Source: Actinospineispora eucalypti
Lineage (GTDB): Bacteria; Actinomycetota; Actinomycetes; Mycobacteriales; Pseudonocardiaceae
Assembly: GCA_014208095.1 (NCBI GenBank)
Contig: JACHMT010000002.1
Location: 372,001-436,000 of the forward strand
DNA length: 64,000 nucleotides
Direction of reading: 5' to 3'
Both the position numbers and the translations under genes were made by a program. Positions within the stretch are counted from its first letter, which is position 1. Each line of letters begins with the position of its first letter. Below the pieces are notes generated by a model. It did not search any database. It was given only the letters and a program-made list of their open reading frames with translations, and was not told the origin of the DNA. Of the stretch, positions 1 to 64,000 are shown in pieces.

Positions 1-1400
<1,400 letters not shown>

Positions 1401-1404
<4 letters not shown>

Positions 1405-2834
1405 CCGTGACGAGTCAGGCCGGGGTCGAGCGGCGGTCCATCGACGTCATTCCGGACGCCGAGCGGCACGGCCGGGCGTCCAGCCAGTTCACCCTGTGGT
1501 TCGGGGCCAACATGCAGATCACCGCGATCGTGGACGGCGCGCTCGCGGTGGTGTTCGGCGCCGATGCGCTCTGGGCGATCATCGGGTTGCTGATCGGTAA
1601 CCTGGCCGGCGGCGTGGTGATGGCCCTGCACTCCGCGCAGGGACCCCGCCTTGGCCTGCCGCAGATGATCTCCAGCCGGGCCCAGTTCGGCGTGTACGGT
1701 GCCGCGTTGCCGCTGGTCCTGGTGGTGCTGCTGTACCTGGGCTTCGCCTCGACCGGTGCGGTGCTGGCCGGCCAGGCGGTGGGCGAGGTGCTCGGGGTCC
1801 CCCGGACCGCGGGGATCGTGGTGTTCGGAGCCCTCACCGCGGTGGTGGCCACCCTGGGCTACCGCTACATCCACCTGCTCGGCCGGGTGGCCACGGTGGT
1901 CGGCATTCTCGGCTTCGGCTACCTGGCGGTGCGGCTGTTCACCCAGTACGACGTGGGCGCGCTGATCGGGGTGAAACCGTTCGACGCGGTGACCTTCCTG
2001 CTGGCCATCTCGCTCGGCGCCGGCTGGCAGCTCACCTTCGGGCCCTACGTGGCCGACTACTCCCGCTACCTGCCCCGGGACACCCCGGAGCGGGCCACCT
2101 TCCACGCCACGCTGTGGGGCACGGTGATCGGCTCCCAGTGGTCGATGACCTTCGGCGCGCTGCTCGCGGCCATCCCGGCCGGGCCGGGGGTCCGCTTCCT
2201 GGACGCGCAGGTCGGGTTCCTGGGCCAGCTCGCCGGGGTCGGCGCGGTGGCGGTGGCCATCTACCTGGTGATCGTGGTCGGCAAGCTCACGGTGAACACG
2301 CTGAACGCCTACGGCGGGTTCATGTGCCTGCTCACCACGATCAGCGCCTTCACCGGGGCGGCCCGGGTGTCCCGGCTCGGCCGGGTGCTGTTCGTCTGCG
2401 GGTTCCTGCTGATCTCCGTGCTGATCGCGGTGCTGGCCTCGCGCGACTTCCTGACCAACTTCCGGGACTTCATCCTGGTGCTGCTGACCGTGTTCACCCC
2501 GTGGAGCGCGGTGAACCTGGTGGACTACTACCTGGTCTCCCGGGAGCGGGTGGACGTGCCGGCGGTGTACGACCCGGACGGCCGCTACGGGCGGTGGAAC
2601 CCGGTCGCCCTGGTGTCCTACCTGGTCGGCATCGGCGTGCAGGTGCCGTTCCTGGCCCAGGCGATGTACACCGGCCCGCTGGCCGAGGCACTCGGCGGCG
2701 CCGACATCTCCTGGCTGGTCGGGCTGGCGGTGACGGCGGCCGTGTACTACCCGTGGGCCCGGCGCACCGCCCGGCCGCCGGCGGAGATGATCTACCCGCC
2801 GGGCACGGTGACCGAAGCGGCTACCACCCGATGA
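1401..2834 (+). CDS. NCS1-family purine/cytosine/hydantoin-type permease
   Basis: A 477-residue polytopic membrane protein with about 12 hydrophobic segments, beginning after a soluble N-terminus ([19 protein letters not shown]). This opening is typical of nucleobase-cation-symport-1 carriers, which import heterocyclic bases or hydantoins with Na+ or H+. It overlaps hutU by 4 bp and the next gene by 4 bp, so it is co-transcribed with the hut genes. The imidazole ring of histidine or urocanate would be a plausible cargo; that is inferred from context, since NCS1 members commonly carry cytosine, allantoin or hydantoins. Confidence is high for the family and low for the substrate. Confidence 0.88.
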
Positions 2835-4033
2835 GCTTCGACCGCATGTGGGCCGAGCTGGCGCCGCTCGGCCGGGACCGGGACACCGGCGGCTACCGGC
2901 GTTTCGCCTGGACCCGGGAGGACGCGGCGCTGCGCGAGTGGTTCACCGGCGAGGCGGGCGGGCGCGGGCTCTCGTTGACCGAGGACCGGGCCGGCAACCT
3001 GTGGGCCTGGCTGGGCGACCCCGACGCGGACGGCCCCGGGCTGGTGTTGGGCAGCCACCTGGACTCGGTTCCCGACGGCGGCGCGTTCGACGGGCCGCTG
3101 GGCGTGGTCTCCGCGCTCGCCGCGCTGGACCGGCTGCGCGCGGAAGGCTGGTCGCCGCGCCGGCCGGTGGCGATCGCGGTGTTCGCCGACGAGGAGGGCG
3201 CCCGGTTCGGGGTGGCCTGCGCCGGCAGCCGCATCCTCACCGGTGGGCTGGACGCCGACCGGGCCAGGGCGCTGCGGGACAGCGACGGGACGACCATGGC
3301 GGACGCCCTGGCGGCGGCCGGCCGGGCCCCGTCGGCACTGGGTCCCGACGCCGAGGCGCTGCGCCGGGTCGGCCGGTTCGTCGAGCTGCACGTCGAACAG
3401 GGCAAGGGCCTGGTGGACGCCCGGGACGGCACGGGCGCGGCGGTCGGTGTGGCCAGCGCGATCTGGCCGCACGGGCGGTGGCGGCTGGACCTGGCCGGCC
3501 GGGCCGACCACGCCGGCACCACCCGGCTCGCGGACCGGGCGGACCCGATGCTCGCGCTGGCCGACGCCATCCGCACCGCGCGCACCTCGGCGGAACGGCA
3601 CCGGGCACTGGCCACCGTGGGCAAGCTCTCGGTGCGCCCGAACGGGGTGAACGCCATCCCTTCGGCGGTGACCGCGTGGCTGGACGCCCGCGGCCCGGTG
3701 GCCGAGGACGTGCGCGCCGTGGTGGCCGACGTGGCCGCGGCCGCCGGGGTGGACCCGGTGGAGGAGTCGTGGACGCCGACCACCGACTTCGACCCGAACC
3801 TGCGTGACCGGCTGGCCACGCTGCTCGCCGATCCCGACGGCACCCCGGCCCCGGTGCTGCCCACCGGCGCCGGCCACGACGCGGGCATCCTGGCCGCCGC
3901 CGGCATCCCCAGCGCCATGCTGTTCGTGCGCAACCCGACCGGCGTCTCCCACTCCCCCCGGGAGCACGCCGAACCGGACGACTGCCACCGGGGCGTGCAC
4001 GCGCTGGCCCGCGTGCTGCGGGAGCTCGGATGA
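2831..4033 (+). CDS. M20-family amidohydrolase (allantoate amidohydrolase/N-carbamoyl amino-acid hydrolase type), probable hut pathway deformylase
   Basis: A 400-residue M20 zinc/manganese peptidase-fold enzyme. Metal-ligand motifs appear in order: GSHLDSVPDGGAFDG (about residue 75), ADEEGARF (about 118), ELHVEQG (about 185) and SHSPREH near the C-terminus, with a lid domain around HGRWRLDLAGRADHAG. The family cleaves N-carbamoyl or N-carbamimidoyl amides. Lying between the permease and hutF in a fully overlapping operon, it most likely hydrolyses the N-formylglutamate made by HutF to glutamate and formate, replacing a canonical HutG. That role is inferred from context. The ATG at 2831 overlaps the upstream stop; the frame extends further upstream only as antisense-free spurious sequence inside the permease gene. 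Confidence 0.85.
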   Translation: MSFDRMWAELAPLGRDRDTGGYRRFAWTREDAALREWFTGEAGGRGLSLTEDRAGNLWAWLGDPDADGPGLVLGSHLDSVPDGGAFDGPLGVVSALAALDRLRAEGWSPRRPVAIAVFADEEGARFGVACAGSRILTGGLDADRARALRDSDGTTMADALAAAGRAPSALGPDAEALRRVGRFVELHVEQGKGLVDARDGTGAAVGVASAIWPHGRWRLDLAGRADHAGTTRLADRADPMLALADAIRTARTSAERHRALATVGKLSVRPNGVNAIPSAVTAWLDARGPVAEDVRAVVADVAAAAGVDPVEESWTPTTDFDPNLRDRLATLLADPDGTPAPVLPTGAGHDAGILAAAGIPSAMLFVRNPTGVSHSPREHAEPDDCHRGVHALARVLRELG

Positions 4034-5382
4034 GCCCCACCGCCTTCTGGTGCGAGTACGCCTGGCTGGCCGGCGCTCCCGTCGCTTCGGTGCGGGTGAC
4101 CACCGAAGCCGGCCGGATCACCGACGTGTCGGCGGGTGTGACCGCCGAAGCCGGCGACCACCGGCTGGCCGGGCTGGTGCTGCCCGGCTTCGCCAACGCC
4201 CACAGCCACGCGTTCCACCGGGCGCTGCGCGGCCGGGTGCACGACGGCGGCGGCACCTTCTGGACCTGGCGGCGGCGGATGTACGCGGTGGCCGCCCGCC
4301 TGGACCCGGACACCTACCTGGGCCTGGCGCGCGCGGTGTACGCCGAGATGGCGCTGGCCGGGGTGACCAGCGTCGGCGAGTTCCACTACCTGCACCATCC
4401 GCCCGGCGGCGGCCGGTACCGGGACCCCAACGAGATGGGCCGGGCGCTGATCGCCGCCGCCGAGGACGCCGGCGTGCGGCTGACCCTGCTGGACACCTGC
4501 TACACCGCCGGCGGGCTGGACGCGAGCGGGCACACCCCGCTGGACGAGGTACAGACCCGGTTCAGCGACGGCGACGCCGAAGCCTGGGCGGCCCGCGTCG
4601 ACGCCCTCCGCGGGGACGCCCTCTGCGGGGACGGCGGTAACGGGGTGCGGATCGGTGCGGCGGTGCACTCGGTGCGGGCGGTGCCCGCCGAGCAACTCCC
4701 TACGCTGCTCGAGGCGGCCCATGACGGGCCGCTACACCTGCACCTTTCCGAGCAACCGGCGGAGAACGAGGCATGCCGGGCACACTACGGCCGCACCCCG
4801 ACACAACTGCTCGCCGAGCGCGGTGCGCTGGGCCCGGCGACCACCGCCGTGCACGCCACCCACCTCACCGACACCGACATCCGGCTGCTGGGGGACAGCC
4901 GCACGTCGGTGTGCGCCTGCCCGAGCACCGAGGCGGACCTGGCCGACGGCATCGGCCCGTTCACCGCGTTGCGGGACGCCGGGTGCCCGCTGGCGGTGGG
5001 CAGCGACCAGCACGCGGCGGTCGATCCGCTGGCCGAGGTTCGCCTGGTGGAGCACTACCAGCGGCTGGCCTCCGGGCGGCGCGGGCACTTCACCCCGGCC
5101 GAGCTGGTGCACGCGCTCACCCAGGCCGGCCAGGCCGGCCTGGGGTGGCCGGACGCCGGCCGGATCACCCCTGGCCGGCGGGCCGACCTGGTCGCGGTAC
5201 GCCTGGACAGCCCGCGCACCGCCGGGGCCGCACCGGGGCAGGTGGTGCTGGCCGCCGGCGCGGCCGACGTGCACACGGTGGTGGTCGACGGCCGCACCGT
5301 CGTCAACGAGGGCCGGCACCGGCTCGGCGACGTGGGGTCCCTGCTCGCCCAGGCCATCCAACCGCTCTGGGAGGGGCAATGA
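4030..5382 (+). CDS. hutF: Formimidoylglutamate deiminase
   Basis: A 450-residue amidohydrolase-superfamily enzyme that deaminates N-formimino-L-glutamate to N-formylglutamate and ammonia (the five-step histidine route). Metal-binding HSHAFHRAL occurs at about residue 58, later ligands are in [11 protein letters not shown] (about 237), and the catalytic Asp lies in [13 protein letters not shown] (about 322). The [11 protein letters not shown] segment after the first motif is typical of HutF. The ATG at 4030 overlaps the preceding stop by 4 bp, and the stop overlaps hutI by 4 bp, indicating translational coupling. Presence of HutF rather than a formiminoglutamase explains why an amidohydrolase is needed next door. 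Confidence 0.94.
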
Positions 5383-6554
5383 GCACGCTGGTCACCGGTA
5401 TCGCCGAGCTGGTCAGCAATGACCCGGAGGCCGGCGACGGGACACCGCTGGGCCTGCTCACCGACGCCGCGCTGGTGGTGGACGACGGCCGGATCGCCTG
5501 GCTCGGGCCGGCGAAGCGGGCCCCGGCCGCCGACACTCGCCGCGACCTGGGCGGCCGGGCCGTGCTGCCGGGGTTCGTGGACAGCCACACCCACCTGGTC
5601 TTCGGCGGTGAGCGCTCGGCCGAGTTCGCCGCGCGGATGGCCGGTGAACGATACGACGGCGGCGGCATCGCGGCCACGGTTCGGGCCACTCGGGACGCGG
5701 ACGACGAGACGCTGCGCGCCCGGCTGCACGCGCTGGTCGGCGAGATGCGCGCGCAGGGCACCACCACGGTGGAGGTGAAGAGCGGCTACGGGCTGACCGT
5801 CGCCGACGAGGCCCGTGCGTTGCGGCTGGCCAGGGAGGTGACCGAGGAGACCACCTTCCTCGGCGGGCACGTGCTGCCGCCCGAGTACGCCGGCCGGGTC
5901 GACGAGTACCTCGCGCTGGTCACCGGGCCGATGCTGACCGCGTGCGCGCCGCACGCCCGCTGGGTCGACGTGTTCTGCGAACCGGCCTCGCCGCACGCCT
6001 TCGACGCGGACGCCAGCCGGGCCATCCTGGTGGCGGGCCAGGCAGCCGGCCTGGGCCTGCGGGTACACGGCAACCAGCTGGCCGAGGGTCCCGGGGTCCG
6101 GTTGGCCGTCGAGCTGGGAGCGGCCAGTGTGGATCACTGCACCTTCCTGGACGGGCCGGACGTGGCGGCGCTGGCCGAGGGGGACACCGTGGCCACCCTG
6201 CTCCCGGGCGTCGAGTTCGCCACCCGGCAGCCCTACCCGGACGCCCGCCGGCTGCTGGACGCCGGAGCGACCGTGGCGCTGGCCACCGACTGCAACCCCG
6301 GCTCCTGTTTCACCTCGTCCATGCCGTTCTGCCTGGCGCTGGCCGTGCGGGAGATGGGCATGACCCCGGCCGAGGCGGTCTGGGCGGCCACTTCCGGCGC
6401 GGCCGCCGCGCTGCGCCGGACCGACGTCGGCCACCTGGGCGTGGGCGCCCGGGCCGACCTGGCCGTGCTGGACGCGCCGTCGCACCGCTACCTGGCCTAC
6501 CGCCCGGGGGTGCCGCTGACGTCCGCCCTGGATCTACCCGGTGGGTCCCGGTAG
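5379..6554 (+). CDS. hutI: Imidazolonepropionase
   Basis: A 391-residue amidohydrolase that opens the imidazolone ring to give N-formimino-L-glutamate. Diagnostic motifs: [19 protein letters not shown] (about residue 65), [11 protein letters not shown] (about 128), the metal His in HGNQLAEG (about 230), DHCTFLDG, and the metal Asp in [17 protein letters not shown] (about 305). The start is set by the ATGA overlap with hutF at 5379. It is the last gene of the hut run; its 3' end overlaps the convergent 6534-7697 gene by 21 bp. No hutH or hut regulator is visible, so they must lie upstream of the window or elsewhere. Confidence 0.95.
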
Positions 6555-7697
6555 GTAGATCCGCCGCGCGATGGCGGTCTTGCGCTCGGCCAGCCGGCGG
6601 AGCGTCTCCGGACCGAAGCCGGCCAGGGACGGCTCGGGCATCGGGGGAGTGCGGTCGGCGTCATCGCTGATCGTCCAGCCCGAGCCGGCCTCGATCAGCG
6701 AGCGGTGCTTCACCGAGTAGTACTCGTCGTGCACGCTCACCGCGACGCCGGCCGCCCCGGCGGCGGCCGCGAGCAGGTGGAGGTGGAACCGCGTGGAGAT
6801 CCACTTCTGGTGCCCGCCGAGCGGCAGGCCGTGTTGCCAGGTGTGCGCGAACGGGTAGAACCGCGCGCCCGGGAGCTCGTGCTCCAGCAGCGCGTACACC
6901 TCCCGGTCGGCGCCCGGGATGCCCTCCACCACCCCGACCTGGTCCGGCCGGGCCCGCCAGGCACGGAGCATGGCGAGCACCCGCCCGGCCAGTGCGGGCT
7001 TGCTGATCTGGCCGGCGTCCGGCTGCAGGCACAGCATGAACTCCGGCGGTTGGTGGGAGCGGTCCACCAGGGCCTCCACCCCGTCGCGCAGGATGAGGAA
7101 GGAGTCATCGGCGGAGGTGTGCGCGGCCGCCTGCTCCGGCTCGCGGACCAGCCGCGCGGACGGCTCGTCCCGCAGGTCAACCAGGTCGAACCGGTCGGCC
7201 AGCGCCCGCAGCAGCGGAGCGGCACCCGGCGCCGCCGGATGGAGCCCCTGGCCGGTCATGACCGCCCGCCCGCCGGACCGGCCCACCGCCTCGGCGGCGC
7301 CGGCCAGCAGGCCGAGGTGCGCCGGCCACAGGCCGGCCAGATACCCGCCGCCGAGCACGTGAACGACGTCGGCGTGCCCGAGCAGCTCGATGCCGGCCGC
7401 CCAGCGGGGCGCGAGGCCCGGGTCACCGACCGCGCGCCGCACCCAGGCGGCCACCTCCCACGGCTCCTCGGAACCGGCCCGCCGGCACAGCCGCCACAGG
7501 GTGTCCACCACGCGCAACCGGGGGTGGGTGCGGCCCAGCAGCAGCTGGGCGGTGCCCGGGTCCTGGCAGTCCAGCCAGACGTCGGCGTCCGGCGCCACCT
7601 TGGCCAGGAAGTGCAGCCAGGCGGCGGTGACCAGCTCGTCGCCGTAGTTGGGGTACCCGGCGGCGCTGACCAGGTAGAAGCAGCCGCGCCCCGCCAT
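6534..7697 (-). CDS. Polysaccharide pyruvyl transferase-like protein
   Basis: A 387-residue protein opening with [17 protein letters not shown], matching the N-terminal NxGDE-type motif of polysaccharide pyruvyl transferases, which add pyruvate ketals to surface glycans or act as GT-B-like transferases. A Rossmann-like centre ([12 protein letters not shown], about residue 105) and C-terminal [19 protein letters not shown] agree with this family. I prefer the ATG at 7697, preceded closely by GGGAG, over one four codons upstream. It stands alone, convergent with hutI. The family call is moderately sure; acceptor and donor are unknown. Confidence 0.6.
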
Positions 7698-7736
7698 CAA
7701 CTCTCCCATCCGTTCCGGCGAGGCGCGGCCGTCCGG

Positions 7737-8279
7737 TCACGGTGAGCTGAGCTGCACCTTCAACGCCTCGTCACCCTGGGCGGTGGTGTTGCCCGTCGGG
7801 TTCGTCTTGATCTTCGACGCGTCCACGCCCGCCGCGGTCAGCGCCTTGGCGACATTGTCCGCCCGCTGCTGGGAAAGCTGCTGAGAGCGGTCCGCCTCGG
7901 GGTATCCGGCGTGCGTGTCCACGGTGACCGTGGCGCCGCTGGCCTTCAGCACGGCGGCGACCCGCTGCAGGGTCTGGGTGTTCTGCTCGGACAGTTCGGC
8001 GCTCTGCGTGGTGAAGGTGACCGGGTTGGTCTGGACGATCCCCTGGATCTGCTGCGCCACCCCGCCCGCTGCCTGGCCGGCCGCGTCCTTGGCCTGGTCG
8101 GCGGCGTTCTGCGCGCCCTGCTGAGCCTGGCCGGCCGCGTTCTGCGCGGCGTCCTTGGCCTGGTTGCCGGCGCTCTGCGCGGCGTCCTGCGCCGATGAGC
8201 AACCGGTCCCCAGCGCGGCCACCGCCAGCGCCGCTACCAGCATGGATCGTGTCGAGTATCGCTTCGTGTGTACCGCCAC
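7737..8279 (-). CDS. OmpA-like domain lipoprotein
   Basis: A 180-residue exported lipoprotein. Residues 1-27 form a signal peptide ending in the lipobox LGTGC. An Ala/Gln/Asn-rich region of imperfect 11-residue repeats (QDAAQSAGNQAK, DAAQNAAGQAQ, QGAQNAADQAK; about residues 30-75) looks like a helical spacer across the wall. A C-terminal OmpA-type peptidoglycan-binding fold follows (LSEQNTQTLQRVAAVLKAS, then RSQQLSQQRADNVAKAL, about 90-175). The GTG start at 8279 is preceded by AAGGAG. It is divergent from the TetR gene at 8416, with two palindromes between them, suggesting that this TetR controls it. Role: envelope anchoring or a porin-like function, by analogy with ArfA-type OmpA proteins of actinobacteria. 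Confidence 0.75.
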   Translation of the reverse strand: MAVHTKRYSTRSMLVAALAVAALGTGCSSAQDAAQSAGNQAKDAAQNAAGQAQQGAQNAADQAKDAAGQAAGGVAQQIQGIVQTNPVTFTTQSAELSEQNTQTLQRVAAVLKASGATVTVDTHAGYPEADRSQQLSQQRADNVAKALTAAGVDASKIKTNPTGNTTAQGDEALKVQLSSP

Positions 8280-8323
8280 GGCGTCCGCTCCTTCAACGAG
8301 GTCGTGACAACCCGAACAGTTTC

Positions 8324-8385
8324 GAATCGCGATTCCAGCGCTTCAATGCACTGCCTTAAGGGTTCTTGAAGGTACAGGATGTACC
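8324..8385. promoter_or_regulatory. Divergent control region with two palindromes (probable TetR operator)
   Basis: Between the lipoprotein gene and the divergent TetR gene lie GAATCGCGATTC (8324-8335, perfect 12-bp palindrome) and GGTAC-AGGAT-GTACC (8371-8385, perfect 5-bp arms around 5 bp). Either could be the operator of the TetR protein encoded at 8416; the second is closer to that gene. Confidence 0.5.
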
Positions 8386-8415
8386 CGTTATTACGAGCGG
8401 AGGTAGCCTCAAGGA

Positions 8416-9156
8416 GTGAACGAACGCAGGGAGGAATCCCGGCGGTCGGACGGTCGGTCGACCAGGTGGGCCGGACAGCACCAGCGCCGGCGCGCGGAGT
8501 TCGTCGATGCGGCGCTGATCGCCATCGCCCGGCATGGCGCGGACACCTCCACCGAGCAGATCGCCGAGCAGGCTGGAGTGGCGCGGACGCGCCTCTACAA
8601 GCACTTCGCGGGGGCCACCGACCTGCAGCGCGCCATCGCGTGGCGGGCCGCCGAGATGATCACCCTGGAGCTGGCCCCGGTGTGGAACCCGGACGGCTCG
8701 CCATCCGAGGTGATCGGCACCGGCGTGCAGACCCACCTGCGCTGGCTGACCGAGCATCGCGAACTCTATCTGTACCTGAGTCGGCACTCCCTGACCGCCA
8801 CCGGAGGGGACGCCATCCGGGACATCAAGGACACCATTGGCGGCCACCTGACCCAGCTGTTCGGGGCCTACCTGACCGCTTTCGGGGTGGAGAGCGGGGT
8901 GGCGGAGCCGCTCGCCTACGGCATCGTCGGCCTGGTCGAGACGGCCACCACCCGCTGGTTGGAGCAGCCGGCCGGCGTGCGCCAGGAGGAGCTGGCGGAG
9001 AGCCTCTCCCGCTGGATCTGGCTGCTACTGGACGACACGCTGCGCGAACGCGGCATCAGGCTTTCCGCGGACCAACCGCTGGCCTCGCCGGAGGCGATCG
9101 CGGACGACGCGCGAAGCTATCAGTCCGGCGAATCGCCGGGTCAATCTCCAAACTAA
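8416..9156 (+). CDS. TetR/AcrR-family transcriptional regulator
   Basis: A 246-residue regulator. A basic N-terminus (about residues 1-27) precedes the helix-turn-helix, TSTEQIAEQAGVARTRLYKHFAG (about residues 47-69; shown as TSTEQIAEQAGVART then RLYKHFAG), and then an all-helical ligand-binding domain. The proposed GTG start has AAGGAG directly abutting it, too close for normal ribosome binding, so translation may be leaderless or begin slightly further in. It is divergent from the OmpA-like lipoprotein with palindromes in between, implying autoregulation and control of that gene. Ligand unknown. Confidence 0.85.
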   Translation: MNERREESRRSDGRSTRWAGQHQRRRAEFVDAALIAIARHGADTSTEQIAEQAGVARTRLYKHFAGATDLQRAIAWRAAEMITLELAPVWNPDGSPSEVIGTGVQTHLRWLTEHRELYLYLSRHSLTATGGDAIRDIKDTIGGHLTQLFGAYLTAFGVESGVAEPLAYGIVGLVETATTRWLEQPAGVRQEELAESLSRWIWLLLDDTLRERGIRLSADQPLASPEAIADDARSYQSGESPGQSPN

Positions 9157-9171
9157 TGTTTCAGGAAATCC

Positions 9172-9203
9172 GTGACCGTTTCGAAAAGGTCGCGGGCGGT
9201 CAC
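9172..9203 (+). terminator. Inverted repeat after tetR, possible terminator
   Basis: GTGACCG (9172-9178) and CGGTCAC (9197-9203) form a perfect 7-bp stem just past the TetR stop. An overlapping GACC/GGTC pair lies inside. There is no T-tract. Confidence 0.4.
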
Positions 9204-9510
9204 ATTTGTAAGATTTAGTGCCCTTATTGCAAATTTGTGGCCATCCTAGGTGGCCACGGAGAGAGATGCTACGGGTAGTAGTGACGAGCGACCTCGGGCG
9301 CCCACGATCGGGCTATGTCAACTACTGTGTGTAGTGAAATAGGCTCAAATAGCTCGCCTGGTCGACAGATCACCCGAAAGTGATTCACCCCGACGGGGTT
9401 TTGTTATCGCCTTCCACGGATTCGGTATGGACATGGTGATCGTCCCGAGACTAAGAAAATTAGTGGCCGAGGCGAAACGCGTCGCGGTCATTATCCAGGG
9501 AGGCAAAAGA
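9204..9510 (+). promoter_or_regulatory. Long A/T-richer leader region before the small secreted protein
   Basis: These 300 bases hold no convincing gene but are unusually A/T-rich for the window and full of dyads: GTGGCCA-N7-TGGCCAC (9237-9257), ACTAC-TGTGT-GTAGT (9321-9335) and ACCCC-GAC-GGGGT followed by TTTGTT (9387-9405), the last resembling an intrinsic terminator. A regulated promoter plus structured 5' leader is the simplest reading. I could not match it to a named riboswitch. Confidence 0.45.
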
Positions 9511-9786
9511 ATGGTGCACAGGTTCGGCAAGCGGGCGGCCGTCGCGTTCATCACGGGCGCCCTGGCGGTCGGGATGGCGGCGTTGTTCAGCGGCACCGCG
9601 CTGGCCGGCGGCCACCACGGTTACCACGACAACGACGGCGGCAACGGTGGTGGCGGCGGCGACGCCAACGCCAACTGTGTGCTTCCGATCGGCGTGGCCC
9701 TCGGGGTGATCGGCCAGGGCGGCGGGAACGCCCAGTGCAACGCGGTCGGCGGTGGCGGCGGCGAGGGCGGCGACGGCGTCGACTAG
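9511..9786 (+). CDS. Small secreted Gly/His/Asn-rich protein with two cysteines
   Basis: A 91-residue precursor. The ATG at 9511 is preceded by GGGAGG at good spacing, so the longer in-frame extension is not needed. Residues 1-32 form a clear Sec signal peptide (KRAA then hydrophobic core, cleavage after TALA). The mature 59 residues begin GGHHGYHDND, are Gly/Asn-rich and acidic, and contain two Cys (56 and 76) framing a hydrophobic stretch, VLPIGVALGVIGQGGG. The layout recalls small actinomycete surface or exospore proteins, but it does not match the chaplin or rodlin motifs I know. Function unknown. It has its own long leader and a strong terminator. Confidence 0.7.
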   Translation: MVHRFGKRAAVAFITGALAVGMAALFSGTALAGGHHGYHDNDGGNGGGGGDANANCVLPIGVALGVIGQGGGNAQCNAVGGGGGEGGDGVD

Positions 9787-9809
9787 AGGAACTCCTAACC
9801 CAACGAGGT

Positions 9810-9846
9810 AGGTGCAGGCCCCCGAAGGCACCGGGGGCCTGCACCT
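9810..9846 (+). terminator. Strong hairpin terminator
   Basis: A perfect 15-bp stem: left arm AGGTGCAGGCCCCCG (9810-9824), 7-nt loop, right arm CGGGGGCCTGCACCT (9832-9846). No T-run, as is common for actinobacterial terminators. It ends the small secreted-protein gene. Confidence 0.8.
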
Positions 9847-9879
9847 CCACGATAGAGCCCGGGAAGCTGAGGAACGACA

Positions 9880-10746
9880 GTGGTGATGCTCGGCCTGTCC
9901 CGCCCGGCGCTGGCCGGGCTGATCGTGCTGCTCGGGCTCGCCCCGGCCGGCATGGCCGACGCGTCCGAACCGGGCGCGCCCACCGCCTTACCCGGCACCG
10001 GGCCGGCGGCGAACGCCCCGGCGGCCCTGGATCCCGGCGGGCTGGTCGGCTTCTTCGGCAACGGCCTGCGCTGGCGCGAACAGGGCTCCTTCGGCCTGGA
10101 GCACGCCCGGCTGATGCCCGACGCCTCGGCCCCCGGCGCAATGGCGTTGCGGGTGGCCTACCCGGAGGGATCGGCGTCCCCGGAAGCCGCCCGCTCGGGC
10201 GCGAAACCCGGCGGCATGCAGGTCTACCTGCCGTTGGGCAGCCCGGCCGACACGATGAGCCTCTCCTACCTGATCCGGTTCGAGCCGGGTTTCCGCTTCG
10301 TCAAGGGCGGCAAGCTGCCCGGGCTGTACGGCGGCTCCGCCGGCAGCGGCGGCCAGCACCGCTCGGACGGCTTCTCCACCCGGTTCATGTGGCGCGAGGG
10401 CGGCGCCGGTGAGGTCAATGCCTACCTGCCGGGTAAGTCCGGCTACGGCGACCCGCTGGGCCATGCGACCTGGCGGTTCGCCCCGGGACGCTGGCAGCGG
10501 ATCACCCAGCGCGTGGTGCTCAACACCCCGGGGCGGTCCAACGGCACGCTCACCATCTGGGTGGACGGGCGGCGCGTGTTCAGCACGTCCACGCTGAACT
10601 TCCGCAACCGGCCCGACGTCCATGTCGACGGGCTGTTCTTCTCCACCTTCTTCGGCGGCGGCGACAAGTCCTGGGCCAGCCCGGACGACCAGTACGCCGA
10701 CTTCGCCGGTTTCACCCTCGGCCCGGGGGATCCTTCGCTGCGCTGA
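9880..10746 (+). CDS. Secreted polysaccharide lyase family 14-like protein
   Basis: A 288-residue exported protein. GTG at 9880 is followed by in-frame GTG and ATG codons, so the exact start is ambiguous. A signal peptide runs to about residue 28 (LLGLAPAGMADA). The mature part is a beta-jelly-roll like PL14 lyases, which cleave glucuronan or alginate-type uronic acid polymers by beta-elimination: SLSYLIRFEPGF, FVKGGKLPGLYGG (about residues 145-157), RWQRITQRVVLNTPG and the C-terminal VDGLFFSTFFGGGD. The KLPGLYGG signature is the strongest evidence. It stands alone after a terminator. Its substrate may be environmental or cell-surface uronate polymers. Confidence 0.72.
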   Translation: MVMLGLSRPALAGLIVLLGLAPAGMADASEPGAPTALPGTGPAANAPAALDPGGLVGFFGNGLRWREQGSFGLEHARLMPDASAPGAMALRVAYPEGSASPEAARSGAKPGGMQVYLPLGSPADTMSLSYLIRFEPGFRFVKGGKLPGLYGGSAGSGGQHRSDGFSTRFMWREGGAGEVNAYLPGKSGYGDPLGHATWRFAPGRWQRITQRVVLNTPGRSNGTLTIWVDGRRVFSTSTLNFRNRPDVHVDGLFFSTFFGGGDKSWASPDDQYADFAGFTLGPGDPSLR

Positions 10747-10774
10747 GCGCGCATGTTGCGTGGATGATGCCGGG

Positions 10775-11350
10775 ATGCGGTTGTTCGTCGCCCTCAACCC
10801 TCCGGCCGAGGTGGTCGAGCAGCTGCGCGCGGCCATCCGGCCGCTGGCCGAGTCGACCTCCGGCCCGGTGCGCTGGGCGCGCCCGGACCAGTGGCACCTG
10901 ACGCTCGCCTTTCTCGGTGAGGTCGACGACGCGGCGCGCGCCGACCCCACCACCCGTCTGGCCCGCGTGGCCTCCCGCGCGGCGCCGCCGGCGTTGTCCG
11001 TGGCCGGCGCCGGCCGGTTCGGCCACCGCGTGCTCTGGGCGGGCCTGCACGGGGACATCCCGGACCTGCGCCGGATGGCCGCCTCGGTCCGGGCGGCGGC
11101 CCGCCGGGCCGGCCTGCTGAAACCGGACGCCCGGCCCTACCGGCCGCACCTGACGTTGGCCAGGTCGGCCGGCGGGACCGACCTGCGGCCCCTCGCGGCC
11201 GCCCTGGACGGCTTCACCAGCTCGCCGTGGACCGCCGAGGAGCTGCTCCTGGTGCGCAGCCGGCTGGGCGCGGGGCCCGGCCGGAGCTCGGACTACGACA
11301 CCGTCGGAAGCTGGCCGCTCGGCGGTCGAGGCGCTCAGGTGCGACCGTAG
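10775..11350 (+). CDS. thpR: RNA 2',3'-cyclic phosphodiesterase (ThpR/LigT, 2H family)
   Basis: A 191-residue 2H phosphoesterase starting MRLFVALNPP. Both catalytic HxTL motifs are present: HLTLAFLGE (about residue 40) and HLTLARS (about 129). The family opens 2',3'-cyclic phosphates at RNA ends and was first known as a 2'-5' RNA ligase. The ATG at 10775 gives the family-typical N-terminus. The 3' end overlaps the convergent mreB-like gene by 16 bp. Confidence 0.88.
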   Translation: MRLFVALNPPAEVVEQLRAAIRPLAESTSGPVRWARPDQWHLTLAFLGEVDDAARADPTTRLARVASRAAPPALSVAGAGRFGHRVLWAGLHGDIPDLRRMAASVRAAARRAGLLKPDARPYRPHLTLARSAGGTDLRPLAAALDGFTSSPWTAEELLLVRSRLGAGPGRSSDYDTVGSWPLGGRGAQVRP

Positions 11351-12327
11351 GCGGAGAGCAGCGCCGGGACGTGCAGGCTGGCGGCGGCCCCCTCGGCGAC
11401 ACAGGTCAGCGGCCGGTCGCTGAGCTTCACCGGGAAACCGAACGCCCGCTCCAGGGAGCCGGCGAACCCGCGCACCAGCGCGCCCCCGCCGAACAGCATG
11501 ATGCCCTCGGCGAGCACGTCGCCGACCGACTGCGGAGGCAGCTCGTCCAGGCAGGCCGACAGGGTCTGGATGATCGCGTCGGTGACCGGCTGCACCACCT
11601 CGTTCACCTCGGTCAGCGAGATGCTCGCCACCCTCGGCCGGCCGGACGCCGCGTCCCGGCCCTGCACGGCCAGCGCCGGTTCGTCCGCGAGCCCGGCCTC
11701 GATCTTGACCTGCTCGGCGGTCAGCTCGCCGACCAGCATCTGGTGGTGTTCTCGCAGGTGGTGGGCCACGGCGAGGGTCATCTCGTCGCCGGCCACCCGG
11801 CAGGAGCGGTGGGCCAGGATGCCGCCGAAACAGAACGCGGTCACCTCGGCGGTGCCGCCGCCGACGTCCACCACCAGGTGGGCCCGGCGCTCCAGCGGGT
11901 CGATGCCGCAGCCGATGGCGCCGGCGATCGGCTCGTCCAGCGCGGTGGCCTTGGTGATGCCGGCCTCGTCGGCCGCCTCCAACAGCGCCCGCCGTTCCAG
12001 CGCGGTGATGCCCACCGGGCAGCCGAGCACCGCGCGCACCCGGGTGCGCTGCCACCGGCGCGGGACCAGCCGGTGCAGCAGGATGCGCAGGTAGGTTCGC
12101 GTGGTCTCCAGGTCGGTGATCACCCCGTCGTGCACCGGCCGGATCACGCTCACCGTGGTCGGCGTGCGGCCGAGCAGCTCGCAGGCCTCCCGGCCCAGGG
12201 CCACCACCTCGGTCCGCCGCCCGGCCCCCGGCCGGATCAGCATGACCGAGGGCTCCTGCAGCAGGATGCCCTGCTCGACGTCGCACACCACGGTGTTCGC
12301 GGTGCCCAGGTCGATACCGAACTCCAT
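11335..12327 (-). CDS. MreB/Mbl-like bacterial actin
   Basis: A 330-residue actin/Hsp70-fold ATPase of MreB size. Motifs: phosphate-1 loop FGIDLGTANTVV (residue 3 on), EPIAGAIGCG, phosphate-2 VVDVGGGTAEV (about 160), and adenosine loop MLFGGGALVRG (about 288). MreB filaments position the elongation machinery under the membrane. The ATG at 12327 has a strong GGAAGGAG site and follows the SEDS-PBP fusion gene by only 4 bp, so the two are co-translated. In sporulating actinomycetes MreB homologues act mainly in spore-wall synthesis; a partnership with the fused polymerase/transpeptidase is inferred from the operon. MreC and MreD are not seen nearby. Confidence 0.88.
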   Translation of the reverse strand: MEFGIDLGTANTVVCDVEQGILLQEPSVMLIRPGAGRRTEVVALGREACELLGRTPTTVSVIRPVHDGVITDLETTRTYLRILLHRLVPRRWQRTRVRAVLGCPVGITALERRALLEAADEAGITKATALDEPIAGAIGCGIDPLERRAHLVVDVGGGTAEVTAFCFGGILAHRSCRVAGDEMTLAVAHHLREHHQMLVGELTAEQVKIEAGLADEPALAVQGRDAASGRPRVASISLTEVNEVVQPVTDAIIQTLSACLDELPPQSVGDVLAEGIMLFGGGALVRGFAGSLERAFGFPVKLSDRPLTCVAEGAAASLHVPALLSAYGRT

Positions 12328-12331
12328 TGCG

Positions 12332-15214
12332 TTATCTCCTTCCGGACGGTTCTGCCCGCTGGTGTGCCAGGTAGTGGTCGAGCGCCTCGCGGGCCACGGC
12401 GGTGGCACTGTTCTCGCCGGTCCCGGTGCCCTGCACCATCGCGGTCAGCACGATGCTCGGCGCGTCGTGCGGTGCGGCGACGGAGATCCAGTTGTCGTAG
12501 AGGTGGTCCGGCAGCGCGCCGTCCTGCGCGGTGCCGGTCTTGGCGCCGACCGGGGCCGGCAGGGTGGCCAACCGGCCGGCGGTGCCGCCGGTGACCGCGG
12601 CGCGCATGCCGTCGCGCACCGGGCCGAGCAGGTGGGCGAACGGCAGCGCCGTCGGCGGCGGCGCGGGCAGTGGCAGGTAGTTCGACTCGTCGGTGCCGGT
12701 GGCCAGGCCCAGCCGGGGAGTGACCAGCTGCCCGGTGGCCACGGCGGCGGTCCACCGGGCGTTCTGCAGCGGGGTGGTGGTCAGGTAGCCCTGGCCGATG
12801 CCCAGGATCACCGTCGAGCCCCCGTACCAGGTACCGCCCTTCGCCCGCACCGAGGCCGGCGTGCCCAGGTACCCGGGTGACTCGTGGGGCAGGTCGATCC
12901 CGGTGGGCCGGCCGACCCCGAGCGCGTCCGCGGTGGAGATCATCTTGTCCGGCCCGAGGCCCACCGCGAGCTTGTAGAAGTACACGTCGTTGGACCAGGC
13001 CAGGGACTGGCGCAGGTCCATCGGGCCCATGCCCTTCCAGTTGTTGAAGGTGTGCCCGCCCAGGGTGAAGCTGGCGCCGGTGGGGATCACCCGGTCCGCC
13101 GGGTAGACCGGGTACAGCTGGTTGGCGGCCGCGATGACCAGCTTGAAGGTGGAACCGGGCGGCACCGGGGTCTGCGCCGCGTGCTGGCGCATCGGGCTGC
13201 CCGGCTGGCCGGCCACCGCCCGCACCGCGCCCGCGTCCAGCGGCGGGCCGTAGATGTGGTTGTCGTAGCCGGGCACGCTGGCCAGCGCCAGCACCTGGCC
13301 GTTGCGCGGGTCCATCGCCACCCCGGCGCCGATCCGGCCCGGCTGGCTGCGCATGGCGGCGACCAGGCGGTCGTGCAGCACCCGCTGCAGGCCGAGGTCC
13401 AGCGCGAGCCGCAGGTTGGCGCCGGCCACCGGCTCGGTGTGCGAGCCCATGGCCACCGGGACGCCGTGCGGGTCCACGTACACGCACTGCTCGCCGTCGA
13501 TACCCCGCAGCACCGCGTCGTACTGCTGCTCCAGGCCGGCCCGCCCCACCGTCTGGCCCAGCGGCAGGTCCGGCCAGCGGCGCATCTCGGTGGGCGTGGC
13601 CAGGCCGGTGTAGCCCAGCACCGGGCCGAGCAGGATGCCGGTGGGGTAGTCCCGGCGGGCCCGGTCGACCAGGATCACCCCGGTGCGGGCCAGCGCGGGC
13701 CCGGCACCGGCCGGCACGTCGGCCACCGGCACGGCGAGGGTGGTCGGCGGCGCCGACCAGAGCGCGGAGCGCACCGTGTCCACGGGCTGTCCGGTCAGCT
13801 CGGCCAGCCGCTCGGGACCGCCCGGCTGTTCGCGGACCAGAGCGGGCACCGCGAACACCCGCAGCATGCCGTCGGTGGCGCTCACCGCGAGCGGCGCGCC
13901 GTGCCGGTCGGTGATCGCCCCCCGGGGCGCCGGAATGGGGAAGCAACGGGTCATCTGCCGCTGCCCGGCGGCGGCCAGCTCCGGCCCCTCGGTGGCCCGC
14001 ACCCGCCAGCCGTAGTGGCCGAACGAGAGCAGCAGCACCGTGATGGCCAGGGCCACCGCGCGCACCATCCGGGGGCGCCGGGCGCGCCGGCTGCCCACCG
14101 CCCAGAGCGGCCGGCGCACCCCGTCGCGGCGCACCCCCAGCACCACACCGAGCGCGGCGAGGTGCACGAGCAGCGCCGAACCGCCGTAGCTGAGCAGCGG
14201 GAACGGCACACCGGCCAGCGGCAGCAGGCCCAGGTTGCCGCCCAACGAAACCGTCGTCTCCACCCCGATCAGCGCGGCCAGTCCACCGGCGAGCAGCGCG
14301 CCGTGGGCGTTCCGGGTCGCCCGGGTGGCCAGCGCCAGCCGCCACACCAGAACCAGCGCGGCGAGCACCACCGCCGCGCCGGCCCCCACCCCGAACTGCT
14401 CCACCACGCTGGCCACGGCGAGGTCGGTGTCCCGTTCGGGCAGGTACTGGGACAGCACGTGGGTGAGCGGCTGGCCGGGACCGAGCAGCCCGGCCGAACC
14501 GAGCGCGATGCGGGCCTGCTGCACCGCCCACCCGGCGCCGGCCGGGTCGGTGTGCGAACCGGCCAGGAAGCTGCCCAGCCGCTCCAGCTGGTACGGCCGC
14601 AGCAGGCCGACCGCGAGCGGCGCGGCCACCACGCCCGCGCCGACCAGGGACAGCAGGAACCGCCCCGGCACCCGGCCGAGCACCAGCATCACCACGGCCA
14701 GCGCGGTGAGCAGGGCCGCCGTGCTCAGGTCCGGCTGCACCACGGTCAGCGCGATCGGGGCCAACGCCAGCGGCACGGCCAGCGCGAACCGCCGCCAGGA
14801 CGGCTCGGCCGAGCCCAACGCGGACGCGACCACCAGCAGCATGCCCAGCTTGACCAGCTCGGAGGGCTGGAAGGACACCGCCCCGAGGTCGATCCACCGG
14901 GTCGCGCCCTTCGCGCTGCTGCCCACCACCAGCACCGCGAGCAGGAAGAAGATCGCCACCGCGTAGCAGGCCCAACCCAGCGCGGCCAGCAGCCGGACCC
15001 GGAACCGCCACAGCCAGCCGAGCAGCGCAAGCCCGAGCAGCGCAACCACGGCCTGGCGCGCCGCGAGGCCGAAGCCACTCACCGCGTAGAGGTTGGCGAC
15101 GCCCAGGCCGACCAGCACCACCGCCGAGGCCACCGCGACCAGGTCGAAGGCACCGCCGCGCAGGTGCTCTCGGGGCAAACCAGCCGGAACGCGTTTTCCG
15201 ACCGGATAGCCCAT
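12332..15214 (-). CDS. SEDS polymerase (RodA/FtsW) fused to class B PBP transpeptidase
   Basis: A 960-residue single polypeptide. Residues about 20-395 are a polytopic SEDS glycosyltransferase (RWIDLGAVSFQPSELVKLGM; catalytic-loop YLPERDTDLAVASVVEQFG with the conserved Asp; PFPLLSYGGS). After a basic linker, one further membrane segment (about 415-435, VALAITVLLLSFGHYGW) leads to a class B PBP: pedestal start APRGAITDRHGAPLA, then transpeptidase motifs STFK (Ser688, Lys691), SND (741-743) and KTGTA (Lys892). Lipid II polymerisation and peptide crosslinking are thus tied in one chain; all key motifs are intact. The ATG at 15214 is preceded by GAGGAG. It lies between a bitopic membrane protein gene and mreB. 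No internal stop or frameshift, so the fusion is real as sequenced. Confidence 0.93.
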   Translation of the reverse strand: MGYPVGKRVPAGLPREHLRGGAFDLVAVASAVVLVGLGVANLYAVSGFGLAARQAVVALLGLALLGWLWRFRVRLLAALGWACYAVAIFFLLAVLVVGSSAKGATRWIDLGAVSFQPSELVKLGMLLVVASALGSAEPSWRRFALAVPLALAPIALTVVQPDLSTAALLTALAVVMLVLGRVPGRFLLSLVGAGVVAAPLAVGLLRPYQLERLGSFLAGSHTDPAGAGWAVQQARIALGSAGLLGPGQPLTHVLSQYLPERDTDLAVASVVEQFGVGAGAAVVLAALVLVWRLALATRATRNAHGALLAGGLAALIGVETTVSLGGNLGLLPLAGVPFPLLSYGGSALLVHLAALGVVLGVRRDGVRRPLWAVGSRRARRPRMVRAVALAITVLLLSFGHYGWRVRATEGPELAAAGQRQMTRCFPIPAPRGAITDRHGAPLAVSATDGMLRVFAVPALVREQPGGPERLAELTGQPVDTVRSALWSAPPTTLAVPVADVPAGAGPALARTGVILVDRARRDYPTGILLGPVLGYTGLATPTEMRRWPDLPLGQTVGRAGLEQQYDAVLRGIDGEQCVYVDPHGVPVAMGSHTEPVAGANLRLALDLGLQRVLHDRLVAAMRSQPGRIGAGVAMDPRNGQVLALASVPGYDNHIYGPPLDAGAVRAVAGQPGSPMRQHAAQTPVPPGSTFKLVIAAANQLYPVYPADRVIPTGASFTLGGHTFNNWKGMGPMDLRQSLAWSNDVYFYKLAVGLGPDKMISTADALGVGRPTGIDLPHESPGYLGTPASVRAKGGTWYGGSTVILGIGQGYLTTTPLQNARWTAAVATGQLVTPRLGLATGTDESNYLPLPAPPPTALPFAHLLGPVRDGMRAAVTGGTAGRLATLPAPVGAKTGTAQDGALPDHLYDNWISVAAPHDAPSIVLTAMVQGTGTGENSATAVAREALDHYLAHQRAEPSGRR

Positions 15215-15233
15215 GACCGTGTCTCCTCGGCGC

Positions 15234-15833
15234 CTAGCAGGTTCCGGGGTTCGGTACGCGCAGTGGCGCGCTGGCCGCGACCGGGGTGCCCGGCTCACCG
15301 GCCAGGGCAACTACCGCAAGTGCCTTGGCCGACGGCAGCACCACGGTGCTGACCGCGGCCACGCCGGTGCCGCCCGCCGTGACCCTGGCCGACCCTCCGG
15401 GGGAGTCCCAGCCGGCCCCGGTGCACCGGTCCAGCACGCGGAAGGTCCAGCGCACCTCCATCGGCGCGGCCACCGCCGGCCGGATCAGCACCCGCACCTG
15501 GCAGGGCGCGCCCGGCTCGCACCGGCCCATGGCGCGCAGGTCCACGTCGGCGATCGCCGCCGTGGCGGGCGGCGCGAGCACCGGCACGGGTGGCGCCGGC
15601 ACGCCGCCGGACGGATCACTGACCGGCGCCGGGCGGGCCGCCTGCTGGAGCAGGTCCACGTCCCGGCCGATCCGTTCCCGCAACAGGGTCAGCTCGGCGA
15701 TCAGCACCACGACCAGCAGCAACGGCCCGAGCAGCCAGCCCAGGGGGGTCCGGCGGGACCCGAGGCGCAGGTCGACGGCGGGCAGCATCGTGCCGGCGCG
15801 CGGATGCGCGCGTCGAACCCTCGGCCGACTCAC
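15234..15833 (-). CDS. Bitopic membrane protein of the SEDS-PBP/MreB operon
   Basis: About 199 residues, not recognised as a named family. A basic cytoplasmic N-terminus (SRPRVRRAHPR) precedes one transmembrane helix (about residues 30-50, LGWLLGPLLLVVVLIAELTLL split as LGWLLGPLLLVVV/LIAELTLL), then a short coiled stretch (RERIGRDVDLLQQAAR), a Pro/Ala-rich linker and an extracytoplasmic beta-rich domain with four cysteines (in GRCEPGAPC, LDRCTG and the C-terminal PGTC), probably two disulfides. I chose the GTG at 15833 for its GGAGAAG site; an upstream start at 15923 is possible. It ends 19 bp before the fusion gene, so it is likely a structural partner of that enzyme, by position only. Confidence 0.7.
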   Translation of the reverse strand: MSRPRVRRAHPRAGTMLPAVDLRLGSRRTPLGWLLGPLLLVVVLIAELTLLRERIGRDVDLLQQAARPAPVSDPSGGVPAPPVPVLAPPATAAIADVDLRAMGRCEPGAPCQVRVLIRPAVAAPMEVRWTFRVLDRCTGAGWDSPGGSARVTAGGTGVAAVSTVVLPSAKALAVVALAGEPGTPVAASAPLRVPNPGTC

Positions 15834-16009
15834 CCCGACTTCTCCGTCCCCCGACGTGCGGAGGGCCGCCCAGACCCCCGTGCCAAGCACACCACCGCCG
15901 GATGACGAAGTGGGCTTCGGCACGGCAACGATCCGAATGCGACCGCGTCCGCGAGCTGACGGTCTACCCGGCCGACCAGCGGCCGAAACGCCTTTCCCGG
16001 CGTGTCGAG

Positions 16010-16123
16010 TCAGGAAAGCGCCGGGATGCGGTCCACGTTGGCCTCCACCCAGCGCCGCGGGGCCTGGGTGAGCGCCTTGGGGCTGATGCCCGGCAGCTTG
16101 GCGCGCGGCTCGCCGAACCGCCG
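16010..16123 (-). pseudogene. Relic of an HxlR-type regulator helix-turn-helix
   Basis: Reading the minus strand gives RRFGEPRAKLPGISPKALTQ and then about 17 further residues before a stop. This resembles the winged-helix core of HxlR/MarR-like regulators (RFxELRxxLPGISxKxLTQxLRxLE), but no start, N-terminus or wing is left. It lies in the 330-base gap between the operon promoter (about 15850-15950) and the esterase-like gene. The rest of the gap (15834-16009 and 16124-16164) shows nothing else recognisable. Confidence 0.4.
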
Positions 16124-16164
16124 GGGAGCCGTCCTCCAGCGCGCCGAGGGCCAGCGCACTCCGA

Positions 16165-17097
16165 TCAGAGTGGTGTCATGGCGGGCGACTCGGCGAGGTA
16201 GAGCACGGCGGCGAACTGCTCGCGCACCGCGATGCGCACCTGGTCCGGCCGGCCGAACCACTCCTTGCGCGGCCGGCCGAAGAGCCCGCGCGCCGGCTCG
16301 GCGGCCGCCGGGTCGACGATCACGTAGGGGCTGCCGAAACGGCGCAGGCGAGCGTCGAACGAGCGGGAACGGGTGTCCCGCCCGTCGTTCGGCTCCACGT
16401 CCTTGCCGGGCCAGCGGGTGGCGACGTGCGAGCCGGTCAGGGCGACCGCCCGGTAGCGGTCGCCCAGTTCCTCGCGCAGCAGCGTGCCCATCCCCCGGAC
16501 CGCGCCCATCCAGTAGCCCCGCAACCCGGCGCGGTGGGTGGCGTGGGCGAGATGACCGTTGTGGGCCCAGACCACCGTCCTCCGCCCGCCGGCCCGGTGT
16601 TCTCTCAGCACCCGCAGGGCCTCGGCCATCCCGTCCTCCCGGGCCTGAACACCGGGCGGCTCCGTGGCCCGGCCGACCAGCGCATCCCGGTCCTCCTCGG
16701 GTTGCTGCACGTCGAAGCCGAAGAGGCTGAGCGGGTCGTCCGGGTGCTCGACGTTCCACCGCCGCATCCAGCGCACCTGGCCGACCATCTCGGCGCACGC
16801 CCACACCGGGTAGAGGCCGCGTGCCGTCACCTCGGCCGGGTCGCCCTCCCCGGTGGCCAGGTACCGGCCGATCCGTTCCGCGTCCTGCCAGCTCGACTCG
16901 ATGGCCAGCGCGCGGAACCCGTGCCGGCGGACCAGGTAGGCGAACACCCGGTGTTTGGCCCGGTAGAAGCCGCCGGACGTGTGCACCGACTCACCCAGCC
17001 CGACCAGCTCGGCATCGCCGACCAGCTCGCCGAGCGGATCCAGCTCGTGGTCGGGGCCGTCGAGGTCCAGCGAGGTCAACCGGTAGACGCCGTTCAC
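16165..17097 (-). CDS. Erythromycin esterase-family protein, internally shortened
   Basis: About 310 residues from the GTG at 17097. Catalytic features of the Ere/succinoglycan-biosynthesis esterase family are present: VGLGESVHTSGGFYRAKHR (Glu and His near residue 30), AIESSW, the GFDVQQP turn, and VVWAHNGHLAHA with the second His (about 185). Compared with typical members of about 400 residues, the helical segment expected between GFDVQQP and the WAHNGH strand is nearly absent (only about 45 residues). Either this is a compact subfamily or an internal deletion has occurred. The start lacks a clear ribosome-binding site. Macrolide hydrolysis should not be assumed. Confidence 0.62.
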   Translation of the reverse strand: MNGVYRLTSLDLDGPDHELDPLGELVGDAELVGLGESVHTSGGFYRAKHRVFAYLVRRHGFRALAIESSWQDAERIGRYLATGEGDPAEVTARGLYPVWACAEMVGQVRWMRRWNVEHPDDPLSLFGFDVQQPEEDRDALVGRATEPPGVQAREDGMAEALRVLREHRAGGRRTVVWAHNGHLAHATHRAGLRGYWMGAVRGMGTLLREELGDRYRAVALTGSHVATRWPGKDVEPNDGRDTRSRSFDARLRRFGSPYVIVDPAAAEPARGLFGRPRKEWFGRPDQVRIAVREQFAAVLYLAESPAMTPL

Positions 17098-17146
17098 CGG
17101 CCCAGTCTGGCCACGCCGGGAGGGAAGATCCACACGATAGGCCCAG

Positions 17147-17527
17147 TTAGCCCTCGCCGCGCTCCCGGAGCAGGCGGAAGGCGCCGACCGCGGCGTAGCC
17201 GCCGGTGAGCGCGCCGAGCGCGACGACGGCGCGCAGCGGTGCGTCCCGGCGAACCAGGTGACCCAGCGCGGTGAGGGTGTCCGAGGTGTCCACGGCCAGC
17301 CCGATCCGGTGCCAGCGCCGCCGGCCCTCCGCCGGTTCACCCAGGTAGCCGACGCCGAGCGCGAGAGCCCGCGCGCCGTAGATCCGGGTCAGGTAGGCAA
17401 CCGTCGGGCTGCTGCTCAGGCCGAATCCTCGCACCAACGGCCCCGGCGCGGCCAGCGCGCACACGCCGAGCAGGATCCGCCCGGCCGCCAACGCGACCAG
17501 CGCGTCGGGCTTCTGTCGATCACTCAT
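17147..17527 (-). CDS. Small membrane protein, DUF4267-like
   Basis: A 126-residue protein with about three or four hydrophobic stretches (VALAAGRILLGVCALAAPG; LTRIYGARALALGVGYL; AVVALGALTGGYAAVGAFRLL). The order of segments, including the RIYGARALALG motif, fits DUF4267/DUF4345-like integral membrane proteins of unknown function. I use the ATG at 17527; the longer frame starting at 17563 lacks a better site. It sits between the esterase-like gene and an SDR gene on the same strand. Confidence 0.6.
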   Translation of the reverse strand: MSDRQKPDALVALAAGRILLGVCALAAPGPLVRGFGLSSSPTVAYLTRIYGARALALGVGYLGEPAEGRRRWHRIGLAVDTSDTLTALGHLVRRDAPLRAVVALGALTGGYAAVGAFRLLRERGEG

Positions 17528-17575
17528 CGGGGCAGCCTCGCCCGTGTCGGGGGTGGCTGGCAATTACCCGGCGGG

Positions 17576-18334
17576 TCATTGGGCGGTCCAGCCGCCGTCG
17601 ACCGGCAGCAGCGCCCCGGTGATGAACGCGGCGGCGTCGGAGGCGAGGAACGCGATCGCCTCGGCGACCTCCTCCGGCCGGCCGATCCGTCGGATCGGGT
17701 GGGCCTCGCCGTAGGACGCGAGCATCTCGCGGCCGTTCTCCACGACGCCCTCCATGATGTCGGTGTCGATCACCCCGGGCAGCACGGCGTTGGACCGGAT
17801 GCCCTTCGGGCCGCCCTCGACGGCGAGTACCCGGGTGATCTGGGCGATGGCGCCCTTGGACGCGGCATAGGCGGTCTGGGTCGGGATGGCCACCACCGAC
17901 GAGATCGACGCGACCGAGATGATCGCTCCGCGACCGGCGGCCTCCATGACCCGGAACGCCTCGCGGGCCTGCAGGAAGTTGCCGCGCGCGTTGGTGGCCA
18001 GGATGGCGTCGAAGTCGTCGGCGCTGGTCTCAGTGACCGTCCGGTTCAGGGTCCGGCCGGCGTTGTTGACCAGGATGTCGAGCCGGCCGAACCGGTCGAC
18101 CGCCAGCCGCGCGGTGGCCCGGGCGTGCTCCTCGTCGGCGACGTCGCCGACCAGGGCGGCCACGCTCTCCGGGTCGGCGGCGGCCAGCTTCTCGACCGCG
18201 TCGGAGCGGTCGGTGACGACCAGCCGGGCGCCGCGTTCGCGCAGCAGCGTCGCGGTGGCGTGCCCGATGCCGCGGGCGGCGCCGGTGACGACGGCGACCC
18301 GGCCGGTGAGGTCCCAGCTTGCGGGGGTGGACAT
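17576..18334 (-). CDS. Short-chain dehydrogenase/reductase
   Basis: A 252-residue classical SDR: cofactor loop TGAARGIG (about residue 17), Asp after strand 2 (VVTDRSD) suggesting NAD(H) preference, LVNNAGRT (about 88), catalytic Ser in SVASISS and YAASK (about 155-159), and C-terminal GALLPVDGGW. It oxidises an alcohol or reduces a carbonyl; the substrate is not evident. It is 12 bp downstream of a second SDR gene (18347-19078) and presumably co-transcribed, under the divergent XRE regulator at 19214. Confidence 0.85.
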   Translation of the reverse strand: MSTPASWDLTGRVAVVTGAARGIGHATATLLRERGARLVVTDRSDAVEKLAAADPESVAALVGDVADEEHARATARLAVDRFGRLDILVNNAGRTLNRTVTETSADDFDAILATNARGNFLQAREAFRVMEAAGRGAIISVASISSVVAIPTQTAYAASKGAIAQITRVLAVEGGPKGIRSNAVLPGVIDTDIMEGVVENGREMLASYGEAHPIRRIGRPEEVAEAIAFLASDAAAFITGALLPVDGGWTAQ

Positions 18335-18346
18335 GTGAACTCTCTT

Positions 18347-19078
18347 TCAGCGCTGTCGGGTGGGGCGGACGACGATCTCGTTGACGTCGACGTCCGGGGG
18401 TTGGGCGAGGGCGAAGGCGACCGCGCGGGCGACCGCATCCGGTTCGATGGCGTTGGCGCGGTAGGTGCGCATGGCCTCGGCCGCGCCCGGGTCGGTGATG
18501 GTGGCGGCCAGCTCGGAGGTCACCACGCCGGGGGAGACGGTGGTGACCCGGACCGACGGCGGTGACTCCTGGCGCAGGCCCTCGGTGATCGCCCAGGCGG
18601 CGTACTTGGTGCCGCAGTAGACCGCCGCGGTGGGCGAGACCTGGTGGGCGCCGATGCTGGCCGTGGTGACGAAGTGCCCCCACCCCTGCCGGACGAACAC
18701 CGGCAGGGCGGCGGCGATGCCGTACAGCAGGCCGCGGACGTTCACGTCGATCATCCGGTCCCACTGGTCGACCAGCAGGGCGTCCAGCCGGGACAGCGGC
18801 ATCACGCCGGCGTTGTTGACCAGTACGTCGATGCGGCCGTGCCGGTCCAGCGCGCGGGCGACGAAGGCCTCGAAGCCGGCGCGCTCGGTGACGTCGAGAC
18901 GGGCGGCCTCGATGGAGCCCGGCTCGCCGCGTGCCTTCTCGGCGAGCCGGTCGAGGCGGTCGGTGCGGCGCGCACCGGCCAGCACGTGGTGGCCTTCGGC
19001 GGCCAGCCGGGCGGCCACGGCCTCGCCGATGCCGCTGCTCGCGCCGGTAACCAGGACGATCTTCCCCTGGTCGGGCAT
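18347..19078 (-). CDS. Short-chain dehydrogenase/reductase
   Basis: A 243-residue classical SDR with TGASSGIG (about residue 11), GARRTDRLDRL after strand 2 (basic residues, so NADP(H) is likely), NNAGVMPLSRL (about 88) and YCGTK (about 153). The YxxxK and position-specific residues resemble the YdfG/clavulanate-dehydrogenase type of oxidoreductase. The ATG at 19078 has an AGGAGG site. It is divergent from the XRE/MmyB-type regulator gene, a pairing common for SDRs in actinomycetes. Confidence 0.85.
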   Translation of the reverse strand: MPDQGKIVLVTGASSGIGEAVAARLAAEGHHVLAGARRTDRLDRLAEKARGEPGSIEAARLDVTERAGFEAFVARALDRHGRIDVLVNNAGVMPLSRLDALLVDQWDRMIDVNVRGLLYGIAAALPVFVRQGWGHFVTTASIGAHQVSPTAAVYCGTKYAAWAITEGLRQESPPSVRVTTVSPGVVTSELAATITDPGAAEAMRTYRANAIEPDAVARAVAFALAQPPDVDVNEIVVRPTRQR

Positions 19079-19213
19079 GTGGTGTTCCCTCCTGAGTGGT
19101 TCTCTCGGGTTCACCACCACCGTGCTGGGCCGGCCGGGGATCTGGCAGGACGCGGTCTTCCTGGGAGTTCCGCACCCACCCTGGGCCGGGGGGCGGCGCC
19201 TAGAGTTGTGCGG

Positions 19214-20044
19214 GTGGCGCCCAGTGCACTCGGAGAGTTCCTGCGGGCCCGGCGGTCCCGGGTCGGCCCGGAGGACGTCGGCCTGCCGGCGGTCAGCCAC
19301 CGCCGGGTGAGCGGTCTGCGGCGCGAGGAGGTCGCGCTGCTCGCCGGGATGAGCGTGGACTACTACGTGCGGCTGGAGCAGGGCCGGGAGCGGAGCCCCT
19401 CGGTGCAGGTGCTGGAGGCGCTCAGCTCGACCCTGCGCCTGGACGAGGACGCCCGGGCGCACTTGTTCCGCCTGGCCGGGCTCGGGCCGCGCCCCCGGCC
19501 GATCCCGGCGCCGGAGGCGGTCGCGCCCGAGCTGCTACGCCTGCTCGAGTCGTGGCCCGAACAACCGGCCTTGGTGCTCGGCGGCACCTACGACGTGCTG
19601 GCCCGCAACCGCATCGGCCGGGCGCTGTTCGAGGAGTTCAGCCACTCGGACAACCTGCTGCTCAACGTCTTCCTCGACCCGGCTGCCCACCGCTTCTACC
19701 GCGACTGGCAGTCGGCGGCGGTGAACACGGTCGCGGGTTTCCGCCTGCTCACCGCCCAACGCCTGGCCGACCCGCGCGTCGCCCAGATCCTGCTGGAGCT
19801 GGAGGAGCACAGCCCCGAGTTCCGCCGGATCTGGGCACGCAACGACGCCCGGGGGAAGAACGCCGAGACCAAGACCTTCGTTCACCACCAGGTCGGCGAG
19901 CTGACCCTGCACATGCAGGCGTTCGACGTCCGGTCCGCCCCGGGCCAGCAGCTGATCGTCTACCACACGGAGCCGGAATCCCCGAGCGCGCAGGCCGTCC
20001 GCCTGCTCGGCAGCCTCGCCGCCACCGCCGACCTCGAGTCCTAG
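19214..20044 (+). CDS. XRE-family regulator with MmyB-like ligand-binding domain
   Basis: A 276-residue regulator. The N-terminal HTH (about residues 5-80) shows the hallmark LGEFLRARRSRVGPEDVGLP, RRVSGLRREEVALLAGMSVD and YYVRLEQGRERSPS of helix-turn-helix/MmyB proteins. The C-terminal half (ALVLGGTYDVLARN onward) is the PAS-like MmyB ligand-binding domain, thought to bind fatty acids or similar ligands. The start is probably the GTG at 19214; a -10-like TAGAGT at 19201-19206 sits 7 bases before it, suggesting a leaderless transcript. It is divergent from two SDR genes, its likely targets. Confidence 0.88.
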   Translation: MAPSALGEFLRARRSRVGPEDVGLPAVSHRRVSGLRREEVALLAGMSVDYYVRLEQGRERSPSVQVLEALSSTLRLDEDARAHLFRLAGLGPRPRPIPAPEAVAPELLRLLESWPEQPALVLGGTYDVLARNRIGRALFEEFSHSDNLLLNVFLDPAAHRFYRDWQSAAVNTVAGFRLLTAQRLADPRVAQILLELEEHSPEFRRIWARNDARGKNAETKTFVHHQVGELTLHMQAFDVRSAPGQQLIVYHTEPESPSAQAVRLLGSLAATADLES

Positions 20045-20385
20045 GCGGCCACCAGGCAGAACTCGTTGCCCTCGGGATCGGCCAGCGTGGTCCAGCGGGC
20101 GCCGTCCTCCTCCCGCTCCGCCAGCACCTCCGCACCCAGCCCCACCACCCGTTCCACCTCGGCCGACAGGTCGGCAACGGCGAAGTCGGCGTGCACCCGG
20201 TTCTTCGGCCCCTTCGGCTCGGGGACCCGGGTGAACGCCCAGCCCGGGCCGCCGTCGGCCCCGATCGAGGCGAACTCCTCGCTGGCCCCGTCGTCGACGC
20301 CCCGGCCGAGCACGCCGGCCCAGAACCCGGCCAGCTTGGCGGCGTTCGCGCAGTCCACCGTGATCGCGGACAGTTCGACGCTCAT
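20041..20385 (-). CDS. VOC-family (glyoxalase/bleomycin-resistance-like) protein
   Basis: A 114-residue one-domain-pair protein with two beta-alpha-beta-beta-beta repeats: MSVELSAITVDCANAAKLAGFW (split: MSVELSAITVD, CANAAKLAGFW) and FAVADLSAEVERVVGLGAEVL, ending WTTLADPEGNEFCLV. The DPEGNEFCL end is typical of the actinobacterial glyoxalase-like group. The usual metal His/Glu set is incomplete, so it may bind or sequester a small molecule rather than catalyse. Convergent 4-bp overlap with the XRE gene; divergent from merR at 20498. Confidence 0.8.
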   Translation of the reverse strand: MSVELSAITVDCANAAKLAGFWAGVLGRGVDDGASEEFASIGADGGPGWAFTRVPEPKGPKNRVHADFAVADLSAEVERVVGLGAEVLAEREEDGARWTTLADPEGNEFCLVAA

Positions 20386-20430
20386 CGTTGACTCCTTCGG
20401 TCGTGGAAAACCCCTCCGGGCGCCACGCTC

Positions 20431-20480
20431 GACCCTGCCCCTACCGGAGGGTCAACTCGTTGAGACTCCCCCAGGGGGAG
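20431..20480 (+). promoter_or_regulatory. MerR-type operator/promoter
   Basis: GACCCT-N11-AGGGTC (20431-20453) is a perfect 6-bp dyad of the kind MerR proteins bind between widely spaced -35 and -10 elements. Just downstream is CTCCCCC-A-GGGGGAG (20466-20480), a perfect 15-base palindrome that also contains the ribosome-binding site of the merR gene. Confidence 0.6.
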
Positions 20481-20497
20481 GGCGCAGAATCCCCGTC

Positions 20498-21304
20498 ATG
20501 GACGTGCTGCTGACCATCGGCGACTTCTCCCGCATGACCTACCTCAGCGTGAAGGCGCTCCGGCACTACCACGAGATCGGCCTGCTCGAACCGGCCGAGA
20601 TCGACCCGGCCAGCGGTTACCGGCTCTACCGGCCGGCCCAGGTGACGACCGCGCAGGTGATCCGCCGGCTGCGCGACTTGGACATGCCGCTGGACGCGGT
20701 CCGCACCGTGCTGGGCGCCCCGGACCTGGACAGCCGGAACGCGGTGATCGTCGAGCACCTGCGAGGCATGGAGCGGCGCCTGGAGCAGCTCAACAGCACG
20801 GTCACCTCGCTGCGGGTGCTGCTGGAGCAGCCCTCGCCGGCCCTCGAGGTCGAGTACCGGTCGACCCCGGCGGTGCGCGCGCTGGCCATCACCGGCCGGG
20901 TACGGATGGACGACTCCGAGCAGTGGCTCTCCGACGCCCTGGGGGAGGTCGCGGCCGCGGTACACGCGCACCGGGCGGGCCCGGACGGGGCGCTGTACTT
21001 CAGCGACTTCTTCCACGCCGACGCGGGCGGCATGACCGCGTTCGTGCCGGTCACCGGCCCGGTGCGGGCGACCGGGCGGGTCGAGGAGATCGAGCTGCCG
21101 GCCGTGGAGCTGGCGGTGAGCGTGCACCGGGGGCCGTCGGCCCAGGTCGACCGGACCTACGGCGCGCTGGGCACCTTCGTCGCCGAGCGGGCCTTCGGCG
21201 TGGACGGCCCGATCCGGGAGCACTACCTGGTCACCACGGCCGACACCGCCGACGAGCGGCTGCACCGCACGGAGGTGTGTTGGCCGGTGTTCCGCACGAG
21301 CTGA
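20498..21304 (+). CDS. MerR-family regulator with GyrI-like effector domain
   Basis: A 268-residue BmrR/TipA-type regulator. Winged helix: LTIGDFSRMTYLSVKALRHYHEIGLLEPA (residues about 4-32; key residues FSRMT, LRHYHEIGLL), then SGYRLYRPAQV and a dimerisation helix RGMERRLEQLNSTVTSLR. The C-terminal half (about 120-268) is a GyrI-like domain that binds bulky amphipathic ligands. A dyad in its own promoter recurs, in weaker form, before the next gene at 21344, so autoregulation and activation of that gene are likely. Confidence 0.88.
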   Translation: MDVLLTIGDFSRMTYLSVKALRHYHEIGLLEPAEIDPASGYRLYRPAQVTTAQVIRRLRDLDMPLDAVRTVLGAPDLDSRNAVIVEHLRGMERRLEQLNSTVTSLRVLLEQPSPALEVEYRSTPAVRALAITGRVRMDDSEQWLSDALGEVAAAVHAHRAGPDGALYFSDFFHADAGGMTAFVPVTGPVRATGRVEEIELPAVELAVSVHRGPSAQVDRTYGALGTFVAERAFGVDGPIREHYLVTTADTADERLHRTEVCWPVFRTS

Positions 21305-21306
21305 CT

Positions 21307-21330
21307 GGACCCTCACCGTACGGGAGGCCC
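21307..21330 (+). promoter_or_regulatory. Second MerR-type site before the DUF1579-like gene
   Basis: GGACCCTCACCGTACGGGAGG (quoted as GGACCCTCACCG and TACGGGAGG) resembles the GACCCT...GGAGGGTC site before merR and contains the perfect 8-bp palindrome CCGTACGG. It lies 14-37 bases upstream of the ATG at 21344. Confidence 0.5.
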
Positions 21331-21343
21331 GAAGCTCGCCGGC

Positions 21344-21877
21344 ATGGATGCCATCTTTGACGACAACGCGTTGCCGCGAGCCCTGCACAACGAAGGGCCG
21401 GACCCGGAGCTGGCCGGCGAGCTCGCCCTGTTCGGCCAGTTCGTCGGCTCGTGGGAGCTGGAATGCGTGCGCTACGCACCGGACGGATCGCAACTCTCCG
21501 TGATGTACGGGGAGCTGCGGTTCGGCTGGGTGCTCGGTGGCCGCGCGGTGCAGGACGTGTGGATCGTCCCCGGCCGCGGCCAGCCCGGCGAGGGCAAGGC
21601 CCCGGGCTTCCACGGCACGACCATCCGCTTCTACGACCCCGACCTGGGCGCGTGGCGGTCCACCTGGATCGACCCGCCGAACAACCGGGTGCGCCGGTTC
21701 ATCGGTCGGCCGGTGGACGGGGGGATCGAACTCATCAGCGACGAGGGGATCGAGCCCACCTGGCGCTGGCGGTTCCGCGACATCACCCCCGACGCCTTCA
21801 CCTGGACCAGCGACCGCTCCACCGAGGAGGAACCGGCTTGGACCCACGAGGTGCTGATGCGGGCCAAGCGGGTCTGA
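21344..21877 (+). CDS. DUF1579-like protein of unknown function
   Basis: A 177-residue soluble protein with an FGQFVGSWELE opening to a beta-barrel-like pattern (FGWVLGGRAVQDVWIVPG; TIRFYDPDLGAWRSTWIDP; SDEGIEPTWRWRFRDIT), typical of DUF1579-type or lipocalin-like proteins. No catalytic motif recognised. The preceding MerR-like site suggests it is the effector gene of the neighbouring MerR regulator, perhaps binding the same ligand. Confidence 0.65.
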   Translation: MDAIFDDNALPRALHNEGPDPELAGELALFGQFVGSWELECVRYAPDGSQLSVMYGELRFGWVLGGRAVQDVWIVPGRGQPGEGKAPGFHGTTIRFYDPDLGAWRSTWIDPPNNRVRRFIGRPVDGGIELISDEGIEPTWRWRFRDITPDAFTWTSDRSTEEEPAWTHEVLMRAKRV

Positions 21878-21905
21878 TGAGGCTGGCCGGTGGCGCCGCG
21901 TGCGT

Positions 21906-22125
21906 TCGCTACGCACCGTGATGGCCCGCTTGGCCTTGAACTAGTCCTTGCCACCGTTGCTCGCCGAGTGCGCGCCCAGTCCGGTTCGATCATGGGGAAG
22001 ACCGGGCTGCGCCAGCGTTCGGTGGAGACGGGCCGCGCCTACCGCCCCAAATCAACCACGGTCCGTAACCAGCTGCGGAAGACCACCCAGCCGCGCGGTC
22101 CAAGCCGCTCTTTACGGCCTTCCAC
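21906..22125. repeat. Intergenic repeat family, copy A (degenerate)
   Basis: Non-coding. Its left part (21911-21941, ACCGTGATGGCCCGCTTGG...) matches copy B at 26516-26546, and its right end (22052-22114, ending GGTCCAAGCCGCTCTTTAC) matches the right ends of copies B and C. The stretch GGAAGACCACCCAGCCGCGC before the end is shared in near-identical form with copy C. Confidence 0.65.
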
Positions 22126-22196
22126 CACACCTCCGGCCCGATCGGGGGCGGTTGCTGAGCCTCGGCGCCTTGCCGGCGCCTGCGCCGAGCTCACCC

Positions 22197-22230
22197 TGAG
22201 AGACGCAGCTCATCAGTAAAGGGTCTCTCA
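22197..22230 (+). terminator. Hairpin between operons
   Basis: TGAGAGAC (22197-22204) and GTCTCTCA (22223-22230) form a perfect 8-bp stem. Just upstream, CTCGGCGC/GCGCCGAG gives a second stem (about 22161-22189). Together they could insulate the following operon. The rest of 21878-22351 holds only repeat copy A. Confidence 0.45.
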
Positions 22231-22351
22231 CGATGAGTTGACGTTGCACTGGTCGCCGACGGGGGTCGGGTCGGCTATGCGGATGGCAAGTGTTCGGCAA
22301 TTACGTTATGCGTATCTGTCATGGTCCTCGCGGATCGGTGGATTCGTTTCT

Positions 22352-22364
22352 ATGGTTGAACCAT
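22352..22364 (+). promoter_or_regulatory. GntR/FadR-type operator
   Basis: ATGGTTGAACCAT is a perfect 13-base palindrome that contains TGGT-N3-ACCA, the form recognised by FadR-subfamily GntR proteins. It lies 24 bases before the first gene of an operon whose last gene encodes such a regulator, so autoregulation is likely. Confidence 0.7.
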
Positions 22365-22387
22365 TGATACTCGATGAGGAGTGTTCG

Positions 22388-23194
22388 ATGGTTGACTACT
22401 CGGCGTACTCGAGGTTGTCGGTGCGGGTCAGCGACCGGCTCGCCACCGTGGTGCTGAACCGGCCGGACCAGCGGAACGCGATCGACCACGCGATGCACGT
22501 GGAGCTGGCCCGGGTGTGGGTGGACCTGGCCGAGGACCCGGAGGTCTTCGCCGTCCTGCTGACCGGCGCCGGCGACGTGTTCAGCGTCGGCGGCAACGTC
22601 CGGGGGATGCTGGAGCGGCCCGGCGGGGACGTGGCCCCGGATGGGCAGCCGTTCGAGCCGGGCGGCGCCAGAAGGATCATCTACAACCTGCTGGACCTGG
22701 ACAAACCCGTGGTCTGCGCGCTCAACGGGCATGCCGTGGGCCTCGGCGCCACGATCGCGCTGTGCACCGACATCACGGTCATGTCGAGCGCCGCGAAGAT
22801 CGCCGACACCCACGTCAAGGTGGGCCTGGTCGCCGGGGACGGCGGCGCCGCGCTGTGGCCGCTGCTGGTCGGCCCGGCGCGGGCCAAGGAGATGCTGATG
22901 CTCGGCACCCTGCTGACCGGCGAGCAGGCCGAGCGGCTGGGCCTGGTCAACCACGTCGTCGAGCCCGACGAGGTGGTGCCCACCGCCACCCGGATCGCCC
23001 GCGAGCTGGCGGACGGCCCCACCTGGGCGATCCGGTGGACCAAGCTGTCGGTGAACAAGTGGCTGAAGCAGCAGGTCAACCTGGTCTTCGACACCTCGAT
23101 GGCGCTGGAGATGGCGACCTTCCACACCGCTGACCACCGGGAGGCGGTCACCGCGTTCCTGGAGAAGCGGCGCCCCGAGTTCACCGGCCGGTGA
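22388..23194 (+). CDS. Enoyl-CoA hydratase/isomerase (crotonase) family protein lacking both hydratase glutamates
   Basis: A 268-residue crotonase-fold protein starting at the ATG preceded by GAGGAG. Oxyanion-hole segments are intact (DVFSVGGNVRGM, about 63-74; GHAVGLGATIALCTDI, 114-129). However, by alignment with classical enoyl-CoA hydratase, the two catalytic Glu positions are occupied by Thr122 (GLGATIAL) and His142 (ADTHVKVGL), and Asp151 appears in the usual PGAGG loop. It may therefore catalyse a different crotonase reaction on a CoA ester. First gene of a four-gene operon with a CoA-transferase, an acyl-CoA dehydrogenase and a regulator. Confidence 0.85.
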   Translation: MVDYSAYSRLSVRVSDRLATVVLNRPDQRNAIDHAMHVELARVWVDLAEDPEVFAVLLTGAGDVFSVGGNVRGMLERPGGDVAPDGQPFEPGGARRIIYNLLDLDKPVVCALNGHAVGLGATIALCTDITVMSSAAKIADTHVKVGLVAGDGGAALWPLLVGPARAKEMLMLGTLLTGEQAERLGLVNHVVEPDEVVPTATRIARELADGPTWAIRWTKLSVNKWLKQQVNLVFDTSMALEMATFHTADHREAVTAFLEKRRPEFTGR

Positions 23195-24405
23195 TGGGGG
23201 TGGCGAGCGGGGTCCTGGACGGCGTCCGGGTGCTGGACTTCACCACGACGATGGCCGGGCCGATGTGCACCCGGCTGCTGGCCGACCTGGGCGCGGAGGT
23301 CATCAAGGTCGAGTCCCCGGACGGCGACCACCTGCGGGTGCGGCCGCCCCTGCGGGAGGGTCCGAACGGCCCGCACAGCACGTACTTCGGCCAGCTCAAC
23401 CGGGGTAAGCGGTCGATCGTGCTGGACCTGAAGAACCCGGTGGGCCGGGACCTCGCGGTGCGCCTCGCCGGGCTGGCCGACGTGGTGGTGGAGAACTTCC
23501 GCCCCGGGGTGATGCGCCGGCTCGGGCTGGACTACCCGGCGCTGTCCGAGGCCAACGCCGGCCTGGTCTACTGCGCGATATCCGGCTACGGGCAGACCGG
23601 CCCGTCCGCGCAGCGGCCGGCCTACGCGCCGGCCATCCACGCCGACAGCGGGTTCGACCTGACCCACCTCGGTTATCAGGACGGCGCGGACCGGCCGGCC
23701 GCCACCGGGCTGTTCATCGCCGACGTGTTCGGCGCGGTGTACGCCTTCGGCGCGATCCAGGCGGCGTTGCTGCACCGGCACCGCACCGGCCGGGGCCAGG
23801 CGATCGACCTGTCGCTGCTGGAGACCATGCTCGCGCTGCAGGTGTTCGAGGTGCAGCACGCCCAGTTCCCCGGCCGGCGGCGCCGGCCGCTGTACCGGCC
23901 GCTGCGCACCACCGACGGCTTCGTCATGGCCGCCCCGGTCAACCAGCGCAACTACCAGCGGCTGGTGGAGGCGCTCGGCCACCCGGAGTGGGGCGACGAC
24001 CCCCGGTTCACCACGCCGGCCGAGCGCGAACACCACTGGGACGAGCTGATGTCGCTGGTGGAGGCCTGGACCTCGGCGCGCACCGCGGCCGACTGTGAAC
24101 GCACGCTGCTGGCCGCCGGCGTGGCCTGCGCCCGGTACCGCGAGGTGCCGGAAGTGCTGGCCGACCCGCAGCTGGCCCACCGGGAGGCGCTGGCCACCGC
24201 CCGGGACGGGGCCGGGCCGTTCCTCATGCCCAACCCGCCGTTCCGGCTCTCCGCCGCACCCGTGGCGGGCTCGGACTGGGTGCCCGGCCTGGGGGAGCAC
24301 GGCCCGGACGTGCTCACCGAACTGCTCGACGCCTCGCCGGACCGGGTGCGCCGGTGGCACGCGGCCGGCGCCTTCGGACACCGGAACAGGAGCGACGCAT
24401 GCTGA
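23191..24405 (+). CDS. CaiB/BaiF-family CoA-transferase (family III)
   Basis: A 404-residue class III CoA-transferase. Family signatures: VLDFTTTMAGPMCTRLLADLGAEVIKVE (split VLDFTTTMAGPMC/TRLLADLGAEVIKVE, residues about 14-42), LNRGKRSIVLDLK, VVVENFRPGVM, the catalytic Asp in LFIADVFGAVYA (about 176) and GRGQAIDLSLLETM. It would activate a carboxylic acid by moving CoA from another acyl-CoA. GTG at 23191 overlaps the crotonase stop. With the neighbours it forms a CoA-activation/desaturation/hydration-type set reminiscent of caiABD, but the acid is not known. Confidence 0.9.
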   Translation: MMGVASGVLDGVRVLDFTTTMAGPMCTRLLADLGAEVIKVESPDGDHLRVRPPLREGPNGPHSTYFGQLNRGKRSIVLDLKNPVGRDLAVRLAGLADVVVENFRPGVMRRLGLDYPALSEANAGLVYCAISGYGQTGPSAQRPAYAPAIHADSGFDLTHLGYQDGADRPAATGLFIADVFGAVYAFGAIQAALLHRHRTGRGQAIDLSLLETMLALQVFEVQHAQFPGRRRRPLYRPLRTTDGFVMAAPVNQRNYQRLVEALGHPEWGDDPRFTTPAEREHHWDELMSLVEAWTSARTAADCERTLLAAGVACARYREVPEVLADPQLAHREALATARDGAGPFLMPNPPFRLSAAPVAGSDWVPGLGEHGPDVLTELLDASPDRVRRWHAAGAFGHRNRSDAC

Positions 24406-25562
24406 GCGCCGAACACGAGGACTTCCGCGACTCGGTCCGCCGGATGGCCGCGGAACGGGTCGCGCCGATCGCCGACGAGCTGGACCGCACCGACCGGTTC
24501 CCGGAGCACCTGGTCGAGGTGTTCGGCGACATGGGGCTGCTGCAGCTGGCGGTGCCCGAGGAGTACGGCGGCCCGGGTGCCGACCTGATCGCCACCTGCA
24601 TCGCCCGCGAGGAGGTCGCCCGGGCCGGGTCGATGGCGCTGGCCCAGCTGGCCGGGCAGACCGGGATCGTGGTGCAGGGCCTGCTGGACAGCGCCGGCGA
24701 GGAGCTGAAACGGCAGGTCCTGCCCGAGTTGGCCGAGGGCCGCACGCTGACCTGCATCGCGCTCACCGAGAGCGACGTCGGGTCCGATCCGGCGCTGCTC
24801 ACCACCCGGGCGGTCCGGGACGGCTCCGACTGGGTGATCAACGGGTCGAAGCAGTTCATCACCTGGGGCCGGGTGGCCCGGTACGCGCTGGTGTTCGCCC
24901 GCACCAACGACCGGCCGAGGGCCGCCGGGGTCACCGCCTTCCTGGCCGACACCGACCAGCCGGGGTGGGTGGTGGCCCGGGAGAACGACAAGATGGGCCA
25001 GCGCGGGGTGCCCAACAACGAGATCTTCCTCGACGGGCTGCGGGTGCCCGACCACATGCGGGTGGGCGACGAGGGCCGGGGTTTCAGCGCCGCGCTGCGC
25101 GGCCTGCACCTCAACCGCCCCACGGTGGCCGCGCTGGCCGTCGGCGGCGCCCAGTGCGCGCTGGACTACGCCGTCCGCTACGGCGCCGGCCGGCGCACCG
25201 GTGGCCACCTGGTCACCGACTACCAGGGCATCCAGTGGATGATCGCGCGGGCCGCCACCCGCATCGAGGCGGCCCGCAGCCTGGTCTACCGGTGCGCGCT
25301 CGAGCACGCCGGAGGGGCGGACCACCGGGAACTCACCCGGCTGTCCTCGATGGCCAAGCTGTTCGCCACCGACGTGGCCCAGCAGGTCACCTACGATGCG
25401 CTGCAGATGCTCGGCGGTCACGGGTACATGCGTGACCACCCGGTGGAACGCTATGCCAGGGATGCGCGCATCCTGACCATCTACGAGGGCACCAACGAGA
25501 TCCAGAAGAACATCATCGCGCGCCACGAGCTGCGCGACTTCGTGAAGGAGAGACCGGCATGA
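24399..25562 (+). CDS. Acyl-CoA dehydrogenase
   Basis: A 387-residue FAD-dependent dehydrogenase. LLQLAVPEEYGGPGADL (about 45-61), CIALTESDVGSDPA (about 120-133), the FAD-binding QQVTYDALQMLGGHGYMRDHPVER region (quoted in part: LQMLGGHGYMRDHPVER, about 333-349) and the catalytic Glu in IYEGTNEIQ (about 368) are all present. It introduces or, in CaiA-type systems, reduces an alpha,beta double bond of a CoA ester. The ATG at 24399, with AGGAG upstream, overlaps the CaiB gene by 7 bp and the GntR gene by 4 bp. Confidence 0.92.
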   Translation: MLSAEHEDFRDSVRRMAAERVAPIADELDRTDRFPEHLVEVFGDMGLLQLAVPEEYGGPGADLIATCIAREEVARAGSMALAQLAGQTGIVVQGLLDSAGEELKRQVLPELAEGRTLTCIALTESDVGSDPALLTTRAVRDGSDWVINGSKQFITWGRVARYALVFARTNDRPRAAGVTAFLADTDQPGWVVARENDKMGQRGVPNNEIFLDGLRVPDHMRVGDEGRGFSAALRGLHLNRPTVAALAVGGAQCALDYAVRYGAGRRTGGHLVTDYQGIQWMIARAATRIEAARSLVYRCALEHAGGADHRELTRLSSMAKLFATDVAQQVTYDALQMLGGHGYMRDHPVERYARDARILTIYEGTNEIQKNIIARHELRDFVKERPA

Positions 25563-26290
25563 CCGACCCGGTGTTCGAACCGGTGCGGTCGCAGCGCGCC
25601 TTCGACGTGATCATCGGCCAGATCCGGGCGATGCTGCGCAGCGGCGAGCTGCGCCCCGGCGACCGGTTGCCGTCCGAGCGGGCGCTGTCCGAGCAGTTCC
25701 AGGTCAGCCGGAACACGGTGCGCGAGGCGCTGCGCATGCTGGAGATCTCCGGCCTGATCACGCTGCGCAAGGGTGCCACCGGCGGCGCGTTCATCGCCAA
25801 ACCCGACCCCGGGGTGCTGGCCAACGGGCTGTCCGACGCGATCCAGCTCACCGCGATCTCCCTGTCCGACCTCACCGAGGCGCGGCTGTGGGTGGAGTCG
25901 ATGATCGTCCGGGTGGCCTGCGAGCGGATGACCGAGGAGCACCTCCAGGCGCTGCACGACAACGTCGAGCAGGCCGGCAAGCTCTCCGCCCAGGGCGACT
26001 GGGAGCGCAAGGCGGTGGTACACATCGAGTTCCACAACCTGCTCGCCCAGGCCACCGGCAACCCCATCCTGTCCATCCTGATGAGGTCGCTCACCGAGGT
26101 GGTGCGGGAGATCGGGATCGCGGCCGGGCCGGCCACCGACGACGTCACCCTGCGCTCCCGAGCCCGGCTGCTCGGCCACCTGCGCCGGCGGGACGCGGAC
26201 CAGGCGGTGGCCGAGATGGAACACCACCTGCGACGCCTGCACGAGATGTGGCTGACCGGCGCCTACGAGGGCTCCCGCACCCCGCGCTGA
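25559..26290 (+). CDS. GntR-family regulator, FadR subfamily (FCD domain)
   Basis: A 243-residue repressor/activator. Winged-helix domain about residues 12-80 (RSGELRPGDRLPSERALSEQ, FQVSRNTVREALRMLEISGLI), followed by an FCD effector domain with His ligands in the pattern VHIEFHNLLAQATGN (about 158-172) and EMEHHLRRLHEMW near the end. Overlapping ATGA joins it to the acyl-CoA dehydrogenase gene. The perfect TGGT-N3-ACCA palindrome at 22352-22364 is the obvious operator. The effector is probably the pathway acid or its CoA ester. Confidence 0.9.
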   Translation: MTDPVFEPVRSQRAFDVIIGQIRAMLRSGELRPGDRLPSERALSEQFQVSRNTVREALRMLEISGLITLRKGATGGAFIAKPDPGVLANGLSDAIQLTAISLSDLTEARLWVESMIVRVACERMTEEHLQALHDNVEQAGKLSAQGDWERKAVVHIEFHNLLAQATGNPILSILMRSLTEVVREIGIAAGPATDDVTLRSRARLLGHLRRRDADQAVAEMEHHLRRLHEMWLTGAYEGSRTPR

Positions 26291-26329
26291 CGCAAAGAGA
26301 CGCCTCCACACGCGGCTTAACCAACTCCC

Positions 26330-26645
26330 CTTGCTTGGTCGACATCAACCTCACGGCCCTCCAAGAAGCCGGAAAGGGCGCTGAGGTTGATGTGGATCTT
26401 CAGGTGGGTGCGCGACGGTTTGAAATCAGCTTGGACGGCGCGGCTGGGTAGCCTCCCGTGGCTCGGGTGCGGCCGGTTGCGTTTGGTTCGGGCGCGGGCG
26501 GGCACTTCTGTTACGGACCGTGATGGCCGGCTTGGCTCCTGAACGAGTGCTCGACGAAAGCGGGCCGGTCGGGCCGCCATCAGCCGACCACGGTCCGTAA
26601 CCAGGGCGCGGAACGTCCCGCGCCGTCCAAGCCGATCCTTAGATC
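26330..26645. repeat. Intergenic repeat family, copy B
   Basis: Fills the gap between the GntR operon and the SDR gene. It begins with a long hairpin, ACATCAACCTCA (26342-26353) pairing with TGAGGTTGATGT (about 26380-26392). A CTTGGACGGCGCGG end (about 26429) is inverted at 26615-26643 (CCGCGCCGTCCAAGCCGATC). GTTACGGACCGTG (26510-26522) and CACGGTCCGTAAC (26589-26601) form an internal 13-bp inverted repeat. No coding frame is convincing. Confidence 0.7.
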
Positions 26646-26682
26646 GGCACCCACCCGGCCCCTTTTTCTTCGCGGTCGGGCT

Positions 26683-26712
26683 TGCGTTTGAGCGCGCTCA
26701 AATTTCTAGCGT
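26683..26712 (+). promoter_or_regulatory. MerR-type promoter with perfect 16-bp palindrome
   Basis: TTTGAGCGCGCTCAAA (26687-26702) is a perfect palindrome placed between a -35-like TTGCGT (26683-26688) and a -10-like TAGCGT (26707-26712), an 18-bp spacing like that of MerR-controlled promoters. The target is the SDR gene at 26720; the likely regulator is encoded at 27594. Confidence 0.65.
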
Positions 26713-26719
26713 TGCGGCC

Positions 26720-27583
26720 ATGACAACTTCTCTCACCTGGATCATCACCGGCGCTTCCCGCGGCTTCGGCCGGGCCATCGCCGAATTCGCCCTGGCCGGC
26801 GGCGACAACGTGGTGGCGGCCGTCCGCAACCCGGAGTCGGTGGCCGACCTGGCCGGCGCGCACCCGGAGCGGTTCGCGGCCGTCGAGTTCGACGCGGCGG
26901 ACACCGCGCGGGCGCAAGAGCTGGTCCGCGCCTCGGTCGACCGGTTCGGCCGGGTCGACGTACTGGTCAACAACGCCGGCCGGGGCTACATCGGGGCGGC
27001 CGAGGAGGTCAGCGAGGCCGACCTGCGCGAGTCCATGGACCTGCACCTGTTCGGGCCGGCGGCGCTGGTCCGGGCCGCGCTGCCGGTCATGCGCGCGCAG
27101 CGCGCCGGCACCATCGTGCAGATGAGCAGCCAGGGCGGGCGGCTGTCCTTCCCCGGCGTGGGAACCTACTCGGCCGGCAAGTTCGCCCTGGAGGGGTGGT
27201 CGGAGGCGCTGGCCGGGGAGGTGGCGCCGTTCGGGGTGCGGGTGATGATCGTGGAACCCAGCCGGTTCCGGACCTCGTTCAACGCGCCCGGGACGCTCCG
27301 GTTCGCGGCCTCGCGGTCCGACTACGCCGACATCCTGGCGGCGGTCCGGGCCGACCTGGCCGGCGCCGACGGCATCCAGGAGGGCGACCCGGTGAAGGCG
27401 GCCGAGCTGATCGTGTCGCTGGCCCACGCCGAGCGGGTGCCGCTGCGGCTGCCACTGGGCGCCGAGGCGGTCCAGCGGATCGGGAACGCCTACCGCCGCG
27501 GCCTCGAGGAACTGGACCAGTGGGAGGAAGCCGCGCGCGGAACGGACTTCGCCGGGGTCCCCGCCTCGGTCCGGCCCGTCTAG
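26720..27583 (+). CDS. Short-chain dehydrogenase/reductase
   Basis: A 287-residue SDR: TGASRGFGRA (residues 10-19), AVRNPESVADL, VLVNNAGRGYIGAAEEV (about 80-96), SSQGGRLSFPGVGTYSAGK with YSAGK as the YxxxK pair (about 153-157). The longer C-terminus (to 287) and GFG variant fit the SDR5-like/retinol-dehydrogenase type common beside regulators in actinomycetes. The promoter carries a MerR-like palindrome, and a MerR gene follows 10 bp downstream, so this is a two-gene regulated unit. Substrate unknown. Confidence 0.87.
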   Translation: MTTSLTWIITGASRGFGRAIAEFALAGGDNVVAAVRNPESVADLAGAHPERFAAVEFDAADTARAQELVRASVDRFGRVDVLVNNAGRGYIGAAEEVSEADLRESMDLHLFGPAALVRAALPVMRAQRAGTIVQMSSQGGRLSFPGVGTYSAGKFALEGWSEALAGEVAPFGVRVMIVEPSRFRTSFNAPGTLRFAASRSDYADILAAVRADLAGADGIQEGDPVKAAELIVSLAHAERVPLRLPLGAEAVQRIGNAYRRGLEELDQWEEAARGTDFAGVPASVRPV

Positions 27584-27593
27584 GCTGGGTTCC

Positions 27594-28061
27594 GTGGCTA
27601 CCGAAGACCTGATGGCCAAGGCGCTCGCGGCACTGGGCGAGGTCGACGGGCCGATGTCGGTCGAGGTGATCCACCGGCTGGTGGACACCGGCGACGACAC
27701 CGGCCCGATGAACATCGCCGAGGTGGCCGACCTGCTGGACATCTCGCCGCACACTCTGCGCTACTACGAGCGGGTCGGCCTGGTCGAGGTCGACCGGGAC
27801 AGCAGCGGTCACCGGCTCTACCGGCCGGAGACCGTGCGCCGGCTGGTCTTCCTGACCCGGATGCGGCTGTCCGGGATGGCGATGCGCGACCTGCAGCACT
27901 ACATCGCGCTGGTGGACGACGGCGAGGCGACGGTGCCCGAGCGGCTGGACATGCTGCTGGAACACCGCGACACCATCCGCCGCCAGATCAAGGAGCTGAC
28001 CCTCTCCCTGGCCGCCACCGAGTACAAGATCGCCACCTACGGCGGCCGCGCCGGCGACTGA
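27594..28061 (+). CDS. MerR-family regulator with N-terminal extension
   Basis: A 155-residue regulator. Unusually, about 38 residues (VATEDLMAKALAALGEVDGP...) precede the winged helix MNIAEVADLLDISPHTLRYY (about 39-58), ERVGLVEVDRDSSGHRLYRP and the dimerisation coiled coil. No effector-binding domain follows, as in the short MerR group. The alternative ATG at MNIAEV (27708) would give a standard-length protein, so the GTG start is uncertain. It likely acts at the palindrome 26687-26702. Confidence 0.85.
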   Translation: MATEDLMAKALAALGEVDGPMSVEVIHRLVDTGDDTGPMNIAEVADLLDISPHTLRYYERVGLVEVDRDSSGHRLYRPETVRRLVFLTRMRLSGMAMRDLQHYIALVDDGEATVPERLDMLLEHRDTIRRQIKELTLSLAATEYKIATYGGRAGD

Positions 28062-28081
28062 ACCGGCCTATGCTGCCGGTC

Positions 28082-29029
28082 ATGGCGCTCGAGCCGACGA
28101 CCGTCATGACCACGGACGGGGTACCGCCCGAGGATGCGTTCGGCTACTGGAGCGACCTGATCTGCGCGGAGTTCGTGCAGCTGGAGGCCCGGGCGCTGGA
28201 CACCCGCCGGTTCGCCGGCAGCATCGAGCACGACTCGCTGGACGACCTGTGCTTCTCCGTGGTCAGCTCGCGGGGGCAGCGGGTGGACCGGACCCGCCGG
28301 CTGATCGCGGCCAGCCGCGAGGAGGTGGTGCTGGTCAGCATCCAGCTGGCCGGCACCGGGTCGGTGCGGCAGGCCGGGCGGCTGGCCCGCCAGTCGGTGG
28401 GCACGATGACCTTCTACGACAGCACCGTGCCCTACACGCTGGAGTTCGACGCGCCGTTCCGCCAGCTCATCGTGCAGGTGCCGAGGGCGATGCTGCCGGT
28501 GGGCGTGCTGGGCGGGGCGACGGCGGTCGGCCTGGCCCCCCACGGTCCGGGCGGGGTGGTGGCCGACTTCCTGCTCGGCCTGCACCGGTTGCGGCGGACT
28601 CACCCGGCGGCGGCCGCCGTGCTGGTGCCGCACGCGGTCGGGCTGGTGGACGGCGCGCTGCGGCTGGCCGAGGGCTCGGGCAGCTGGTCGGCCGCCGCCG
28701 GCTCGGCCCACCTGAGGGAACGCGTCCACCGGTTCGTCGCCGCGCACGCGCGGGAGGCGGACCTGGACGTGAACCGGGTGGCCACCGCCTGCGGGATCTC
28801 CCGCCGCACGCTGTTCCGGGTGCTGGCCGAGGGCGGCGAGGGGTTCACCGAGCTGGTCCGGCGGCACCGCGTGCGCCGGGCCAAGGAACTGCTGCGCGCC
28901 CACCCCGGGCGGCTGCTGTCGACGGTCGCCCACGAGTCCGGGTTCGGCGGTGAGGCGCAGCTGCACCGGGCCTTCCGCGCGGTCACCGGCACGACGCCGG
29001 GGGCGTACCGAGGCACGAACCGTCAGTAG
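28082..29029 (+). CDS. AraC-family regulator (AraC_binding_2/HTH_18 type)
   Basis: A 315-residue regulator. The N-terminal half (FGYWSDLICAEFVQLEARAL; SIQLAGTGSVRQAGR; GTMTFYDSTVPYTLEFD) is the jelly-roll sensor found in NitR- and FeaR-like proteins. The C-terminal about 100 residues carry two HTHs (VNRVATACGISRRTLFRVLAEG and LLSTVAHESGFGGEAQLHRAFR, quoted in part). It lies 51 bp upstream of a nitrilase gene on the same strand, an arrangement known for nitrilase regulators, so it probably activates that gene in response to a nitrile or related ligand. Confidence 0.85.
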   Translation: MALEPTTVMTTDGVPPEDAFGYWSDLICAEFVQLEARALDTRRFAGSIEHDSLDDLCFSVVSSRGQRVDRTRRLIAASREEVVLVSIQLAGTGSVRQAGRLARQSVGTMTFYDSTVPYTLEFDAPFRQLIVQVPRAMLPVGVLGGATAVGLAPHGPGGVVADFLLGLHRLRRTHPAAAAVLVPHAVGLVDGALRLAEGSGSWSAAAGSAHLRERVHRFVAAHAREADLDVNRVATACGISRRTLFRVLAEGGEGFTELVRRHRVRRAKELLRAHPGRLLSTVAHESGFGGEAQLHRAFRAVTGTTPGAYRGTNRQ

Positions 29030-29080
29030 CCCTGGCGCGAAACGTCAGTCCCCGGCCCGGGACGGCCCCAGAATCTCCGC

Positions 29081-30058
29081 ATGGCGAAGGTGGTGCGGGT
29101 GGCGGCGGTGCAGGCCGAGCCGAAGTGGCTGGACCTGGACGCCGGCGTGCGTCAGGTGATCGAGCTGATCGGGCAGGCCGCCGCGCGGGGCGCCCGGCTG
29201 GTGGTGTTCCCCGAGACCTTCCTGCCCGGCTACCCGTGGTGGATCTGGCTGGACGCGCCGGCGGCCGGCATGCGGTTCGTGCCCGGGTACGCGGAGAACT
29301 CGATGACCAGGGACGGCGCCGAGCTGCGCCGGATCGCCGCCTCGGCCGCCGAGCACGGCGTGCACGTGGTGCTCGGCTTCTCCGAACGGGCCGGCGGCAG
29401 CCTGTACATGGCGCAGGCCTTCCTCTCCGACACCGGCGAGGTGCTGGGAGTGCGCCGCAAGCTGAAGCCGACGCACGTCGAGCGGTCGGTGTTCGGCGAG
29501 GGCGACGGCAGCGACCTGCGGGTGTTCGAGACGGAGCTCGGCCGGGTGGGTGGGCTGAACTGCTGGGAGCACCTCCAGCCACTGGTCAAGTACGCGCTGT
29601 TCAGCTTCGGCGAGCAGATCCACGCGGCCGCGTGGCCGAGCTTCTCCCTCTACCGGGGCGGGGCCAGGGCACTGGGACCGGAGGTCAACACCGCCGCGAG
29701 CCTGGTGTACGCGGTGGAGGGGCAGTGCTTCGTGGTGGCGTCCTGCGCGACGGTCGGACCGGCCGGGCAGGAGCTGTTCTGCGACACCGAGGCGAAGCGG
29801 CAGCTCCTGGCCCAGGGCGGGGGATTCGCGCGCATCTTCGGGCCGGAGGGCACCCCGCTCGGGGATGAGCTGGCCGAGGACGAGGAGGGCCTGGTCGTCG
29901 CCGACCTGGACTTCTCGCTGATCGCCATCGCCAAGTCGGCGGCCGACCCGGTCGGCCACTACTCGCGGCCCGACGTGCTGCGCCTGTACGTCAACCGGGC
30001 GTCCACCCCGAGGGTGGTCGAGGTGGAGGACGTGCCCGCGCCCACCTTCGCCGACTAA
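29081..30058 (+). CDS. Nitrilase
   Basis: A 325-residue carbon-nitrogen hydrolase of branch 1 (nitrilase), converting nitriles to carboxylate plus ammonia. The triad is readable: Glu45 in VVFPETFLPGYPWWIWL, Lys127 in RRKLKPTHVERSVFGEG, and nucleophile Cys161 in GGLNCWEHLQPLVKYAL. The residues around Lys and Cys follow the true aliphatic/aromatic nitrilase pattern rather than amidases. Immediately downstream of an AraC-type gene; serA follows 9 bp after it, possibly co-transcribed. Substrate range cannot be told from sequence. Confidence 0.92.
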   Translation: MAKVVRVAAVQAEPKWLDLDAGVRQVIELIGQAAARGARLVVFPETFLPGYPWWIWLDAPAAGMRFVPGYAENSMTRDGAELRRIAASAAEHGVHVVLGFSERAGGSLYMAQAFLSDTGEVLGVRRKLKPTHVERSVFGEGDGSDLRVFETELGRVGGLNCWEHLQPLVKYALFSFGEQIHAAAWPSFSLYRGGARALGPEVNTAASLVYAVEGQCFVVASCATVGPAGQELFCDTEAKRQLLAQGGGFARIFGPEGTPLGDELAEDEEGLVVADLDFSLIAIAKSAADPVGHYSRPDVLRLYVNRASTPRVVEVEDVPAPTFAD

Positions 30059-30067
30059 GTTGGTCGT

Positions 30068-31267
30068 GTGAAGGTACTTCTGACGGAAGGCATCCACCCG
30101 GTCGCGACGGAGCTGTTCCGCCGCGCCGGCTGCGACGTCGATCTGCGCAAGGGCTCGTTGAGCGAGGACGAGCTGATCGAGGAGCTGCCGGGGGTCACGC
30201 TGCTCGGCATCCGCTCGAACACCAGGGTGACCCCTCGGGTGCTCGATGCGGGCAAGGATCTGCTGGCGCTGGGATGCTTCTGCATCGGCACCAACCAGGT
30301 CCACCTGACCGACGCGGCGGAGCGGGGACAGGCCGTGTTCAACGCGCCGTTCTCCAACACCCGCAGCGTGGTCGAGCTGGTGCTCGGCGAGATCATCGCG
30401 TTGGCCCGGCGGCTGCCGGAGAAGACGCAGCGCATGCACGAGGGGATCTGGGACAAGTCGGCCAAGGGCAGCCACGAGGTGCGGGGGCGCACCCTCGGCA
30501 TCCTCGGCTACGGCAACATCGGCACCCAGCTGTCCAACGTCGCCGAGGCCTTCGGCATGCGGGTGATCTTCTACGACACCGCCGACCGGCTGGCCCACGG
30601 CAACGCGAAGCGGGTCGGCTCGCTGGACGAGCTGCTGGCCGAGTCGGACGTGGTGAGCATCCACGTGGACGGCCGGCCGGGCAACGCGGGGCTGTTCGGC
30701 GCGGAGCAGTTCGCCAAGATGAAGCCGCGAGCGATCTTCATCAACGCGTCCCGGGGCATGGTCGTGGACGAGCTGGCGCTGCGCGAGCACATCCTGTCCG
30801 GCCACCTGGCCGGCGCCGCGATGGACGTGTTCCCGATCGAGCCGAAGGCCCAGGGCGACCCCTTCGACTCGCCGCTGCGCGGGCTGGACAACGTGATCCT
30901 CACCCCGCACGTGGGCGGTTCGACGCAGGAGGCGCAGGAGGAGATCGGCTACTTCGTCGCCAACAAGCTGCTCGGGTTCGTCAACGGCGGCAGCACCGCG
31001 CTGTCGGTCAACCTGCCCCAGGTGGGGCTGCCCCGGCCCCCGGGCACGTTCCGGATGGCCTACCTGCACACCAGCGTGCCGGGGGTGCTGGCCGACATCA
31101 ACCGGACGGTCGCCGAGACCGGGGTCAACGTGGTGGGCCAGTCGCTGTCCACCAGCGGTGACCACGGCTACGTGCTCACCGACACCGACGCGGCGCTGCC
31201 CGAGGAAGCCCTGGCAACGCTGCGCCGGTCGGCCCACACCGTCTGGCTGCGCACCTGGCAGCCCTGA
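30068..31267 (+). CDS. serA: D-3-phosphoglycerate dehydrogenase
   Basis: A 399-residue 2-hydroxyacid dehydrogenase with C-terminal ACT domain (about 325-399), the short E. coli-type SerA layout. NAD-binding GILGYGNIGTQLSNVAEAFG (about 144-163), catalytic Arg in INASRGMVVDE, Glu in FPIEPKAQGDPF and His in ILTPHVGGST are present. It commits 3-phosphoglycerate to serine synthesis, with serine feedback through the ACT domain expected. Lying 9 bp after the nitrilase, it is either a read-through neighbour or a specialised second copy. GTG start at 30068. Confidence 0.9.
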   Translation: MKVLLTEGIHPVATELFRRAGCDVDLRKGSLSEDELIEELPGVTLLGIRSNTRVTPRVLDAGKDLLALGCFCIGTNQVHLTDAAERGQAVFNAPFSNTRSVVELVLGEIIALARRLPEKTQRMHEGIWDKSAKGSHEVRGRTLGILGYGNIGTQLSNVAEAFGMRVIFYDTADRLAHGNAKRVGSLDELLAESDVVSIHVDGRPGNAGLFGAEQFAKMKPRAIFINASRGMVVDELALREHILSGHLAGAAMDVFPIEPKAQGDPFDSPLRGLDNVILTPHVGGSTQEAQEEIGYFVANKLLGFVNGGSTALSVNLPQVGLPRPPGTFRMAYLHTSVPGVLADINRTVAETGVNVVGQSLSTSGDHGYVLTDTDAALPEEALATLRRSAHTVWLRTWQP

Positions 31268-31268
31268 C

Positions 31269-33443
31269 TCAGTCCTCCAGGAGGTCTTCGATGGCGATGG
31301 GGATGTGGCGGACCCGGATACCGGTGGCGTTGTAGACGGCGTTGGCGACGGCCGCCGCCATGCCCACGGTTCCGATCTCGCCGATCCCCTTCGCCCCGAC
31401 CGGGTTGTGCAGCGTGTCCGGGTACTCGACGAACCGCACGTCGATGTCCGGGATGTCGGCGTTCACCGGGAGCAGGTAGCCGGCGAAGTCGCCGTTGGCC
31501 ATGCGGCCGTTCCGCTCGATCTCCAGGCCCTCGTGCAGCGCGGCCGAGACGCCCCAGATCATCCCGCCCATGATCTGGCTACGGGCCATCCGCTGGTTGA
31601 TGATCCGGCCGGCGTCGAACACGCCGAGCATCCGGGAGACTCGGGCCTCGCGGGTCCACCGGTGCACCCGGACCTCGCAGAACTGCGCGCCGAACGAGCT
31701 GAACGAGTGCTTGGTCAGCTCCTCCCCGGGCGCGGACGAACCGGTCGCGGAGACGGACTCCCGGTCCAGTGCCCGCAGCAGCTCGCCGAAGGTCATCGTC
31801 CGCCCACCGGCCAGTACGCGGCCGTCGGCGTAGGTGACCTCCAGGCCTTCGAACGGTGCGCCCGGCGCGGACGCCAGGGTCTGCAGGTCGTCGAGGACCT
31901 TGGCCGCCGCGATCATGATCGCCGAACCGACGCTGGCCGTGGCGGTGGAGCCGCCGGACAGGCCGCCGGGCGGCAGCACCGAGTCGCCCAGCCGAGGCGT
32001 AACCCGGCCGCTCGGGATGTCCAGCGACTCGGCCCCCACCAGCGCCATCACGCTGAGCAGGCCGGTCCCCGGGTCCGCCCCGCTGGTCGCCACCACGGCG
32101 GTCTCGTCGGCCCGCAGGGTGACCTCGACGGACGCCGGGAACCGCAGGGCCGGGAACATCGCGGTGGCGGTGCCCATCCCGACCAGCCAGTCGCCGTCGG
32201 TGTGGCCGTGCGCCGACCGGTCGGCCCAGCCGAACCGGGCCGCGCCGATGCGGAAGCACTCGTCGAGGTGCTTGCTCGACCACTGCAGGTCGTTTCCGGG
32301 CGGCGCGATCGAGTTGTTGCGCAGGCGCAGCTCGATCGGGTCCATGTCCAGCGCTACCGCCAGCTCGTCCATCGCGCTTTCCAGGGCGAACGAGCCGGGT
32401 GCCTCACCGGGGGCGCGCATGAACGTGGTCGGCGGGATGTTCAGCGGCACCATCTTCTGGCTGATCGCCAGGTTCGGCGTGGCGTACCACTCCCGCGAGG
32501 TGCCGTGCGAGGTCGGCTCCACGAACGACCGGTCGGCCGGCGTGCTGCACACCGAGTCGTGCCTCACCGCGACCAGTGAGCCGCCCCGGTCCGCACCTAG
32601 GGCGACGGTCTGCACCGTCGAGGCCCGGCCCGCGGTGGCGGTGAAGACCTGTTCCCTGGTCAGCGCGGCTTTCACCGGCCTTCCGAGCGCCCGGGAGGTC
32701 GCGGCGGCCAGGAAGGCGGGCGCGGACGTGCGCCCCTTGCCGCCGAACGCGCCGCCGACGAACGGGTTCACCGCGCGGACGGCCGCCGGGTCGATGTCCA
32801 GCGCGGCGGCCAGCTCCATCGCCTGCAGGTGCGCTCCCTGGTTGCCGCTGTACACGGTCACCTCGCCGGACTCCCACACCGCCACGGCGGAGTGCGGCTC
32901 CATCGCGGCGTGGTTCTGCGTTGCCGTCCGGTACGTGGCCTGGACGACCACGGGGCTGGTCGCCAGTGCCGCCTCGATGGACTCCACCCCGTCGGCGAGC
33001 ACCGTGATGGCCGGCGGGTCCTCCGACACCACCGGAGCCGCGTCCTCGGCGGAGTCCAGGTTGTCCAGCAACGAGGTCGGCGCGAATCGTTCGTGGTAGG
33101 CGACCCGGACCAGCATCGCCGCGTCCCGGGCCTGCTCGAAGGTCTCCGCCACCACGAAGCCGATCGGCTGGCCGTAGTAGGTGACCTCCTTGTCCTGCAG
33201 CGGCACCCAGGTCTCGCCGAAGATGGGGGAGTTGGGCGTGCGCAGCTCCAGCGGCTCGAACGGCGTGTAGACGCCGATCACCCCGGGGGAGTTCCGCGCC
33301 GAGGCGACGTCCATGGCGGCGATCTCGCCGTGGGCGATCGTGCTGAGCACGAGGTACCCGTAGGCCATGCCGGGGAAGTTGTGGTCGGCCCCGTACCGGG
33401 CCCGGCCGGTGACTTTCAGCGGGGCATCCAGCCGATCGGGCAT
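31269..33443 (-). CDS. Molybdenum-cofactor-binding large subunit, xanthine dehydrogenase family (PaoC/YagR-like)
   Basis: A 724-residue molybdopterin-binding subunit. It starts RLDAPLKVTGRARYGADHN (typical N-terminal a/b hammerhead entry) and contains NPFVGGAFGGKGR (about 217), FMRAPGEAPGSFALESAMDE (about 342-361), SGADPGTGLLSVMALVGAE and the Glu-bearing GAKGIGEIGTVG near the C-terminus (about 685), the presumed catalytic Glu region. The MRAPGEAPG variant matches periplasmic-type aldehyde oxidoreductases rather than CO dehydrogenase. Last gene of a three-gene operon in the order 2Fe-2S, FAD, Mo; 4-base ATGA overlap with the FAD subunit. Oxidises an aldehyde or N-heterocycle; substrate unknown. 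Confidence 0.9.
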   Translation of the reverse strand: MPDRLDAPLKVTGRARYGADHNFPGMAYGYLVLSTIAHGEIAAMDVASARNSPGVIGVYTPFEPLELRTPNSPIFGETWVPLQDKEVTYYGQPIGFVVAETFEQARDAAMLVRVAYHERFAPTSLLDNLDSAEDAAPVVSEDPPAITVLADGVESIEAALATSPVVVQATYRTATQNHAAMEPHSAVAVWESGEVTVYSGNQGAHLQAMELAAALDIDPAAVRAVNPFVGGAFGGKGRTSAPAFLAAATSRALGRPVKAALTREQVFTATAGRASTVQTVALGADRGGSLVAVRHDSVCSTPADRSFVEPTSHGTSREWYATPNLAISQKMVPLNIPPTTFMRAPGEAPGSFALESAMDELAVALDMDPIELRLRNNSIAPPGNDLQWSSKHLDECFRIGAARFGWADRSAHGHTDGDWLVGMGTATAMFPALRFPASVEVTLRADETAVVATSGADPGTGLLSVMALVGAESLDIPSGRVTPRLGDSVLPPGGLSGGSTATASVGSAIMIAAAKVLDDLQTLASAPGAPFEGLEVTYADGRVLAGGRTMTFGELLRALDRESVSATGSSAPGEELTKHSFSSFGAQFCEVRVHRWTREARVSRMLGVFDAGRIINQRMARSQIMGGMIWGVSAALHEGLEIERNGRMANGDFAGYLLPVNADIPDIDVRFVEYPDTLHNPVGAKGIGEIGTVGMAAAVANAVYNATGIRVRHIPIAIEDLLED

Positions 33444-34396
33444 CAGGCACGCTCCAGTTCGAGCAGGGCGCGGACGATGGTCCGCTTCAGCAGGGGCACC
33501 TTGAATCCGTTCCCGGACAGCGGCCGGGCGCCGTCGGCGGCCAGGGCGGCGGCCGCCTCGAAGGACGCGAGCCGCGCCGGTGCGCCGCGCAGCGCCTCTT
33601 CCACCGCCGGCAGCCGCCACGGCACGGTGGCCACGCCGCCGACCGCCACCCGGGCATCGGCGATGTGACCGTCCCGGATGTCCAGCGCGGCGGCGGCCGA
33701 GCACAGCGCGAACTCGTAGGACTGCCGGTCCCGGACCTTCACGTAGGTCGACCGCGCGGCCCAGTCCAGCCGGGGCACCCGCAGCTCGGTGATCAGCTCA
33801 CCGGGGCGCAGGTCGTGCTCCACCTCGGGCGAGTCACCCGGCGGCCGGTAGAAGTCGGCCAGCTTCACGGTGCGCCCGCCGTCGGCGCCGGCCAGCCGGA
33901 TCTCCGCGTCCAGCGCGACCAGGGCGACCGCGACGTCGCTGGCGTGGGTGGCCACGCACGAGTCGCTGGTACCGAGCACGGCGTGCATCCGGTTCGCCCC
34001 GGTGACCGCCGGGCAGCCGCTGCCCGGGTTGCGCCGGTTGCACGGCATGGCGACGTCCCGGAAGTACCCGCAGCGGGTGCGCTGCATCAGGTTCCCGCCG
34101 ATGCTGGCCATGTTCCGCAGCTGCTGGGAAGCGCTCAGCAGCAGCGCGCGGGAGATCATCGGGTACACCCCGGGGTGCGCCGCGATGTCGCTCATCCGCT
34201 CCAGCGCGCCGATCCGCAGGCCGTCACCGGTCTCGATGCCGCGCAGCGGGAGCTCGTTGATGTCCAGCAGGTGCCCGGGGGTGAGCACGTCCAGCTTCAT
34301 CAGGTCGACCAGGGTGGTCCCGCCGGCCAGGAAGGTGCCGGGGGCGGCGAGGGCGTCCTCGACGGTCGCCGGTGCGGTCAGCTCAAACGGTCGCAT
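33443..34396 (-). CDS. FAD-binding middle subunit with extra 4Fe-4S cysteine set (PaoB/YagS-like)
   Basis: A 317-residue FAD subunit: FAD-binding FLAGGTTLVDLMKLDV (residues 22-37) and ASIGGNLMQRT (97-107). Directly after come four cysteines, Cys109, Cys119, Cys128 and Cys147 (TRCGYFRD, MPCNRRNPGSGCPA, SDSCVATH). This insertion is the [4Fe-4S] site that distinguishes the PaoB/YagS group. It passes electrons between the 2Fe-2S and Mo subunits and its own acceptor. Overlaps both neighbours (14 bp and 4 bp). Confidence 0.9.
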   Translation of the reverse strand: MRPFELTAPATVEDALAAPGTFLAGGTTLVDLMKLDVLTPGHLLDINELPLRGIETGDGLRIGALERMSDIAAHPGVYPMISRALLLSASQQLRNMASIGGNLMQRTRCGYFRDVAMPCNRRNPGSGCPAVTGANRMHAVLGTSDSCVATHASDVAVALVALDAEIRLAGADGGRTVKLADFYRPPGDSPEVEHDLRPGELITELRVPRLDWAARSTYVKVRDRQSYEFALCSAAAALDIRDGHIADARVAVGGVATVPWRLPAVEEALRGAPARLASFEAAAALAADGARPLSGNGFKVPLLKRTIVRALLELERA

Positions 34397-34835
34397 CGGC
34401 CCGCCTCGCCTGCTCGATCGCCGCGACGATGTTCGGGTAGGCCGAGCAGCGGCAGATGTTGCCGGACATGAACTCCCGGACATCGTCCACGTCCTGCTCG
34501 ACGGCGGCGACCGCCGACATGACCTGCCCCGGCGTGCAGAACCCGCACTGCAGCGCGTCCTGGTCCACGAAGGCCTGCTGCACCGGGTGCAGTCGCTCCC
34601 CGTCGGCGAGCCCCTCGACCGTGGTCACCGGCTGTTTCACCGTGGCGGCCAGGGTGAGGCAGGAGAGGACCGGCCGGCCGCCGACGTGCACGGTGCAGGC
34701 GCCGCACTGGCCCCGGTCGCAGCCCTTCTTGGGGCCGGTGATGTCGAGTCGTTCCCGCAACGCGTCCAGCAGGGTCACGCCGGGATCTGCGCTGAGTTGG
34801 GTGGTTGTGCCATTGACTGTGAGTTCGATGTCCAC
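34383..34835 (-). CDS. 2Fe-2S small subunit of the molybdenum hydroxylase
   Basis: A 150-residue protein with two [2Fe-2S] clusters: plant-type CDRGQCGACTVHVGGRPVLSC (quoted as CDRGQCGACTV and PVLSC, about 39-60) and the C-terminal CGFCTPG...CRCSAYP four-helix site (about 97-133). No Tat signal is present, so, unlike E. coli PaoA, the complex should be cytoplasmic. First gene of the operon, divergent from a TetR gene across two matching dyads. No XdhC/MocA-like maturation gene is seen nearby. Confidence 0.92.
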   Translation of the reverse strand: MDIELTVNGTTTQLSADPGVTLLDALRERLDITGPKKGCDRGQCGACTVHVGGRPVLSCLTLAATVKQPVTTVEGLADGERLHPVQQAFVDQDALQCGFCTPGQVMSAVAAVEQDVDDVREFMSGNICRCSAYPNIVAAIEQARRADATV

Positions 34836-34885
34836 TGAATCTTCTTCCGTGGAAGCTCGTGGTGGTATTGGAGGCGCGGGGGGAA

Positions 34886-34937
34886 CCGGATATTCATCCG
34901 CTTGCCCGTGGCCGAGGCTAGCGGATTAGAATCCGCT
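34886..34937. promoter_or_regulatory. Tandem TetR operators between the molybdenum hydroxylase operon and tetR
   Basis: Two related 16-bp dyads with starts 35 bp apart: CCGGAT-ATTC-ATCCGC (34886-34901) and GCGGAT-TAGA-ATCCGC (34921-34936, extendable to AGCGG...CCGCT). The second is perfect; the first differs at one arm position. They sit in the divergent promoter gap and fit dual control of both units by the adjacent TetR. Confidence 0.75.
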
Positions 34938-34969
34938 TGGCAACGAGAGCCTACGCGGGGAGGGGGACG

Positions 34970-35539
34970 ATGACGACGGGATCGGTGAGCCCCCGGCGCG
35001 CGGACACCAGGCGGAACCACGAGCGCATCCTCGAGGTGGCGGCGGAGTCGCTGACCCGGTGCGGCAACGTCTCGTTCAACGCCATCGCCAAACGGGCCGA
35101 GGTGGGCGTCGGCACGGTGTACCGGCATTTCCCCACCCCCGAGGCGCTGATCCTCGCGGTCTACCAGCGCGAGGTACAGCATCTGGTGGAGGTCGTGCCG
35201 GCCCTGCTCCAGGCGCACACCCCGGAGCGGGCCTTCCGGGTGTGGACGACCGATCACCTCGCCCGCTACATGATGACCAAGCGGGGCCTGGTTGACGCAC
35301 TGCGCGCCGCGACCTCCGCACCGGGGACGCTGCCCGCGAGCGCGTACGAGTCCATGGTCGGCGCGATCTCCACGCTGTTGAAGGCCAATGTCGAGGCGGG
35401 CACCGTACGCTCCGACCTCGAGCCGGAGACGCTGCTGCGGGGCCTCGGCGGCCTGATGTACCTCGACCCGGACGACGACTGGCGGGGCGCGACCGAGCGG
35501 CTCACCGACCTGCTCTGGCGAGGCATGCGCGCGGACTGA
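34970..35539 (+). CDS. TetR-family transcriptional regulator
   Basis: A 189-residue regulator starting at the ATG preceded by GGGGAGGGGG, 11 codons inside a longer frame. DNA-binding helices: SFNAIAKRAEVGVGTVYRHF (about 35-54), followed by PTPEALILAVYQREV and a ligand domain of the type found in TetR proteins with the WTTDHLARYMMTKRGL pattern. It is divergent from the PaoABC-like operon with two operators between, so it probably represses both until an aldehyde or related inducer binds. Confidence 0.9.
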   Translation: MTTGSVSPRRADTRRNHERILEVAAESLTRCGNVSFNAIAKRAEVGVGTVYRHFPTPEALILAVYQREVQHLVEVVPALLQAHTPERAFRVWTTDHLARYMMTKRGLVDALRAATSAPGTLPASAYESMVGAISTLLKANVEAGTVRSDLEPETLLRGLGGLMYLDPDDDWRGATERLTDLLWRGMRAD

Positions 35540-35647
35540 GGCGGGTCCGGCTCGCGGTACGCTGCTCGCTCCGTTGACGACTACGCCAAACAGGGCTCTT
35601 TTCCCGCGCGCCGAGGCGGAGCACCATCAAGCACCGGAGGTGAGTCC

Positions 35648-36292
35648 ATGCCATCCCTCGGTCGCGAGCGGACACCCGTCCTGGAGCGGGCGACGCGGGA
35701 GCGTCTGGTCGTGCTCACCCAGGCGGCTTCACCGCCGGCCTGGGTGATGGCCTGGTGTGAGCGGGGCGGACGCCCGCTCACCACCCGGAACCTGACCGTC
35801 CACTGCTCCCACGGCGCCCCGAGCGGCCTGCTCCGGGCGATCACCGATCTGGGCGGCCGGCACGTGCTGCTCACGCGCGCGGCCGAAGCCGCCCGGCCCG
35901 GCCGGGTGGTCGTCGCGCTGGGCGGGCTGCCCCGTGATGCCGCGGTGCTCACCGAGGCGGCGGCGTGCGCCGGGGCACTGGAGGTTCCGCTGGACCTGGT
36001 GCACGGCGTACCGCTGGCCTTCGCCGAGCGCAGCGTAGGCCTCGACCAGGCGCTCGAGCGCGGCGAGTGGCTGCTCGAGGCGGCCACCCGGCAGGTGGCG
36101 GCCCATGCGCCGGACCTGAGGGTGACCACCCGGCTGGTCCGGGCGCGGGCCCACGAGCTGGTGACCGAGGTGCCGGACGACGAGCTGCTCGTGCTCGGCA
36201 TGGCGCACCACCCGACCCGCCCCGAGCCCCACCTGGCCGGAATGAGCGCGATCCACTTCGCCCCCGGCCCGATCCTCTTCGTCCCCACCTGA
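35648..36292 (+). CDS. Universal stress protein-like protein
   Basis: A 214-residue protein with GGAGGTGAG before its ATG. The centre shows the USP-like alpha/beta pattern: RVVVALGGLPRDAAVLTEAAACAGALEVPLDLVHG (residues about 87-121, quoted in part), ELVTEVPDDELLVLGMAHH and AIHFAPGPILFVPT at the C-terminus. The ATP-binding GxxGS loop is not clear (HLAGMSAIH instead), so nucleotide binding is doubtful. The first about 85 residues are an N-terminal addition. It stands alone; an isolated stress-related role is a guess from the fold. Confidence 0.6.
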   Translation: MPSLGRERTPVLERATRERLVVLTQAASPPAWVMAWCERGGRPLTTRNLTVHCSHGAPSGLLRAITDLGGRHVLLTRAAEAARPGRVVVALGGLPRDAAVLTEAAACAGALEVPLDLVHGVPLAFAERSVGLDQALERGEWLLEAATRQVAAHAPDLRVTTRLVRARAHELVTEVPDDELLVLGMAHHPTRPEPHLAGMSAIHFAPGPILFVPT

Positions 36293-36850
36293 GACGTCGC
36301 GCACCGCCCACCCCGACGTCGCGCAAGAGACCGTGACGCTCCACGAAGCCCACGACATCTGCCAACGGGTCCACAGCGACAGGATCTGGCCGACCAGATC
36401 GAGGGTGCGACAGCGGGCCGCTTCGCCCGGTGAGCGTGCCCAAGTGCCCGGAGCGTCGGTCAATTTCCCCGTGCAGGCGGATCGAGACCCACCTGCCCCC
36501 AGGGTGATTTGTCGATGCGCGGGCTCTTGGCGCGGCATGCAGCCGGCGAGGTCGAGATCGGCCCAGGGAATTGCGGCATGCAACTCTCGCGGCCAGGCGA
36601 GCCTGTTAGTTCAAATTTGACCGGCAGGTCATGCCCGTGAGGAGGGTCGATGGATCGGCGATGCCGCCGCCCTGAGAATTGCGTGGCTGACTGGCAGTGG
36701 AGAGGGGCGGCAGCATGGTTCCGATTGCTATCTAGACACGGACCTGGATGATTGGACATTCTGCGGGGCCGACCTTAGGGTGCCGTTAATCGGGATCATT
36801 CCCGCGCGGTTGACCCGTGATGCGTTTCGCCCCGTATGGAGGTTCGCGCC
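36293..36850. other. Gene-poor stretch before the lsr2 fragment
   Basis: No reliable gene. Two 11-bp direct repeats GACGTCGCGCA (36293-36303, 36315-36325) follow the USP gene. A palindrome TCAAATTTGA (36610-36619) and a GGAGGG site precede a possible 33-codon frame at 36650-36751, which I do not call. CGGGA-TCAT-TCCCG (about 36787-36801) is a small dyad in the lsr2 leader. Base composition is more A/T-rich than the flanks. Confidence 0.5.
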
Positions 36851-37072
36851 ATGGCGCAGCAAGTGTTGGTCTCGTTGATCGATGACCTGGACGGTCAGAC
36901 GGCGAACGAGACCGTGACGTTCGGGCTTGACGGAAAGTCCTACGAGATCGACCTTTCCGAGGCCAACTCGAGCAAGCTGAGGGAGTCGTCGCGGTGGCAC
37001 CCAGGTGTAGGTCCGAAGGGTTTCGGGTCAGCCTGGCCTACCCGGCGGTTGGACCCAGGTCTGTTCGGATAG
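36851..37072 (+). pseudogene. lsr2: Truncated Lsr2: N-terminal dimerisation domain only
   Basis: MAQQVLVSLIDDLDG, then ETVTFGLDGKSYEIDLSEAN and SKLRE, is a clear Lsr2 N-terminus (residues 1-48), the oligomerisation domain of this xenogeneic silencer. After about residue 48 similarity stops abruptly and about 25 unrelated residues (SSRWHPGVGPKGFG...) run to a stop; the RGR-type AT-hook DNA-binding domain is missing. GGAGG lies upstream at fair spacing. It could be a relic left by recombination or a short antagonist of full-length Lsr2. Its 3' tail overlaps the convergent oxidoreductase gene by 35 bp. Confidence 0.8.
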
Positions 37073-37493
37073 ATGCGTGTAGGGCGCTGTGAGAAGGTGC
37101 GCGGGGGACTCGCACGGTGGGAGGGAGATCCAGGGAATCAAGCGGGAGGACCCGCGGTTCGATCAATCGATAGCGTTTGCCTCGGTGCACCACTTCGGCC
37201 GAGCCAGCCGCTTGGATGTTACGAACCCAATCCGATTGGGTACCGTAGTTCAGTACGACCGAGAGCTTATCGTCGGTGATGAAGGCCAGGACCGGGGTCC
37301 GGTAGATGTTGCCTGAGTAGCGGCCTTTGTGCTCGATTACCGCCATATAGGGCAGGTGCGCCGCCCATAGTCGCTGGAGTGGATTGTTCACCCGCTTGTT
37401 GAACCGTGCGATGGCGCGCATGGTTCGCGGTCCCAGTAACGATGAGATCCGTGCGCCGAGTGCGGCCAGAGTATTTGTGATTCCGCTTGGCAT
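37038..37493 (-). CDS. Deazaflavin (F420)-dependent nitroreductase-family oxidoreductase (DDN type)
   Basis: A 151-residue protein of the DDN/F420H2-dependent quinone-reductase family: HLPYMAVIEHKGRYSGNIYR (split: HLPYMAVIE, HKGRYSGNIYRTPVLAF, about 47-70), VVLNYGTQSDWVRNIQAAG (about 78-96) and EVVHRGKRYRLIEPRV. The split-barrel fold binds F420H2 and reduces quinones or nitro compounds. The ATG at 37493 has AGGGAG upstream. The last about 12 residues are encoded within the sequence that also carries the unrelated tail of the lsr2 fragment, so the C-terminus may have been altered by the same rearrangement. Confidence 0.78.
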   Translation of the reverse strand: MPSGITNTLAALGARISSLLGPRTMRAIARFNKRVNNPLQRLWAAHLPYMAVIEHKGRYSGNIYRTPVLAFITDDKLSVVLNYGTQSDWVRNIQAAGSAEVVHRGKRYRLIEPRVLPLDSLDLPPTVRVPRAPSHSALHASIRTDLGPTAG

Positions 37494-37636
37494 GTGCAGC
37501 ACTCCCTGTGAGGTGGGGTTCGGCACGGATGGCAACGCCCCGGCCCGACTGTCGAGCTCCGGCTCCCTCCTGGCGCGGGGTTCAGACCAACGGAGTGGTC
37601 TGCTCCTCAATACCCCTCGGCACAGCCTACGATATC

Positions 37637-37651
37637 GGCAACGCTGTAGCT
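37637..37651 (+). promoter_or_regulatory. Shared island dyad, copy 1
   Basis: GGCAACGCTGTAGCT lies 150 bases before the TetR gene at 37802, followed at once by TACTAT, a good -10 element. It matches the sites at 43320-43334 (minus strand) and 43409-43423; similarity extends a few bases on each side (CTATG / TTATG after all three). Confidence 0.5.
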
Positions 37652-37801
37652 ACTATGCGGGTGAATGCGCGAAGCGGGCCTGTAGCCGACGCCTGCCAGC
37701 CGGCGTGCACTCACGTGGAAAGGGGTGGACCGTCTCGATGCGGCGCTTTGTCTTGGCCAGTGGTGCGGGGCGGGAGCGGTGACGGCCGGCATACTCAGGG
37801 C

Positions 37802-38506
37802 GTGAACAGCGCAGGGGGTGTCTCAGAGGCGCGCGGTTCGGTGGGGCGTCGTACGCCCGGTCGCCCGCCGTTGCCGGTGGACCTGATCGTCGGGACGGCG
37901 CTGAAGATCCTGGACGAGGAGGGCGCGGAGGCGTTGTCGTTGCGGGCGCTGGCGCAGCGGCTGAAGTCCAGCACAGCGACGCTGTATCGGCACTTCACCG
38001 GCCGGGCTGACCTGATGGCGCGGGTGGTCGACCGGATCATCGGGGAGATGGAGCTCGACCGGGCGGAGACCGCGACGACCAGCTGGCGGCAGGCGTGCCG
38101 CGCGGCCGCCTGCAACATGTTCGAGGTGTTGAGTCGGCACCGCAATGTCGCGCCTCTGCTCGGCGACCACATCCCGACCGGACCGAACGCGGCGGCCAGC
38201 CGCGAACACTTTCTGGCGCTGCTGCTGGCCAACGGCTTTCCGCCGGATCTGGCCGCCCGGGCCTACGCGTTGCTCACCCGCTACGTTCTCGGGTTCGCCA
38301 TGCAGCTGCGCCCGGATCCGGCGGCGACCTCGCGCGAGGAGGCACAGTTCGCCGCGGCCGCGCACGGTCTGGACCCGGCGCGCTTCCCCGCCACGGCGGC
38401 GGTGGCCGACTCGTTGCCGGTACCGCTCGAGGAGGAGTTCGCGCTCGGGCTTGACCTGCTGCTTGCCGGGCTGGCCCAGTTGCGGGATCGCGCACCGGAC
38501 GCCTGA
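37802..38506 (+). CDS. TetR-family regulator of the catabolic island
   Basis: A 234-residue regulator starting at GTG 37802 (the frame stays open back to a GTG at 37661 just after the putative promoter, so a longer, leaderless product is possible). TPGRPPLPVDLIVGTALKIL, then LSLRALAQRLKSSTATLYRHF (quoted as LSLRALAQRLKSS/TATLYRHF) is the HTH (about 40-62). The C-terminal part (RHRNVAPLLGDHIPTGPNA; ALLTRYVLGFAMQL) is of the TetR_C type. It precedes the convergent amidohydrolase operon, and matching dyads lie upstream of it and of both catabolic operons. Confidence 0.85.
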   Translation: MNSAGGVSEARGSVGRRTPGRPPLPVDLIVGTALKILDEEGAEALSLRALAQRLKSSTATLYRHFTGRADLMARVVDRIIGEMELDRAETATTSWRQACRAAACNMFEVLSRHRNVAPLLGDHIPTGPNAAASREHFLALLLANGFPPDLAARAYALLTRYVLGFAMQLRPDPAATSREEAQFAAAAHGLDPARFPATAAVADSLPVPLEEEFALGLDLLLAGLAQLRDRAPDA

Positions 38507-38546
38507 CCCCGGGCCGAGGGGCCGATCTACTTGGGGCGGTGGCGCG

Positions 38547-39947
38547 TCATGTTCGCCGCGCGGGATCGGCCTGCGCGGAAAGCTGCCGGTCCACCACCCG
38601 ACGCACCACTCGGCGACGCATCTTGTCCAGTGCCCCGGAACGTCGGACCCTTCGGGCGAACTCGTCGCCGGATCGCTGAAGCTCGCCCTTGATCGTGGGG
38701 AGGTCGACGCCGAAGAGTTTGTGGTCGCGCTTGCGCCATTGCCCGGCGATCATCACGGCTTCGATGTTGGCGGTGTTCGCGTTGAGCGCGCCGGCGATGG
38801 CGTCGTGCGGTGGCCACAGGTTGAGCATTCGTGCATCGATGACGGTCAGGTCGGCTTCCATGCCGGCCTCGATGCGTCCGACCCGGTCGGAAAGTCCCAG
38901 TGCCCGTGCCCCTTCGACCGTCGCCCAGGACAGGGCGTCCTTGGCGGTCAGCGTCACCTCGCCGGCGCCCAGTCCGGTGCGGGTGAAGGCCTGGTCGTGC
39001 TGGAGGCCGCGTTGCATGGCCAGGAGGATGCGCGCGGCGATCAGCACCTCGCCGGGGGTGACCATCTCGGTGTCGGTGCCCAGCGATGGCGCCGAGCCGG
39101 CCGCCAGCACGTTGTCGGCAAGCCGGGTGGTGTGGCCCTGTCCCAGTTCGTTCTCCGGCGTGCAGGTGAAGGTGACACCGGAGGCGACCAGCGTGTCGAC
39201 CAGGTTCGGTGGCAGGCCGGTGCCGTGCACGATGTTGGCCGACGGGCTCCACAGGCCGGCCTCGGTCACCGCGTGCCAGCCGGGTCCCGGGGGCCCGGCG
39301 CTCTGGTGCATCGAGGCGAGCAGACCGCGTTCGGCGGCGGCGCGTAGGTCGGCGATGGCGATCTCGGGTTTGGACAGCTGTGGCCCTTTGATCGCCATTC
39401 CCAGCGACAGCAGCGGGTTGGTGGCGATCGGGCCGTCGAGTAGGCGGTCGATTTCGTCGATGTCGTGGGGACGGTCGAGCAGGCCGTGCGGGGTGCCGTG
39501 CAGGAACACCGCGCGGACGCCGGCCTGGGTCAGCGCGTCGACGGCGGCGTCCGCGTGTTCGCCGGTGGTGCAGTTGTGCGACCAGTCGCCGATCGTTGTC
39601 ACCCCGGAGTCGATCTGGTTGAGCGCGCCGGCCAGGGTGCCGATGTGTGTGTCGGCGGGTCGGTAGTGGCGGGCGATCTCGCCGTGGGCCAGTGCGAGAT
39701 ACCTCGGTAGCGCCCAATCCGCTCCGACGAACCGCATCGGGGTCTGCCAGGTGTGCAGATGAGCGTTGACCAGACCCGGGATGACCACACGCCCGGTGAG
39801 ATCGACGACCTCGGCACCGCCGGGGTCCAGGTCCTCACCAACGGCCAGGATGCGGGGGCCGTCGACGAGGATCTCGGCGCGCTCGCTGTCCGGGCGCGTC
39901 GGGGACATCGACACGACCTGACCGCCTCGCAGCAATGTGCGGCTCAT
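38547..39947 (-). CDS. Amidohydrolase, ATZ/TRZ (chlorohydrolase/deaminase) group
   Basis: A 466-residue metal-dependent amidohydrolase. VIPGLVNAHLHTWQTPMRF (about 54-72) holds the HxH pair; LASMHQSAGPPG (about 214), IVHGTGLPPNLV (about 244) and APSLGTDTEMVTPGEV with the catalytic Asp (about 293) complete the site. The group deaminates or dechlorinates heterocycles (guanine deaminase, TrzN-like). A C-terminal basic tail (RRVRRSGALDKMRRRVVRRVV) is unusual and absent in typical members. Last gene of the minus-strand operon, 26 bp after the FAD hydroxylase gene. Substrate unknown; hydrolysis of an N-containing intermediate is plausible. Confidence 0.82.
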   Translation of the reverse strand: MSRTLLRGGQVVSMSPTRPDSERAEILVDGPRILAVGEDLDPGGAEVVDLTGRVVIPGLVNAHLHTWQTPMRFVGADWALPRYLALAHGEIARHYRPADTHIGTLAGALNQIDSGVTTIGDWSHNCTTGEHADAAVDALTQAGVRAVFLHGTPHGLLDRPHDIDEIDRLLDGPIATNPLLSLGMAIKGPQLSKPEIAIADLRAAAERGLLASMHQSAGPPGPGWHAVTEAGLWSPSANIVHGTGLPPNLVDTLVASGVTFTCTPENELGQGHTTRLADNVLAAGSAPSLGTDTEMVTPGEVLIAARILLAMQRGLQHDQAFTRTGLGAGEVTLTAKDALSWATVEGARALGLSDRVGRIEAGMEADLTVIDARMLNLWPPHDAIAGALNANTANIEAVMIAGQWRKRDHKLFGVDLPTIKGELQRSGDEFARRVRRSGALDKMRRRVVRRVVDRQLSAQADPARRT

Positions 39948-39973
39948 CAGTGGAGGTCTCCTTGTTCGTCGGC

Positions 39974-41584
39974 TCAGGGCCGGGGCGCTTGTCCGGCGGG
40001 CGGTGTCGAGGTGGTGGTCCCGGGTGCTTCGTCGGTCTCCCGGGGCGTCATCACGGCCGCGGCGGCGCGTGTGCTGGCGAGGAAGTCGCGTTCCGCGATG
40101 TGGGCGATGTAGCCGTCGGGTCTGACCAGGATCAACACGTCGGTGGTCACGCCGTAGGCCTCGCGGAAGGTGTGGCCCGGGTCGGTGAGTACGGCGTCGG
40201 CCGGGGGCTCGGCGGTGCGGTCGGCGTCGGTGTCGATGACGAGTCGGCACAACCCGGAGCCGCGGTTGGGCCACGGTAGCGCCGAGAGCGCTTGCGCGGC
40301 GTGCGGGCCGTAGGCGATGGCCGTGAAGTGGGGGCCGCGCAGTTGGGTGTGCAGCCGTACGTCCGTGCGCTCGCGGTCTCGTAGTTCGGCGTCGGGTGCG
40401 CGGTCACCGACATGCAGGGTCGTCGTGCGGTCAGTGGTGGGTGGCGCGAGCGGTCCGCCGTGGTAGGTCAGGTTCAGCTGGCTCTCGTCCTGTCCCCGTT
40501 TGATGCTGGAAGGGCGCAGTTTGGCCATCCCTTGGTACTTCTCGGTGGACAGGCCGAGCACCGCGGCGGCGATGGGGCGGCGTTCGCCTTCGTAGGTGTC
40601 GAGTAGTCGCTCGTGGGCGCCGGCGTGCACCTGGGCGAGCTTCCACGCGAGGTTGTAGGCGTCCTGGACCCCGGTGTTGAGTCCTTGCGCGCCGGCGGGG
40701 GTGTGGACGTGGGCCGCGTCGCCGGCGAGGAAGACCCGGCCGTGTCGGTAGCGGTCGGCGAGCCGGATGTTGGGCCGGAAGACCGATCGCCAGGCGACGT
40801 CTCGCAGCTGAATCTTCTTCGACCCGGTCCGGCCGCGGATACGGGCGTTGATCTGTGCCGCGTCGGCGGGGGGCTCCTCGCCGGAACGGAGTTTGATCAT
40901 CCACTGGAACAGGTCGCTGTGCGGGAGGGGGCATGCGCCCATGAACCGGCCGGGCGGTGCGGGCCACACGTGCCAGCGGTCGCGGCGCAGGCCGGTGGTG
41001 ACGGCGTCAACGATGAGTATCCGGTCGGCATCATCGGTGGTGCCGGTGAACGTGATGCCGCACTGTTTGCGGACCGTGCTGGAGGCGCCGTCGGCCCCGA
41101 CCAGGTAGCTGGCCGTGACGGTGTGAGTGCCGGCCGGTCCGGTCAGGGTTGCGGTGACGGCCGAGTCGTGCTGGCGCAGCTCGATCAGTTCGGTGTCGAA
41201 CTCGACCCGGCCGCCCAGGCGCCGGAGCTGGGCGTGCAGCGCGGCGTCGGTGCGGTTCTGCGGGATGAGCAGGGTGTCGGGGTAGGGAACGGCCGAGCTG
41301 TGCGGCCGGTGGGGGTACATGGCCTTCGGGACGGTCAGCGGCCCGAGATGGATACCGAGTTTGGGGTAGCGGCTGCCTCGGGCGAGGACGTCCTCGCGCA
41401 CGCCGAGGTCGTCGAACACTTCCAGGGTCCGCGGTTGCACGCCCTTGGCGCGCGATCCTGGGAACGCCTCGGCGGCCTTGTCGACGAGCCGCACGGCCAG
41501 GCCGCGGCGGGTGAGATCGATCGCCAGCGCGGTCCCGACCGGTCCGGCCCCCACGATCAGCACGTCGACGTGTTCCTGCGTCAT
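39974..41584 (-). CDS. FAD-dependent aromatic hydroxylase (PheA/TfdB/MhpA-like)
   Basis: A 536-residue class A flavoprotein monooxygenase: FAD-binding VLIVGAGPVGTALAIDL (residues 8-24), the DG motif LVGADGASSTVRKQCG (about 160-175), the GD motif VFLAGDAAHVHTPAGAQGLN (about 282-301) and a C-terminal thioredoxin-like domain (about 410-536) seen in phenol and 3-hydroxyphenylpropionate hydroxylases. It would use NAD(P)H and O2 to hydroxylate an aromatic ring. ATGA overlap with the upstream hydrolase gene marks co-translation. Confidence 0.88.
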   Translation of the reverse strand: MTQEHVDVLIVGAGPVGTALAIDLTRRGLAVRLVDKAAEAFPGSRAKGVQPRTLEVFDDLGVREDVLARGSRYPKLGIHLGPLTVPKAMYPHRPHSSAVPYPDTLLIPQNRTDAALHAQLRRLGGRVEFDTELIELRQHDSAVTATLTGPAGTHTVTASYLVGADGASSTVRKQCGITFTGTTDDADRILIVDAVTTGLRRDRWHVWPAPPGRFMGACPLPHSDLFQWMIKLRSGEEPPADAAQINARIRGRTGSKKIQLRDVAWRSVFRPNIRLADRYRHGRVFLAGDAAHVHTPAGAQGLNTGVQDAYNLAWKLAQVHAGAHERLLDTYEGERRPIAAAVLGLSTEKYQGMAKLRPSSIKRGQDESQLNLTYHGGPLAPPTTDRTTTLHVGDRAPDAELRDRERTDVRLHTQLRGPHFTAIAYGPHAAQALSALPWPNRGSGLCRLVIDTDADRTAEPPADAVLTDPGHTFREAYGVTTDVLILVRPDGYIAHIAERDFLASTRAAAAVMTPRETDEAPGTTTSTPPAGQAPRP

Positions 41585-42486
41585 GACTGCCTCCCGTCTG
41601 AAGCCATGTGCTCGCCGGCGAAAGCGGCCAGCAGATCGGCGACCTCCTGGGGTCGTTCGTAAGGGGCCATGTGGCCGCAGCGCTCGATCACGTGGCACCG
41701 CTCGGGGTGCAGCAGCTCTCGGGCTCCGGCCAGGCCGCTGATGGGAGTCACCTCGTCCAGGGCGCCCCACACCAGCAGAGTGGGTATGCCACGACTGGCC
41801 GCGCGGCGGTATACCTGGTCGCGCCCCGACAGCGGCACGTTCCGCAGCGTCGAGAAGAACGCGTACATCGAGCCTTCGAACCGGTAGCAGTGGGCAATCA
41901 TCTCGGTGAGCTGGACGGCCAGGGCGGGGTCGGCGACGTTGCGGCCCAGGTGGCCGAGCAGGATGCGCCGGCCGAACCGCTTGGCGACGAACGTGGCGAG
42001 GGCATCACCGCGCAGCAACTTCTGCTGTCCGGCGGTGGTATTCGACAGGCCGGCCGGCCCGACGAGGCTGAGGGTGGCGACCGTCGATGCGCGCCGGTCC
42101 AGGTAACCGGCGGCGATCAGGGCGCCCATTGAGGTACCCACCAGATGGACACCCTCGCCGACGCCCAGCGCCTCGGTGATCTCACCGAGCTGCCGGACGA
42201 AAAGCTCCTCGTCGTAGCGGGTGTCCGGCCGGTCGGAGTAGCCGCGCCCGTAGGTGCTGTAGGCCAGCGTGCGGAAACCCCGCTGGTGAAGATGGGAGGC
42301 GAACGCATCCCAGTAGAACAGCGGGATCGTCATACCCCCGACGAGTACCGCCACCGGACCGTTTTCCGGTCCTATCAGCTCGTAGTGGGTGTTGCCGTCG
42401 GACAGCTCGACGAAACTCCCGCGCAGGTCGGCGCGGGTAATGCTGTCCAGGCGACGGTCCTCGTCGCGCAGTGTGAAGTACTTCAT
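41581..42486 (-). CDS. Alpha/beta-hydrolase 1
   Basis: A 301-residue alpha/beta-hydrolase: oxyanion strand VAVLVGGMTIPLFYWDAF, nucleophile elbow HLVGTSMGALIAAGY (Ser about 118), acid in LLVWGALDEVTPI (Asp about 241) and base His in IERCGHMAPYERPQEV (about 270). The set resembles meta-cleavage product hydrolases or epoxide-hydrolase relatives of the MhpC type. Overlaps its neighbours by 4 bp at both ends. No extradiol dioxygenase is present in the island, so a C-C hydrolase role is unproven. Confidence 0.82.
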   Translation of the reverse strand: MKYFTLRDEDRRLDSITRADLRGSFVELSDGNTHYELIGPENGPVAVLVGGMTIPLFYWDAFASHLHQRGFRTLAYSTYGRGYSDRPDTRYDEELFVRQLGEITEALGVGEGVHLVGTSMGALIAAGYLDRRASTVATLSLVGPAGLSNTTAGQQKLLRGDALATFVAKRFGRRILLGHLGRNVADPALAVQLTEMIAHCYRFEGSMYAFFSTLRNVPLSGRDQVYRRAASRGIPTLLVWGALDEVTPISGLAGARELLHPERCHVIERCGHMAPYERPQEVADLLAAFAGEHMASDGRQS

Positions 42487-43316
42487 GGGCGCCGCCCGTC
42501 GCTTTGTGCCATCAGGAATCGCGAGACCGCGTCGGCGACCCACCCGGGCTGCTCCTCGGGCAACAGGTGACCGCCCGAGGGGTGGATCTCCTCTTGGCTG
42601 TCCGGGATGTCGCCGGCGAAGCCCTGACCGTCCACGTGCGCGCTCCGCAGGACCAGCGTGGGAACGCTGATCTGGGGGATCTCGCGGCTGCGGTCGACCT
42701 GGTCGGTGTTGACGAAGTCGACGAAGGCCGAGCGGTTGCCGGGCCGGTTCCACAACCCGTGTACGCGGCTCACCATCGTGTCATCGACGATGGTCGAGCC
42801 GGGTCCGACGGCCTGCCGCAGACCGCGTTGCACCATGTGGCGCGGCATGAAGCGCCGCATCAGCGGCCGCAACAGCGGGTTGCGGGCCAACCGCATCCCC
42901 GTCGGGAGCTCCTTCTCCGGATAGCCGGTCGCGTTGACCAGCACCAGGGCGCTCACCCGCGAGGGAAAATCCAGGGCCATGTTCCAGGCGACATTGCCGC
43001 CCAGCGAGTTGCCCACCACCGCATACGTCTCGATGCCGAGTTCCCGCATGAACCCCGCCATCGTTGCCGCGTAGGTACCGATGCGGTAGTCGCCATCCCG
43101 GCGGGGGCCGGTCCCGCCGAAGCCCGGCAGGTCCGGGCGGATCACGTCGAACGACGCCTCCAAGCGCTCGGCCACGCCGTCGAAGTGCTCCAGTGACGAG
43201 GTCGTCCCGTGCAGCAACAGCGCCGCCGGGCCTCGGCCGCCGCGCCTGTACCGCACGGCGAGCCCGTCAACCTCGACCGACCGCGAGTCTCGATCGTTCG
43301 TCCATGCGGATCTCAT
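42483..43316 (-). CDS. Alpha/beta-hydrolase 2
   Basis: A 277-residue alpha/beta-hydrolase: ALLLHGTTSSLEHFDGVAERL, RPDLPGFGGTGPR, nucleophile elbow VVGNSLGGNVAWNMAL (Ser about 105), LVLRSAHVDGQGF and HPSGGHLLPEEQPGWV with the catalytic His near the end. The acid-loop residues are less typical than in hydrolase 1. First gene of the minus-strand operon; its ATG (43314-43316) directly abuts the shared dyad (43320-43334), so the transcript may be leaderless or the start slightly downstream. Confidence 0.82.
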   Translation of the reverse strand: MRSAWTNDRDSRSVEVDGLAVRYRRGGRGPAALLLHGTTSSLEHFDGVAERLEASFDVIRPDLPGFGGTGPRRDGDYRIGTYAATMAGFMRELGIETYAVVGNSLGGNVAWNMALDFPSRVSALVLVNATGYPEKELPTGMRLARNPLLRPLMRRFMPRHMVQRGLRQAVGPGSTIVDDTMVSRVHGLWNRPGNRSAFVDFVNTDQVDRSREIPQISVPTLVLRSAHVDGQGFAGDIPDSQEEIHPSGGHLLPEEQPGWVADAVSRFLMAQSDGRRP

Positions 43317-43319
43317 AAT

Positions 43320-43334
43320 GGCTACAGCGTAACC
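43320..43334 (-). promoter_or_regulatory. Shared island dyad, copy 2
   Basis: Read on the minus strand, GGTTACGCTGTAGCC has 5 of 6 arm positions paired around GCT and is followed by ATTATG, which includes the start codon of the hydrolase operon. Best symmetric copy of the three. Confidence 0.55.
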
Positions 43335-43408
43335 GAAACGGCCTCCCGACGCCACAGCCCGGTCTTCGTCGCGCGACATGGCACCCCTTGACGCCATGCA
43401 TTAATTAC

Positions 43409-43423
43409 GACAACACTGTCGCC
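43409..43423 (+). promoter_or_regulatory. Shared island dyad, copy 3
   Basis: GACAACACTGTCGCC, also containing CGACA-N4-TGTCG shifted by one base, is followed by GTTATG. It lies 43-57 bases before the ATG of the class D monooxygenase gene. Confidence 0.5.
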
Positions 43424-43465
43424 GTTATGTGCGCTGACCCGATGTTCCACCGGAGGGAATCGATC

Positions 43466-44668
43466 ATGACCACTTTGGCGCCGGGGGCGTCGACCAGCCG
43501 TTCCTATCCCGCGACCGCCGATGAGGTCCTGGCCCGCGTCAATGAGCTGGTGCCGGTGCTGCGTGACCGTGCACAGGCAACGGAGAAGCTGCGGCGCATG
43601 CATCCCGACACGCTGGAGGACCTCACCAGCGCCGGCGTGTGCAAGCTGACCATGCCCAAGGATGCCGGCGGTTACGAGGCCGAACCGAGAGTTCTCACCG
43701 AGGTGCTCGCGCAGATCGCGCGGGGCTGCCCGTCCACGAGCTGGATCGCGGCGATCATCGCATCAGCGAACTTCTGGACCGGGCTGCTCCCGGACGAGGC
43801 GGCGGAGGAGATCCTCGCCACCCCGGACCTGCGCATGACCAGTGTCTTCGCCCCGACCACCAAGGCCGTCGCCGTCGACGGTGGAGTGCTGCTCAGCGGA
43901 CAGGCGCAGTGGAATACCGGCGGCGTGCACAGCCACTGGATCAGCCTCAACGCGATGCAGGAGACCGAGCACGGCCCGTTTCCCATCGCCGTCATCATTC
44001 GCGCTGACGAAACGACCATGCACGACACCTGGCACGCATCAGGGATGGCCGGAACCGCGACGAACGCCTTCACGGTGGAAAACGTCTTCGTGCCGCAGCG
44101 GCGAATTCTTTCTGTTCTTTCCCTCGCCGAAGGCACCAACTTCCCTCAGCGGAAGTACAGCGACCACCCCTATTTCAATCGGCCAGCAGTGCAGTTCCTG
44201 TCCCTCGTCACCGCTCCACCCATGCTCGGCATGGCCAGGGGCGCGATGGATGTGTTCATGGAAAAGCTACCTAGCAAGAGCATCACATACACCAATTACA
44301 CAAAGGCCGCCGAGGCGCCGTTGACCCACCACCAGGTCGCCGGCGCCCAATTCCACCTCGAGACCGCCGAGATGTACATGCGGGCGATGGAGGACCTGCT
44401 GAACAGCACACACGGCAAGGAGGTGTCGTTGGAGAGCCGGATCAAGACCCGTGCCTGGTGCGGCCAGGTGGCCAAGCACTCCAGAGCCTGCGTGAACCAA
44501 CTGTTCGAGGCCAGCGGTGCCTCCCAGATCCAGCACTCCGCGCACATCCAGCGCTACTTCCGGGACGTGAACTCTCTCGGACTGCACGCGTTGATCCAGC
44601 CGACCACGTCCGACGAGCTGTACGGCCGCATGCTGTGCGGCCTCGAACCGAATACTTTTTTCGTCTGA
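43466..44668 (+). CDS. Class D flavin-dependent monooxygenase (HsaA/HpaB-like, acyl-CoA dehydrogenase fold)
   Basis: A 400-residue protein with the acyl-CoA dehydrogenase fold but the sequence pattern of two-component oxygenases such as HsaA: AGVCKLTMPKDAGGYEAEPR (about 57-76), ARGCPSTSWIAAIIASANFW, MTSVFAPTTKAVAVDGGVLLSG (quoted in part) and WHASGMAGTATNAFTVENVFVP, with no acyl-CoA dehydrogenase catalytic Glu motif. It would use reduced flavin from a reductase to hydroxylate a phenol; no reductase gene is adjacent. The ATG at 43466 has CGGAGGG. First gene of the plus-strand operon. Confidence 0.85.
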   Translation: MTTLAPGASTSRSYPATADEVLARVNELVPVLRDRAQATEKLRRMHPDTLEDLTSAGVCKLTMPKDAGGYEAEPRVLTEVLAQIARGCPSTSWIAAIIASANFWTGLLPDEAAEEILATPDLRMTSVFAPTTKAVAVDGGVLLSGQAQWNTGGVHSHWISLNAMQETEHGPFPIAVIIRADETTMHDTWHASGMAGTATNAFTVENVFVPQRRILSVLSLAEGTNFPQRKYSDHPYFNRPAVQFLSLVTAPPMLGMARGAMDVFMEKLPSKSITYTNYTKAAEAPLTHHQVAGAQFHLETAEMYMRAMEDLLNSTHGKEVSLESRIKTRAWCGQVAKHSRACVNQLFEASGASQIQHSAHIQRYFRDVNSLGLHALIQPTTSDELYGRMLCGLEPNTFFV

Positions 44669-44738
44669 GTGCCCGAATTCCCGTTCTTGGCCGTGCCTCG
44701 AGCAATAGCGCGAAGGATGATTAATGGAAGGGTGCGCA

Positions 44739-45841
44739 ATGTTCTCTTCGGAGACTATGGTGGCCGCGGTGCTCGGCGGGCCAGGAGTCATCGAAACCAC
44801 CCGTCTGCCGATACCCGCGGTGGGGCCGGATGAAGTGCTCGTCCAGGTTCGCCGGGCGTCGCTGTGCGGCTCGGACCTCAAGATTCGCGACCGTAGCTTC
44901 TTTTCCGGTGACGGCCCGCCTCCCGGCATCTTTGTCCCCGGTCACGAGTACGCGGGCGTGGTCGCCGCCGTGGGAGAAAGCGTCGATGAGTTCACGGTCG
45001 GCGACCGGGTCGTGACCGAGGCCCATCGCGGGTGCATGCGGTGCGTCAACTGCCTCGCGGGCACATATACGGGCTGCCTGAACTACGGCAGGAAAGACAA
45101 GGGCCACCGGGCACAAGGAATGACCGTGCACGGCGGATTCGCCGAATATGTGGTCAACCACGTGTCCACACTGTATCGGCTACCTGATTCGGTCGGTTTC
45201 GACGCGGCGGTAGTCCTCACCACTGTCGGCTCGGTCATGCACGCTTTCGACGCGCTCGGGTCGCTCCTGTCCGGTGCGAGCATCGCGGTGCTCGGCCCCG
45301 GCCCCATCGGACTGCTGGCGGTCCAGGTCGCGCGTCAACTCGGTGCCGATCCGATCGCCCTGATCGGCACCCGGCACAGCCGGTTGGAACTAGGCAAACG
45401 GTTCGGCGCCGACCTGGTCCTCAACTCACGCGAACAGGACCCCGTCGACGCGGTCCGCGACCTCACCGGCGGTCGCGGCGCGGACATCGTCCTGGAGTGC
45501 TCGGGTGCGCCGTCCGCCGTCAACGAGGCACTCCACATGACCAAACGCGCCGGCAAGGTCGTACTCGTCGGCTTTTCCAGCAGCAGGTGCCGGCGGATCT
45601 CAACCACGCCGTCATGAACGAAATCTCGCTGCTGGCGGTCCGCGGCGAGGGGAGCGGCTCGGTCGCGCGAGCCGTTTCCCTCGCCGGCCAAGGAAGACTG
45701 CAGACCGACGCGCTCGTGACCCACCATTTCCCCCTCGAAAACATCGGCGAGGCATTCGACACCTACGCCGAACGGCGCGGCAACGCCATCAAGGTGATGC
45801 TCGACGTGTCCGAGGACCCAGAGCAGGCCAGTGGCGACTAA
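44739..45841 (+). pseudogene. Zinc-dependent alcohol dehydrogenase with -1 frameshift
   Basis: MDR-superfamily dehydrogenase. Frame 1 (44739-45617) has catalytic-zinc residues SLCGSDLKI and GHEYAGVV, a four-Cys structural zinc site near GCMRCVNCLAGTYTGC, and the NAD-binding GPGPIGLLAVQ. At the T-run 45573-45576 (GGCTTTTCCAG) the protein continues only in another frame: QQQVPADLNHAVMNEISLL... to ...GNAIKVMLDV, stop 45841. One extra T would restore GFFQQQVPADLN. As sequenced the product ends early with SSSRCRRIS. It may be a homopolymer sequencing error, a true mutation or slippage. Start ATG 44739 (GGAAGGG) or 44724. Confidence 0.8.
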
Positions 45842-47009
45842 GGGCCGGAATCTCGCCGCGCCGGCCGTCGCTGATGAGCCGCGAAACGCGGTTGCCACCG
45901 CGATGGAACGCGCCGCGGCCGCTTGGCTGGACGCGTTGAATCCACGACAGCGAATCGGTGCGCAACTTGGATCCCCACTGCTGCCTGAGGTCCAGGTCGA
46001 GCGGCTGAGGTGGTACTACACGCCGACCGACCACGGCGGCCTGCCCCTGCGCGAACAGACAGCGCGTCAGCAAAGCCTCGCCATACAATTGGTGGCATCG
46101 GGTCTGTCCGCTGCCGGGTACACCACCGTCGCGACGGTAATGGGCCTGGAGAACGTCCTCGACCATGTCGAAGGCTGGCGCGCTCATTGGGGTCGGCAAC
46201 GGGGTCGCGACCCAGGACTGTACTGGCTCAGAATATTCGGCGATCCAGGCGACATTGTTTGGGGATGGCGATTCGGCGGCCATCACATTTCCCTCAACAA
46301 CCTCGTGGTCGACGGCGCCGTCGCATCGACGACACCCTGCTTCATCGGCGCCGACCCAGCAACCACTTCATTGCTGGGTGGCTCGCTGCGGCCGCTCGGC
46401 GGGATCGAGGACCGTGCGCGGATGCTGGTCCGTTCCCTCAACCCAAAACAGCGAGAAAAGGCGCTGCTGCACGAATCCGCTGTCTCCGACATCGTGTCCG
46501 GCAACCGCGCGCAAGTCCGACACGGCGACGCGATGATGCCCATGCGGGACCTATGGCGGGGCCGATTCGCCGACCCAGCACTTGACCAACTGATCGACGA
46601 CATCGACCGACGTGCGGAAGAGAGCAGCGGATACACCGAGGCCGATCACGCAGTTCTCGCCATCTCGCTCCCACCCAAGGGCATCAGCGCGCGGGACCTC
46701 GATTCCGGGCAGCGCGACAAGCTTCGACAACTAATCGCCCTCTATACCGGCCGCGCTCCAGACCCACTCGCGGACCTACATGCCGCCCGCTACGCAACCG
46801 AACCCGCGCTCAACCAGACCTGTTTCGCCTGGGCCGGTGGCACCGCTCACGGCGATCCCCACTACTACCGGATACAAGGCCAGGACCTGCTCATCGAATA
46901 CGACAACACCCAGCGCCACGCCAACCACGCACACTCCGTATGGCGGGACCTCAACGCGGATTTCGGGCTCGACAGCCTTGCCGCACACCGACAAGCACAC
47001 GATCACTAG
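45831..47009 (+). CDS. DUF3500-family protein
   Basis: A 392-residue protein of the DUF3500 type: AWLDALNPRQR, LRWYYTPTDHGGLPLREQT (about 60-78), LYWLRIFGDPGDIVWGWRFGGHHISLN (quoted as WRFGGHHISLNN, about 148), PCFIGADPATT and the C-terminal FAWAGGTAHGDPHYYRIQGQ and LIEYDNTQRHANHAHSVWRD. The conserved His/Asp/Glu residues (GGHH, HGDPHYY, EYDN, HANHAHS) look like a metal or catalytic site, but no activity is known to me for this family. GTG at 45831 overlaps the dehydrogenase end. Its place in a catabolic operon suggests an enzymatic step. Confidence 0.8.
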   Translation: MATKGRNLAAPAVADEPRNAVATAMERAAAAWLDALNPRQRIGAQLGSPLLPEVQVERLRWYYTPTDHGGLPLREQTARQQSLAIQLVASGLSAAGYTTVATVMGLENVLDHVEGWRAHWGRQRGRDPGLYWLRIFGDPGDIVWGWRFGGHHISLNNLVVDGAVASTTPCFIGADPATTSLLGGSLRPLGGIEDRARMLVRSLNPKQREKALLHESAVSDIVSGNRAQVRHGDAMMPMRDLWRGRFADPALDQLIDDIDRRAEESSGYTEADHAVLAISLPPKGISARDLDSGQRDKLRQLIALYTGRAPDPLADLHAARYATEPALNQTCFAWAGGTAHGDPHYYRIQGQDLLIEYDNTQRHANHAHSVWRDLNADFGLDSLAAHRQAHDH

Positions 47010-47082
47010 GCGCGGGCAGACCCGGAGAAAGCGAAGTCAGCGCGGAGAAGGCCCCGGCCACCGAACAGGAAAGAAGAGCATC

Positions 47083-47874
47083 GTGACAAGCGCACCGACG
47101 AGAGACGCAATGGGCTTCACCGAACGGTTGCGGTCCGGGACGCGAACAGTGGGCTACTGGGTGGTCTGCGACAACCCAGTAGCCACCGAACGGATCGCCA
47201 TGGCCGGCTACGACTATGTATGTCTCGACGCCCAGCACGGACTAATCGAGTACCGGGGTCTGCTGGCGGGAATCACCGCGATCGACGCCGCGGGCGCCGG
47301 GACAGCCGCGCTGGTTCGGGTGCAGGCCAATGACCAGTTCTGGATCGGCCAGGCACTCGACGCCGGGGCACGCGGCATTATCGTGCCCATGGTCGACACC
47401 GTGCCCGAGGCCGAAGCCGCGGTCGCGGCCTGTCGCTTCCCGCCAGCCGGCCGCCGCAGCAACGGGGCACTGCGCGCGGGCCTACGAATCGGGCCGGCGC
47501 CGACCCAGGCCAACGCCGAGATCGCGTGCGTGGTGATGATCGAGACCGCCGGCGGGCTTCGCCACGCCGCCGAGATCGCTTCGGTTCCCGGAGTCGACGC
47601 GCTCTACGTGGGACCGTCCGACCTGCGCCTCGCGCTCGGCGGCGCCACCCCTACCGATCCCGCACTCGACGCCGAGTTCGACGCCGCGCTCGCCACCACC
47701 CTGAACGCGGCGAAACGGTCGGGGAAGGTCGTCGGCATCCACTGCCCGGACGGCCCCACAGCCGCCCGCCGCCTGGCCGACGGCTTTAACTTCGTCAGCG
47801 TGGCCAACGACCTCGCGCACCTGGAACAGACCGCCAAAAACCACCTCGCGCATGCACTCGACCAATCCCACTGA
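47083..47874 (+). CDS. HpcH/HpaI-family aldolase
   Basis: A 263-residue TIM-barrel class II pyruvate aldolase: GYWVVCDNPVATERIAMAGYDYVCLDAQHGL (about 24-54, quoted in part: catalytic-region DAQHGL), LVRVQANDQFWIGQALDAGARGIIVPMV (metal and substrate strand; key GIIVPMVDT), ACVVMIETAGGL with the metal Glu (about 148) and YVGPSDLRLALG with the metal Asp (about 176). The family cleaves 4-hydroxy-2-oxoacids to pyruvate plus an aldehyde. It could complete the island's pathway. GTG start at 47083 after AGGAAAGAAGAG. Confidence 0.88.
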   Translation: MTSAPTRDAMGFTERLRSGTRTVGYWVVCDNPVATERIAMAGYDYVCLDAQHGLIEYRGLLAGITAIDAAGAGTAALVRVQANDQFWIGQALDAGARGIIVPMVDTVPEAEAAVAACRFPPAGRRSNGALRAGLRIGPAPTQANAEIACVVMIETAGGLRHAAEIASVPGVDALYVGPSDLRLALGGATPTDPALDAEFDAALATTLNAAKRSGKVVGIHCPDGPTAARRLADGFNFVSVANDLAHLEQTAKNHLAHALDQSH

Positions 47875-47883
47875 CAAGTCCCA

Positions 47884-47908
47884 CCCGGCCCGTCCTAAGC
47901 CGGTCTTT
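47884..47908. repeat. Solo end of the intergenic repeat family
   Basis: CCCGGCCCGTCCTAAGCCGG followed by TCTTT resembles the right ends of copies A-C (GTCCAAGCCGnnCTT). No left end or internal part is recognisable here. It lies at the right edge of the catabolic island. Confidence 0.4.
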
Positions 47909-47927
47909 GGACCCGGGCAGGTCAGGA

Positions 47928-48536
47928 CTAGGCCGGGGGGCCGTGCAGGGCGATGTGGATGCCCTGGCGCAGCGCGGCCCAGAACTGCTCCTCGGAGTCG
48001 CCGCGGCGCAGGCTGGTCAGGGCCGCGCCCTGGGCGGCGCCGGCGAACCCGCCGATCACGGCGGCGGCGCTGACCGGGTCCAGCTGGTCGGGGTAGGCCT
48101 TCACCAGGGCATCCGCCATCTCCCGCTGCAGCTCCAGGCTCAGCTGCAGCGTCTTGCCCAGCAGGGCGGGAGTGGTCGTCACCAGCCGGACGTAGGTCCT
48201 CATCAGCTCCGGGTCGCGGCCGACGTTCTCCGTCAGGTACTCGGCGAGCATCTCGTCGTAGACCCGGGTCAGCAGCTCGGCGACGGTCTCGCCGGGCCGC
48301 CGGCCGGCGATCAGCTCCAGGGGCAGCGCGTTGCCCCGGCCGGACTCGGCGAAGAGCACGTCCTCCTTGCTGGGGAAGTAGTTGAAGAACGTCTTGGTCG
48401 CCACGTCGGCCGCCCGGGCGATCTGGGCGACCGTGGTCTGCTCGTAGCCCTGGTCGGCGAACAGCCGAAACGCGGTCTCTACCAGCAGCTGCCTGGTCTG
48501 CCGCTTCTTGCGCTCGCGCCGCGACTGCTCCGCCAC
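47928..48536 (-). CDS. TetR-family transcriptional regulator
   Basis: A 202-residue regulator starting RRERKKRQTRQLLVETAF; HTH TTVAQIARAADVATKTFFNYF (quoted as TTVAQIARAADV/ATKTFFNYF, about 39-59), then PSKEDVLFAESGRG. GTG at 48536 or TTG at 48542 are the possible starts; a TATAGGAT-like -10 just upstream suggests a leaderless message. It is divergent from a glycosyltransferase gene, with TTACA-N5-TGTAA between them as likely operator, so it should control that gene, probably in response to a toxic natural product. Confidence 0.88.
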   Translation of the reverse strand: MAEQSRRERKKRQTRQLLVETAFRLFADQGYEQTTVAQIARAADVATKTFFNYFPSKEDVLFAESGRGNALPLELIAGRRPGETVAELLTRVYDEMLAEYLTENVGRDPELMRTYVRLVTTTPALLGKTLQLSLELQREMADALVKAYPDQLDPVSAAAVIGGFAGAAQGAALTSLRRGDSEEQFWAALRQGIHIALHGPPA

Positions 48537-48562
48537 CGGCAAATCCTATATCAAGGGTATTC

Positions 48563-48577
48563 TTACACTCGATGTAA
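48563..48577. promoter_or_regulatory. TetR operator
   Basis: TTACA-CTCGA-TGTAA, a perfect 5-bp-arm dyad, in the 64-bp gap between the divergent tetR and glycosyltransferase genes. Being A/T-rich in a G/C-rich genome, it also overlaps the probable promoters. Confidence 0.65.
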
Positions 48578-48600
48578 CTTTGGTGTGTACGCTCCCGGCC

Positions 48601-49824
48601 ATGGAGCGCATCGTCATGGCGGGCATGCCCGCCGCCGGCCACCTCAACCCGAGCCTGCCGCTGGTCCGGGAGCTGGTCCGCCGGGGCACCCGGGTGACCT
48701 ACTACACCGGCGAGGAGTTCAAGGACGCGGTGGAGCGCACCGGCGCCGAGTTCCGTGGCTACCCGCCGGGCACGATCGGCTCGCGGGACATCGCCGAGGC
48801 CACCCAGAGCGGCAGCAGCTTCGCGGTGGTGGCGCGGATCCTGCGGGCCACCGACACACTCCTGCCCTTCCTGCTGGACGAGCTGCGCGACCGGCCGCCC
48901 TCCGCCCTCGTGCACGACTCGAACGCGCTCTGGGGCCGGATGGCCGGGGCCAGCCTGGGACTGCCCAGGGTCTCGTTCATGACCACGTTCATGCTCGGCA
49001 CGAAAGACCTGAAGGTGCTCACCGCGCGCGAATGGGCCCGTTTCATCGGCCCCGGCCTGCCCGACCTGCCGGCCGTGTTGTCCGCGAAACGAAGGCTGGT
49101 CCGCCGGTTCGGCAAGGCGTTGTTTCCGCCGGCGCCGACCTTTCCGATGCGCGGGGACCTCACGTTGTTCCCCATCCCGCGCCAGCTGCAACCGCCGAAC
49201 CCGCTGGTCGACGAGCGTTGCCGGTTCATCGGCCCGTCGATCGAGCCCCGAGGCGACGAGCCGGACGGCGATCTGGCCGGGTGGTTGGCCGGTCCCGAAC
49301 CGGTGGTGCTGGTGTCCCTGGGCACCCTGCACGCCGGCAGCGAGGCCTTCTTCCGCGACTGCTTCGAGGCCCTCGGCGACCTGCCGGCGCGGGTGGTGAT
49401 GGCGGTCGGCCGGGACACCGACCCGGCCCGGCTGGGCCGGCCGCCGGCCAACACGCTGGTCCGGGCGAGCGTGCCCCAGCTGGCGGTGCTGCGGCACGCG
49501 GCCACGTTCGTCACCCACGGCGGCATGAACAGCGCGCTCGAGGGGCTGGGCCTCGGCGTCCCGCTGGTGGTGGTCCCGCAGCAGGTGGAGCAACTGATCA
49601 TCGGCAACGCGGTGGCGGAGCGGGGCGCGGGAACGGTGCTGCGGCAGCACCTGTCCGGCCGGCGGGTACCGCCGGCCGAGCTGCGCGCCTCGGTCCGCCG
49701 GGCGCTGGACGACCCGGCCCTGCCGGCCGCCGCCCGGGCGTTCGGGGCGACCTTCGGCGAGGGCGGGGGACCGGCGGCCGGCGTGGAGGCGATCTACCGC
49801 ATGGAGGTCACGCGACCCGCTTGA
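48601..49824 (+). CDS. GT1-family glycosyltransferase (macrolide glycosyltransferase/UGT type)
   Basis: A 407-residue GT-B enzyme: [19 protein letters not shown] (about 7-25) with the catalytic His, acceptor-domain segments [19 protein letters not shown], donor-binding [16 protein letters not shown] and the C-terminal signature [29 protein letters not shown] (about 300-328; key HGGMNS and PQQ). Such enzymes glycosylate macrolides or other aglycones using UDP- or dTDP-sugars, often for detoxification. Control by the divergent TetR supports a detoxifying role. Convergent 17-bp overlap with kdgD. Confidence 0.87.
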
Positions 49825-50734
49825 CCAGGTCGGCCAGCTCGGCCCGTTCCTCCTCGGTGAGGTCGGTGAGCGGCGGCCGGACGGGTCCCGCGTCCCGTCC
49901 GGCCGCGGTCATCCCGGCCTTCACGATGGACACCGCGTAGCCGGCCCGGCGGTTGCGGATCTCCAGATAGGGCAGCACGAACTCGCGCAGCCGGGCGTAC
50001 ACGCCGTCCCGGTCCCGCTCCCGCACGCACCGGTAGAAGTCGCCCGCCCACCGGGGCGCGAAGTTGAAGATCGCCGAGGAGTAGGTGGTGACGCCCAGCT
50101 CCAGGTAGGGCAGGGCGTACGTCTCGGCGGTGGGCAGGCCGCCGACGTAGACCAGGCGCTCGCCGTGGGTCGCGGACAGCCGGGCGAGCAGGTCGATGTC
50201 GCAGATTCCGTCCTTGAACCCGATCAGGTTGTCGAACTCGGCGACCAGGCGGTCCACGGTCGCGGCGGTGAACCGGGCGTTGGCCCGGTGGTACACGACC
50301 ACGCCCAGCGTGGTGGCCCGGCACACCGCGGCGACGTGCCGGTACAGCCCCTCCTGGTCGACCTCGGTGAGGTAGGGCGGGAGCAGCAGCAGACCGTCCG
50401 CGCCCAGCTCCTCGGCCGACCGGGCCATGGCGACCGCCGTCGCGGTGCCGTAGCCGGTGGGGGCCACGATGGGCCGCCCGGCCGGCGCGGCCGACCGGGC
50501 GGCCCGCACCACCCGCGCCACCTCCGAGGTGGTCAGCGAGAAGAACTCCCCGGTGCCACCGGCGGCGAACAGCCCGGCGGCACCGAACCCGCTCAGCCAT
50601 TCGATGTGGTCCCGGAAACCAGCCTCGTCGAAGGACAGGTCCGGGGCGGCGTGCGTGACGGGAAAGGACAACAGGCCACTGCCCAGGGCCGTGCGCAGCT
50701 CGGCGGGCGAGTAACGGGCTTTCGCGCTGGTCAT
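49808..50734 (-). CDS. kdgD: 5-dehydro-4-deoxyglucarate dehydratase
   Basis: A 308-residue DHDPS/NAL-superfamily TIM barrel. The opening [21 protein letters not shown] and the Schiff-base-forming pieces [17 protein letters not shown] (about 55-71), Tyr in [12 protein letters not shown] (about 146) and Lys in [14 protein letters not shown] (about 191) match KdgD, which dehydrates and decarboxylates 5-keto-4-deoxyglucarate to 2-oxoglutarate semialdehyde. Divergent from the ABC transporter operon; a 16-bp near-palindrome 42-57 bases upstream of its start matches those before the ABC operon and gudD. No semialdehyde dehydrogenase is seen in the window. Confidence 0.92.
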
Positions 50735-50775
50735 GGACCCAACACTAACAGCCCTTCATCACACATGCAGACGCT

Positions 50776-50859
50776 GTCTTCATATGTGGACGCTTGACGG
50801 GACCCTGCCACCCTTTTACCGTACGTCTACGCATCCAGATGCCGTCCACATATGTGGAC
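50776..50859. promoter_or_regulatory. Two IclR-type operators in the kdgD/ABC divergent promoter
   Basis: GTCTTCATATGTGGAC (50776-50791) and the perfect palindrome GTCCACATATGTGGAC (50844-50859), 68 bp apart start to start. They differ at two positions. One lies before kdgD, the other 31 bases before the binding-protein gene. A third, weaker copy precedes gudD (60096-60111). Confidence 0.75.
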
Positions 50860-50890
50860 GATGGAACCGTGACGTGCGCAGAGGACGACG

Positions 50891-52453
50891 ATGACTCCTG
50901 CCCGGGGGCGGGCCTTCCCGCCCCGCCCGAGAGCCCTGCTGGCCTGCGCCTCGGCCGTCCTGCTGGCCTTCACCACGGCGGCCTGCTCCGGCGCGGGCGC
51001 CGCGCCCGCCGACACCGTGCGCATCGTGCTGCCCGGCGAACCGCCGACCCTGGAGCCCTGCGACGCCTCGCTGACCGGCACCGGGGTGGTGGTGCGCTCC
51101 AACATCACCGAACCGCTCGCGGAACGGGATCCCGACTCGGGCGAGCTGCGGCCGCTGCTCGCCACCTCCTGGCGGCAGACCACCCCGACGACCTGGTCGT
51201 TCAGCATCCGGCCGGGCGTGCGGTTCAGCGACGGCACCCCGTTCGACGCGGCCTCGGCCGCCTTCTCCATCGACCGCGCCGTGAACCTGGACATCGGCTG
51301 CAACGTGCAGGGCTACGTGTTCGGCGACACCCGGCTGGTCACCGCCGCCCCCGACCCGGGCACGCTCACCGTGACCACGCCTGCGCCCGACCCGATCCTG
51401 CCGCTGCGGCTGTCGTTCATCGAGATGGTGCCGCGAACCACCGCGACCGGCGCGAAGGTCCGCGAGCCGGTGGGCACCGGCCCGTACCGGATCGAGGGCT
51501 GGGACGAGGGCGCCCGGATCGTCCTGGCCCGCAACCCGGACTACTGGGGCGGGCGCCCGGCGTTCGAGCGCGCCGAGTACCGGTGGCGGTCGGACTCCAG
51601 CGTGCGCGCCGCCATGGTGGTGAACGGCGAGGCGGACATCGGCACCGGGCTCGGCCCGGAGGACGGCGCGGGCGAGCTGGGCGTGTCCTTCCCCAACAAC
51701 GAGACCACCGCGCTGCGCATCCAGGCCACCGAGCCGCCGCTGAACGACATCCGGGTCCGCCAGGCCATCGGCCTGGTCATCGACCGCCCGGGCATCATCT
51801 CCGCGCTGCTCGACGGCGACGGCACGCCGGCCGCACAGCTGGTCTCCAAGGGCGTCATCGGCTTCAACCCGGACCTGCACGCCGAGCCGTTCGACCCGGC
51901 CGGGGCGCGGGCGCTGGTCGAGGCGGCTCGGGCGGATGGGGTGGACGTGTCGGTGCCGATCCGGTTCATCGTGCGCAGCGGGCTGTTCCCCCGGGTCGCC
52001 GAGGTCACCCAGGCCATCCAGTACCAGCTGGGCCGGGCTGGGCTGAACGTGAAGATCCAGATGATGGACTCGGCCGAGGGGCTGAAGTACCAGTAGCGAC
52101 CGTTCCCGGAGGCCACCGGCCCGTACCTGCTGATGGTGCAGCACGGCAACCAGGCCGGGGACGCGGCGTTCACCGTGGACCAGTACCTGCGCGCGGCGGG
52201 CTACCAGAGCTCCTACGGCTCGCCCGGCCTGGACGCGCGGATCAGCGCGGCGGAGCTGCTCTCCGGCCCGGCCCGGCAGGAGGCGCTGGCCCAGGTGTTC
52301 GCCCGCGAGCCGGAGGAGATCGACCAGTACGCCTACATCGCGCACATGCGCGGAATGCTCGCCCGCTCGCCGAGGGTGTGCTACCGGCCCAACTCGGCGA
52401 CGGGGGACGAGATGCACCTGGCCGCCATGACCCCGGCGGTGGCACCGTGCTGA
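50891..52453 (+). pseudogene. ABC transporter substrate-binding protein (SBP_bac_5) interrupted by an in-frame TAG
   Basis: Oligopeptide/nickel-type (cluster C) binding lipoprotein. Signal peptide to about residue 30 with lipobox TTAAC; family segments NITEPLAERDP, VRFSDGTPFDAASAAFSIDRA, GTGPYRIEGWD and NPDYWGG. After GLKYQ a TAG (52094-52096) stops translation at 401 residues, but the same frame continues RPFPEATGPYLLMVQHGNQ... to Cys at 52450, giving 520 residues, the normal family length, if the codon were CAG or GAG. No nucleotide is gained or lost. Either a nonsense mutation, an error or read-through. It lies directly upstream of its permease genes (GTG overlap). Confidence 0.85.
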
Positions 52454-53376
52454 GCCTGGTCGGACGCCGCGCGCGCAGCGGCGCCATCCCGCTGCTGGTG
52501 GTGCTGCTCGGGGTGTTCCTGCTGGCCCGGCTCACCGGCGACCCGACGGCGCTGTACCTGCCGGAGTCGGCCACGCCGGCCCAGCGGGAGCGGTTCGCCG
52601 CCGCCCACGGGCTCGACCAGCCGGTGTGGCGGCAGCTGCTGGACTACCTGGGAGGGGTGTCCCGGCTGGACCTGGGCACCTCGCTGCGCACCGGGGAGTC
52701 GGCGGCCGAGATGGCCCTGCGCGCGTTCCCGGTGACCCTGTCGCTGGCCGCCGTGACCATGGTGCTGGCGGTGCTTGGGGCCGTCGCGCTGGGCAGCTGG
52801 GCGGCCTACCGGCCGAACTCGGGCGCGGACCGCACGTCTTCCTTCCTCACCATGACGGCGGCCAGCGTGCCGGACTTCTGGTTCGCCATCACCGGCGTGT
52901 GGATCTTCGCCGTGGTGTTCGGCCTGCTGCCCACCTCCGGGACGGACAACGGCGTGCTGTCCTGGGTGCTGCCGATCGCCACCCTGATGATCCGGCCGCT
53001 GGGCGTGCTCACCCAGGTGGTGCGCGGCGCCATGGTGTCGGCACTGGCCGCGCCGTACGTGCGCCTGGCCCGGGCCAAGGGGGCCGGCGACCGCCGGGTG
53101 GTAACCCACCACGCGCTGCGCAACGCCGCCGCGCCGGCGCTCACCGTGGCCGGCGACCTGGCGGTTTCCCTGGTGAACGGCGCGGTGATCGTGGAGACGG
53201 TGTTCGGCTGGCCGGGCATCGGCAAGCTCATGATCGACGCCATCCTGCACCGGGACTTCGCGGTGCTCCAGGCGGCGGTGCTGCTCACCGCCGTGACGAT
53301 CTTCGTGCTGAACATCGCGATCGACATCGGCTACGCCCTGCTGGACGCCCGCGTGCGTGACGCGGCGCCGGCGTGA
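52447..53376 (+). CDS. ABC transporter permease (DppB/OppB-like)
   Basis: A 309-residue inner-membrane subunit with about six helices. LARLTGDPTALYLPESATPAQRERFAAAHGLDQPVW (opening quoted in part) is the DppB N-terminal pattern; the EAA loop VRLARAKGAGDRRVVTHHALRNA (about 203-225; key RAKG and HALRNA) contacts the ATPases. GTG at 52447 overlaps the binding-protein stop. In the aldarate setting the cargo may be a sugar acid or oligo-uronide rather than a peptide; this is inference. Confidence 0.88.
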   Translation: MLSLVGRRARSGAIPLLVVLLGVFLLARLTGDPTALYLPESATPAQRERFAAAHGLDQPVWRQLLDYLGGVSRLDLGTSLRTGESAAEMALRAFPVTLSLAAVTMVLAVLGAVALGSWAAYRPNSGADRTSSFLTMTAASVPDFWFAITGVWIFAVVFGLLPTSGTDNGVLSWVLPIATLMIRPLGVLTQVVRGAMVSALAAPYVRLARAKGAGDRRVVTHHALRNAAAPALTVAGDLAVSLVNGAVIVETVFGWPGIGKLMIDAILHRDFAVLQAAVLLTAVTIFVLNIAIDIGYALLDARVRDAAPA

Positions 53377-53386
53377 GGAGCGCTCC

Positions 53387-54352
53387 ATGACCCGAACCCT
53401 GACGCCCGAACCCACCACCACCAGCACCCGTCCGCGAATGCTCCATCTGCTGCTGGCCGACCGGGTCGCGGTGGTGTCCGCGCTGGTCCTGCTGCTCGCC
53501 GCCGGGTGCGCGCTGCTCGGGCCGCCGCTGCTCGGCGAGGCGGCCCAGCGGCAGGACCTGGCGATCGCCCGCCGTCCGCCGCTGAGCCTGGAGCTGGGCT
53601 GGTTCGGCCTGCTCGGCACCGACGCGCTGGGGCGCAGTGTGCTGGCCCGGCTGCTGGTGGCCAGCGCGACCACGTTCTCCGTCGCCCTCCCGACCGTGCT
53701 GCTGGCCATGCTGATCGGCGCTTCCCTCGGGCTGTGGGCCGGCTACCACCGGGGAAGGCGGGAAACCTTCGCGATGCGCGCCGCCGACGTGATCATGAGC
53801 TTCCCCTCGCTGCTACTGGCCGTGGTGGTGCTCTACGTGTTCGCACCCAGCGTGGTCACGATCGTGCTGGTGCTGACCATCACCCGGATCCCGGTGTTCC
53901 TGCGCACCGCCCGCGCGGAGGCCGCCGAGCTGCGTGGGCGCGGGTTCGTGGACGCGGCGCGCACCTTCGGTGCCGGCGGCGGGGCGATCATCCGCCGGCA
54001 CCTGGTACCGATCGCCCTGCCCACCCTGCTTACCGTGGCCACGCTGGACTTCTGCTACATCACGCTGGCCGAGGCCTCGCTCAGCTTCCTGGGTATCGGC
54101 ATCCAGCCGCCGGACGTGAGCTGGGGCCTGATGGTCGCGGACGGGCGCACCTATCTCCGCACCGCATGGTGGCTGTCCTTCTTCCCCGGCGTGGCCATCG
54201 TGCTGACCACGGTGGCCGCGACGGCGCTGTCCGCGTGGGTGCGGCTGGCCACCGACCCCGGGCAGCGCTGGCGGCTGACCAGGCCGGGGCAGTCCCGGGC
54301 GGCGGTGGTGGCCACCGCGACCGCCGAGGTCCAGCCGGAGGTGCGCGGGTGA
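53387..54352 (+). CDS. ABC transporter permease (DppC/OppC-like)
   Basis: A 321-residue DppC-type permease: LGTDALGRSVLARLLVAS (about 74-91) is its signature, followed by LWAGYHRGRRE and the EAA loop AEAAELRGRGFVDAARTFGAG (about 174-194) and LDFCYITLAEASLSFLGIG. ATG at 53387 with GAGGAG; stop overlaps the next ATPase start (GTGA). Confidence 0.9.
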   Translation: MTRTLTPEPTTTSTRPRMLHLLLADRVAVVSALVLLLAAGCALLGPPLLGEAAQRQDLAIARRPPLSLELGWFGLLGTDALGRSVLARLLVASATTFSVALPTVLLAMLIGASLGLWAGYHRGRRETFAMRAADVIMSFPSLLLAVVVLYVFAPSVVTIVLVLTITRIPVFLRTARAEAAELRGRGFVDAARTFGAGGGAIIRRHLVPIALPTLLTVATLDFCYITLAEASLSFLGIGIQPPDVSWGLMVADGRTYLRTAWWLSFFPGVAIVLTTVAATALSAWVRLATDPGQRWRLTRPGQSRAAVVATATAEVQPEVRG

Positions 54353-55347
54353 CCGCCGCTGCCGCCGCCCCTCCCGGCACCGACACGGTGCTCGAGGTCA
54401 GCGGGCTCAGCGTGGACATCGGTGACGTGCGCCCGGTGGACGGGGTCAGCTTCACCGCCCGGCGCGGGGAGACGCTGGCGCTGCTCGGCGAGTCCGGCTG
54501 CGGCAAGTCGATGACCGCCCGAGCCGTGGTCGGGCTGCTGGACCCGGTGGCCAGGGTGGCCGAGGGGCAGGTCCGGCTGGCCGGTGTGGACCTGGTGGCC
54601 GCCGACCGGCGGACCCGGCTGGCCAAGGCGGGGGCGGAGATCGCCATCGTGTTCCAGGACGCGCTCACGGCGCTGAACCCGGTCTACCCGGTGGGAGTGC
54701 AGCTGGCCGAGCCGTTCCGCATCCACCGGGGCATGTCCCGCCGGGAGGCCCGGCGGGCGGCGGTGGAGCTGATGGCCCGGGTGGGCATCCCGGAGCCGGA
54801 GGCGCGGGTGGACGCCTACCCGCACCAGTTCTCCGGCGGCATGCGGCAGCGGTTGCTCATCGCCATGGCGGTGGCCCTGCGCCCGAGCGTGTTGCTGGCC
54901 GACGAGCCGACCACGGCCCTGGACGTGACGGTGCAGGCACAGATCATGCGCCTCCTGCGGGACCTGCGCGCCGAGCACCGGATGGCCGTCGTACTGATCA
55001 CCCACGACCTGGCCCTGGTCGCCGAGGAGGCGGACCGGGTGGCGGTGATGTACGCCGGCCGGGTGGTGGAGACCGGGCCGGTGGACGAGGTGTTCGAGGC
55101 GCCCCGCCACCCGTACACCAAGGGGCTGCTCGAGTCGGTGCCGTCCCGGGGCCGCCGGGGCGAGCCGCTGCGCTCGATCGGCGGCGTTCCCCCGGACCCC
55201 CGCGCGCTGCCTTCCGGTTGCGCCTACCAGGAACGCTGCCCGCTGGTCAGGGACCGGTGCCGGAGCGAACGCCCGCCGCTTTCGCCGGCCGCCGACGGGG
55301 TGCGCCGGTCGGCCTGCTTCTTCGCCGAGGAGGTTTCCCGTGGGTGA
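54349..55347 (+). CDS. ABC transporter ATP-binding protein (DppD-like)
   Basis: A 332-residue ATPase: Walker A GESGCGKS (about 46-53), signature FSGGMRQR (about 162), Walker B VLLADEPTTALD (about 181-192), H-loop THDLAL, and a C-terminal Cys-containing oligopeptide-type extension (GCAYQERCPLVRDRC, about 285-300) typical of DppD/OppD, which may bind an Fe-S cluster. Overlaps its neighbours by 4 and 8 bp. Confidence 0.92.
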   Translation: MTAAAAAPPGTDTVLEVSGLSVDIGDVRPVDGVSFTARRGETLALLGESGCGKSMTARAVVGLLDPVARVAEGQVRLAGVDLVAADRRTRLAKAGAEIAIVFQDALTALNPVYPVGVQLAEPFRIHRGMSRREARRAAVELMARVGIPEPEARVDAYPHQFSGGMRQRLLIAMAVALRPSVLLADEPTTALDVTVQAQIMRLLRDLRAEHRMAVVLITHDLALVAEEADRVAVMYAGRVVETGPVDEVFEAPRHPYTKGLLESVPSRGRRGEPLRSIGGVPPDPRALPSGCAYQERCPLVRDRCRSERPPLSPAADGVRRSACFFAEEVSRG

Positions 55348-56302
55348 GCCGTTGCTGGACGTCTCGGACGTGCGCAAGAGCTTCCCGGTGCGCGGTGGCC
55401 GGGTGCGCGCGTTGGACGGGGTGAGCCTCCGGCTGGGCCGGGGCGAGACGCTCGGCCTGGTGGGGGAGTCCGGCTGCGGGAAGTCCACGCTGGCCCGCAC
55501 GCTGTTGCTGCTGGAGCGGCCCGACTCGGGCAGCGTCCGGTTCGACGGCACCGACCCGTTCGCGCTGTCCGGGAAGCAGCTGCTGGACTGGCGGCGCCGG
55601 GTGCAGATGGTCTTCCAGGATCCGTTCGGCTCGCTCAACGCCCGGATGACGGCGGGGGAGATCATCGCCGAGCCCTGGCGCACCCACCGCTCGCTTCACC
55701 GGACCGCTCGGGACCGGGCGGCCCGCGTGCGGGAGTTGCTGGATCTGGTCGGGCTGCGGGCGGGGGACGCCGACCGGCACCCGGAGGAGTTCTCCGGCGG
55801 CCAACGCCAGCGCATCGGGATCGCCCGGGCGCTGGCGCTGAACCCGGATGTGGTGGTGTGCGACGAACCGGTGTCCGCCCTGGACCTGTCGGTGCAGGCG
55901 CAGGTGCTGAACCTGCTGGCCGAGCTGCGGGCCCGGCTGGGCGTCTCCTACCTGTTCATCTCCCACGACCTGTCCGTGGTGCGGCACGTCGCGGACCGGG
56001 TGGTGGTCATGTACCTGGGCCGGATCGTGGAACGCGGGACGGTGGACCAGGTGCTGGAACGCCCGCGCCACCCGTACACGGCCGCACTGGTGTCCGCCGC
56101 GCCGACCCTGGACCGGACCGCCCGCGCGGAGCGGATCGTGCTCGACGGGGAGCTGCCGTCACCACTGCGCCCGCCGTCCGGCTGTGGCTTCCGTACCCGG
56201 TGCTGGCGGGCCACCGACGAGTGCGCGGAGAAGGCACCGCCGGAGGTTCACGGTGCGGAGTGCTACCACCCGCTGCGCACCGAGCTGACCGGCGTTTCGT
56301 GA
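55340..56302 (+). CDS. ABC transporter ATP-binding protein (DppF-like)
   Basis: A 320-residue ATPase: KSFPVRGGRVRALDGVSL, Walker A GESGCGKST (about 42-50), QMVFQDPFGSLNARMT (Q-loop), FSGGQRQRIGIARAL (about 152), Walker B VVVCDEPVSALD and a C-terminal CGFRTRCWRATDEC extension. Partner of the preceding ATPase. GTG at 55340; GTGA overlap with the TauE-like gene suggests that one too is part of the operon. Confidence 0.92.
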   Translation: MGEPLLDVSDVRKSFPVRGGRVRALDGVSLRLGRGETLGLVGESGCGKSTLARTLLLLERPDSGSVRFDGTDPFALSGKQLLDWRRRVQMVFQDPFGSLNARMTAGEIIAEPWRTHRSLHRTARDRAARVRELLDLVGLRAGDADRHPEEFSGGQRQRIGIARALALNPDVVVCDEPVSALDLSVQAQVLNLLAELRARLGVSYLFISHDLSVVRHVADRVVVMYLGRIVERGTVDQVLERPRHPYTAALVSAAPTLDRTARAERIVLDGELPSPLRPPSGCGFRTRCWRATDECAEKAPPEVHGAECYHPLRTELTGVS

Positions 56303-57030
56303 CCGGGGTCAGCACGCTCGGCTTCCTGGTGATCGCGCTGGCCGTGCTGCTGGCGGCCTGCCTGCAGGCGTGCATCGGCTTCGGCATGGGCATGCTGGCC
56401 GCGCCGGTGGTCGCGCTGATCGACCCCGGTTTGGTGCCCGGCGCGATGATCATGCTGGCCGCCTCGGTGACCCTGCTGGTCACCGTGCGCGAGCGCGCCC
56501 ACGTGGACCTTCGCGGCACCGGTTGGGCGCTGCTCGGCCGGCTGCCCGGCACCGCCGCCGGCAGCCTGCTGGTGGCCGTGCTGCCGGAGCGAGGGCTGGC
56601 ACTCATGTTGGCCGGGGTGGTGCTGGTCGGCGTGGTACTCACCTCGCTGGGGTGGGCCCCGGAGCCGCGTCGCCCAGCACTGGTGCTGGCCGGGGCCACC
56701 TCGGGCCTCCTGGGCACCGCGACGGCGATCGGCGGGCCGCCGATGGCGCTGGTCTGGCAGCGCTCGGTGGGGGCGAGGCTGCGCGGCACGATGAGCGGCT
56801 TCTTCCTGGTCGGCTCGGTGCTCTCCGTTGCCGGGCTCTCCTTGGCCGGCGCCGTCGACCGGCACACCCTGGTGGGCACCGCCTGGCTGCTGCCGGCCGT
56901 ACTCCTGGGCTACGCGCTGTCCCGCGCGGTGAACCGGTTGCTGGACGCCCGCCGGCTGCGCCTGACCGCGATCACCGTGTCCTCGTTCGGCGCGGTGCTG
57001 CTGATCGGCAAGCAGCTACTCGACCTCTGA
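56299..57030 (+). CDS. TauE/SafE-family membrane transporter
   Basis: A 243-residue protein with about seven or eight transmembrane stretches and the two-repeat TauE/SafE (DUF81) pattern: LLAACLQACIGFGMGMLAAPV (repeat 1, split: LLAACLQACIGFG/MGMLAAPV, about 12-32) and SGLLGTATAIGGPPMALVWQ (repeat 2, about 134-153). The family moves small anions such as sulfite, sulfoacetate or organic acids. Translationally coupled to dppF-like, so it may export or import an acid in the same pathway. Convergent 15-bp overlap with the GntR gene. Confidence 0.8.
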   Translation: MTGVSTLGFLVIALAVLLAACLQACIGFGMGMLAAPVVALIDPGLVPGAMIMLAASVTLLVTVRERAHVDLRGTGWALLGRLPGTAAGSLLVAVLPERGLALMLAGVVLVGVVLTSLGWAPEPRRPALVLAGATSGLLGTATAIGGPPMALVWQRSVGARLRGTMSGFFLVGSVLSVAGLSLAGAVDRHTLVGTAWLLPAVLLGYALSRAVNRLLDARRLRLTAITVSSFGAVLLIGKQLLDL

Positions 57031-57678
57031 CAGCCGGGCCCGGCTGTTGCCCAGGTGCACCCGCATGGCCGCCCTGGCCCCCTCCGGGTCCCGCCGTTCG
57101 ACGGCCGCGTAGACGTCCCGGTGCTCGGCCGCCACCCGGGCGAACCGCTCCGGCCCCGGATCCAAGCGGTACCCGGGCACCACGATCAGCCCCGGGCCGA
57201 ACGAGGCCAGCAGGTCCACGAAGTACCGGTTGCCGCTGGCCAGGGCCACGCGCCGGTGGAACCTCAGGTCGGCCTGCACGGCCGCACCCGGGTTGCCGGC
57301 GGCGGCGGTGAACTCGTCCAGTGCCTCCCGCAGGTCGGCCAGCTGGGCCTCGGTGCGGCGCACGGCGGCCAGCGCGGCCGCCTCGGTCTCACAGCCGATG
57401 CGCAGCTCGATCAGCTCCAGCACCGCCTCCAGGCTCAGCTCGCCGGCCACCTCGAACCGGGTGGAGCTGGGTTGGGCCAGCACGAAGGAGCCCGCGCCGT
57501 GCCGGGTCTGCACCAGGCCGGACGCCTGCAGCCGGGAGATCGCCTCGCGCACCACGGTCCGGCTGACCCCGTAGGCCTCCACCAGGCTGCCCTCGGTGGG
57601 CAGTTTCTCGCCCGGCCGGATCACGCCTTCCCTGATCCGCGCGGTGAGCCGCTCCACCAGCTCCTGGGTGCGGCTCAC
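57016..57678 (-). CDS. GntR-family regulator (FadR subfamily, FCD domain)
   Basis: A 220-residue regulator: winged helix RPGEKLPTEGSLVEAYGVSR, TVVREAISRLQASGLVQTRHGAGSFV (about 22-67, quoted in part), then an FCD domain with metal His residues in DLRFHRRVALASGNRYF (about 138-154), AEHRDVYAAVE and MRVHLGNSR. GTG at 57678 overlaps the stop of the dehydratase gene, so the two form an operon, and the regulator probably binds the dyads at 58804-58835 in its promoter. An aldarate or its dehydration product is the likely effector. Confidence 0.88.
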   Translation of the reverse strand: MSRTQELVERLTARIREGVIRPGEKLPTEGSLVEAYGVSRTVVREAISRLQASGLVQTRHGAGSFVLAQPSSTRFEVAGELSLEAVLELIELRIGCETEAAALAAVRRTEAQLADLREALDEFTAAAGNPGAAVQADLRFHRRVALASGNRYFVDLLASFGPGLIVVPGYRLDPGPERFARVAAEHRDVYAAVERRDPEGARAAMRVHLGNSRARLSEVE

Positions 57679-58799
57679 CCGGTGACCTCGTAGCTGTCCG
57701 TGGTCCACCCCGCCACCCGGTCGCTCAACGTGAGGCCCAGCCCCGGCCGGTCGGGCACCCGCATCCACCCGCCGGCGATCTCCAGGCGCTCGTTGAACAG
57801 CGGCTCCAGCCACTCGAAGTGCTCCACCCACGGCTCGCCCGGGTACGCGGCGGCGAGGTGCAGGTGCAGCTCCATGGCGAAGTGCGGGGCCAGTGCCAGC
57901 CGGTGGTGCTCGGCCAGCGCGGCGAGCTTGAGGAACTGGGTGATCCCGCCGATCCTCGGCGCGTCCGGCTGCAGCACGTCGGGCCCGCCCGCGTCGATCA
58001 GGGCCGCGTGCTCGGCCACGCTGGTGAGCATCTCGCCGGTGGCGACCGGGGTGTCCAGTGCCCTGGCCAGCGCCGCGTGGCCGGCGTGGTCGTACGCGTC
58101 CAGCGGCTCCTCGATCCACACCAGGCCGAACCGGTCCAGCGCCCGGCCGAGGCGCCGCGCGGTGGGCCGGTCCCACTGCTGGTTGGCGTCCGCCATCAGC
58201 GGAAACCCGTCGCCCAGGTGCTCACGGACCGCCGCCACCCGCTTCAGGTCCACCGCCGCGTCCGGGTGTCCCACCTTCAGCTTGATGCCCCCGATGCCGC
58301 GCTCCCTCGCCTCATCGGCGTTCTCCAGCACCTGCTCGATCGGCGTGTGCAGGAACCCGCCGGAGGTGTTGTAGCAGCGCACCTCCTCGCGGTGGGCGCC
58401 CAGCAACTTGGCCAGCGGTAGGCCGGCGCGCTTGGCCTTCAGGTCCCACAGCGCCACGTCCAGCGCGGCAATGGCCTGGGTGGCCAGGCCGCTCCGCCCG
58501 ACCGAGGCGCCGGCCCAGACCAGCTTGTCCCAAAGCCGGGAGATGTCGTTCGGGTCCTCGCCGAGTAGTTCCGGCGCGATCTCCCGGGCGTGGGCGTACT
58601 GGCCGGGCCCGCCGGCCCGCTTGGAGTACCCGAACCCGAGCCCCGCGTAGCCCGCTTCGGTGTCGATCCGGGCGAACAGCATGGCCACCTCGGTCATCGG
58701 CCGCTGGCGACCGGTCAGCACCTTGGCGTCGCTGATCGGGGTGTCGAGCGGGAGACGCACCGAGTCGATGCGGATCCTGGCTATGCGGTCGGTCGGCAT
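57675..58799 (-). CDS. Galactarate/L-talarate dehydratase-like enolase-superfamily enzyme
   Basis: A 374-residue mandelate-racemase-group enolase. IKLKVGHPDAAVDL (KxK at about 163-165), metal ligands Asp in LMADANQQWDRP (about 192) and Glu in VWIEEPLDAYDH (about 218), Glu in VATGEMLTSVAEH (about 244) and the general-base His in LALAPHFAMELHLHLAAAYPG (quoted in part: APHFAMELHLHL, about 293) are all present. The MELHLHLAAAYPGEPWVEHFEW ending follows TalrD/GalrD enzymes, which make 5-keto-4-deoxyglucarate from galactarate. That product fits the KdgD encoded 7 kb away. Confidence 0.83.
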   Translation of the reverse strand: MPTDRIARIRIDSVRLPLDTPISDAKVLTGRQRPMTEVAMLFARIDTEAGYAGLGFGYSKRAGGPGQYAHAREIAPELLGEDPNDISRLWDKLVWAGASVGRSGLATQAIAALDVALWDLKAKRAGLPLAKLLGAHREEVRCYNTSGGFLHTPIEQVLENADEARERGIGGIKLKVGHPDAAVDLKRVAAVREHLGDGFPLMADANQQWDRPTARRLGRALDRFGLVWIEEPLDAYDHAGHAALARALDTPVATGEMLTSVAEHAALIDAGGPDVLQPDAPRIGGITQFLKLAALAEHHRLALAPHFAMELHLHLAAAYPGEPWVEHFEWLEPLFNERLEIAGGWMRVPDRPGLGLTLSDRVAGWTTDSYEVTG

Positions 58800-58803
58800 C
58801 CAG

Positions 58804-58835
58804 TCATCGTATGAGTCGGTGAGTTATCGTACAAC
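58804..58835 (-). promoter_or_regulatory. Probable GntR operators of the dehydratase/GntR operon
   Basis: TCAT-CGT-ATGA (58804-58814) is a perfect 11-base dyad, and GTTATCGTACAAC (58823-58835) is a near-palindrome; both share ATCGTA with 19-bp spacing. They lie immediately upstream of the dehydratase start and fit a FadR-subfamily regulator. Confidence 0.5.
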
Positions 58836-58855
58836 TTGGGTTGTGGTCGAGTTTC

Positions 58856-59223
58856 AAAGACGGCCTGGACGGCGGGGTTGCGCGGTCTTCCGTGGCTTGA
58901 CTGGCGCCTGTTGCGTTGCGTTGGCGCCGCCTAAGATCCACATCTTCCGACGAGGGTGCGAGGCCGTGCCTCTCACGCTCCGTGACGCCGAGCGTCTGTA
59001 GCGGGGCCGCATTCCCGGCGATGTGCGTCGACATCCACACCAGCGGGGTGTCGACCTTGATCAAACCCCGCTGACGTGGATCTCGTGAGCGCGAACCGCC
59101 CGACTCCAGAGCCGAATCGCTACGGAGAGTAACGGGCGCGCGAATCGCGCCGGGTCACACGCAACAGGCGACACTCAAGCCACGGAAGACCGCCCAACCG
59201 CGCCCGTCCAAGCCGTCCTTAAA
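58856..59223. repeat. Intergenic repeat family, copy C, with about 60-bp terminal inverted repeats
   Basis: The left end (58856-58917: AAAGACGGCCTGGACGG..., GCGGTCTTCCGTGGCTTGA, GCCTGTTGCGT) is repeated inverted at 59159-59223 (ACGCAACAGGCG, TCAAGCCACGGAAGACCGC, CCGTCCAAGCCGTCCTT). The inside has a 9-bp stem CAGCGGGGT/ACCCCGCTG (59040-59072) and a GTCGACATC...GTGGATC hairpin resembling copy B. No open frame for a transposase, so it is MITE-like or a structural RNA/DNA element. Confidence 0.8.
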
Positions 59224-59235
59224 ACCCGGCCACGC

Positions 59236-60045
59236 TCAAAAGCCGAGCATCGCATCGCTGGGCGAGGTGAGATCCACCGGAGCCATCCGCTCGATCTCCA
59301 ACCGCGTCCGCCGCAACGCCGCCACCAGCACCTCCACCCGCCCATCGTCGAGGCTCGCCGCCGGAACCGAGCAGCTGATCGCGTCCATCGCGGGACTGGT
59401 GTACCGCAGCGCGAACCCGAAGCATTTCACTCCGGCGTAGTTCTCCTCGTTGTCCACCGCGTACCCACGCTCGCGGGTCAGCTCCAGGTCACGGACCAGG
59501 GCCTCCGGGTCGACCAAGGTGTTCGGCGTCAGCGGCGTCCACTCCTCGGGGATGTGCGCCTCGATGCCCGTGTCCAGGCGCTCGGCCAACAGCGACTTGC
59601 CCATTGCCGTGCTGAACGCCGGCAGGCGGCGGCCCACCCGGCTGAACGGCCGGATGTACTTGGTGGACTCCTTGGTGGCCAGGTAGACGATGTCGCCCCG
59701 GTCGATCCGGCCGAAGTGGATGGTCTCGTTCAGCTCGGCGCTCAGCTCGTTGATGTGCGGCTGCACGATGCGCAGGTACGGGTCGGTGTCCAGGTAGGTC
59801 GTGCCGGCCAGCAGCGCCCGGATGCCGATGCTGTACTGGGTGCCGGTGGGGTCGGCGCGCACCCAGCCGCGCTCGACCAGGGTGCGGATCAACGCGTAGA
59901 CGCTGCTGCGGGGCGCGCCGAGGGCCTCGCTCAGCTCGCGGAGCCGGGCCGGCCGGTTCTGCCGGGAGGCGAGGAGCTCCAACAGGTCCACCGCGCGGGC
60001 GGCGGACTTGACGCCTCGGACACCGCTCTCGCGTTCGCTCTCCAC
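59236..60045 (-). CDS. IclR-family transcriptional regulator of aldarate genes
   Basis: A 269-residue regulator (from GTG 60045; another GTG at 60084 adds 13 residues, and neither has a good ribosome-binding site, suggesting a leaderless message). VKSAARAVDLLELLAS, then LRELSEALGAPRSSVYALIRTL (split LRELSEALGAPR/SSVYALIRTL; HTH about 32-53), followed by the IclR effector domain (FSRVGRRLPAFSTAMGKSLLA, about 125; YTSPAMDAISCSVPAASL, about 222). Divergent from gudD across an operator-like site found also before kdgD and the ABC operon; it is the best candidate regulator of all three. Confidence 0.9.
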   Translation of the reverse strand: MESERESGVRGVKSAARAVDLLELLASRQNRPARLRELSEALGAPRSSVYALIRTLVERGWVRADPTGTQYSIGIRALLAGTTYLDTDPYLRIVQPHINELSAELNETIHFGRIDRGDIVYLATKESTKYIRPFSRVGRRLPAFSTAMGKSLLAERLDTGIEAHIPEEWTPLTPNTLVDPEALVRDLELTRERGYAVDNEENYAGVKCFGFALRYTSPAMDAISCSVPAASLDDGRVEVLVAALRRTRLEIERMAPVDLTSPSDAMLGF

Positions 60046-60095
60046 GGTTGACAGCTTACCAATCAGCAAGAAAGACTGCTCCACACAGGGCGAGT

Positions 60096-60111
60096 GTCTA
60101 CATACGGAGAC
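60096..60111. promoter_or_regulatory. IclR-type operator before gudD
   Basis: GTCTACATACGGAGAC matches GTCCACATATGTGGAC (50844-50859) at 12 of 16 positions and keeps the GTCT/AGAC outer arms. It lies between the divergent iclR and gudD genes. Confidence 0.65.
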
Positions 60112-60152
60112 AAGCTTCCCGTCACGTATGCGGCCCGAGTGAGGAGACGACG

Positions 60153-61442
60153 TTGTCGCGTCCGCTGCCGAAAATTGTCCGTGCCACGGTCACCCCGATC
60201 CTGATCGGCGACCCCCCGCTGCTCAACGTGCTCGGCGTGCACCAGCCGTACACCCCGCGTGCCATCGTGGAGCTGGAGACCGACGCCGGCGCCACCGGCA
60301 TCGGCGAGACCTACGGCGACTCGGAGTACCTGGAGGTGGCCAACGCGCTGGCCGCCGCCCTGCCGGGACGGCCGCTCACCGCGCTGAACGGCCTGCACGA
60401 CCTGGCCTACCAGTCCGCCGCGCTGACCACCGACACCGGCAAGGAGTTCGACCCGGCCGGCCTGCGCGGCCGGCGAACCAACGAGAAGCTGGTGCGCAGC
60501 GTGGTCTCCGCGTTCGAGGTGGCCAGCCTGGACGCGCTGGGCCGGACCCTGGACCTGCCGGTGCACGCGCTGCTCGGCGGCAAGATCCGGGACCGGGTGG
60601 AGTACAGCGGCTACCTGTTCTACCGCTGGGCCGAGCACCCGGTGCCGGACGCGCCGACCGACGACTGGGGCGATGCGCTGGACCCGGAGGGCGTGGTCCG
60701 CCAGGCGCGCCGGTTCGCCGATGACTACGGCTTCCGCTCGTTCAAGCTCAAGGGCGGCGTGTTCGACCCGGACCAGGAGATCGAGGCGATCAAGGCGCTG
60801 GCCAAGGCGTTCCCGGACCACCCGCTGCGGCTGGACCCGAACGGCGGCTGGTCGGTGGAGACCAGCGTGCGGGTGGCCGGCGAGCTGCACGGGTTGCTGG
60901 AGTACATGGAGGACCCGACCACCGGCATCGACGGCATGGCCGAGGTGCACCGCCGCACCGGCGCACTGATGGCCACCAACATGTGCGTGACCACCTTCGC
61001 GGAGATCCCCGAGGCGTTCGCCAAACGGGCCGTGCAGGTGGTGCTCTCCGACCACCACTACTGGGGCGGGCTCACCGCGACCCGCGAGCTGGCCGCGATC
61101 TGCCGCACCCACGGGGTGTCGCTGTCCATGCACTCGAACACCCACCTGGGCATCAGCCTGGCCGCGATGACCCACGTGGCCAGCGTGGTGCCGAACCTGG
61201 AGTACGCCTGCGACAGCCACCGCCCGTGGCAGACCGAGGACGTGATCACCGAGTCGCACCGGTTCGTGGACGGCGCACTGACCGTCGGCGACGAACCCGG
61301 CCTCGGCGTGGAACTGGACCGCGACGCGCTGGCCGCGCTGCACGAGCGGTGGGTCCGGCTGGGCGTGCGCGACCGCGACGACGTGGCCGCGATGGTCAAG
61401 GCCGACCCCACCTGGACCCAACCCGCGCTGCCTCGCTGGTAG
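60153..61442 (+). CDS. gudD: Glucarate dehydratase
   Basis: A 429-residue enolase-superfamily enzyme: glucarate to 5-keto-4-deoxyglucarate. TTG start at 60153 with GAGGAG seven bases upstream. Key positions: FRSFKLKGGVFDP (KxK about 203), metal Asp in LRLDPNGGWSVE (about 230), Glu in YMEDPTTGIDGM (about 254), Asn in MATNMCVTTF (about 276), Asp in VVLSDHHYWGGLT (about 302) and the base His in SMHSNTHLGISLAAMTHV (about 330). Divergent from iclR; the tct genes follow 19 bp downstream, so substrate uptake and first step share an operon. Confidence 0.94.
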   Translation: MSRPLPKIVRATVTPILIGDPPLLNVLGVHQPYTPRAIVELETDAGATGIGETYGDSEYLEVANALAAALPGRPLTALNGLHDLAYQSAALTTDTGKEFDPAGLRGRRTNEKLVRSVVSAFEVASLDALGRTLDLPVHALLGGKIRDRVEYSGYLFYRWAEHPVPDAPTDDWGDALDPEGVVRQARRFADDYGFRSFKLKGGVFDPDQEIEAIKALAKAFPDHPLRLDPNGGWSVETSVRVAGELHGLLEYMEDPTTGIDGMAEVHRRTGALMATNMCVTTFAEIPEAFAKRAVQVVLSDHHYWGGLTATRELAAICRTHGVSLSMHSNTHLGISLAAMTHVASVVPNLEYACDSHRPWQTEDVITESHRFVDGALTVGDEPGLGVELDRDALAALHERWVRLGVRDRDDVAAMVKADPTWTQPALPRW

Positions 61443-61461
61443 CGGCCCCGCTGGAGGAACC

Positions 61462-62439
61462 ATGAGATCAATGAGGATCGTGGCACTGCTGGCGGCAGTG
61501 CTGGCGCTGACTGCCTGCTCGGTACAGGGCGGCAGCTCGGGCGGGGGCGGTGGCGCCTATCCCAGCCACCCGGTGGAGTTCACCGTGCCCACCCAGGCCG
61601 GCGGCAGCACCGACCTGATCACCCGCGCCCTGGGCCGCAGCCTGGAACAGCCGCTGGGGGAGCAGGCGGTGGTGGTGAACAAGCCGGGCGCGAACGGCAA
61701 GATCGCCGGCCGGGACGTGTTCGGCGGCGCGCCGGACGGCTACCGGGTCGCGGTGATGCCGCAGTCCCTGTTCTCCATCGGCCCGCTCATGGTGGCGGAC
61801 CCGGACGCCATCAAGCTGGACGAGATGACCTTCGTGAAGGGTCTGACGGTCGAGGACTACGTGCTGGTGGTGCCGGCCAACTCGCCGGTGCGCGGGGTGG
61901 CCGACCTGGCGGCGGCCGGCCGGATCGCCTACGGCACCACCGGTGCGGGCACCGGCAGCCAACTGTCCCAGGCGCTGCTGTTCGGCCTGGCCAAGGTGCC
62001 CTCCGCGCCGGTGCCGTTCGACGGCGGCGGCCCGCTGCTGAACGCGCTGCTGGGCGGGAAGGTGAACGCCGGCTCGCTGCAGATCGCCGAGGCGTACAAG
62101 CAGATCGAGGCCGGCACGATCCGCCCGCTGATGGTTTTCGGGGAGAAGCGGGTCGAGGCGCTGCCCAACGTGCCCACCGCGACCGAGCTCGGCTTCCAGA
62201 TCGTCGTCGACCAGCGCCGGTTCGTGGCGGCGCCGGCCGGCCTGCCGCCGGACGTGCGGAACAAGCTGGCCGGGGCGATCGACCAGGCGGTGGCCAGCCC
62301 CGAGTACAACCAGACGCTGCGCACCAACTACATCGCCCGGTGGGACGCGAACGGTGACCAGGTGCGCCAGCAGCTCACCGACAGCCTGGAGAAGTTCCGC
62401 GGGATGACCCAGCGGCTCGGCGTGAACCTGACCGGATGA
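61462..62439 (+). CDS. tctC: Tripartite tricarboxylate transporter substrate-binding lipoprotein
   Basis: A 325-residue TTT-family binding protein. Lipoprotein signal ends LTACS (residue 19), followed by a Gly/Ser linker. Family features: PVEFTVPTQAGGSTDLITRAL (about 37-57, quoted in part: QAGGSTDLITRA), VVNKPGANGKIAGRDV, YRVAVMPQSL, VPFDGGGPLLNALLGGKVNA and ELGFQIVVDQRRFVAAPAGLP. In the gudD operon the ligand is probably glucarate or a related diacid. Stop overlaps tctB by 4 bp. Confidence 0.9.
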   Translation: MRSMRIVALLAAVLALTACSVQGGSSGGGGGAYPSHPVEFTVPTQAGGSTDLITRALGRSLEQPLGEQAVVVNKPGANGKIAGRDVFGGAPDGYRVAVMPQSLFSIGPLMVADPDAIKLDEMTFVKGLTVEDYVLVVPANSPVRGVADLAAAGRIAYGTTGAGTGSQLSQALLFGLAKVPSAPVPFDGGGPLLNALLGGKVNAGSLQIAEAYKQIEAGTIRPLMVFGEKRVEALPNVPTATELGFQIVVDQRRFVAAPAGLPPDVRNKLAGAIDQAVASPEYNQTLRTNYIARWDANGDQVRQQLTDSLEKFRGMTQRLGVNLTG

Positions 62440-62912
62440 GCGCGCCGACCCGCCCGGAGGAGACCGAGACCGCCGACCACCGCCTGCGCCACACCGTGGC
62501 CGCCGGCGTCCCCCTGCTGCTCGGAGTCGTCGCGGCCGGGCTGTCCTGGCGCCTCGGCCTCGGCTCGCTGGCCGACCCGGGGCCCGGCATGTGGCCGCTC
62601 ATGGTGAGCGTGGCGATGGTGGTCACCGCTCTGGTGGTGCTGGCGTCCCGGCCCGCCGCGTCCGAGGAACGCTTCGGCCGGGGCGCGGTGACCGTGGCGA
62701 TCGCCGTGGCGTCCCTGATCGGTTATGCGCTGCTGTTCGAGCGGGTCGGCTTCGAGGTCCCCACCGTGGCCCTGCTGGTGCTGTGGTGCCGGGTGCTCGG
62801 GCGGGAGTCCTGGCGGACGACCTCGGCGGTCGCGGTGGGGGCGACCGCCGCGGTGTACCTGCTGTTCATCACCGGCCTGGGCGTGTCCCTGCCGCACATC
62901 GTGCACACCTGA
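62436..62912 (+). CDS. tctB: Tripartite tricarboxylate transporter small membrane subunit
   Basis: A 158-residue protein with four hydrophobic segments (VAAGVPLLLGVVAAGLSWRL; GMWPLMVSVAMVVTALVVL; VTVAIAVASLIGYALLF; SAVAVGATAAVYLLFITGLGV, each quoted in part) and the DPGPGMWPL motif after the first, as in TctB. Coupled to tctC by ATGA and followed by tctA after 13 bp. Confidence 0.88.
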   Translation: MSAPTRPEETETADHRLRHTVAAGVPLLLGVVAAGLSWRLGLGSLADPGPGMWPLMVSVAMVVTALVVLASRPAASEERFGRGAVTVAIAVASLIGYALLFERVGFEVPTVALLVLWCRVLGRESWRTTSAVAVGATAAVYLLFITGLGVSLPHIVHT

Positions 62913-62925
62913 CGGGACGTAGCTG

Positions 62926-64000
62926 ATGGGCTTTCTGACCCCGGTGATCGACGGCTTCGGCGTCGTGTTCCAGCCGGCCAACCTGCTGTACTGCCTGCTC
63001 GGGGTGACCCTGGGCATGCTGGTCGGGGTGCTGCCCGGCCTGGGGCCGGCGGCCACCATCGCCATCCTGCTGCCGGTCACCTACAGCATGCCGCCCACCT
63101 CAGCGATCATCATGCTGGCCGGGATCTTCTACGGCGCGCAGTACGGCGGCACCATCACCTCGGTGCTGCTGCGGCTGCCCGGCGAGGCGTCCAGCGTGGT
63201 CACCGCGATCGACGGCCACGAGATGGCCAAACAGGGCCGGGCCGGCGCCGCGTTGGGCATCTCGGCCATCGGTTCGTTCATCGGCGGCACGGTGGCGATC
63301 GTGGCGGTGTCCCTGGTGGCGCCGCTGCTGGCCCGGTTCGCGGTGGACTTCGGCCCGGCCGAGTACACGATGCTCGCCGTACTCGGCATCCTCATGGTCA
63401 CCACCCTGGGCGCCGGATCGGCGGCGAAGAGCCTGCTCATGGCCTGCCTCGGGCTGCTGCTGGCCACCATCGGCCAGGACCCGCTGCTGGGCACGCCCCG
63501 CCTGGCGTTCGGCAGCGACCAGCTGCTTGACGGCATCGACTTCGTCATCCTGGCCATGGGCGTATTCGGCGTGGGGGAGATCCTCTACAACCTGGAGTCG
63601 CTGCGCTCGCCGGCCCCGCCGCCGGTCACGGTCGGCTCGGTCTACCCGTCGCGGCGGGACATCCGGGACTCCCGGGGCGCGATCGGCCGGGGCTCGCTGG
63701 TCGGCTTCCTGCTCGGCGTGCTGCCCGGCGGCGGCGCCACCATGTCCTCGATGGTCGCCTACGCGGTGGAGCGGAAGGCGTCCAAGCACCCGGAGACCTT
63801 CGGCAAGGGGGCCATCCAGGCCGTCGCCGGGCCGGAGACCGCGAACAACGCGGCGGCCACCTCGTCCTTCGTGCCGCTGCTGTCCCTGGGCATCCCGGCC
63901 AACGCCACCATGGCGGTGATGTTCGGCGCGCTGCTGCTGCAGAACATCACCCCCGGCCCGCTGCTGGCCACCGAACGCCCCGAACTCTTCTGGGGCGTCA
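62926..64000 (+). CDS. tctA: Tripartite tricarboxylate transporter large membrane subunit, cut by window end
   Basis: The first 358 residues of an about 500-residue TctA. LGVTLGMLVGVLPGLGPAAT (about 24-43) with the Pro/Gly-rich signature, FYGAQYGGTITSVLLRLPGE (about 68-87), VGFLLGVLPGGGATMSSMVAY (about 258-278) as the second signature repeat, and GPETANNAAATSSFVPLLSLGIP are intact. Frame open to base 64000. Main channel subunit for proton- or sodium-driven diacid uptake with tctC and tctB. Confidence 0.93.
   Translation, partial: MGFLTPVIDGFGVVFQPANLLYCLLGVTLGMLVGVLPGLGPAATIAILLPVTYSMPPTSAIIMLAGIFYGAQYGGTITSVLLRLPGEASSVVTAIDGHEMAKQGRAGAALGISAIGSFIGGTVAIVAVSLVAPLLARFAVDFGPAEYTMLAVLGILMVTTLGAGSAAKSLLMACLGLLLATIGQDPLLGTPRLAFGSDQLLDGIDFVILAMGVFGVGEILYNLESLRSPAPPPVTVGSVYPSRRDIRDSRGAIGRGSLVGFLLGVLPGGGATMSSMVAYAVERKASKHPETFGKGAIQAVAGPETANNAAATSSFVPLLSLGIPANATMAVMFGALLLQNITPGPLLATERPELFWGV

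Follow-up and report, generated by a model that had tools for sequence, protein, structure and literature searches.

SEDS polymerases and class B penicillin-binding proteins (PBPs) are usually separate proteins. How tightly polymerisation and crosslinking are paired is a live question, and laboratories build fusions of the two enzymes to probe it. In E. coli RodA, D262 is the catalytic aspartate of an extracellular loop (PMC10449877, available excerpts), and engineered SEDS-PBP fusions show activity in vivo as well as in vitro according to the excerpts of PMC10449877 and PMC6207328. The engineered E. coli RodA-PBP2 fusions described there work in the same order, SEDS then PBP, as the natural fusion described here. 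Natural SEDS-PBP fusions, whose presence in databases the initial annotation had thought possible, are also in print: the available text of the 2023 paper PMC10449877 gives them one clause, which cites the Rhodococcus RHA1 genome. That fusion is likewise a single open reading frame for SEDS and PBP, with no cassette given in the text available. Class A PBPs also combine a polymerase and a crosslinker on one chain. Their polymerase is GT51 (PMC10449877, in part), whereas that of the fusion is of the SEDS type. In Streptomyces, the spore wall synthesizing complex is encoded by an mre cluster with MreC, MreD, PBP2 and Sfr; like the locus described below, it associates an actinomycete MreB with a RodA/PBP2 pair, but it uses separate genes, MreC and MreD among them (PMC7985256, available excerpts). 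According to the same excerpts, conservation of MreB, MreC, MreD, PBP2 and Sfr does not extend to every sporulating actinomycete, and there may be other mechanisms.

We analysed a stretch of 64,000 nucleotides from Actinospineispora eucalypti (the window), in which one gene encodes both a SEDS polymerase and a class B PBP. The gene lies in a conserved cassette with a one-pass membrane protein and a divergent MreB, and the presence of a fused synthase beside a bacterial actin gene suggests a separate, compact machine for wall building. Since such fusions are in print, the novelty is lower than the initial annotation had hoped, while the interest is higher owing to the cassette. The features are as follows.

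15234 to 15788, minus strand: one-pass membrane protein with an extracellular beta-sandwich, 184 aa, with the ATG at 15788 inferred (family alignment and model of a relative)
12332 to 15214, minus strand: coding sequence of the SEDS-class B PBP fusion, 960 aa, ATG at 15214, stop at 12332 (translation and sequence)
14126 to 15133, minus strand: SEDS glycosyltransferase part, residues 28-363 (FTSW_RODA_SPOVE, Pfam E 2.1e-65)
14423 to 14425, minus strand: codon of D264 of the SEDS part, present in 81/81 fusions
14072 to 14125, minus strand: linker, residues 364-381, with conserved L370, W371 and P381 and adjoining R382 (alignment and AlphaFold pLDDT)
13952 to 14071, minus strand: helix 382-421, taken as the membrane anchor of the PBP (AlphaFold model)
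13454 to 13939, minus strand: PBP_dimer (pedestal), residues 426-587 (Pfam E 3.2e-19)
12380 to 13330, minus strand: transpeptidase domain, residues 629-945 (Pfam E 6.4e-43)
13142 to 13153, 12986 to 12994 and 12530 to 12541, minus strand: motifs STFK, SND and KTGT within the transpeptidase domain
11335 to 12327, minus strand: MreB-type actin, 330 aa (MreB_Mbl PF06723, E 3.3e-84, its residues 11-330)

A mechanically detected open frame at 75% GC is no proof of a gene on its own, and the evidence for the fusion consists of domain matches and conservation. The initial annotation had placed both enzymes in one polypeptide; its coordinates are correct, and the strand, which it left unstated, is minus. 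The domain scan it had proposed found FTSW_RODA_SPOVE and the transpeptidase in one protein, and all three Pfam domains of the 960-aa frame exceed their cut-offs (FTSW_RODA_SPOVE with 221.5 bits against 26.4, covering profile positions 13-352 of 356). PBP_dimer followed by a transpeptidase with SxxK, SxN and KTG identifies the second half as a class B PBP. The predicted mass of the product is 99 kDa. The sequence GAGGAG, at 15223-15228, ends 8 bases 5′ of the ATG. A scan for promoters and terminators found no promoter-like site, and the one terminator-like site, inside the fusion gene, compares with 0.8 in shuffles.

The catalytic signatures, reported beforehand as intact, are all present in the translation (D264, S688-T-F-K691, S741-N-D and K892-T-G-T-A). 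In an alignment of 81 fusions, consisting of the window and the best 80 of 390 named relatives scanned, D264, which aligns with D262 of E. coli MrdB, is found in 81/81, as are S688, K691 and S741, and K892 is found in 80/80 sequences that reach that position. Variation is seen at 742 (D in 28 relatives), at 893 (S in 8), at D162 (N in 4) and at E119 (D in 3). C424, just ahead of PBP_dimer, and C577 are invariant (81/81); a disulfide between them is conceivable, though a guess. The AlphaFold model of the fusion (mean pLDDT 89.0, pTM 0.76) predicts ten helices of membrane length for the SEDS part, counted from the helix list, then the linker and a long helix, 382-421, that would run into the PBP fold. 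This arrangement fits the proposal that the SEDS C-terminus is cytoplasmic and that the next helix places the PBP domain outside. The matches listed in a structure search with the fusion concern the PBP part only, and sequence comparison was used for the SEDS part instead.

The linker was the place where a stop or frameshift in the genome sequence would have separated the two enzymes. The frame is open across it in 80/80 of the best named loci, and plasmid records list the fusion as a single CDS (WP_159929546.1, WP_206004446.1 and WP_109336180.1); both observations rule out a sequencing or assembly error, and the fusion is confirmed as a single gene. In 13 further fusion copies, a single frame also continues past the linker as far as about query residue 945-964, so the single in-frame stops flagged in 5 of these 13 are C-terminal. 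Two separate proteins might nevertheless result from proteolysis in the linker or from an internal start. An engineered E. coli fusion was cleaved to a minor extent (PMC6207328, available excerpts), and the window has an ATG, that of M383, just ahead of the PBP helix. That methionine is poorly conserved, however, with M at 383 in 3/81 and at 384 in 11/81 fusions, and no purine-rich site was seen in the sequence before the window's ATG. The linker itself, with a stretch of low confidence confined to 371-377 (pLDDT <50, the sole such part of 364-381), is also kept: the distance from R362 to C424 is 62 residues in 67/81 fusions, with a full range of 58-63, and L370, W371, P381 and R382 are present in 81/81. 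No split version occurs among the 80 loci, a list picked by likeness to the fusion that gives no frequency of split relatives. We consider two separate products very unlikely.

The mreB ATG at 12327 is 4 bases past the fusion stop, and the upstream gene stops 19 bases ahead of the fusion ATG. Being on the same strand with gaps of 19 and 4 bases, the three genes resemble one operon. Neither partner had been mentioned in the initial annotation. MreB was found within the fetched stretch in 76/80 loci, placed convergently downstream of the fusion in 67, downstream on the same strand in 3 and upstream on the same strand in 6, with a gap of 68 bases at the median and 1498 at most. The persistence of this neighbour despite changes of side and strand argues for a shared function of MreB and fusion. 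In the remaining four loci (L064, L078, L080 and L086) MreB was not in the fetched stretch, and for L078 none lies within 6 kb downstream of the fusion. When the genomes of L064, L078 and L080 were searched, each contained an MreB-type match at another place, which in L078 is split in two. Altogether MreB was found in 10/10 searched genomes of named loci, 7 of which already had it at the locus, so that the finding is new for 3. No other flanking ORF of at least 120 aa recurs in more than 8 other loci (80 loci, flanks up to 6 kb). The host genome has one MreB (E 1e-40 or better) and three SEDS genes.

In the host's family, 18 of 120 genomes, the host included, match the fusion at E 1e-30 or better. 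Nine of them, again with the host, carry a near full-length fusion, one (G081) has the PBP part only, at a contig end, and the remaining 8 have a distant PBP alone (33-35% identity). MreB, at E 1e-40 or better, is present in 10/120, exactly the 10 genomes with the fusion (G081 included), and the genome handles of the two sets agree wherever both listings give them; because of relatedness these 10 genomes represent fewer than 10 independent events. Counting the host, 13/298 genomes of its order match at E 1e-60, two of the 13 partially (query 24-875 and 236-956), and 6/394 genomes of its class match. A looser class search at E 1e-36 gave matches in 117/246 genomes; among those listed, only 5 known fusions, the host's included, span both parts, and the others match one half each at 31-40% identity.

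Among the best 80 of the 390 relatives, 77 cover query residues 60-930 or more and 3 are cut by contig ends. Their hosts are Pseudonocardia, Geodermatophilaceae, Rhodococcus, Prescottella, Haloechinothrix, Actinomycetospora, Nocardioides, Hoyosella, Skermania, Amycolatopsis alkalitolerans, Phytoactinopolyspora and others, together with a MAG labelled Chloroflexi; a natural fusion has been retained by evolution across several families. R. jostii NBRC 16295, a strain other than RHA1, carries an orthologue of the window gene in the same cassette (L100). We found no description of the three-gene cassette in the open-licence literature; subscription journals could hold one. The MAG (L084) has the fusion, a cassette MreB and a canonical MreB, and may be misbinned; a canonical MreB is also present in the Nocardioides genome.

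Trees were built from 15 cassettes, one from the window and the others from 14 of the 80 loci. The SEDS halves of the 15 fusions form one clade, and so do the PBP halves. The window pairs with Pseudonocardia acaciae in both trees (support 96/96 and 100/99) and again in the MreB tree (98/96), where the MreBs of the 15 cassettes are a clade apart from six canonical MreBs (100/100). Neither half has a firm sister group, and the join of the SEDS halves to E. coli MrdB rests on long branches. The simplest reading of these trees would be a single fusion, with shared descent or transfer thereafter. An origin by read-through of a classic mre operon was considered and rejected: three actinomycete mre-type clusters (L163, L165 and L166) have the order MreB, PBP2, RodA, and fusing such neighbours would put PBP2 ahead of RodA, the reverse of the fusion.

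On three Rhodococcus plasmids (L175, L176 and L177) the fusion has no MreB gene within 5 kb, L176 alone retains part of the upstream membrane protein, and one of the two plasmids with neither partner within about 5 kb gave only a 20-residue MreB match (E 0.008); the fusion is therefore able to travel alone. Such copies, and a patchy spread that leaves out all 4 same-genus genomes in the 120-genome family set, would suit a lone mobile accessory wall enzyme, with MreB as an inherited linkage that has no shared function. That account does not readily explain why MreB stays near while its side and strand change, why the cassette MreBs form a single clade in which some close pairings of the fusion trees recur, or why fusion and MreB match 10/10 in the 120 genomes, and we think it unlikely. 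The host assembly measures 9.6 Mb with a contamination estimate of 6.67%, and the four same-genus genomes 4.4-6.7 Mb.

The upstream membrane protein was found in 76/80 loci. Of the four loci without it, L046, L070 and L080 have the fusion start <150 bases from a contig end, and in L084 no membrane protein was found upstream of the fusion in spite of sufficient room. No Pfam family scored above its cut-off for this protein. By alignment, its family (L052 2055-3302 among others) has an LTPAQA-type cytoplasmic domain, one helix and a beta-sandwich in which four cysteines are invariant, the final one lying at the end or close to it. Two Foldseek matches reached E 0.001 or better (AlkC, 2.8e-4; beta-glucuronidase, 6.7e-4), and the remaining ones are weak, many of them to beta-sandwich proteins. 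The cytoplasmic, possibly kinase-C-lobe-like domain that 60/80 named loci have is missing from the window's protein, which weakens a linker role for this copy. The window's open frame extends to a GTG at 15923, and an erythromycin-esterase-like gene (16165-17340) occupies the space of the missing domain.

Both halves of the fusion score highest with Rod-type and not division-type models in a comparison of curated profiles. The RodA equivalog TIGR02210 gave 240 bits, below its curated cut-off of 336.7, and the PBP2 equivalog TIGR03423, top of the 22 models listed, gave 344.3 bits, below its cut-off of 455. A division or sporulation-septum synthase of the FtsW-FtsI or SpoVE-SpoVD type would be the alternative to a Rod-type enzyme. 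The SEDS half also matches the ftsW model (205 bits, against 240 for rodA), and its uncertain sister group in the tree counts in the same direction. Several hosts of the fusion sporulate or fragment, which we likewise count for a septum synthase. The polar growth of the actinomycetes studied (PMC3296230, available excerpts) also favours it. We give the septum synthase a low probability and regard the fusion as Rod-type. The locus then shares with RodA-PBP2 (MrdB-MrdA) both enzymes, the modelled membrane arrangement and an adjoining MreB. It differs in its natural single chain, in the divergence of its MreB, in scores below the rodA and pbp2 cut-offs and in the failure of Pfam profiles to find MreC (0/120) or MreD (0/120) in the host's family, host included, where divergent forms could be missed because the controls, which rang in 8 and 5 of 14, did so in no actinomycete.

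We believe that the cassette probably encodes a compact alternative Rod machine, in which a single-chain synthase works with an MreB of its own and the bitopic protein serves as linker or activator. The single chain would pair the two enzymes 1:1, as the initial annotation pointed out, which may matter in the cell. The enzymatic role would follow from the established families of the two halves; we infer the machine from the cassette. At the membrane, the RodA-like half would polymerise lipid II; the PBP2-like half, tethered by its own helix right after the SEDS part, would crosslink the new strand outside the cell. On the inside, the divergent MreB would orient the synthase. The bitopic protein, reaching both sides of the membrane, most likely links or activates the others as MreC, MreD and RodZ do elsewhere; we propose it as their stand-in because the searches of the host's family revealed neither MreC nor MreD. 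The three proteins would be in physical contact, and the synthase would have a role apart from those of the host genome's two other SEDS genes, probably in lateral, spore or fragmentation wall.

A wider reading, which we hold tentatively as a little short of an even chance, is that of a second elongasome, in which divergent MreB, fused SEDS-PBP2 and a bitopic adaptor replacing MreC, MreD and RodZ build non-polar, spore or fragmentation wall. Its users would be actinomycetes, Rhodococcus, Pseudonocardia, Geodermatophilaceae and Nocardioides among them, from a phylum regarded as polar-growing. In many relatives the adaptor could sense MreB by means of its cytoplasmic domain, which may be kinase-C-lobe-like (KIND-like). 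With a Rod-like machine of so few parts, the minimal set that steers a SEDS synthase can be put to the test. MreB is present here in actinomycetes where no MreC or MreD was found. A study of Geodermatophilaceae annotates MreB in all its genomes and describes budding with no known mechanism (PMC9686282, available excerpts).

Two further genes of the window were noted. At 9880-10746 it encodes a polysaccharide lyase 14 family protein (E 1.4e-58). At 9427-9786 lies the gene of a small, secreted-looking Gly/His-rich protein with two cysteines flanking a hydrophobic stretch, which may be chaplin-like.
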